IMG/VR virus record: IMGVR_UViG_3300035698_004564 | Coordinates: 1 to 24,673 of that record | Direction: 5' to 3' (one strand) | From: a virus | Length of the DNA: 24,673 nucleotides | Shown: in pieces, positions 1-24,673 of the stretch | Layout of the letters: every line of letters begins with the position of its first letter | How positions within the stretch are numbered: position 1 is the stretch's first letter | Made by a program: the position numbers and the translations under genes | The notes under the pieces: model-generated | What the model saw: only the letters and a program-made list of their open reading frames with translations | What the model was told of the DNA's origin: nothing | Database searches by the model: none

Positions 1-1
1 C

Positions 2-94
2 ATCGTCTCTCTCCCGTTCGTGGTCGTCGTGTCGTTCATCTACGGGGAGCATACGGTATGGGTGCTCCCGGCGCAAGTTCTAAATCGGATTTAA
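2..94 (+). CDS. Possible C-terminal end of a small membrane protein (partial, 5' outside window)
   Basis: The +2 frame is open from the window edge to a TAA at 92-94 and reads as a very hydrophobic stretch (IVSLPFVVVVSFIY) followed by a short polar tail. Most of its first 18 codons end in G or C, as in real genes of this window. No start is visible and only 30 residues remain, so this is tentative. The competing view is that this stretch is the leader of a leftward gene: the complement of bases 1-3 is ATG, preceded on that strand by GGGAGAGAG at suitable spacing. The two readings are mutually unlikely and only upstream sequence can decide. Confidence 0.3.
   Translation: MVSLPFVVVVSFIYGEHTVWVLPAQVLNRI
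45..69. other. Short hairpin (7-bp stem)
   Basis: GGGAGCA (45-51) pairs with TGCTCCC (63-69) across an 11-nt loop. There is no T-run after it, so it is not a standard terminator on either strand. It could be an attenuator or a second operator in the control region, or chance. Confidence 0.3.
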
Positions 95-100
95 ATCCGA
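85..100. promoter_or_regulatory. Perfect 16-bp palindrome, candidate operator
   Basis: TCGGATTTAAATCCGA is its own reverse complement. Its AT-rich core stands out against GC-rich surroundings. It ends 10 nt before the TTGACA box at 111 and sits upstream of an HTH gene, the position expected for a repressor or autoregulator site. The binding protein is inferred, not shown; the product of the gene at 146 is the nearest candidate. Confidence 0.55.
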
Positions 101-110
101 GGTATTACGT

Positions 111-139
111 TTGACAGAAGGGGATCGATGGGGTATGGT
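111..139 (+). promoter_or_regulatory. Early promoter, sigma70-like, TTGACA-17-TATGGT
   Basis: A consensus -35 box TTGACA (111-116) is followed after exactly 17 nt by TATGGT (134-139), a 4/6 match to TATAAT. Transcription would be expected to start about 7 nt later, at the ATG at 146, which would make the first mRNA leaderless. The promoter is placed to drive the long run of overlapping genes that follows. The same geometry recurs at 13749. Confidence 0.65.
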
Positions 140-145
140 TCTGGC

Positions 146-331
146 ATGGACGCATCAACGATCAAGGCAGCGCGGCTCAGACGGGGCGACTCGATGGAAG
201 CTGCGGCAGACGCGGTCGGCGTGACCGCTCGCACATGGTGGGGGTGGGAGAAGGACGGGTGCCAGAGTCGGTCCCCGGCCATCATCCGGTCCCTGGAGAA
301 GTACGTGAAGGGGAAGGGAAAGGCCCGATGA
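146..331 (+). CDS. Small helix-turn-helix DNA-binding protein (Cro/XRE-like)
   Basis: A 61-residue basic protein. Residues 16-35 (SMEAAADAVGVTARTWWGWE) have the spacing of an XRE/Cro-type helix-turn-helix, with a recognition helix around TARTWWGWE, and the C-terminus is a Lys/Arg tail. It is probably a Cro-like or regulatory protein of the early operon and a candidate ligand of the palindrome at 85-100. I prefer the ATG at 146 because the predicted transcription start falls on it. An in-frame ATG at 128 with AAGGGG 4 nt upstream would add six residues, but it lies inside the predicted promoter. The stop overlaps the next start (ATGA). The HTH call rests on the pattern alone. Confidence 0.7.
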   Translation: MDASTIKAARLRRGDSMEAAADAVGVTARTWWGWEKDGCQSRSPAIIRSLEKYVKGKGKAR

Positions 332-435
332 CCACCATCTGCGCATGGTGCGGCAAGCACCTCAGCGGATCCGGCGAGCCGGTCTCGCACGGGATCTGCG
401 CGGGGTGTGCCGAGAAGTGGAAGGGGAAGCGATGA
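328..435 (+). CDS. 35-aa zinc-ribbon-like mini-protein
   Basis: ATG at 328 overlaps the previous stop (ATGA), giving a 35-residue product with two cysteine pairs: CAWC near residue 5 and CAGC near residue 24, about 16 residues apart, followed by a basic tail. Two CxxC knuckles of this spacing are typical of a small treble-clef or zinc-ribbon fold that binds one zinc ion. Its partner and function are unknown. The tight translational coupling on both sides and the preserved Cys pairs argue for a real gene despite its size. Confidence 0.6.
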   Translation: MTTICAWCGKHLSGSGEPVSHGICAGCAEKWKGKR

Positions 436-584
436 AATACCTGCCGATGGCTCTCTGGGTCCTAAGCCTGACCGTGTGCTGCTCGACGGCAAAGCAAGTG
501 GGGGGATGGCCGGGCTACATCTGCGCCATGTCCGGCTTGCTCGCCATCGCATTCTGGACCATGCACCTGAAGCACGGAGGATGA
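432..584 (+). CDS. Small membrane protein, two predicted helices
   Basis: A 50-residue product starting at an ATGA overlap. Residues 3-18 (YLPMALWVLSLTVCCS) and about 28-45 are hydrophobic, separated by a short polar turn, and the protein ends in HLKHGG. It looks like a two-helix inner-membrane protein. Holins can have this shape, but the position in the early region and the absence of a nearby endolysin argue against calling it one. Confidence 0.6.
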   Translation: MKYLPMALWVLSLTVCCSTAKQVGGWPGYICAMSGLLAIAFWTMHLKHGG

Positions 585-586
585 CC

Positions 587-721
587 ATGCACTGCTACGA
601 CCCCGACGACTACGACCGGTCCGGAGTCCACGTTGACCACGACATCAGCAAGACGAAGGCGTGGTTCCTCTGCCTCGTCTGCACCCTCATCTCGCTCGTG
701 ATCGCGTGGGCGGTGGCCTGA
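587..721 (+). CDS. Small protein with acidic N-terminus and C-terminal membrane helix
   Basis: A 44-residue product: about 20 acidic, polar residues (CYDPDDYDRSGVHVDHD) followed by a hydrophobic helix (WFLCLVCTLISLVIAWAV) at the C-terminus, so a tail-anchored membrane protein is likely. GGAGG at 576-580 lies 6 nt before the ATG at 587 and directly abuts the ATG at 581, so 587 is the better start, although 581 gives the usual ATGA overlap. Function is unknown. Confidence 0.55.
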   Translation: MHCYDPDDYDRSGVHVDHDISKTKAWFLCLVCTLISLVIAWAVA

Positions 722-1014
722 TGGCCGCGACCACACACACGCCGGGACCGTGGGAGATCCGCCCCTGCGTCGAGACGGAGACGGGCATCCGGTTCCTCAA
801 CATCGAGCATGACGGGCGCACCGTCGCCGCTGTCGGAGAGTGGCGGGATCGGGAGACGGCAGAGAAGGACGCCGCTCTGATCTGCGCCTCCCCGGACCTA
901 CTCGCTGTCTGCAAACGACTGCTTATTTACTACGAGGCGGACGAGTGCCGGGCTGAGGCCATATCCAAGCTGGACGCCGCCCGCGCGGCCATCGCCAAGA
1001 CAGAGGTGGCCTGA
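721..1014 (+). CDS. Phage early protein of the HTPGPW / SPDLL type
   Basis: A 97-residue protein with a recurrent phage signature: THTPGPWEI at the N-terminus, a middle that reads like a beta-strand pair (NIEHDGRTVAAVGEW), then DAALICASPDLLAVCKRLL. From memory, proteins carrying HTPGPW and an A-P-D-L-L motif are common, functionally uncharacterised accessory genes in many phage early regions. Nothing catalytic is visible. It starts with a TGATG overlap onto the previous stop and is followed by the same arrangement, so it is translated as part of the chain of coupled early genes. Confidence 0.7.
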   Translation: MAATTHTPGPWEIRPCVETETGIRFLNIEHDGRTVAAVGEWRDRETAEKDAALICASPDLLAVCKRLLIYYEADECRAEAISKLDAARAAIAKTEVA

Positions 1015-1220
1015 TGGTCGAGCGCGCCTACCTCGACCCGGACAAGCTCGACGTTGACATCTCAGCGCACGAGTACGTCGCACCGCTCTCGAAGCTCTGT
1101 GAAGCCTGCGACCTGCGTCCGGCTACCCATTGGATCAGCGTGAAGGTCTCCTACACGAGAGGTGTGCTTTGCGCCGACCTCTGCGCCGAGTGCCTGCTCA
1201 AGAGCGAGGTGCCCGCATGA
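1014..1220 (+). CDS. Small Cys-rich (zinc-binding-like) protein
   Basis: A 68-residue protein with an acidic N-terminal half and two CxxC pairs: CEAC at about 29-32 and CAEC at about 59-62, with another Cys just before the second pair. The separation of roughly 27 residues suits a zinc ribbon with a beta-hairpin between the knuckles (HWISVKVSYTRGVLC). It starts in a TGATG overlap and ends in an ATGA overlap. Function is unknown. Confidence 0.6.
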   Translation: MVERAYLDPDKLDVDISAHEYVAPLSKLCEACDLRPATHWISVKVSYTRGVLCADLCAECLLKSEVPA

Positions 1221-1477
1221 CCGGCCCCCTGACCATCCACCCCCGCCCGATCTGCACCAGGTGGGATTGCGCGTCCGAGTCCTACCTCTGCTGGACGGAC
1301 GGCTGCCGGTCCCGGTGGCAGGACATGGCCGAGATCTACGAGGGGCGCGTGCCGACCGGCCGGCGTGTCTGCTGCGAGTGCGGGCAGAGTCACTTCGAGC
1401 ATACCTGCCGGGCGTGCCACGAGCGGATTGCCGCCGCGGAGATGGCCGAGTCGGCGGTGCCGGAGGCGGTCCGATGA
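1217..1477 (+). CDS. Small Cys-rich (zinc-ribbon-like) protein
   Basis: An 86-residue protein with nine or so cysteines, including CTRWDC, CCEC and CRAC; the later pairs (CCECGQSHFEHTCRACHE) form a compact CxxC-x10-CxxC zinc-knuckle arrangement. A Glu/Ala helix follows at the C-terminus. No catalytic residues are recognisable, and nucleic-acid or protein binding is the likely role. It overlaps both neighbours by 4 nt. Confidence 0.6.
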   Translation: MTGPLTIHPRPICTRWDCASESYLCWTDGCRSRWQDMAEIYEGRVPTGRRVCCECGQSHFEHTCRACHERIAAAEMAESAVPEAVR

Positions 1478-1860
1478 GGGGCGCCGTGATCACCGTCGAT
1501 GCCCTGAACCTCGATGCCGCCAAGCCGTTCCTCGATCTTGCGCAAGCCGCGATGCGTGCGGACCGACTGCGCCGGGAGCGGGCGGCGGCTCTCAAGGAGC
1601 GGCAGGAAACCATCTGCGTGCACGAAGAGGAGCCGGACCCGGACTCTCGTCGCCCGGGCATCGGTCCGTGCTGGAAAGGCGGCTACTCGGACCCCTTGTC
1701 CGGCGAGTGGGAGCACGATGTCCCACGCGAGGACTGGTGCGAGAACTGCGAGAAGCGGCAGAAGGCGCACGAGCTTTACATGAGCCTCGGGCGTCCGCTT
1801 GGGGTCGCTCGGCGGAAGGTATCTCACCTCGCAAAGAAGGCCGAGAAGGTGCTCGCATGA
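1474..1860 (+). CDS. Hypothetical protein with C-terminal CxxC and basic helix
   Basis: A 128-residue protein. Residues 1-50 are helical and rich in Ala/Arg, the middle (around 51-85) is acidic with Trp and Pro and contains isolated Cys residues (CVHEEE, GPCWKGGY), then WCENCEKR gives a CxxC knuckle, and the C-terminus is a basic amphipathic helix. I do not recognise the family. Another long ORF overlaps in a different frame, but this frame starts with the ATGA overlap typical here and ends flush with the next gene. Confidence 0.55.
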   Translation: MRGAVITVDALNLDAAKPFLDLAQAAMRADRLRRERAAALKERQETICVHEEEPDPDSRRPGIGPCWKGGYSDPLSGEWEHDVPREDWCENCEKRQKAHELYMSLGRPLGVARRKVSHLAKKAEKVLA

Positions 1861-2111
1861 CCTTCCCCGCCCCCTTCCGCGAAGCCATCCTCCACGCCCA
1901 ACGGGTCGGCGACCGAGAGATTGCCGAGAGCGAGCGGGCCGAGACGGACACCTCTGCCGAGCGGTGGCGCCAGGCCAAGAAGCAGCGCTTCACGCCGGGG
2001 TGCATCGGTGAGGACGATCCCGAGTGCGCGACGGAGGGGTGTTACTCCTCTGTGCAGCCGGGCGAGGGGATCTGTGAGGAGTGCCGGGACGACCGGCGAG
2101 AGGAGGAGTGA
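1857..2111 (+). CDS. Small charged protein with C-terminal zinc knuckle
   Basis: An 84-residue protein: a charged helix (about 5-45), then four cysteines arranged as CIGEDDPECATEGC and CEEC near the C-terminus, ending in DDRREEE. The cysteine cluster resembles a short zinc ribbon. Its stop codon overlaps the following ATG (TGATG), and its last codons carry the AGGAGGAG that serves as the next gene's ribosome binding site. Function is unknown. Confidence 0.55.
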   Translation: MTFPAPFREAILHAQRVGDREIAESERAETDTSAERWRQAKKQRFTPGCIGEDDPECATEGCYSSVQPGEGICEECRDDRREEE

Positions 2112-2479
2112 TGAGCATAGAAAAGTACGACACATGGAGTGCGTTGGCGGGGGAGTGCAAAGGCGCGCACGGGTGGCAGGATATGTCCAGGAAGCGCGAG
2201 CGGACGGGTGGAACCTTCGATATTTCTGTATGCCAATCCAAGATCACTCTCACCCGATGCGGACAGTTCAACCCGAGCGAGAAGAACTACTGGGAGTCGC
2301 CCAAGGCTCTCGGCACCGCGCTCCTGGAGGAGATCGTCAGCGATCCGTCAATCATCAAGCGCGCCATCGCCCGCATGGAGAGAAAGCGGGACAAGGCCAT
2401 GGTCGATCTTTCGGAATGGATCGACACGATGAAGAAAGAGATTGAGAAGGTGAAAGCCACCAAGGAGCCCACATCATGA
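2111..2479 (+). CDS. Hypothetical protein with C-terminal coiled coil
   Basis: A 122-residue protein preceded by a very strong ribosome binding site (AGGAGGAG at 2101-2108). The N-terminal half is mixed (two Cys, aromatic residues), while residues about 75-118 form one long charged helix (RAIARMERKRDKAMVDLSEW and onward) with coiled-coil character, ending in a Lys/Glu-rich stretch. I do not recognise the family. It overlaps the next start by 4 nt. Confidence 0.6.
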   Translation: MSIEKYDTWSALAGECKGAHGWQDMSRKRERTGGTFDISVCQSKITLTRCGQFNPSEKNYWESPKALGTALLEEIVSDPSIIKRAIARMERKRDKAMVDLSEWIDTMKKEIEKVKATKEPTS

Positions 2480-2706
2480 GCCGGGAGGGGTTTGTGAAGT
2501 TGTGCGCGGGGGCGACGACCCCCGGGGACTACGAGCGTCTCAGTTCTATCTCCATTGAGCACATCGACGTGCTAGAGGAATTGCTGAGGGAAGCAGGGGA
2601 TACGGTCGCGACACACGTGATGCAGACGCATTCCCGCGTTGCTCGCGATCTCGTCAAGCGCATCGACAAAGCCCTCGCCGCCCTCTACGCCGAGGCAGGC
2701 GAATGA
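2476..2706 (+). CDS. Small helical protein
   Basis: A 76-residue protein predicted to be nearly all alpha-helical (YERLSSISIEHIDVLEELLR, then ARDLVKRIDKALAALYAEAG). It has no cysteine pairs, unlike many of its neighbours, and no motif I recognise. It starts in an ATGA overlap with the previous gene. Confidence 0.55.
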   Translation: MSREGFVKLCAGATTPGDYERLSSISIEHIDVLEELLREAGDTVATHVMQTHSRVARDLVKRIDKALAALYAEAGE

Positions 2707-2855
2707 CCTCCCCCGGGACCGGACGGACGCCCACAGGGGCAACCCCGATTACGCGCAAGGAGCGCACCCGGTCCCGCAGGAGTTCAAGTCTCACCCCGAG
2801 GGTCGTATCCGGTGCTTTGACCAGTGCTGACGGTGCGGCCCTCACTTACCAGTGA
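2703..2855 (+). CDS. Doubtful 50-aa ORF
   Basis: An ATG overlaps the previous stop (ATGA) and opens a 50-codon frame ending at TGA 2853-2855. The product is only Ser/Thr/Pro/Arg-rich, with no fold visible. The overlapping frame from 2705 to the TGA ending at 2830 has a more protein-like composition (ending RIRCFDQC) and more G/C-ending codons but no nearby start. The stretch 2707-2878 may therefore hold a decayed or frameshifted small gene. I have no confident assignment for it. Confidence 0.25.
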   Translation: MTSPGTGRTPTGATPITRKERTRSRRSSSLTPRVVSGALTSADGAALTYQ

Positions 2856-2878
2856 CCAGCGACCAAGGAGAGAGACCG

Positions 2879-3073
2879 ATGGACAACGAAGAGATCATTC
2901 GCAAGGCGTGGGAGCGCGTCAAGGTGAGCTTCGGGTGGACGTACGGGGAGCACGGAGCGTTCTTTCCGAGTTCCGAACACGGGACGGAGTTCCACGACCT
3001 CATCAAGGACAGGTTCGACCGGGCCATCCGGTTCGCGCTGGAGATCAAAGACACCCCGAAGAAGGAGCAGTGA
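2879..3073 (+). CDS. Small hypothetical protein
   Basis: A 64-residue protein, helical at both ends (NEEIIRKAWERVKVSFGW and FHDLIKDRFDRAIRFALEI) with a Gly/Ser-containing turn between. AAGGAG at 2865-2870 lies 8 nt before the ATG at 2879, which is why I take this start over an in-frame GTG at 2852. It is one of the few early genes that does not overlap its upstream neighbour. No family is recognised. Confidence 0.6.
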   Translation: MDNEEIIRKAWERVKVSFGWTYGEHGAFFPSSEHGTEFHDLIKDRFDRAIRFALEIKDTPKKEQ

Positions 3074-3075
3074 CC

Positions 3076-3381
3076 ATGGACACCGGGACCAAGACGGACC
3101 CCCTCGCGGGGCTGATGACCACGGCGCAAGCGGCGAAGGAGATCGGAGTCAAGCCCGACACCCTTCTTCGAGCCATCACCGGCTTCCCGCAGTACGCGCC
3201 GGTCAAGCTCGGAGGACAGTTCATTTGGACGAGGAAGCAGGCGGACGCGGCGTGCGTTGTCGCCGTTCGCATCTCCTCCCGTCTGTGCCCGCACTGTGGG
3301 AACGACCCGGCGCCATACCGCAACGTGAAGCCGGCGAAGGATGCCGCCCCGAAGCCCGACGACAACGGCGGGACGGAATGA
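3076..3381 (+). CDS. HTH protein, excisionase/MerR-like, with a Cys knuckle
   Basis: A 101-residue protein. Residues 15-33 (MTTAQAAKEIGVKPDTLLR) match the pattern of a winged-helix or MerR/excisionase-type DNA-binding domain: T-x-x-x-A-A-x-x-(I/L)-G-V, then a second helix, then a beta hairpin with Trp (GGQFIWTRKQ). A CPHCG knuckle follows at 71-75, and the tail is Lys/Pro/Asp-rich. GAAGGAG at 3061-3067 lies 8 nt before the ATG. Its place just before the recombination genes would suit a regulator or a DNA-architecture protein. An excisionase role would need an integrase, which is not in this window. Confidence 0.6.
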   Translation: MDTGTKTDPLAGLMTTAQAAKEIGVKPDTLLRAITGFPQYAPVKLGGQFIWTRKQADAACVVAVRISSRLCPHCGNDPAPYRNVKPAKDAAPKPDDNGGTE

Positions 3382-4154
3382 CCGGCGACCTACTCCCCAA
3401 GCGAGTGGAAGCCCAACCGCTCGCCATGCCCGACCCGGCCCAACCGCTCGCCGTGACCGATCCGAACGACCCCCGAGCCCTCTTGCGGCTCGGGGTCGAG
3501 AAGGGCCTCGACGCCGCCGGCATCGTGAAGCTCGCGGAACTGTCGTGGAAGGATCAGGATCGGCGCGCCGCTCAGGAGTTCAACGACTGCCTGATGAGGT
3601 TCCAAGCCGAACTCCCGCCGCTCGCTAAGTCGAAGCGGGTAGACGTGGCGAGCAACAAGGGCTCGGGCTACAGCTATTGGTTCGCGCCCCTCGACAAGAT
3701 CGCTCAGAAGATCGCCCCCTACCTGCGGGATCTCGGGTTCGCTTACTCGTGGGACTCGGAGATTGCCGACGGGCTGATGCGGGTGTCCTGCACGCTCAGG
3801 CATGTCAACGGGCACAAGGAGAGCAGCTCCTTCGTCGCCCCGCAGGCGTCAGGCTCTCCCGCCATGACCACCATTCAGAAGCACGCGAGCAGCATGACCT
3901 ACGCCAAGCGGCAATCGCTCATCGCGGTGCTCGGGATCACCACCGCCGACGCGGACATGGACGGGAACGACCCGGTAGACCCGACCACGATCACCGCCGA
4001 GCAGGTGGCCACCCTCGAGTGCATGGCCGACGAGGTCAAGGCGGACATGCCGGTTTACCTCAAGTGGCTCGGGGTGGACCGGCTCGAGGATCTGTACGCG
4101 ACGACCTACAAGCAGGCCGTGCGGGGGCTCGAAGCGAAGCGGACGAAGCTATGA
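3378..4154 (+). CDS. erf: ERF-family single-strand annealing recombinase
   Basis: A 258-residue protein. Residues about 62-195 carry the ERF family pattern: a helix (FNDCLMRFQAELPPL), then SYWFAPLDKIAQKIAPYL near residue 99, LGFAYSWDS, conserved beta strands with G and H residues, and the hallmark MTYAKRQSLIAVLGI followed by TTADADMDGND near 173-197. ERF proteins, named for P22 Erf, bind and anneal single-stranded DNA during phage recombination and genome circularisation. The gene for a YqaJ-type exonuclease lies 235 nt downstream with one tiny gene between, the usual two-part recombination system. The C-terminal 60 residues are a helical extension. It starts with an ATGA overlap. Confidence 0.9.
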   Translation: MTGDLLPKRVEAQPLAMPDPAQPLAVTDPNDPRALLRLGVEKGLDAAGIVKLAELSWKDQDRRAAQEFNDCLMRFQAELPPLAKSKRVDVASNKGSGYSYWFAPLDKIAQKIAPYLRDLGFAYSWDSEIADGLMRVSCTLRHVNGHKESSSFVAPQASGSPAMTTIQKHASSMTYAKRQSLIAVLGITTADADMDGNDPVDPTTITAEQVATLECMADEVKADMPVYLKWLGVDRLEDLYATTYKQAVRGLEAKRTKL

Positions 4155-4393
4155 GCGAGCGCGGCTACGACAGCATGGGCCGCAACATGAATTGGGATCC
4201 GTGCTGCTTTGACTGTCCTCACCTCATCAAAGGAGGGCCGGACCGGACGGGGGGCTGGTGCGGCAATCCCGAGAACCGAGTCCCTCCCTCCGATGGTTGG
4301 CCGGATGGTTTCACCCCGTCCGTTGCCCCCGATGGCGGGTGTGATCAGCACCCTCGCGCAATCGCTCGCTGCTCCAAGGAGCCAACCTCATGA
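4151..4393 (+). CDS. Small Cys/Trp-rich protein between recombinase and exonuclease
   Basis: An 80-residue protein with CCFDC near residue 18, a Trp-Cys-Gly-Asn-Pro motif (GGWCGNP) and later cysteines near the end. The C-x-x-C, then W-C-x-N-P layout recalls the protein at 11795 (C-x-x-C-x-W-W, then G-x-C-x-x-x-P), so both may belong to a loose family of small metal-binding phage proteins. It overlaps erf and the exonuclease gene by 4 nt each, so the three are co-translated and may act together. Function is unknown. Confidence 0.6.
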   Translation: MSERGYDSMGRNMNWDPCCFDCPHLIKGGPDRTGGWCGNPENRVPPSDGWPDGFTPSVAPDGGCDQHPRAIARCSKEPTS

Positions 4394-5109
4394 TCCGCCA
4401 CGACATGGAGCAGGGGACGGATGCGTGGATGTCCGCTCGTTTAGCGATGCCCACAAGCTCCCAATTCCACCGCATCATCACCCCGAAGAAGCTCGAACCC
4501 GCCAAGGGACGGAGCTACGCCTACGAACTCCTCGCCGAGATGTACGTCGGTGAGGAGCAGGACCCGAGCGGGGGCGCCAACGAGTTCATGGTGCGCGGGA
4601 CCGTCATGGAGCCCGAGGCGGTGGCCTACTACGAGCTTCAGCGGGACGTAGCGTGCGATCTCGTCGGCTTCTGCACGACGGACGACGGTCAGGTGGGGTG
4701 CTCGCCCGATCGCCTTGTGGGCGAAGATGGGCTACTTGAGATAAAGTGCCCCTCGGCCAAAGTGCATGTCGCCTACCTGCTTGGCGAGAACGCCCACGCG
4801 CATCGGTGTCAGGTGCAAGGGCAAATGTGGGTGACCGGGCGGGAGTGGTGCGACCTGCTCATCTACTCCCCCTTCCTGCCCTCCTCGCTCGTGCGCCACT
4901 ACCCCGACCCTGAGTGGATCGCCCCCTTCGAGATAGCCCTAGCCGAGTTCCTCGCCTTCATGGAGGACGCGAGTTCCCGACTCGTGGCGAAGGGGCTGGT
5001 CCCGGAGGTGCGCCGGAAGCTCCCGGCGCCGGTTGACCGGACGACGCGCATCGACCCTGACGAGCCGCAACCCGACACGGCCATCGAGTGGCAAGGAGAC
5101 AACTCATGA
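4390..5109 (+). CDS. YqaJ / lambda-exonuclease-type 5'-3' recombination nuclease
   Basis: A 239-residue protein with the PD-(D/E)xK core of the YqaJ viral recombinase family: QGTDAWMSARL at the N-terminus (the QGT.EW..R signature), RGTVMEPEAVAYYE with E74, GCSPDRLV with D107, LLEIKCPS with E117 and K119, and the QVQGQMWV helix around 141-148. These residues coordinate metal and cut DNA. The enzyme is expected to resect double-strand ends so that the ERF protein can anneal the exposed strand. Length is close to lambda exonuclease (226 residues). It overlaps its neighbours by 4 nt on each side. Confidence 0.9.
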   Translation: MIRHDMEQGTDAWMSARLAMPTSSQFHRIITPKKLEPAKGRSYAYELLAEMYVGEEQDPSGGANEFMVRGTVMEPEAVAYYELQRDVACDLVGFCTTDDGQVGCSPDRLVGEDGLLEIKCPSAKVHVAYLLGENAHAHRCQVQGQMWVTGREWCDLLIYSPFLPSSLVRHYPDPEWIAPFEIALAEFLAFMEDASSRLVAKGLVPEVRRKLPAPVDRTTRIDPDEPQPDTAIEWQGDNS

Positions 5110-5285
5110 TCACCCTCTGGGCTCTCAAGATCGACGGCAAGCTCGGCGGCACCTTCCCTCGGCGCGACGATGCCCGCAAGATCGAACGCCGGATCAAGGA
5201 GGCGTGGGACGGGCTGGACTCCGGGACGCTGCCGGACCTGGACGTGGTGCGGATGGGTGAGGTGGTGGTGGGGAGGGAGGTATGA
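5106..5285 (+). CDS. Small hypothetical protein
   Basis: A 59-residue protein starting MITLWALKIDGKLGG: a beta hairpin, then a charged helix (DDARKIERRIKEAWDGL) and a C-terminal strand (VVRMGEVVVGREV). The small beta-alpha-beta layout is compact and plausible for a real fold, but I do not recognise it. It overlaps the exonuclease gene and the next gene by 4 nt each. Confidence 0.55.
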   Translation: MITLWALKIDGKLGGTFPRRDDARKIERRIKEAWDGLDSGTLPDLDVVRMGEVVVGREV

Positions 5286-5866
5286 CCGAACTTGAGAAGC
5301 TCCGCACGGAGAACGAGCGGCTGAAGGGGGAGCGAGACGACTCCCGCGAGACCTTCGAGAACATCATCGCGGAGTTCAAGGCCGCCGTGGACAAGGGCGT
5401 GGAGCTTGTCTACGGCAGTTGGCCGAAGGGGATGTGTTTGCCGCAGTCGATGGGCGATTTCGTGGATGTCATAGCTCGTTACGCCAACGAGTTGATGAGA
5501 GATCGAGACACCCTCACCACCCGCCTCGCCACCGCCGAGGGGGAGGTTGGGAGGTTGAGGGGGTTGCCCCAAGCCATCGAGGACTTCTACCACGAGGTCA
5601 AGGAGAATTGGGGAGGGGTCAAGACACGCGAAGAGTTCAAGCGGTTCGCCATGCACATCATCCACGGGATCGTGCGACCCGCCCTTACCCGCGCCGCCCT
5701 CTCCCGCGATGGTGGGGAGGAGAAGGGCTCCACCCCTGACGCGCTCCCACCACCCCCGGCCTGCACGGATGACTGCGGCTCCGAGGGAACGCCCACCGAG
5801 CGAGGGTGCGACGAGTGCGACATGCGGGAAGAGTGGCTGCCGACGAGGGAGGTGGGGGATGACTGA
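5282..5866 (+). CDS. Coiled-coil protein with C-terminal Cys cluster
   Basis: A 194-residue protein. Residues 2-40 form a charged coiled coil (LEKLRTENERLKGERDDSRE), followed by a central helical domain, another leucine-containing helix (LTTRLATAEGEVGRLRGL) and a C-terminal tail with four cysteines (CTDDC, CDEC). Short coiled-coil proteins of this composition are common phage accessory proteins of unknown role. The tail may be a zinc knuckle. A long ORF runs antisense here, but this strand has the coupled starts and ribosome binding sites. Confidence 0.6.
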   Translation: MTELEKLRTENERLKGERDDSRETFENIIAEFKAAVDKGVELVYGSWPKGMCLPQSMGDFVDVIARYANELMRDRDTLTTRLATAEGEVGRLRGLPQAIEDFYHEVKENWGGVKTREEFKRFAMHIIHGIVRPALTRAALSRDGGEEKGSTPDALPPPPACTDDCGSEGTPTERGCDECDMREEWLPTREVGDD

Positions 5867-6203
5867 CCGCGAGAGGGATGAGATTGTCACGGCTGCGATG
5901 CAGCAGGCCCTCTTGGGCGCAAGGGCCGCAGATAATCGAGGTATCGGAGACTTCGGGGAATCCGTTGCCCGCCACGCCCTCGCCCTCGCCATCCCCCCCG
6001 ACTCCATCGTCGTCAGGGCGGAGGGTCTCAAGCGGATCGAGGCCGCCATGAAGAAGGTCCGGCACTTCGCGCATCCTGGGTGGAACAACAGCCGAATGTG
6101 CGGGCTGAAAGATAGCGACGACCCGAAGGAACTGTGCATGCCATGCCTGTTCGGGCCGCTGATCGAGTGGCTCGCCAAGGCCCTCAAGGAGCCCGCCAAG
6201 TGA
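5859..6203 (+). CDS. Hypothetical helical protein with Cys motif
   Basis: A 114-residue, mostly helical protein (MTDRERDEIVTAAMQQALLG and onward) with a C-terminal section containing RMCGLKDSDDPKELCMPC, a four-residue-spaced Cys cluster, then an amphipathic helix. It overlaps the previous gene by 8 nt. A purine-rich GGGAGGTGGGGG stretch just before its ATG serves as ribosome binding site. No family is recognised. Confidence 0.55.
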   Translation: MTDRERDEIVTAAMQQALLGARAADNRGIGDFGESVARHALALAIPPDSIVVRAEGLKRIEAAMKKVRHFAHPGWNNSRMCGLKDSDDPKELCMPCLFGPLIEWLAKALKEPAK

Positions 6204-6397
6204 CCGCCCGCAACCCCCGCATCAACCCCCAACCCGACGACACCATCGAGGCGCGCGGCTTCACCTTCTGGGTGGACCGCGTGGATGGCGGCGAGGTCTA
6301 CGCGCTCAAGTACAAGACCGATCACCAGATCGACTTCAAGCGCATCCGCGTCTCGCTGGAGGTGTGGCGGCGGGATCTGGCGGAGGTGCCGGCGTGA
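6200..6397 (+). CDS. Small hypothetical protein, GTG start
   Basis: A 65-residue protein starting at GTG in a GTGA overlap. It reads like a small beta domain (EARGFTFWVDRVDGGEVYAL), ending in a strand and helix (RIRVSLEVWRRDLAEV). AAGGAG (6186-6191) lies about 8 nt upstream of the GTG. Many phages carry small proteins of this G-x-x-W-V and V-x-L-x-x-W layout near their replication genes, but no function is known to me. Confidence 0.55.
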   Translation: MTARNPRINPQPDDTIEARGFTFWVDRVDGGEVYALKYKTDHQIDFKRIRVSLEVWRRDLAEVPA

Positions 6398-6504
6398 CCG
6401 CCCGAACCATCATCAACCTCGGCATCGCCCTAACCCTCCCCGTCCTCGCCGCATACCTCGCGGGGGTGGTCGCGGTGGGGCTGCAACTGATCGGAGCTAT
6501 CTGA
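6394..6504 (+). CDS. 36-aa single-helix membrane protein, GTG start
   Basis: GTG at 6394 overlaps the previous stop (GTGA) and encodes 36 residues: a short polar start (TARTIINLG), then an almost continuous hydrophobic helix (IALTLPVLAAYLAGVVAVGL) and a short end. Its TGA at 6502-6504 overlaps the next ATG (TGATG). The intact coupling on both sides and the uniform hydrophobicity make it a credible micro-gene. It is likely an inner-membrane peptide of unknown role. Confidence 0.5.
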   Translation: MTARTIINLGIALTLPVLAAYLAGVVAVGLQLIGAI

Positions 6505-6710
6505 TGATCTGCGAAGGTGAGCAGTGGGCGGTGGCGTATCTCGGAGCAGATGGGCGATGGTACGCCTTCCCGCAATTCATAGGAGACACCCGATCGGCAG
6601 CCATTCAGGCTTACGACGATGCCTATTGGGAGGGAGACTACGCCCGTGATCGAAGGAGGGGAGAGGTCCGCTCCGTTAAGGTGACGATGACCTTCGAGGT
6701 GCCGGAATGA
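6504..6710 (+). CDS. Small hypothetical protein
   Basis: A 68-residue protein starting in a TGATG overlap. The N-terminal half is strand-forming with several aromatic residues (WAVAYLGADGRWYAFPQF), followed by a helix and a charged segment, and ends with a beta strand (VRSVKVTMTFEVPE). It is probably a small soluble alpha/beta protein. No family is recognised. Confidence 0.55.
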   Translation: MICEGEQWAVAYLGADGRWYAFPQFIGDTRSAAIQAYDDAYWEGDYARDRRRGEVRSVKVTMTFEVPE

Positions 6711-6838
6711 GCCGGCGCGAGCAGTCCGACTTCTCGAAGGGCGTCGGCCAAGGGTGCGGTCAGGGGTGCGGGTGCCTGCTGCTGATCGGCGCCATCCTGC
6801 TTGGCCTGATGGTGCTTGGCGCGATGAGTGGGGGATGA
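6707..6838 (+). CDS. 43-aa membrane protein with Gly/Cys hinge
   Basis: ATG at 6707 (ATGA overlap) opens a 43-codon gene. It has a short charged N-terminus (SRREQSDFSKG), a glycine/cysteine motif (GQGCGQGCGC) and a hydrophobic helix (LLLIGAILLGLMVLGAM). The Cys-rich stretch directly before the helix could be a lipidation or metal site, though the order is not that of a signal-peptidase II lipobox at the N-terminus. Its stop overlaps the methyltransferase ATG at 6835. Function is unknown. Confidence 0.5.
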   Translation: MSRREQSDFSKGVGQGCGQGCGCLLLIGAILLGLMVLGAMSGG

Positions 6839-8127
6839 AAGGGGAGTGTCATGTGGATAGTCCTGCCCTCAGAGTGCTGTCCCTCTTCTCCGGCGTCGGA
6901 GGACTCGATCTCGGAGTCAGAATGGCTCTCCCGTCTCGCGTCGTCTGTTATGTGGAGGGGGAAGCATACGCCTGCGCGGTCCTGGCTCACCAGATGGAAG
7001 AAGCTCGCCTGGATCCAGCGCCTATTTGGACGGATATTACCACCTTCGACGGCAAGCCGTGGCGTGGCCGCGTGGATCTCATCGCTGGAGGTTTCCCCTG
7101 CCAAGACCTCTCCGTCGCCGGAAAGCGGGCCGGGATCCGAGAGGGCAAGCGGTCGGGGCTCTGGTCCGAGTTCGCCCGTATCATTGGCGAAGTGGAACCC
7201 CGGTTCGTGTTCGTGGAAAACGTCAGGGGTCTTGCCGGGGATGGACTTGGAGTGGTCCTTTCCGACCTCGCTGATCTCGGGTTCGATGCGGAATGGCTCT
7301 GTCTCCGAGCGTCCGAAGTGGGCGCCCCCCACCGTCGAGAGCGGATCTTCGTCCTGGCCTACCGCGACGGAGGCAGACTCTCGATCGAGCGGGAGCCGGT
7401 GCCTTCCGGGGAGCGGAGCGCACCCTGGCACGAGCCTGACCGATGCGGCGGTGAGGGATCCGAAGTGGGGAACCCCCCGGGCATCGGACGGGGAGAAGGG
7501 AGGGCCGAACATGGCATTCGGAGCGGGGGGCGATCCCCCGCCGAGCCAGGCGGCGAAGTGGCCGACGCCTCGCACGATCTCCGGGGGGGCGGAGAGCGCG
7601 GAGAGGAAGAAGGAACTCGGGAGGGACGAGAGCGGGGGCGGGGATCTTCAAGCGAAGGCGAGCGAGTGGCAGACTCCCGCGACAGACTCATTCCGCAGCC
7701 GGGGCGGGGACCGGAAGGACGAGAAGGGGCTGGATCAGCAGGCGAGAGCCTCCCTCTTTTCCCGCCCGGACCAGGAGACGCCGAAGGGTGGGCCTGGGTC
7801 CTCGAGCGGTGGCCCGAGCTCGCGCCCGCAGTCGATGCGGATTGCGACCGGGAACGGGGACTGGCCGACGCCGAACGCGCAGGGGCACACGAGCAATTGC
7901 GGAGGGGGCGAGGGACGGAAAGGGCCGCTGCGTCTGACTCTCCTCGGAATGGCGCGATCCCAGAAGCGCCGGCTCAACCCCCTCTTTGTCGAGTGGCTCA
8001 TGGGATGGCCCATCGGGTGGACCGACTGCGGGCCTGCGGGAACGGCGTCGTCCCCGCCCAAGCCGGTGCCGCTCTCCGAGAGCTCTGGAGGAGGATGAAC
8101 CTTGCCAATGACCGCGGGATCCTGTAG
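6835..8127 (+). CDS. C5-cytosine DNA methyltransferase (overlapped by a second ORF)
   Basis: A 430-residue protein with the ordered motifs of C5-cytosine methyltransferases: motif I LSLFSGVGGLDLG (15-27, AdoMet binding), motif IV GGFPCQDLS with catalytic Cys89, motif VI ENV (128-130), motif VIII RRERIF (167-172) and the closing motif CGNGVVPAQA (401-410). It would transfer a methyl group from AdoMet to cytosine C5 in a specific DNA site, probably to protect phage DNA. Residues about 180-300 should be the target recognition domain but are an odd Gly/Arg/Glu/Ser-rich sequence with VADA, VADS and LADA repeats. That is because the same DNA also encodes a second frame (see 6851-8098). Start 6835 overlaps the previous stop; a GTG at 6853 is an alternative. 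Confidence 0.85.
   Translation: MKGECHVDSPALRVLSLFSGVGGLDLGVRMALPSRVVCYVEGEAYACAVLAHQMEEARLDPAPIWTDITTFDGKPWRGRVDLIAGGFPCQDLSVAGKRAGIREGKRSGLWSEFARIIGEVEPRFVFVENVRGLAGDGLGVVLSDLADLGFDAEWLCLRASEVGAPHRRERIFVLAYRDGGRLSIEREPVPSGERSAPWHEPDRCGGEGSEVGNPPGIGRGEGRAEHGIRSGGRSPAEPGGEVADASHDLRGGGERGEEEGTREGRERGRGSSSEGERVADSRDRLIPQPGRGPEGREGAGSAGESLPLFPPGPGDAEGWAWVLERWPELAPAVDADCDRERGLADAERAGAHEQLRRGRGTERAAASDSPRNGAIPEAPAQPPLCRVAHGMAHRVDRLRACGNGVVPAQAGAALRELWRRMNLANDRGIL
6851..8098 (+). CDS. Overprinted ORF with W-x-T-P repeats ending LNPLFVEWLMGWPIGWT
   Basis: A 415-codon frame shifted +1 relative to the methyltransferase and lying wholly inside it. AAAGGGGAG ends 4 nt before its ATG. The product has at least five W-x-T-(P/A) units (TGG at 7355, 7466, 7559, 7667 and 7862) and the C-terminal phrase LNPLFVEWLMGWPIGWT. 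From memory these are hallmarks of a recurrent phage protein group linked to methyltransferases: WPTP or LPTP repeats with (A/V)SDG and KGGPN, then LNP.(F/W)VEW(L/M)MG.P.GW. By hand count over 7862-8029, 46 of 56 codons end in G/C in this frame against 33 of 56 in the methyltransferase frame, so this frame appears selected there. It could be a separate protein, or part of the enzyme reached by frameshifting. Function is unknown. Confidence 0.5.
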   Translation: MWIVLPSECCPSSPASEDSISESEWLSRLASSVMWRGKHTPARSWLTRWKKLAWIQRLFGRILPPSTASRGVAAWISSLEVSPAKTSPSPESGPGSERASGRGSGPSSPVSLAKWNPGSCSWKTSGVLPGMDLEWSFPTSLISGSMRNGSVSERPKWAPPTVESGSSSWPTATEADSRSSGSRCLPGSGAHPGTSLTDAAVRDPKWGTPRASDGEKGGPNMAFGAGGDPPPSQAAKWPTPRTISGGAESAERKKELGRDESGGGDLQAKASEWQTPATDSFRSRGGDRKDEKGLDQQARASLFSRPDQETPKGGPGSSSGGPSSRPQSMRIATGNGDWPTPNAQGHTSNCGGGEGRKGPLRLTLLGMARSQKRRLNPLFVEWLMGWPIGWTDCGPAGTASSPPKPVPLSESSGGG

Positions 8128-8130
8128 GGT
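8102..8130 (+). promoter_or_regulatory. Possible promoter TTGCCA-17-TAGGGT before the replication block
   Basis: TTGCCA (8102-8107) and TAGGGT (8125-8130) are 17 nt apart, and an ATG follows 7 nt later at 8138, nearly the same geometry as the promoters at 111 and 13749. The 137-nt gap between the methyltransferase and the replication gene is the longest gene-free interval in this half, which supports a regulatory role. The ATG at 8138 opens a 47-codon frame (to 8281) whose product does not look like a folded protein, so this may simply be the leader of the replication mRNA. Confidence 0.4.
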
Positions 8131-8264
8131 GGCCGACATGGAGACTGAGCCACTCTTGAGCCCATCATGCCGCCTTCCACCCGTCTCGACCCCGGCTCGG
8201 TCTCCAACTGTCCTCGGGGTTGGACTTGGGAGGTGGCATCGTGGGTTCCGGAGGGAGGAAGCCG

Positions 8265-9257
8265 ATGGGGTGGGACGGTAGATCAAAGGACGCCCTCCCG
8301 CGGATGGACTGGTATCCGCAGGACTACCTCGCAGACCGCAAGACCCGCAACATGACCCTCGAAGAGCACGGCGCGTACATGCTGCTGCTCCAGACCGAAT
8401 GGCTAGACGGTCCACTTCCCACCGACCTGGACGAGCTTGCCGACGCTCTATGCGTTGACCGCGAGACGTTCGACCGCATCTGGAGACGGGTCGGGAAGTG
8501 TTTCGACCTGGCCGGGGACACCCTCATCAACCGCCGACTGGAGCGCGAGAGAGAGAAGGCGCTGTCCTTCCGCGAAGAACGCCGAACCGCAGGCCGGAAG
8601 GGTGGCAAAGCTAAGGCTGTTTCTAGCAGAGCTAAAGCTGAGCTAAAGCAAAGCTCTGGCGAAGCTCTAGCAAAAGCTAGCCCGTCTCCGTCACCGTCTC
8701 CGTCTCCGTCTACATCACCGTCCAAAAAGAAACAGCATGCGCCTACGGCGCACTCCGACAAGTCGGAGATCACGAGCGAGTTCGAAGCCGACTTCTGGCC
8801 CGGAGTACCGAACAAGACCGGCAAGGGGGCGGCGAGGGTGGCCTATGCCAAGGCGAGGAAGACGGCAGGGAAGGAAGCGATCGTCAAGGGGCTGGAGAAG
8901 TTCCGAGCCTATGAGGACGGTCGGCGCTCACGAGACGGATACACCCCCCTTCTGCCTTCGACCTGGCTGAACCAGGAGCGATGGGCTGATGAGATCGGGA
9001 CCGGCAAGAGCTCCAACCCGGCCCCGCCCATCCAGATAGCAGACGTTCCCGCCGGCCACCCGGCCCACATGCGCTCCCGCGGCGGGTGGCAGGCCAACGG
9101 GAAGCAGTTCTACCTCTACCCGGACGGGCGCCTTGAGGAGAAGCGCGGCGAGAAGCGCATCACCGTCGAGACGCTCCGGTGGAGATCATCCGAGAACGGA
9201 GAGGCCGAGTGGATGCGGGATCGTGACTCGGCTGAGCGGAAGGGAGACGAGCGATGA
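8265..9257 (+). CDS. DUF1376 (YdaU-type) replication protein with internal repeat array
   Basis: A 330-residue protein. Residues 15-95 match the DUF1376 domain found in prophage replication modules: WYPQDYLADRKTRNMTLEEH, GAYMLLLQTEW, then helices ending LINRRLEREREKAL. Residues 108-155 are a Lys/Ala/Ser-Pro linker containing SPSPSPSPS. Residues about 165-225 form a C-terminal domain typical of phage replication proteins (DFWPGVPNKTGKGAARVAYA, then TPLLPSTWLNQERWADE). Such proteins are thought to bind the origin and help load the replicative helicase. The start at 8265 is chosen because GGAGGGAGG (8250-8258) lies about 6 nt upstream; an ATG at 8220 would add 15 residues and lacks this. The linker coincides with iteron-like DNA repeats at 8608-8684. 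Confidence 0.8.
   Translation: MGWDGRSKDALPRMDWYPQDYLADRKTRNMTLEEHGAYMLLLQTEWLDGPLPTDLDELADALCVDRETFDRIWRRVGKCFDLAGDTLINRRLEREREKALSFREERRTAGRKGGKAKAVSSRAKAELKQSSGEALAKASPSPSPSPSPSTSPSKKKQHAPTAHSDKSEITSEFEADFWPGVPNKTGKGAARVAYAKARKTAGKEAIVKGLEKFRAYEDGRRSRDGYTPLLPSTWLNQERWADEIGTGKSSNPAPPIQIADVPAGHPAHMRSRGGWQANGKQFYLYPDGRLEEKRGEKRITVETLRWRSSENGEAEWMRDRDSAERKGDER
8608..8684. repeat. Iteron-like array, 11-bp period, candidate replication origin
   Basis: Units AGCTAAGGC (8609), a degenerate TTTCTAGC (8620), AGCTAAAGC (8630), AGCTAAAGC (8641), AGCTCTGGC (8652), AGCTCTAGC (8663) and AAGCTAGC (8674) recur every 11 bp with few exceptions. Because 11 is not a multiple of 3, the protein is not repeated in register, so the repeat is kept at DNA level. 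In the 24 codons from 8610, only 7 end in G or C, unlike the rest of the gene. An array of short repeats spaced about one helical turn apart, inside the linker of a replication gene, mirrors the lambda origin inside gene O. Origin function is inferred. Confidence 0.6.
8682..8722. repeat. CCGTCT hexamer tandem repeat encoding Ser-Pro
   Basis: About six imperfect copies of CCGTCW (CCGTCT, CCGTCA) run directly after the iteron-like array and encode the SPSPSPSPS linker of the replication protein. Period 6 keeps the reading frame, so this repeat can vary in copy number without breaking the gene. Confidence 0.7.
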
Positions 9258-9565
9258 CCGACCTAGAGACAGCCGCTGTCGGGTGTCGAAGCTGTGGAGA
9301 GATGGGCTTCATTCTTGCGCCTACCAAGGCCGAGCCGAACATCGAACGGCAGTTTCTCTGCCCCACCTGCGCCCACACCGCCGAGAAGATCCGGGCGGCG
9401 AGGGAGGCCGAGCGGGAGAGGTGTACGGGGATCTGCAAGGCGCGGGCGGAGAGGTGGGAGCGGAAGGCGACGACGGAGTCGTACCGCGAAGAGTCAATCG
9501 CCGCGAGTGATCGCAGTACCGAAGCCGAGGCGATTGCTGATCTCATCCGGGAGCCCACCCCATGA
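9254..9565 (+). CDS. Cys-rich zinc-ribbon-like protein with charged helix
   Basis: A 103-residue protein: CRSCGEMGFIL at 11-21 and CPTCAHTAEKI at about 36 form a two-knuckle zinc ribbon, followed by a long Arg/Glu/Ala helix containing CTGICKARAERWERKA and ending in IADLIREP. The C-x-x-x-C-x-A-R-A-E helix and IADLIR ending resemble small phage proteins related to the Lar/restriction-alleviation type by appearance only; I cannot confirm that. It overlaps the replication gene and the nuclease gene by 4 nt each. Confidence 0.6.
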   Translation: MTDLETAAVGCRSCGEMGFILAPTKAEPNIERQFLCPTCAHTAEKIRAAREAERERCTGICKARAERWERKATTESYREESIAASDRSTEAEAIADLIREPTP

Positions 9566-9972
9566 CCACCCACCACCTAACCACCGAGGAGTACCAAGCC
9601 ATGACCAAGCGACCGAACAAGTACGGAGCCAAGAGGTGCAAGGAGGATGGTTTTTCCTTCGACTCGATGGTGGAGCGGGACTTCTACCTGTGGCTCCGAG
9701 AGGACCCGGTTGTGAACCACATTGACGTCCACCCGGTCTTCTCTCTGCCGGGCGGAATCCGGTTCACGGCGGACTTCATCGGGTGGTACACCAAGGACGC
9801 CCTCCCTCAATGCGAGGTGATCGACGTTAAGGGGATGCGACCGAAGACCGACTTCATCCGGATGTGGAAGCTCTTCAACGCCACCCACCCGCTCGGGCCG
9901 CTCGTGGTGGTGAGCCGGAAGAACGGCAAGTGGCGGGAGATGACCGACCCGGATGAGGTGCGGGGATGGTGA
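9562..9972 (+). CDS. DUF1064-type PD-(D/E)xK nuclease
   Basis: A 136-residue protein with the layout of DUF1064 phage proteins: NKYGAKRCKEDGFSFDSMVE at 19-38, where the family has K-Y-x-x-K and F-D-S-x-x-E, then RFTADFIGWY with D71, then EVIDVKG with D88 and K90, then FIRMWKLF. E38, D71, D88 and K90 form a plausible metal-binding nuclease site. Members are thought to be endonucleases acting on recombination or replication intermediates. The adjacent replication gene supports that. Start 9562 has GGGAG 8 nt upstream and the ATGA overlap; an ATG at 9601 with GAGGAG upstream would lose 13 residues but keep the domain. Confidence 0.75.
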   Translation: MTTHHLTTEEYQAMTKRPNKYGAKRCKEDGFSFDSMVERDFYLWLREDPVVNHIDVHPVFSLPGGIRFTADFIGWYTKDALPQCEVIDVKGMRPKTDFIRMWKLFNATHPLGPLVVVSRKNGKWREMTDPDEVRGW

Positions 9973-10235
9973 CCGAAGCCGTACCGGATGGCCGACTCCT
10001 CTGCCCATCAGCAGGCCCGGCCACCACCGAACACCCACCCGGCACCTGTCTCGGCTCCGGCTGCACGGAGTGCGCCCTCCCCGGCGACAACCTCTGCTCC
10101 GGCTGCATCATCCGCTATCGCACTTCGCCCGAAGCGCGGGATCGGTGCGAGTGCGGCCGGAAGCTCTGCGGCATGTTCGCCCTGGAGCGCGGGACTTGCT
10201 TTGTGTGCTTCTCGAAGGAGTTGACCAATGGATAA
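9966..10235 (+). CDS. Cys-rich protein, three or more metal knuckles
   Basis: An 89-residue protein with about twelve cysteines grouped as CLGSGCTEC, CSGC, CECGRKLC and CFVCF, enough for two or three zinc sites. It overlaps the nuclease gene by 7 nt and the glycosyltransferase gene by 8 nt. The N-terminal 25 residues are Pro/Gly-rich. It may be a nucleic-acid or protein adaptor. No family is recognised. Confidence 0.6.
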   Translation: MVTEAVPDGRLLCPSAGPATTEHPPGTCLGSGCTECALPGDNLCSGCIIRYRTSPEARDRCECGRKLCGMFALERGTCFVCFSKELTNG

Positions 10236-10908
10236 TCCCCTCCCGGTCACCGTCTGCCTCCCTTGTCGCAACCGCCGATGGGAACTCGAAGTAGCGCTCC
10301 CGCGCATCCTCGCCCAGAACCCCGCTGAGATCATCGTCGTCGATGATGGCTCGACGGACGGCTCTGCCGAGTGGTTGGAAGATCAGCCCGTCCGGATCTT
10401 CCGCCTTGAGGACCGCGGCTACCGACAGAACCCCGGAGATGTCTCGAACATCGCCGCCCGGGAAGCCACCGAGCCCGTTCTCATCCATCAGTCGGCAGAG
10501 GTGGCGCCGCTCGGAGACTGCTATGAGCGGCTGCTCGATCGCCTGACCCCCCTCCGGCCCGTCTTCGCCCGGGTGCTGGATGCGCCCATGAGCCACGTCG
10601 AGGGGCTGAAGCCAGGCGCCTACCCGCCGGCTGAACTCCTCGGCGAAGAGTGGCACGACTCCAAACCCTTTGACATCGAGAACCAGATCGGAGCCCCCTT
10701 CGTCGTCTACACCGGCTTCGAGCGTCAACGCCCTTTGTTCTTCTGCGGAGCCATCTTCGGGCATCAGTGGGAGTCGCTCGGCGGGTATGACGAGCGAACG
10801 GACGTTCAAGGGGATCTCGCCTTTGCCCGGACCATGCGAGCCGCAGGCGTCGAATGCTTGGGGCTCGGTGATGCCGTCGCCCTTCACATTCAACACGGGA
10901 GAGTCTAG
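10228..10908 (+). CDS. Family 2 (GT-A) glycosyltransferase
   Basis: A 226-residue protein with a clear GT2 nucleotide-sugar fold: VTVCLPCRNRRWELEVALPR at 7-26, then EIIVVDDGSTDGSAEWL at 34-50, where the DD and GSTDGS bind the nucleotide, and a later FFCGAIFGHQWESLGGYDE segment matching the family's acceptor-side G-x-x-x-x-x-x-(W/R)-x-x-x-x-x-x-G-G-(F/Y)-D-E. DVQGDLAFARTM follows, in the position of the catalytic E/D-D region. It should transfer a sugar from a nucleotide sugar to a protein, glycan or DNA base; the acceptor is not evident. It begins a cassette with the epimerase two nucleotides downstream. Confidence 0.85.
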   Translation: MDNPLPVTVCLPCRNRRWELEVALPRILAQNPAEIIVVDDGSTDGSAEWLEDQPVRIFRLEDRGYRQNPGDVSNIAAREATEPVLIHQSAEVAPLGDCYERLLDRLTPLRPVFARVLDAPMSHVEGLKPGAYPPAELLGEEWHDSKPFDIENQIGAPFVVYTGFERQRPLFFCGAIFGHQWESLGGYDERTDVQGDLAFARTMRAAGVECLGLGDAVALHIQHGRV

Positions 10909-10910
10909 TC

Positions 10911-11798
10911 ATGCGTATCCTCGTCACCGGAGCCAAGGGCCACGTCGCCCGCTATCTCATCCCGCTCCTCAAGACCCTGGGCCACCACGTCTTCGAGCTG
11001 GACCACGTCCCCGACTTCAAACCGGACTACTACTGCGTGGATGTCCGCGACGGGGGGGACATGGCGCACGTCTTCCGCGAGACCATGCCGGACGTCGTCT
11101 ACCACCTCGCCGCGATGGTGAGCCGGGTCACCTGCGAGCGAGCTCCGGACGGCGCCACGGCGGTCAACGTGGGCGGCGCAGGCACCGTCGCCCGGCTCTG
11201 CGAGGAGTGGCAGTCCCGACTCATCCACATCAGCACGAGCGAGGTCTACGGTCCGCACATGCTCCGGATGTCGGAGGACGGGTACGCGCCGGAGCCAAAC
11301 AATCACTACGGGCTGACCAAGTATCTCGGCGAGCAGCTCGTCCGCTACCTCTGCCCGAGCGCGACCATCGTGCGCCCGTTCATGCTCTACAGCGAGAGCG
11401 AAGCGCCTCAGGACAACCGCTCGGCGATGATCCGGTTCATCCGGGACATCATCGCGGGCAACCGCTTCCACCTCCACACGGATACCACGCGCTCATGGTT
11501 GCACATGACGGACGCGGCCCGGCTCCTCGCTGCCCTCCTCGGGCCGGAGCGTGACATGCCCGATCTGCTGAACATCGGGAGCCCGGAGGTGAGGACCATG
11601 TTCGACCTCGTCAAGATGATCGAGGATGCGTCCGGGAAGACGGCGGTCTATGACGAGACACCGCTTCCGATCCAGATGACCGCGCACAAAGACCCGGTGC
11701 TCGACCGACAGGAGGGGCTCGGGGTGGATCTTGAGGTCTCGCTTGAGGAGGGCATCCGGCGGGTGGTTGGGGCGATGATGGATCGGAGCAGATCATGA
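10911..11798 (+). CDS. NAD(P)-dependent sugar epimerase/dehydratase (extended SDR)
   Basis: A 295-residue protein of the extended short-chain dehydrogenase type. The dinucleotide-binding loop is ILVTGAKGHVARYL (3-16), close to the G-x-x-G-x-x-(G/A) rule with Ala in the last place. VYHLAA lies at 63-68, STS at 108-110 provides the catalytic Ser/Thr, and YGLTK gives Tyr123 and Lys127. RPFMLY and SWLHMTDAAR match the substrate-binding and late signature segments. Members epimerise, dehydrate or reduce nucleotide sugars. Coupled with the glycosyltransferase before it, it probably makes that enzyme's sugar donor. Exact substrate is not deducible. Confidence 0.85.
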   Translation: MRILVTGAKGHVARYLIPLLKTLGHHVFELDHVPDFKPDYYCVDVRDGGDMAHVFRETMPDVVYHLAAMVSRVTCERAPDGATAVNVGGAGTVARLCEEWQSRLIHISTSEVYGPHMLRMSEDGYAPEPNNHYGLTKYLGEQLVRYLCPSATIVRPFMLYSESEAPQDNRSAMIRFIRDIIAGNRFHLHTDTTRSWLHMTDAARLLAALLGPERDMPDLLNIGSPEVRTMFDLVKMIEDASGKTAVYDETPLPIQMTAHKDPVLDRQEGLGVDLEVSLEEGIRRVVGAMMDRSRS

Positions 11799-12190
11799 GC
11801 GGGCGACCGGACTGGCTCAAGTGCGAGAACTGCGTGTGGTGGGAGCCTCCCTTTAGCCGGGACCTCCCTCCACGATCTTACGGGAACGTCGCCGAGAAGG
11901 CGCAGTACATGGCGAACCATTGCGGGGTGGACATATCCGACGAGAAGGTAGTCAAGTCGTGGGTCGCCATGCAATCCGACAACTTCCTGACGACCTTCAA
12001 GGGAATCGGCCCGATGATGGTCATGCGCCTTCGGCTCTACTCCGACTCTCCTGGGTTGGCGCGAGGGACATGCCGCGAAGTCCCATCGGGCAGGACGGTT
12101 GACCTGGGGTGGTGGTGCAGCCGGTTCCGCGAGCATTGGCCGCAGCGCGAGCCGCCCGACGTCGTCATGCCGCTACCGGATGCGCCATGA
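11795..12190 (+). CDS. Cys/Trp-rich small protein in the sugar cassette
   Basis: A 131-residue protein. CENCVWWEPP at 10-19 gives a CxxC pair next to two tryptophans; the C-terminal half has GTCREVPSGR and WWCSRFREHW, so four cysteines (two paired, two single) could hold one metal ion. This C-x-x-C-x-x-W, then G-x-C-x-x-x-P, then W-C-x-x-F layout recurs in small phage proteins as far as I remember, with no known function. It overlaps the epimerase and the next gene by 4 nt each. Confidence 0.6.
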   Translation: MSGRPDWLKCENCVWWEPPFSRDLPPRSYGNVAEKAQYMANHCGVDISDEKVVKSWVAMQSDNFLTTFKGIGPMMVMRLRLYSDSPGLARGTCREVPSGRTVDLGWWCSRFREHWPQREPPDVVMPLPDAP

Positions 12191-12405
12191 TCCTCTTGGA
12201 CGCGCTCTTCGCTGCCGCCTTCGTGGCCCTCGCCCTTCCGTTCGTCGTCGTCGGCTGCATCCTCTACATCGTCCTCGTGCTGATCCTCTCGGCTCTCTCG
12301 TTGGGCGCTTTGCTCTTTACGGCGTGGCTATGCGGGATATGCATGTTCATCCTCTTCGTGTTTCCCGCCAAAGCCCCCCGGACCAAACAGGAGCCCACCC
12401 CATGA
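12187..12405 (+). CDS. Small membrane protein, two or three helices
   Basis: A 72-residue protein, hydrophobic from residue 2 to about 60 (LLDALFAAAFVALALPFVVV, then ILYIVLVLILSALSLGALLF and onward), with a short basic tail (KAPRTKQEPTP) predicted to face the cytoplasm. It could be a membrane anchor for the cassette or a holin-like protein; its location between two sugar-transfer genes favours the former. Both ends overlap neighbours by 4 nt. Confidence 0.65.
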   Translation: MILLDALFAAAFVALALPFVVVGCILYIVLVLILSALSLGALLFTAWLCGICMFILFVFPAKAPRTKQEPTP

Positions 12406-13403
12406 CCAACCCAACCATAGCCCTCACCATGATCGTCAAGGGCTCGGCAAGCACCTCCCTCCGGCGAGCCCTGACCTCATGCCGGCACCTCTTCGACGAC
12501 GCCGTGGCCCTCGTGGACATGCGGCACGGGGACCAGGCCCTCGCCGTCCTCAAGGAGTTCGACGTCCGGGCGGATACCACCCCCTTCGAGATGTACACGG
12601 AGGACTGCATCCACTTCGCCAAGGCGCGTAACCGATCGTTCGAGGCCACCGAAGCCGACTGGTGCTTCTGGATCGACGCGGACGAGATCATGGAGTGCGG
12701 GGACGATCTGCGAGCCTACGTCAACGCGGCTCACGCCGAGGGGTGGCAGTCGGTCGCGGTCCAGTTCAAGACCTACTGCGGGGCGCACGCCGGGGACATG
12801 ACGCCGCAGATCCGGGCCGCGCGGCGGTCAGACTTCCGCATGAAGTTCCCGGTCCACAACATGCCCATCGGCATCAAGAGCCGGATCACCTGTGCGCTCA
12901 CGACCCTCCGGACGGACTACGCCGGGCAGATTGCCGACCGGATGAAGCGATCCGTACCCGCCCTCCGGAAGCTCTTCCGCGAAGGGGATGGCGGGGATCG
13001 GAAGGACGAGCAGGCTCACGCTGCCTACTTCCTCGCCCGGATGCACCTCGCCGCTCACGAGTACGCGGAGGCCGCACGGTGGGCGCGTGAGGTCGTGGCC
13101 ATCGAGCCGGACCACGAAGGCTACGCGGACATTCACCGCAACCTCGTGCAAGCCACGTTCATGACGGACGGCTTCGGGCCGGCGTGGAAGCTCTGCATCA
13201 ACGCGCTCGAGCGGCACCCGGGCATGATGGACCTGTGGCACCAACTCATGTCGATGGCGTTCTTCGCCTGGGTCAACGCTGCCGACAACCCGAAGAATGA
13301 GATATTCGGATGGGCGCAGACGCGGGCGCATCTCGGGAATGCCGAGCATGTGGCCGGGCTGATGGCGTTCCCGCTGAAGGTTACCTTGGAGGAGAAATCG
13401 TAA
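12402..13403 (+). CDS. Glycosyltransferase-like protein with C-terminal helical repeats
   Basis: A 333-residue protein. The N-terminal ~200 residues look like a GT2-type domain: ALTMIVKG at 7-14 (cf. the family's M-I-V-K-N-E), then ARNRSFEATEADWCFWIDAD at about 75-94, where the D-x-D of WIDADE would bind the metal/nucleotide. Residues about 205-310 are helical pairs resembling tetratricopeptide repeats (HAAYFLARMHLAAHEYAEAA, then REVVAIEPDHEGY). Small glycosyltransferases with this fused TPR layout occur in bacteria and phages. It probably acts on the same sugar pathway as the genes at 10228 and 10911. Confidence 0.75.
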   Translation: MTNPTIALTMIVKGSASTSLRRALTSCRHLFDDAVALVDMRHGDQALAVLKEFDVRADTTPFEMYTEDCIHFAKARNRSFEATEADWCFWIDADEIMECGDDLRAYVNAAHAEGWQSVAVQFKTYCGAHAGDMTPQIRAARRSDFRMKFPVHNMPIGIKSRITCALTTLRTDYAGQIADRMKRSVPALRKLFREGDGGDRKDEQAHAAYFLARMHLAAHEYAEAARWAREVVAIEPDHEGYADIHRNLVQATFMTDGFGPAWKLCINALERHPGMMDLWHQLMSMAFFAWVNAADNPKNEIFGWAQTRAHLGNAEHVAGLMAFPLKVTLEEKS

Positions 13404-13642
13404 TGGCACAGGACTACTCACGCAGGATAGACGCTCTTTTGGGCCGCAGGATGCGCGTAAGGATAGCCTGGACCGATGGCGGCGAGTCGCGCTCGGTGCA
13501 GCGAGAGGGTGTTGTGAGCGGCGCTGCCGGGATGGGGCGGGACTCGCTCGTCATTTTCGACCGAGGCGCTCTTGCCGTCGCAGCTTCGCGGATCATCATG
13601 CTTGAGGAGGTCGGGCCGGAGGAGGAGAAGGCCGATGCCTGA
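13403..13642 (+). CDS. Small beta-rich hypothetical protein
   Basis: A 79-residue protein. A short helix (SRRIDALLGRRM) is followed by strands (VRIAWTDGG, REGVVSG, DSLVIFDRGALAVAASRIIM) and an acidic tail, suggesting a small SH3- or Sm-like barrel. The ribosome binding site GGAGGAGA (13388-13395) lies 8 nt before the ATG, which overlaps the preceding TAA (TAATG). No family is recognised. Confidence 0.6.
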   Translation: MAQDYSRRIDALLGRRMRVRIAWTDGGESRSVQREGVVSGAAGMGRDSLVIFDRGALAVAASRIIMLEEVGPEEEKADA

Positions 13643-13718
13643 AGGGGTCTACCTCTTCGTGTGCGGATTTTACCTCGGGTTCCTATTCAGGAAGGTCGGC
13701 GAACGCAAGGCAAAGTGA
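13635..13718 (+). CDS. 27-aa membrane micro-protein
   Basis: ATG at 13635 lies 4 nt after a strong GGAGGAGAAG block (13621-13630) and encodes 27 residues: a hydrophobic aromatic helix (VYLFVCGFYLGFLF) and a basic tail (RKVGERKAK). It overlaps the previous gene by 8 nt. The orientation rule (basic tail inside) suggests a single membrane helix. It is the last gene before the morphogenesis promoter. Confidence 0.45.
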   Translation: MPEGVYLFVCGFYLGFLFRKVGERKAK

Positions 13719-13748
13719 ACCCTGAGCACCTCCGACTGCAAACGGTTC

Positions 13749-13777
13749 TTGACAAGTAGCGCTCCGAGTGCATTCTT
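13749..13777 (+). promoter_or_regulatory. Late (packaging/head) promoter, TTGACA with weak -10
   Basis: A consensus TTGACA (13749-13754) lies in the only gene-free gap before the terminase genes. The -10 region is poor: ATTCTT at 13772-13777 with a 17-nt spacer. The first base of the -35 box is exactly 35 nt before the GTG at 13784, the same distance as in the early promoter (111 to 146). No Shine-Dalgarno sequence precedes the GTG, supporting a leaderless mRNA. Confidence 0.5.
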
Positions 13778-13783
13778 GTCCAT

Positions 13784-14299
13784 GTGAAGCGCACACCGGC
13801 CAACGGTAACGGCAACGGTAAAGGCAAAAAGAAGCTCCCTCCCCCCGTAAAACCTCCCAATCCGAAAAAGGGTGCATTCCTTGCTGCACTCATGCGGTCG
13901 GGGGGACACATCGGCAAAGCGTGCGCTGCGGTTCCGTGTGATCGGGCCTCGGTCTACGACTGGCGACAGAGGGACGAAGCCTTCGAGACCGCCTACCACG
14001 AAGCGATGTCCCACGGCGCGGACGTCCTTGAAGACGAAGCGCGACGCCGGGCTCTCGATGGAGTCTACCGGCTCAAGTTCGACAAGGACGGCAACGCGCA
14101 GCATGACCCGATCACCGGGGAAACGTACCGAGAGATGGTCTACTCGGACACGCTGCTCATCTTCTTGCTCAAGGGCATCCGTCCCGCGAAGTTCCGCGAG
14201 CGGTACGACATCGAGCACACCGGAGAACTCAAGCTCACCCTCGCCGACGTCCTCAGTCAACTCCGCTCCGAGCCCCTGAGTGACCGATGCCGGCAATAG
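13784..14299 (+). CDS. terS: Terminase small subunit
   Basis: A 171-residue protein. After a Lys/Pro/Asn-Gly-rich start, residues about 29-70 form a helix-turn-helix packaging-site recognition domain (KGAFLAALMRSGGHIGKACA, then CDRASVYDWRQRDEAFETAY), as in many phage small terminases. EARRRALDGV follows, and YSDTLLIFLLKGIRPAKFRE near 125 is a recurring terminase small-subunit element. It would bind phage DNA at the packaging site and hand it to the large subunit. Start is GTG, with no ribosome binding site visible. It overlaps the large subunit gene by 13 nt. Confidence 0.85.
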   Translation: MKRTPANGNGNGKGKKKLPPPVKPPNPKKGAFLAALMRSGGHIGKACAAVPCDRASVYDWRQRDEAFETAYHEAMSHGADVLEDEARRRALDGVYRLKFDKDGNAQHDPITGETYREMVYSDTLLIFLLKGIRPAKFRERYDIEHTGELKLTLADVLSQLRSEPLSDRCRQ

Positions 14300-15753
14300 C
14301 CGATCCGGTCCAAGGGGTCCGGGAGCAGGTTGGCCTATGGCGTGACGATCCCGCGCTCTTCGCCCATCGCTTCCTCCGAGTCGAGCGGCTCATCGGCAAG
14401 TCGGTTGAGATCCTTGAGGCTCTTCGGGATCACAAGCGCGTAGCCGTAGCAGCCTGCCACGCATCCTCCAAGACGTTCACGGCATCCATCGCCGCATGGT
14501 GGTGGGCGCTCGCCTGCCAGCCGTCTAAGGTCATCACCACGGCTCCTACGGACAGGCAGGTGAGGGCGCTCCTTTGGGCCGAGATCCGGCAACGGCACCA
14601 GGCTGCCCAGATGGAGCAGTACGGGCTCGGCGGTATCCGACTCACTCACTGGCAGATGCCCGAGCACCCCGATTGGTACATGACCGGGTTCGCCACGAGC
14701 GGGGACAAGGCCGAAGAGGGGGCCACGAAGTTCCAAGGCTTCCACTCTCCCAACCTGCTCGTGATCTTCGATGAGGCGGCAGGGATCCCGAAGGCTATCT
14801 ACGATGCCGCCGAGGGGCTCATGACGGGCCAGAACTCCCGTTGGCTGCTCATCGGCAACCCGACCGATAGCACCGGGGAGTTCGCCAAGGCGTACCGCGA
14901 CAAGGCGTGGCACTCCATCCGGATCGACGCCCTTGAGCTGGTCGAAGACGAGGAGCCGCTTGACGGGCTGGTGACCGCTGACTGGTGCGCCCACATGAGG
15001 CAGAAGTACGGGGAGGGCTCATCCGTCTATCAGGCCAAGGTGCGCGGGCTCTTCCCGCAATCCGCTGACGATACGCTCATCTCTCTCGCCGAGGTGCAAC
15101 TCGCCCTCGCCCGTCCGGTCATCGCTGAGGAGCCCGGCACCCGCTCGATGGGGGTGGACGTCGCCCGGTTCGGCTCAGACTTCACGGTGCTCTACGTCGT
15201 CGAGGGTGGGCGCATCCTCCACGCCGAGGCCCGAAACGGTCAGGATACGATGTGGACGGCGGGCCGGGTGATCTCCTTGGCGAATGAGCAGGGCATCGAT
15301 AAGACGCGGGCTCACCTCATCGCGGTCGATGATACCGGGCTCGGCGGTGGCGTGACGGATCGGCTCCGCGAGCAGGGATGGAACGTCAACGCGGAGAACT
15401 TCGGGTCCAGGGCTCAAGACTCGGCCACCTTCGCCGACCGTCGCACCGAACTCTGGTGGAACCTCCGCGAGTGGGTGCGCGACGATGCGGCCCTCGCCGA
15501 CGCTCCCTCAGAGGTTCACGCGGAGCTTCCCGGCGACCTCTCCACGCCGAAGTATGAGCAGCAGTCGAACGGGAAGATCAAGCTGGAAGCCAAGAAGGCC
15601 CTCAAGCGGCGTCTCGGTCGCTCCCCTGACCACGGCGATGCGCTGGCCCTGGCTCTGGCCTGGCGCACGAGAGGCCCTGCCATCATGACCTCAGCCGACG
15701 ACGAAGACGAGCCCGTCGAGGTGGGGCGCCGCGGTTCCTGGAGGTCACGATGA
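14287..15753 (+). CDS. terL: Terminase large subunit (packaging ATPase/nuclease)
   Basis: A 488-residue two-domain packaging motor. The ATPase has a deviant Walker A ACHASSKTF (Lys62) instead of GxxxxGK(S/T), Walker B LLVIFDEAAG (Asp152, Glu153) and a coupling motif around GNPT (180-183). The RNase H-like nuclease carries GVDVARFGSD (Asp281), VDDTGLGG (Asp338/339) and PDHGDALALA (Asp441), which fit the three metal-binding acids. It docks on the portal, cuts concatemers and drives DNA into the prohead. The HASSKT-type P-loop occurs in other phage terminases, so it need not mean loss of activity. The C-terminus is a short charged tail. Confidence 0.93.
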   Translation: MPAIADPVQGVREQVGLWRDDPALFAHRFLRVERLIGKSVEILEALRDHKRVAVAACHASSKTFTASIAAWWWALACQPSKVITTAPTDRQVRALLWAEIRQRHQAAQMEQYGLGGIRLTHWQMPEHPDWYMTGFATSGDKAEEGATKFQGFHSPNLLVIFDEAAGIPKAIYDAAEGLMTGQNSRWLLIGNPTDSTGEFAKAYRDKAWHSIRIDALELVEDEEPLDGLVTADWCAHMRQKYGEGSSVYQAKVRGLFPQSADDTLISLAEVQLALARPVIAEEPGTRSMGVDVARFGSDFTVLYVVEGGRILHAEARNGQDTMWTAGRVISLANEQGIDKTRAHLIAVDDTGLGGGVTDRLREQGWNVNAENFGSRAQDSATFADRRTELWWNLREWVRDDAALADAPSEVHAELPGDLSTPKYEQQSNGKIKLEAKKALKRRLGRSPDHGDALALALAWRTRGPAIMTSADDEDEPVEVGRRGSWRSR

Positions 15754-17543
15754 CCGAACCCCTGATGACCTCCATCACCGAAGCGACGACGGAGCACTCC
15801 GCAGACATCCCGGAGAACGATCACCTGTGGCGCTCGATGACCTCGGCCCACCGGGATATCAAGGAAATCGACTTCGACCGGCAGCGTGAAAATGCCATCT
15901 GGGTGAGCAAGGTCTCCGGCATCGCCAAGCGGTTCGTCGAGATCATGGTGGACTTCACAGCGGGCGAGGAACCGCACCCGCAGGCGGAAGACAAGGAGCT
16001 ACAGGAGGTCCTCACCGCCTACTGGGACGATCCGGTCAACTGCCTGCGGAAGTTCAGCCGGGAACTCGCCGGCCAGCTTCGACTCATCGGTGAGCAGATC
16101 GTCACGGTGCACATCCAGGAGACCACCGGGCGGCTCCGGTTGGGCTATCTCGACCCGGCGTTCGTCCAAGCGATTGTCCCGATGCCGGGCAACCCGAGGG
16201 ATCTGGTCGAGGTTCAACTCCTGACGGCAACGGGCGACCCGACGCGGGTCTTCCGGATCATCAGGCCGGGCGAGAAGCTGCACGAGATCTATGAGGGAGT
16301 GACGGAGGACGGGAAGCGGGCACCGGGAAAGTTCCAACTAAAGCCCAGGGACCGTGAGCTTAAACGGCTCCGAGATCCAAGGGGACGGCTCGCGCCGAAT
16401 GGATACGACGGCGCCTGCTTCCTATTCTCCGTCAACAAGCTCAGCAACGCCACGCGCGGGCTCTCCGACCTCTTCGCGGAGATCGACTTCCTTGAGCGGC
16501 TCGATGATGTGGTCTTCGACACCGCCGAGCGGGCATCGCTGCTGAAGGCGCTGGCGCTCGACGTCGAGGTCACCGGCTGCTCGGATGAGAAGGTCCTGAA
16601 GAAGATGGAGCGGACGGTCCGAACCGCATTCAGCAAGAAGCTCGGCTCGTTCAGCCACAACGAAACCGTGCAGGTCACCGCCCATGTCCCGGATCTCAAG
16701 TCCGCCGACATGCGGGAACTCGTCAAGATCATCATGCTCCACCTGCTCGGCTCGTGGGGTTTCCCTCTGCACTGGTTCGCGGACGGCGGGGAGGCGAACC
16801 TCGCCACTGCCGGAGAGATGGGTGGCCCGACCATCCGCAAGCTCCAATCCGCGCAGACCACGGTGCGGCAGATGCTCCGGACGATGGCCGACTTCCAGAT
16901 TGCCTTGAAAGTCGCCCTCGCCCCGGAGGAGCTGTCAGGCGTCGAGGATCTGACCGCGTGGAAGCTCATCCTCCCGGAGATCGTCGGCAAGGACACGGCG
17001 CGGGAAGCGCAGTCCCTCTCGATGGTCACGGCTGCTCTCACTCAGGCCACGGTCGAGGGATGGCTCACCGACAAGACCGCGGCCCTGTGGTGGCAGGAGA
17101 AGGCTCAGCAGATCCTCTCTGCCGAGATCCGCGACGAAGACCGTGAGCTGCTCGACAAGCTCGATGAGGATCAGAAAGCCGAGATGGAGGGTGATGGCGA
17201 GGAGGGTTTCGAGCCTCCCTCTCAGGGCGAAGGCGAGATCGAGGTTGGCGACGAGGAAGCGTCGGCTCAGTTCAACGAGCTTACCCTCGCCATCCAACGG
17301 CTCGCCACCATCGGGGACGCCGCCCTTATCGACGCCCTGAGGAATGAACTCTTCGCCCGGCTCGGCATGGAGAAGCCGGATACCCTTGAGCCCGAGACAA
17401 TCGTTGACCCGGCCAAGGCTCTCGCCGCCGATGAGGAGCCCACTACGCCCGACGCGGGGAGTCCCTTCGAGAAGAACGCGAAGGCCCCGCTCCCCGATGA
17501 ACTGAAGCCGGGCGCGGATGAGGAAGAAGAGGAGGCCGCGTGA
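15750..17543 (+). CDS. Portal protein
   Basis: A 597-residue protein in the portal position directly after the large terminase. Features of a portal include a clip/wing region around residues 65-190 (LRLGYLDPAFVQAIVPMPG), a long central helix region (NKLSNATRGLSDLFAEIDFLERL near 230-252; stem), and SWGFPLHWFADGGEANLATA near 342-361, matching the family segment P-x-x-x-(L/F)-G-x-x-x-x-x-x-N-x-A. The C-terminal ~130 residues are acidic and probably flexible (DEDQKAEMEGDGEEGF, then ADEEEEEAA). It should form a dodecameric ring at one capsid vertex. Family identity rests on order and length more than on one motif. Confidence 0.8.
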   Translation: MTEPLMTSITEATTEHSADIPENDHLWRSMTSAHRDIKEIDFDRQRENAIWVSKVSGIAKRFVEIMVDFTAGEEPHPQAEDKELQEVLTAYWDDPVNCLRKFSRELAGQLRLIGEQIVTVHIQETTGRLRLGYLDPAFVQAIVPMPGNPRDLVEVQLLTATGDPTRVFRIIRPGEKLHEIYEGVTEDGKRAPGKFQLKPRDRELKRLRDPRGRLAPNGYDGACFLFSVNKLSNATRGLSDLFAEIDFLERLDDVVFDTAERASLLKALALDVEVTGCSDEKVLKKMERTVRTAFSKKLGSFSHNETVQVTAHVPDLKSADMRELVKIIMLHLLGSWGFPLHWFADGGEANLATAGEMGGPTIRKLQSAQTTVRQMLRTMADFQIALKVALAPEELSGVEDLTAWKLILPEIVGKDTAREAQSLSMVTAALTQATVEGWLTDKTAALWWQEKAQQILSAEIRDEDRELLDKLDEDQKAEMEGDGEEGFEPPSQGEGEIEVGDEEASAQFNELTLAIQRLATIGDAALIDALRNELFARLGMEKPDTLEPETIVDPAKALAADEEPTTPDAGSPFEKNAKAPLPDELKPGADEEEEEAA

Positions 17544-18445
17544 TCGCCACGCTCACCCCTCTCCGAGCAGGCGACGTGACGGCAGCCGTGCGCCGTCGCT
17601 ACATCGCCCGCATCAAGAACGCTCAGAAGGCCATAGGGCGGCTTGAGAAGAGCGCGGCCCGATCCCTGCTTGCCGACCTCCGATGGGCACGCAACGCCAT
17701 CCTCGGCTCTCTGACGGACGCCACGCCCTTCGGCACCTGGAACGCGGGCCACGCCATCAAGGCCGTCGAGGAAGCGATGGCGCAGTACGTCGAGCAGGGG
17801 ACCGGCACTCTGAGGCGGTCCTTCGACTCGGCATGGCAACTCGGGACGGAGCGCGTGGGCATGGCCGCGAAGACGGTCGGCATCGACGTCACCCTCCCGA
17901 CGTTCCAATTCGGCATCGACCGGAAGCAACTCGAATTCGCCCAAGGCTGGGCGGGGGATCTCATTCAGGCCGAGTCTGACTCGATCCTCCGGGGCGTCTC
18001 ACGAGAGGTGCGCCTGTCGTTCGCGGGTGGGCAGACGAAAGAGCAGCTCATCCAGCGGGTTCGGACCCACATCACCAAGCCTCTGCGCTTCGGCACCAGG
18101 CGGAAGCGCGCTGAGACCATTGTCCGCACCGAGGTCAACCGCATCCACAACGCGGCGGCTCAGTCGGCTCGGATGAAGATGAGCGCGGAGAATGTGAAGG
18201 TCCGGAAGCAGTGGCTCCACACGGGCGCCGGGAAGACGCCGCGCGCAGATCACCTCGCTCTGGATGGCGTGACGGTGGATGTGGACAAGCCGTTCCCTTA
18301 TCCGGGCCTGCCTCGGGCTCAGTGGCCCATGTACCCGCTCGACCCGGTTCTGCCGGCAGAGGCAAGCATCAATTGCCACTGCACCACGATCGAGATATTC
18401 GAGGTGCTTGACGAAGCGGACATCGCCGGGGCGGTGACGGCATGA
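17540..18445 (+). CDS. Mu F-like minor head protein
   Basis: A 301-residue protein. The N-terminal half is long helices. Residues about 190-285 match the phage Mu F-like domain: AETIVRTEVNRIHNAAAQ, KQWLHTGAGKTPRADHLALD and the closing NCHCTT motif. These proteins are minor head components, often packaged near the portal and sometimes ejected. The GTG at 17540 overlaps the portal stop (GTGA) and has GGAGG 4 nt upstream. Position right after the portal is the usual one. Confidence 0.85.
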   Translation: MIATLTPLRAGDVTAAVRRRYIARIKNAQKAIGRLEKSAARSLLADLRWARNAILGSLTDATPFGTWNAGHAIKAVEEAMAQYVEQGTGTLRRSFDSAWQLGTERVGMAAKTVGIDVTLPTFQFGIDRKQLEFAQGWAGDLIQAESDSILRGVSREVRLSFAGGQTKEQLIQRVRTHITKPLRFGTRRKRAETIVRTEVNRIHNAAAQSARMKMSAENVKVRKQWLHTGAGKTPRADHLALDGVTVDVDKPFPYPGLPRAQWPMYPLDPVLPAEASINCHCTTIEIFEVLDEADIAGAVTA

Positions 18446-18618
18446 GCGAAGACGCCCTCCTCGTGTTCGTCCCGATGGCGGTGACGGTCTCAGCCGATGT
18501 GGTGGCCGACATGCAGCACCTCATGAACGTACTTGATCTCAGCCAAGACGACCTGATCGCGCGCATCTTCCTCACGGGGATGGCGGGCTTGGGGATGGAA
18601 GCAGGGGTGACGAAATGA
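18442..18618 (+). CDS. 58-aa hypothetical protein between head genes
   Basis: ATG overlaps the previous stop (ATGA) and the gene ends in an ATGA overlap with the capsid polyprotein. The product begins with a strand (ALLVFVPMAVTVS), then a helix (DVVADMQHLMNVLDLSQDD) and a second helix (LIARIFLTGMAGLGMEAG). The layout resembles a ribbon-helix-helix, but with few basic residues DNA binding is unlikely. Codons end mostly in G or C. Its position suggests a head-assembly helper. Function is unknown. Confidence 0.55.
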   Translation: MSEDALLVFVPMAVTVSADVVADMQHLMNVLDLSQDDLIARIFLTGMAGLGMEAGVTK

Positions 18619-20774
18619 GCGATCAAGACCAAGGCACAGGCGACGGCGAGCATGAGTTCTTTCTGCTCCGTGACGGCGAGACGGTCCGCGTAAGCGAAGC
18701 CGAGTTCAGAGCAGAGACGACCAAGAACCGAAAGACGAAGCTAACCATCAGCGCAGCGATCCGCGAAGCCGTGAGTTCAACCGCCTTCGACGTGATCCTC
18801 CTCGCCTCCGGCCTGAGCCAGAACAAGGTGGACGGCAAGCCCATCTACTACTCGCCGGAACTCCTCGCCCGCGACTACGCGGTCTTCGAGGGGGTGCCGG
18901 TCCGGGCCATCAAGCTCGGGGATGAGATGGCCCACACCCCGGACGGGATCAACAAGGCGATCCTCTCCGGCAACATCATCGGCGCGCTCGAAGGCGTTCA
19001 CGTGGAGAACGACAACCTCGTGGCTCGGCTCGTCATCCACGAGGGGGCCGACTTCTACGCCGGGCTCCTCAAGCTCTCACTCGACCGCGTGGCGGCAGGC
19101 GGTGCGGCCCTCGTTGGGCTCTCCATCGACGCCCTCACCAGCGGCTTCGAGACAACCATCCATGAAGGCCAAGAGGTGTCGGCTGTGCAGTCGCTCACCG
19201 GGCCTGCGACCGTAGACGTAGTCTCCTCTCCCGCGGCGGGTGGGGAGATACTTCGACTTGCGGCATCACTTCAAAAGGAGAATCAGATGCCCGAAGACAC
19301 GAAGAACCCGCAGGCCGGAGACAAGCCCGCGGTTCTCTCCAAGGAGGAACTCCAGAAGATCAAGGAGTCCGCCGTGGAGGAAGCCCTCAAGGCGCTCAAG
19401 GAAGAGCAGAGGGTCGCGGAAGAGGCCAAGGAGGCCATCCGCGAGAAGATCCGGGAAGCGACGAAGCTCCTGGAGACCAAGCTCGCCGAGTCGAACCTCA
19501 GCGAGAAGGCGCAGACCGTCGTCCGCGAGCAGTTCGTCAACTCGACTTTCGAGGAGAGCGCGCTCGACAAGGCCATCGGCCAGGTCCGCGATCTGCTCAA
19601 GGACGAGGACCCGAGCGGGGAGGTCCGTCTGCCCGAGATGGTGGTCGGCACCGAGCCCCGTGAGCGCTGCGAGGCCGCGCTCTACGACATGTTCATGCGG
19701 AACTCGTTCGACGAGACCCGGCTCAAGGCTCGCAAGGCCCTGGTCGAGTCCGGCGCCAAGCCCATCGCCAGCCTGCACCGCTTCACGCGGGAGGCCTTCG
19801 GGATCGACCTGGGCGACGCCGCCTTCGGGAGCGCGGAGAAGCGCAAGAAGCTGGTCGAGTCCCTCACCACGGCGAGCTGGACGGACATCTTCGGCGACAC
19901 CATGAACAAGGTGCTCATCGACGCCTTCCACGTCAACCCGTGGACGAGCTGGCGCAAGATCGTCCGCGTTCAGCCCCGCAAGGACTTCTCGACGATCCAC
20001 GCCATGCGGATGGGTGGCTACAAGAACCTCGACGCGGTCGCCGAGGGCGCGAACTACCCGGCGATGGACTCTCCGGGCGACGAGGAGCACGAGTGGACTC
20101 CCGCCACCTACGGCGGGACGGAAGACCTCACCCGCCGGATGATCCTCGCGGACGACGTGGGGGCCATCTCCCGCATCCCCACGGCGATGGCCTACGCCGC
20201 GGCACGGACGCTCTACGAGTTCGTCTACGACCAGCTCACCATCGCCGGGCAGCCGACGATGGACTACGACGCGACGACGCTCTTCGAGACGAGCCGTGCC
20301 TACAACGACAACCTCGGCACCACCGCGCTCGCCACGGCGGAGGTCCAGGTCGTCAGGTTGGCCATGCAGAAGTTCACCGACATGTCGAGCGCCAAGCGGG
20401 AGTCGGTCGAACCGCGCTACCTGCTCGTGCCGCCGGACCTGGAGGCCACGGCCTTCGGGATCGTCAAGCCCCTCAGCATGTACGCCCCCGGCGAGACCAC
20501 CGACCAGGCGTTCGTGCGGACCTTCAATCTGGAGGTCATCACGGTCCGTCACTGGACCAACGCGAAGGACCACGTCTACGTCGCCGACCCGGCGATCTTC
20601 CCCGGCTACCAGATGGGCTTCATCGGGGGCCGCGAGGAGCCGGAGATGTTCATCCAGGACAACGCCACGGTCGGCAGCCTGTTCGACCGGGACGCGATCA
20701 CCTACAAGATCAGGCACGAGTACGGTGGAAGTCCCATCGACCATCGCGCCTTCTACGCGGAGGACGTGGCCTAA
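18615..20774 (+). CDS. Protease-scaffold-major capsid polyprotein
   Basis: A 719-residue fusion. Residues about 45-215 resemble a capsid-maturation protease (VILLASGLSQN, IYYSPELL, a central His-containing strand EGVHVENDNLVARLVIHEG, GLSIDALTSG with candidate Ser170, and a closing VDVVSSPAAGGEILRLA). Residues 240-310 are an acidic/basic coiled coil typical of scaffolds (LQKIKESAVEEALKALKEEQ and on). Residues about 340-719 are the major capsid protein: ASWTDIFGDTMNKVLIDAF, KNLDAVAEG, and DLTRRMILADDVGAISRIP, a Mu T-like capsid motif. The protease presumably frees the capsid by cleaving around the scaffold. An internal in-frame start at 19287 with strong ribosome binding site would yield scaffold-capsid alone. 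Confidence 0.85.
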   Translation: MSDQDQGTGDGEHEFFLLRDGETVRVSEAEFRAETTKNRKTKLTISAAIREAVSSTAFDVILLASGLSQNKVDGKPIYYSPELLARDYAVFEGVPVRAIKLGDEMAHTPDGINKAILSGNIIGALEGVHVENDNLVARLVIHEGADFYAGLLKLSLDRVAAGGAALVGLSIDALTSGFETTIHEGQEVSAVQSLTGPATVDVVSSPAAGGEILRLAASLQKENQMPEDTKNPQAGDKPAVLSKEELQKIKESAVEEALKALKEEQRVAEEAKEAIREKIREATKLLETKLAESNLSEKAQTVVREQFVNSTFEESALDKAIGQVRDLLKDEDPSGEVRLPEMVVGTEPRERCEAALYDMFMRNSFDETRLKARKALVESGAKPIASLHRFTREAFGIDLGDAAFGSAEKRKKLVESLTTASWTDIFGDTMNKVLIDAFHVNPWTSWRKIVRVQPRKDFSTIHAMRMGGYKNLDAVAEGANYPAMDSPGDEEHEWTPATYGGTEDLTRRMILADDVGAISRIPTAMAYAAARTLYEFVYDQLTIAGQPTMDYDATTLFETSRAYNDNLGTTALATAEVQVVRLAMQKFTDMSSAKRESVEPRYLLVPPDLEATAFGIVKPLSMYAPGETTDQAFVRTFNLEVITVRHWTNAKDHVYVADPAIFPGYQMGFIGGREEPEMFIQDNATVGSLFDRDAITYKIRHEYGGSPIDHRAFYAEDVA
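19273..19289 (+). promoter_or_regulatory. Internal ribosome binding site and start inside the capsid polyprotein gene
   Basis: AAAAGGAG (19273-19280) is followed 6 nt later by ATG (19287), in frame with the 719-residue gene at Met225. It lies exactly at the end of the protease region (after RLAASLQKENQ). Translation from here would make a 495-residue scaffold-capsid protein, giving excess capsid subunits over protease, as nested starts do in lambda C/Nu3. Confidence 0.7.
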
Positions 20775-20779
20775 GGGCC

Positions 20780-20793
20780 GCGACCGGAAAGGA
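20780..20793 (+). repeat. Direct repeat GCGACCGGAAAGGA, copy 1 (leader of decoration gene)
   Basis: This 14-nt block recurs identically at 21266-21279. Each copy lies just upstream of an ATG and contains the ribosome binding site AAAGGA. It may be a duplicated translation-enhancing leader for two abundant virion proteins. Confidence 0.6.
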
Positions 20794-20801
20794 GCGAGCA
20801 G

Positions 20802-21206
20802 ATGGGAACCAACTACATCGACCTCAGCCCGGACAAGGGGGTCATCGAACTGGTCCTCTTCTCGGGGGTCCAGCAGTCGGCCACCGGGACTTCCGTCGCC
20901 AAGGCCATCGCCCCCTGCAAGGGGCGTGTCGTGGCGGTCGCCGCCTGGGTGGACGTCATCGGCGGGACCACCAAGTGCACCGACTACGACATCATCATCG
21001 AGAAGGGCTCCGACGATCTGCACACGGCCATCGCCGCGGTGGGCGCATCCACCAACGCCGGGCCGCAGATGGGCGCCCTTGTCTCCACGGCCACGGTTCT
21101 CGCGGTGGCAGCGGGTGACATTCTGCACCTGGACGCGACCCTCGCGGGGGGCGCATCGCCGACCCTCGACGGTATCCAGGGTCGGGTCTGGATCGCCCGC
21201 GAGTAG
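20802..21206 (+). CDS. Candidate capsid decoration/stabilisation protein
   Basis: A 134-residue protein, rich in Gly, Ala, Thr and Val and mostly beta by pattern (VIELVLFSGVQQSATGTSVA, VVAVAAWVDVIGG, DILHLDATLAGGASPTLDGI). Position directly after the major capsid gene, small size and composition fit a head decoration protein that clamps the expanded capsid. I see no family signature. AAAGGAG (20788-20794) lies about 7 nt before the ATG, inside a 14-nt block repeated before the next gene. Confidence 0.5.
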   Translation: MGTNYIDLSPDKGVIELVLFSGVQQSATGTSVAKAIAPCKGRVVAVAAWVDVIGGTTKCTDYDIIIEKGSDDLHTAIAAVGASTNAGPQMGALVSTATVLAVAAGDILHLDATLAGGASPTLDGIQGRVWIARE

Positions 21207-21265
21207 CACCACGACCTCATGAGCAAAGGGGGCGGGGTTCACGCTCCGCTCCCATGCTCGGGGTT

Positions 21266-21279
21266 GCGACCGGAAAGGA
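21266..21279 (+). repeat. Direct repeat GCGACCGGAAAGGA, copy 2
   Basis: Identical to 20780-20793, ending 7 nt before the ATG at 21287. The 80-nt gap before it (21207-21286) also holds a possible GC hairpin: GGGGGCGG at 21228-21235 with CCGCTCCC at 21246-21253, one G-T pair and no T-run. Confidence 0.6.
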
Positions 21280-21286
21280 CTGAGAC

Positions 21287-21655
21287 ATGGCCGGAAAGAA
21301 GAAGACCACGAGGAAGCGGAAGAAGGCGGTGAAGGTCACGGAGCCCGTGACGGTGGTTGCGGAGGCGACCCTCGTCCCGGAAGTCGAGACGCCCGCGGTA
21401 GCGCGGGCCTTCACCGACGTTGCCAAGCCCAACCGGATCCACACCCTCATCATCGACTTCCCGTGTGAGGAGTCCGCAAGGCTCGGCGCGGAGCTCCACG
21501 AGAAGTACGGCGAGGCGTTCACCAAGCTGGTCAGCAAGGTCGGCGGGGCCATCCCGATCAGCTATCTCCGGAAGGTCATCGAGCCCACGCTCCGGGGCAA
21601 GCCGCCCAAGCTCAAGGCGCACGGTTCATTCAAGGACCGGGTGAAGGAGGCGTAG
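21287..21655 (+). CDS. Hypothetical head/neck protein with basic N-terminus
   Basis: A 122-residue protein beginning with a very basic stretch (GKKKTTRKRKKAVKV), then a Val/Pro/Thr-rich linker and a helical C-terminal domain (CEESARLGAELHEKYGEAFT, PISYLRKVIEPTL). The Lys/Arg start could contact DNA inside the capsid. Its place between capsid and connector genes suggests a head component. No family is recognised. Confidence 0.6.
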   Translation: MAGKKKTTRKRKKAVKVTEPVTVVAEATLVPEVETPAVARAFTDVAKPNRIHTLIIDFPCEESARLGAELHEKYGEAFTKLVSKVGGAIPISYLRKVIEPTLRGKPPKLKAHGSFKDRVKEA

Positions 21656-22363
21656 GTGGCTACCAAGGTCTCCATCCTCGGCATCGTCAAGGGACTCTGC
21701 GACACCTCCTCCCCGGAGAACGTCGCCCGGGCTCTCGACACCTACCTCTCGACGGCTCTGCGCCGGTACTCGCGCGACAAGCCCTTCGAGACCGTCGTGG
21801 ATGTGACCGGAGAAGCGGCCAACCTCATGACCACGCCGACCGGATGGGTGGATCAGTGGTCCACCATCCGGAAGGTGGTCTACCCGTACACCGATGAAGA
21901 CTCGACCACGCTGGAAGCCGACGCCTACGAGATCGACACCATCCCCGTCACCGGCTCGCCCGTGGAGAAGATCCGCTTCCTCAGCATCTCCCCACCCGTG
22001 ACCTCGACGGTCCGTGTCTGGTTCACCGCTCCCCACACCTGCAGCGGGACCACCTGCACGGTCTACGCTCAGGACGTGGAAGCGGTCGCGCACCTCACGG
22101 CCAGCTTCCTTGAGGCCGCCAAGGCGAGCTACTACGGGTCGCTCAAGGATAACGTCGTCTTGACCGATCTCGTGGACTACGGGGTGAAGTCGAACGAGGC
22201 GCGCTCGCTGTCCAAGATGCACCTCGACTCCTACCGTCGCGCACTCGGGCTCTCCGAGGATGGAGGGTCCACCCCTGCGGCGGTGTCCGGCGATGTGGAT
22301 CTCGACCCGAACTACTACCCGGCATCCTCTCACCTGACCCACCATCGCGGGTCATGGCGATGA
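21656..22363 (+). CDS. Probable head-tail adaptor/connector protein
   Basis: A 235-residue protein starting at GTG directly after the preceding TAG, with AAGGAGG (21644-21650) 5 nt upstream. The N-terminal helices (SPENVARALDTYLSTALRRY) are followed by a beta-rich middle (FETVVDVTGEA, VRVWFTAPHTC) and C-terminal helices (AVAHLTASFLEAAKASYYGS). Its size and position just before the gp10-like and tail-terminator genes fit the first neck ring that binds the portal. Motif support is weak. Confidence 0.5.
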   Translation: MATKVSILGIVKGLCDTSSPENVARALDTYLSTALRRYSRDKPFETVVDVTGEAANLMTTPTGWVDQWSTIRKVVYPYTDEDSTTLEADAYEIDTIPVTGSPVEKIRFLSISPPVTSTVRVWFTAPHTCSGTTCTVYAQDVEAVAHLTASFLEAAKASYYGSLKDNVVLTDLVDYGVKSNEARSLSKMHLDSYRRALGLSEDGGSTPAAVSGDVDLDPNYYPASSHLTHHRGSWR

Positions 22364-22875
22364 AGATCAAGGTGACCCACGTTCCTCCGATCCTCGATCC
22401 GAAGTCGAAATCGGGTCAGGTGTGGGGCGAGGAGATGCTCAAGGCCCGAGATCAGATCGGCGGCGTCTACCGGACGGCCACTATCATGGCCATCAAGGGG
22501 ACCAAGCCATTCGCGCCGATTGGCGAGAGCGGCAACCTCATCAATGGGATCGGGACAACCGTCACAGGCCCCAAGAGCATCCGGGTGGTGCCCTCTCCTG
22601 TGACCAACCCCTACGCGGTCGTTCAGGAACTCGGACGGCGCCCACGGCAGCCTGGGCCACCTCTCGCGCCCATCCTTGCCTGGGTCAAGTACAAGTTTGG
22701 CGTGAGCGGCAAGGAAGCGGACTCTATCGCCTTCCTCGTGCGCCGGAAGCTCCACAACAAGGGCATGAAGGGGCGGTTCTTCTTCCGGCGCACCCGGAGA
22801 GACATCAAGGCTCGGAAGCTCTCTGAGTCGCTCGTGCGTGCAGCAATCCGCCGATGGGCGAAGAGGGTAGCATGA
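22354..22875 (+). CDS. HK97 gp10-like neck/tail-completion protein
   Basis: A 173-residue basic protein. Features shared with the HK97 gp10-like group: AVVQELGRRPRQPGPPLAPI at about 88-107, where the family has (Y/A)-x-x-x-x-E-x-G and R-P-x-P-(F/P), and a C-terminal IAFLVRRKLHNKGMKGRFFF, matching (I/V)-x-x-x-I-x-x-K-G-x-x-x-x-x-F-F. Such proteins complete the neck between head and tail. It overlaps the previous gene by 10 nt; an ATG two codons in is an alternative start. Confidence 0.7.
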   Translation: MAMKIKVTHVPPILDPKSKSGQVWGEEMLKARDQIGGVYRTATIMAIKGTKPFAPIGESGNLINGIGTTVTGPKSIRVVPSPVTNPYAVVQELGRRPRQPGPPLAPILAWVKYKFGVSGKEADSIAFLVRRKLHNKGMKGRFFFRRTRRDIKARKLSESLVRAAIRRWAKRVA

Positions 22876-23351
22876 CCATCGCCCTCCAACGCCCGCAGGT
22901 GAAGACGCTGCTCGAAGCTGTATCCGGGATCGGAGCGGTGGCGAGCTACGAGCGGTACAGCAAGGACGCCGCCGGGATGGCAGCCTTCTTTCACCGCCAC
23001 TTCGTCCGCAAGGGCAAGGTCAACGGGTGGGTGATCAAGGGCACCGTCCTCCCGGCCACCGAGCACACCTGCAGCGAGGAAGAACGCCACACCCGGTGGA
23101 TGATGCGCGGCTGGCTCTCCGCGATCGACGAGCGGAAGAGCCTCGTCACCGCTGAGAACCTCGTGCAAGCCATCTGCGACAAGTTCGCCACGGACCCCCG
23201 GCTCAACGGGACGGCCACGTGGTGCGACAAGCCCGAGCCGGTGGGAGACATCGTCACCGGGATGCACCCCTTTGGCGCGGGCAAATACCTCGTGCATCAG
23301 ATCACTGTTCAGTTCACGGCCCACGAACGGGTCGCCATCACCATCGTATAG
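22872..23351 (+). CDS. Probable tail terminator
   Basis: A 159-residue protein in the order adaptor, gp10-like, this gene, tail tube, where tail terminators sit. It has a helix at the start (RPQVKTLLEAVSGIGAVASY), a beta-strand middle, a helix (TAENLVQAICDKFATDPRLN) of the kind that precedes the last strands in terminator proteins, and a C-terminal strand (YLVHQITVQFTAHERVAITI). Start 22872 gives the ATGA overlap. Called mainly from order and secondary-structure pattern. Confidence 0.55.
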   Translation: MTIALQRPQVKTLLEAVSGIGAVASYERYSKDAAGMAAFFHRHFVRKGKVNGWVIKGTVLPATEHTCSEEERHTRWMMRGWLSAIDERKSLVTAENLVQAICDKFATDPRLNGTATWCDKPEPVGDIVTGMHPFGAGKYLVHQITVQFTAHERVAITIV

Positions 23352-23360
23352 GAGTCAGTC

Positions 23361-24422
23361 ATGGCAGACGGCAGAGGAGCACTCTCGACGGTCGCAATGA
23401 AGAAGGCGACGACCTGGAACACATCCGTCAAGGCCGTGGCGCTGGACGGACTCCGCATCGAACGGTCCTCCCCGAGCGGCGGGAAAGAGATCATCTCCGA
23501 CAAGACCCTCTCCGGGAAGACGGCGGGGAACGCTCCCATCATCGGGCAGGAGGTCACCCGGCTCACATGGGATCTCCCGTGGCGCTACGGGGGCAACTGT
23601 GATCTTCTCCTCGCCGCAATCATGGGCGCGGCGGCGGCTCCGACCGAAGTGGAGGCCACCTACGAGTACACCCACGCGCTCACCATCGAGGAGCGCCTCG
23701 GTGACTTCTTCTCCCTGATCGAACTCAAGGGGGACATCGCCGCATGGGAGTACAAGACCGCGAAGCTCGCCCGCCTCACGATGGAACTCACCGGGCGCGG
23801 ACACGGGACCATGAGCGCGGAGTTCATCTGCGCGGGACTCATCACCGACGACAGCGGCACAAACAAGAAGGCGACGATGGCGGATGTCACTGTCCCCGCC
23901 CCGCTGAACCCGGTCTACATCGGTGAGGCCCGCGTGTGGATGAACGCCGCCGGGGGCGATGCCCTCGACGCCGACGACGCCATCAAGCCGAACCTGATCC
24001 GGATCGTCTTCGACCGCAAGCTCTCCGAGGACTGGGTCGCGGATCAGGGCACCGGGAAGGTGGTCGGGAACCCGAGCGAAGAGGAGGACATCGAGGTCAC
24101 GATCGAGATCGGCCTCCCCGAGTATGTCGCCACGACCTACCACGACGCGGTGAACGCCGGGACCGAATACAAGATGACCATCCTGCTCTCCGGGCCGGAG
24201 CTTCCAACCGCCGCGAGTGAGCAGGAGTACGAATACGAGTTCGACTTCCCGAAGCTCGTGGGCATCGAACGCCCGGACAACGCCCTCGACGGGCCGGGCC
24301 GGATCACCGACTCGATCACCTTCAAGTGCCTCCAGCCGACAGCGGCCCCGACCGGGATGGGGACCACCCAACCCTTCGACTGCCTCGTCCGCAACCAATC
24401 CAACGCGAACATCCTGGCGTAA
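23361..24422 (+). CDS. Tail tube (major tail) protein
   Basis: A 353-residue protein, larger than the ~250 residues of many siphovirus tube proteins. It is beta-rich with long strand-like stretches (EVEATYEYTHALTIEERLGD, FFSLIELKGDIAAWEYKTAK, LTMELTGRGHGTMSAEFICA), as in a tube subunit. The next segments (ARVWMNAAGG, IRIVFDRKLSEDW) could be a second domain of Ig-like type. GGAG (23351-23354) is 6 nt before the ATG. Its place after the tail terminator and before a further small tail gene fits. Confidence 0.7.
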   Translation: MADGRGALSTVAMKKATTWNTSVKAVALDGLRIERSSPSGGKEIISDKTLSGKTAGNAPIIGQEVTRLTWDLPWRYGGNCDLLLAAIMGAAAAPTEVEATYEYTHALTIEERLGDFFSLIELKGDIAAWEYKTAKLARLTMELTGRGHGTMSAEFICAGLITDDSGTNKKATMADVTVPAPLNPVYIGEARVWMNAAGGDALDADDAIKPNLIRIVFDRKLSEDWVADQGTGKVVGNPSEEEDIEVTIEIGLPEYVATTYHDAVNAGTEYKMTILLSGPELPTAASEQEYEYEFDFPKLVGIERPDNALDGPGRITDSITFKCLQPTAAPTGMGTTQPFDCLVRNQSNANILA

Positions 24423-24443
24423 GCCAGAGAAACGAGCGACCGA

Positions 24444-24673
24444 TGCCACTACAGATCCTTGACGACTCAGAGAGGAGGACGCTCGAGCTATCGGGCTCCA
24501 AGCTCTTCTATACCCTCTGCGGATGGGGCGAGTACCAAACCGTGCGCCGATCCTCACGGGATGACCGCACCCTCATCGTGGACGAGATCGCGGTCACCTG
24601 CACCATCGTCGAGCGGCACACCGTGGCGTGGGAGAACGTCCTCGACTCGCAGGGGGACGCCCTCCCGTTCAGC
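24444..24673 (+). CDS. Partial gene, possibly tail assembly protein (3' outside window)
   Basis: An ATG at 24444 opens a frame that stays open to the window edge (76 codons visible). The product begins MPLQILDDSERRTLELSGSK and contains strands (TLIVDEIAVTCTIV) and no membrane segment. In siphoviruses the gene after the tail tube is often a tail assembly chaperone, and the acidic composition would suit it, but the family cannot be confirmed from this fragment. Confidence 0.6.

Follow-up and report, generated by a model that had tools for sequence, protein, structure and literature searches.

Do two open reading frames that overlap almost completely in a phage genome encode two proteins with separate tasks, one protein made by changing frame, or two parts of a single enzyme? 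This question is raised by a methyltransferase locus on virus record IMGVR_UViG_3300035698_004564, analysed here as a stretch of 24,673 bases that we call the window. To our knowledge, long overlaps on the same strand with selection on both frames have rarely been established in DNA phages and bacteria. Annotation software mostly drops one of two overlapping frames.

Motif content of the two frames

Frame 0, termed alpha, occupies positions 6835-8127 on the plus strand up to and including the stop codon at 8125-8127 (+), while the +1 frame, termed beta, extends from an ATG at 6851 to position 8098 (6851-8098, +; 415 amino acids) and is contained within alpha at an offset of +1. Both frames are open exactly as a first-pass annotation, made from the letters alone, had claimed. 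Candidate starts for alpha are ATG 6835 and GTG 6853, with a further GTG upstream at 6754. GTG 6853 is more likely than ATG 6835; its codon (6853-6855) overlaps the beta ATG (6851-6853) in an ATGTG twin start (6851-6855, +), and the Shine-Dalgarno-like site AAAGGGGAG at 6838-6846 (+), already noticed as a ribosome binding site before the +1 frame, is able to serve both starts. Twin starts and sites of this kind also occur in relatives.

The methyltransferase is flanked by recombination and replication genes, namely Erf (3225-4154), a YqaJ exonuclease (4390-5109), replication initiation (8220-9257) and a resolvase (9562-9972), and by head genes (terminase, portal). Elsewhere in the window, a gene for an NAD-dependent epimerase (10911-11798) adjoins one for a family-2-like glycosyltransferase (12099-13403), which are possible sugar modification genes.

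Alpha is the catalytic chain of a C5-cytosine methyltransferase. It carries the catalytic motifs I, IV (PCQ), VI (ENV) and VIII (RRER) in order, which meets the criterion for this enzyme class, and also motif X, CGNGVVP, at 8035-8055 (+), in which G402 and N403 are invariant among alpha sequences. PF00145 (E 3.4e-37, residues 40-210 only) and TIGR00675 (107 bits against a cut-off of 100.65) see no more than the first half of frame 0 with motifs I-VIII, and phrog_363 of the PHROGs collection matches with E 3.3e-68; a Pfam match to Bim_N fell below its cut-off and was rejected as spurious. The predicted alpha model demonstrably fits M.HhaI (Z 23, 201 of 327 residues aligned). It is confident at residues 1-190 and at motif X, whereas residues 194-302 (7414-7740, +), a bridge across the beta modules described below, are predicted to be disordered (pLDDT <50), and this bridge is stop-free yet changes fastest at codon position 1. 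Downstream of it, the element PPGPGDAEGWAWVLERWPELAPAV (7762-7833, +) is conserved in the alpha frame, with column z values of 9.6-16.3 for alpha given beta.

The main frame had been credited with all key motifs. This does not hold for motif IX, LNPLFVEWLMGWPIGWT, which is absent from frame 0 and is located in the +1 frame at 7973-8023 (+), where it is nearly invariant in beta; near this position the alpha frame reads HGMAHRVDRLR. Motif X begins 62 nt downstream of the start of motif IX, and a requirement that IX and X stand on one chain is not met, X being in alpha and IX in the +1 frame.

The proposal that the +1 product represents a recognisable protein type was borne out by matches to phrog_1008 (E 4.8e-19), phrog_27243 (E 1.1e-17) and phrog_26627, the latter two labelled 'unknown function' in PHROGs. 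Near its end (positions 294-321 of 329), phrog_1008 continues into motif X of frame 0. Searches of Pfam and NCBIfam revealed no family matching beta, a PDB sequence search with a beta profile returned chance matches only, and the predicted beta model is poor (mean pLDDT 56.5) and found no structural match in the PDB. Between its N-terminal extension and motif IX, beta contains five WxTP-type modules (7355-7885, +), which we propose as target-recognition domain (TRD). In relatives, zero to seven WxTP copies spaced by about 34 amino acids lie between motifs VIII and IX of beta, their number correlates with length (r = 0.91), and the pattern occurs 0.07 times per sequence in the alpha frame versus 3.3 times in beta. 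Counts frequently diverge among relatives that are rather close: where alpha similarity is intermediate, 40% of pairs agree in number, and the range within Paracoccus is 1 to 6. By analogy with multispecific phage methyltransferases (PMC8936443), we infer that these are tandem recognition modules; DNA recognition has not been shown, and the label 'TRD' rests on position, selection and fusion, with no structure to support it. In the N-terminal half of beta an open frame is maintained and conserved positions are present. Residues 21-60 (6911-7030), which overlap the early motifs of alpha, form a confidently predicted helical segment (pLDDT 78-89) with a conserved GK..P...W...WK...W...L.G pattern.

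Selection on both frames

Two antisense open frames of the window, at 4958-6325 (-, 455 amino acids) and 19266-21242 (-, 658 amino acids), are probably chance products of GC-rich DNA. Since the genome is GC-rich and has such frames, the length of an open frame alone is no proof, and the evidence was taken from homologues. When the window was considered by itself, the +1 frame stayed open in 23% of synonymous reshufflings of alpha, which is not significant, and ORF length in the window was rejected as evidence on these grounds; conversely, alpha was open in 0 of 200 synonymous shuffles of beta, which is significant. The 23% and the long chance frames of the window are what can be said for the view that high GC content has left the +1 frame open by chance and that its conservation is merely a by-product of alpha.

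The relatives argue against this view. Beta was open over the whole overlap, up to the start of alpha, in 140 of 143 loci, where about 5 were expected from synonymous alpha shuffles. The middle of alpha was open in 143/143 loci against 12.7 expected from beta codon shuffles; this set had been preselected for alpha passing motif IX, and without that selection the figure was 144/156. Stops are avoided in both frames: the +1 frame contained 0.15 stops per sequence over motifs I-VIII (1.89 expected) and alpha contained 0.00 over its C-terminal half (4.09 expected), and no comparable depletion was present in any other frame on either strand.

The rates of change at the three codon positions disclose which frame is under selection in which part of the gene. 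As TRD regions may recombine and pairs within one set are not fully independent, rates were compared within regions. Over motifs I-VIII, 34 disjoint pairs differed at alpha positions 1/2/3 by 0.116/0.061/0.262; the same pairs gave 0.332/0.122/0.092 in the middle, 0.323/0.113/0.141 before motif IX and 0.105/0.028/0.102 over IX-X. The fast wobble site is that of alpha in the first part and that of beta in the middle, and both frames are slowed over IX-X. Paracoccus repeated the picture with 0.128/0.092/0.312, then 0.238/0.074/0.079, and 0.059/0.021/0.073 over IX-X. The selected frame is alpha over motifs I-VIII, beta over the middle and both over IX-X. Together with the shuffles, the avoidance of stops and the Paracoccus repeat, a wobble signature that belongs in the middle to the +1 frame and not to alpha has already refuted an origin of the open frame by chance, for which practically no probability remains.

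Conservation of the starts points in the same direction. Alpha and beta begin no more than 4 nt apart in 71 of 115 non-redundant loci, compared with 6/115 for the third (+2) frame used as a control; the twin starts take the forms ATGTG and NTGaATG, and a Shine-Dalgarno-like site lies upstream in 55 of the 71. At the amino acid level, some beta residues are retained where alpha varies; one example is a beta leucine kept in 36 of 46 sequences in which alpha has alanine, isoleucine or serine. Identity in the +1 frame given alpha exceeded expectation (0.291 versus 0.228), but control frames also showed some excess (0.270 versus 0.226), and this measure, although real, was rejected as main proof. 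Selection on the N-terminal half of beta is clear from stops and starts and modest at the amino acid level.

The first-pass annotation had suggested a dual-coding gene with the +1 frame dominant towards the 3' end, and shuffles, stop avoidance and codon-position rates all agree with it. Its count of G/C-ending codons over 7862-8029 (46/56 for the +1 frame and 33/56 for the enzyme frame) was reproduced almost exactly (46/56 and 32/55), and the two frames are alike over the 5' half (57/82 versus 52/82 and 65/87 versus 62/86).

Distribution and rearrangement of the layout

Related loci were collected from IMG/VR with alpha, beta and beta-alignment queries and from GTDB with the beta-alignment query against one genome per species, and the layout was called by an alpha profile and motif patterns with the criterion that motif IX lies in the +1 frame and alpha is open past IX. 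It should be kept in mind that these loci are mutually related and were partly picked by similarity to the alpha or beta frames. The layout of the window was observed in 272 of the 325 loci, a set drawn from viral contigs, bacterial genomes and annotated records that also includes the window (alpha query, 59/80; beta query, 69/80; bacterial or archaeal, 67/80; last set, 73/78); motif coverage was full in 261 loci. Most of the loci outside the layout are motif-pattern misses or variant layouts. Among the hosts are Alphaproteobacteria, Myxococcus, Planctomycetota, Bacteroidota, Acidobacteriota, Chloroflexota and archaeal bins. In Paracoccus, the genus of locus L214, a query with alpha only matched 45 of 125 genomes, and all 30 loci that were read had the layout. 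The frame offset is +1 throughout, except for two broken-frame loci and a few fused ones, and both deep branches of a catalytic-region tree are covered by the layout, with scattered departures. Alpha is interrupted by a stop between motifs VIII and X in about 5% of loci, some of which are perhaps real variants and others errors or decay.

Five annotated records share the layout of the window, and every one of them lists a single frame, alpha in two cases and beta in three. The catalytic alpha frame was missed in the beta-only public annotations L004:1423-2556, L006:1408-2157 and L329:1408-2499, which bear the names 'cytosine-specific methyltransferase', 'DNA methyltransferase' or 'hypothetical protein'.

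The layout of the window is one of six variants. At one end of the series stand single chains, L007 (RitaG) and L084; in RitaG the alpha profile covers positions 16-352 and the beta profile positions 204-327 of the same protein. In a second variant, found in Stasia, TaylorSipht and Lymara, alpha with motifs I-VIII is followed, with small overlap, by a beta that contains IX and X; Stasia gp75, TaylorSipht gp41 and Lymara gp77 lie in the +1 frame and match beta plus the motif X region of alpha. The third (L061, L064, L259, L285, L221) is the same except that beta fully overlaps alpha, and the fourth is that of the window. In the fifth (L136, L115, L186, L189, L192), alpha breaks off directly behind motif VIII, a small ORF with a conserved ATG holds motif X together with a PPGP element, and beta is whole; the PPGPGDAEGWAWVLERWPELAPAV element is present here, in the L136 group, on a separate alpha2 chain. 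In the sixth (L074 and the actinobacterial L219, L223, L239, L241 and L245), IX and X are in alpha and TP modules in the +1 frame, which terminates within a few codons of motif IX. TIGR00675 covers L074 nearly end to end (1-321 of 329), and its LNPDWVEWLMGYP and LGNSVVP align with motif IX, RKLHPRECARVMGYP, and motif X of M.HhaI, an alignment that is weak alone (3.2 bits). A classification of L074 and the L219 group as single-chain enzymes was rejected, their TP modules remaining in the +1 frame. It follows from the series that what remains out of frame is the module region, and that either chain can carry IX and X. The idea of repeated frame switching holds to the extent that lineages differ in the chain on which motifs IX and X are placed; the offset itself remains +1. 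In L025, L026 and L039, the start of alpha is in frame with the beta modules or motif IX and motif X lies in another frame, a one-base shift that could reflect real fusion, decay or sequencing error.

The first-pass annotation had named as a refuting case homologues in which the +1 frame is broken and the enzyme intact. This check did not refute the proposal: relatives that share the layout keep the +1 frame open, while the two true single-chain relatives have it interrupted by stops, 6 in L007 and 9 in L084. The single chains also bear on the suggestion that two unrelated functions are overprinted, a complete methyltransferase in frame 0 and an independent phage protein in +1. That beta has its own start and matches families of unknown function would suit such independence, but the alpha and beta parts are joined in these relatives, motif IX is found in the +1 frame and not in frame 0, and no beta without alpha was encountered, barring two contigs without an alpha match; on one of these, L161, nothing but the gene's 3' end is present. 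We regard independent functions as very improbable.

A programmed frameshift, which had also been put forward, would have ribosomes leave alpha behind motif VIII, read the WxTP modules and IX in the +1 frame and return for X, yielding one chain. The resulting order of I-VIII, TRD, IX and X is indeed that of single-chain relatives such as RitaG, and a single shift would do where both IX and X belong to beta (L061, L064, Stasia). The main layout, however, requires two opposing shifts; beta has a separate 5' start and Shine-Dalgarno site, conserved as a twin start; its frame is open over motifs I-VIII, which a shift would not need; alpha of the L136 group stops right after motif VIII, with a separate ATG for motif X; and M.EcoHK31I consists of two polypeptides (PMC3404938). 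A frameshift is thus disfavoured and retains only a small probability.

The proposed two-subunit enzyme and known systems

The first-pass annotation did not recognise the two frames as parts of a single enzyme, which the presence of motif IX solely in the +1 frame indicates. We consider it highly probable that two fully overlapping frames of the locus specify the subunits of a DNA cytosine-C5 methyltransferase, with alpha as catalytic chain and beta as small domain. This reading is based on the +1 frame ending in the very motif that a C5-methyltransferase without small domain is missing, and on the single-chain relatives that carry the alpha and beta parts in one protein. Ribosomes would start at the adjacent ATG 6851 (beta) and GTG 6853 (alpha) behind one Shine-Dalgarno site. 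Alpha would fold as the catalytic domain and provide SAM binding, the PCQ nucleophile, ENV and RRER as well as the helix of motif X; beta would contribute the missing small domain, made up of motif IX and a target-recognition region formed by the WxTP modules; and both may assemble into one active enzyme, which probably shields the phage DNA from host restriction. In the middle of the gene, selection would maintain the sequence of beta, alpha merely staying open as a bridge to motif X. The layout and its conservation, the frame-specific selection and the structural match of alpha are demonstrated, whereas translation of both chains, their assembly, the reading of DNA by the modules, methylation activity and the biological role are inferred without expression or activity data. 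The poor beta model suggests some caution, as does the outcome of the codon test, which is opposite to the prediction for M.EcoHK31I, where the TRD was placed in the large subunit (PMC3404938).

The same hidden arrangement is present in hundreds of phages and bacteria, and the annotated records examined list one protein of two. Many phage 'DNA methyltransferase' genes may therefore be mis-described, and they would appear inactive if cloned with beta disturbed. The pair is directly testable as an enzyme in which each frame would supply half of the active site, and the switch of the codon-position signature within one gene offers a clean case for how overlaps arise and get undone. A wider picture can be offered only tentatively, as the case for it falls a little short of even: dual-coded methyltransferases would form a large class that has mostly escaped annotation, with beta as a recognition subunit that is modular and can be swapped. 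Phages and bacteria would then change specificity by gain or loss of 34-amino-acid WxTP units in the +1 frame, frame 0 would have no task beyond staying open as far as motif X, IX and X would hop between chains, and the overlap would bind the subunits inseparably.

Two-polypeptide C5-methyltransferases are already known, with M.AquI and M.EcoHK31I as precedents (PMC3404938). We did not find in the literature searched the prevalence of the layout, the overlap from start to motif IX with twin starts, a modular beta without Pfam or NCBIfam model, the change of the selected frame or the variant series. Our literature search yielded no paper on such an overlap in phages, which is weak evidence as most subscription journals were outside the search.

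Paracoccus prophages encode two m5C enzymes with relaxed specificity (PMC3925955) that have no established tie to the alpha/beta family. In multispecific phage methyltransferases, tandem modules let phages gain several specificities (PMC8936443). Like the enzymes of SPbeta, phi3T and H2, the present family has tandem modules that vary in number and stand between motifs VIII and IX; theirs are part of one enzyme chain, whereas those of the window, for which DNA reading has not been shown, lie in the overlapping beta. M.AquI has motifs I-VIII on one chain and IX on the other (PMC3404938), a layout shared by the relatives Stasia and TaylorSipht. The second chain of M.AquI also has X, a criterion that the window does not meet, its motif X being in the alpha frame and its frames overlapping almost fully. 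With the monomeric M.HhaI, M.HaeIII and Dcm (PF00145, TIGR00675) alpha shares the catalytic fold (Z 20-23), but the small domain of the window is on a second chain in a different frame.

The closest parallel in chain composition is M.EcoHK31I (YGGCCR), reportedly described as a two-polypeptide C5-methyltransferase by Lee et al. in 1995, whose small chain of about 176 amino acids reportedly lies in a different frame within the large one, as beta does within alpha. M.EaeI is a further system of this kind. The large subunit of M.EcoHK31I has motifs I-VIII and X and the small subunit IX (PMC3404938), the same division as between the two chains of the window, which, judged from this match and with homology of the small chains untested, would work like M.EcoHK31I. 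Unlike the small chain of that enzyme, beta of the window has 415 amino acids, starts beside alpha, spans the whole gene and contains tandem WxTP modules that are under selection.
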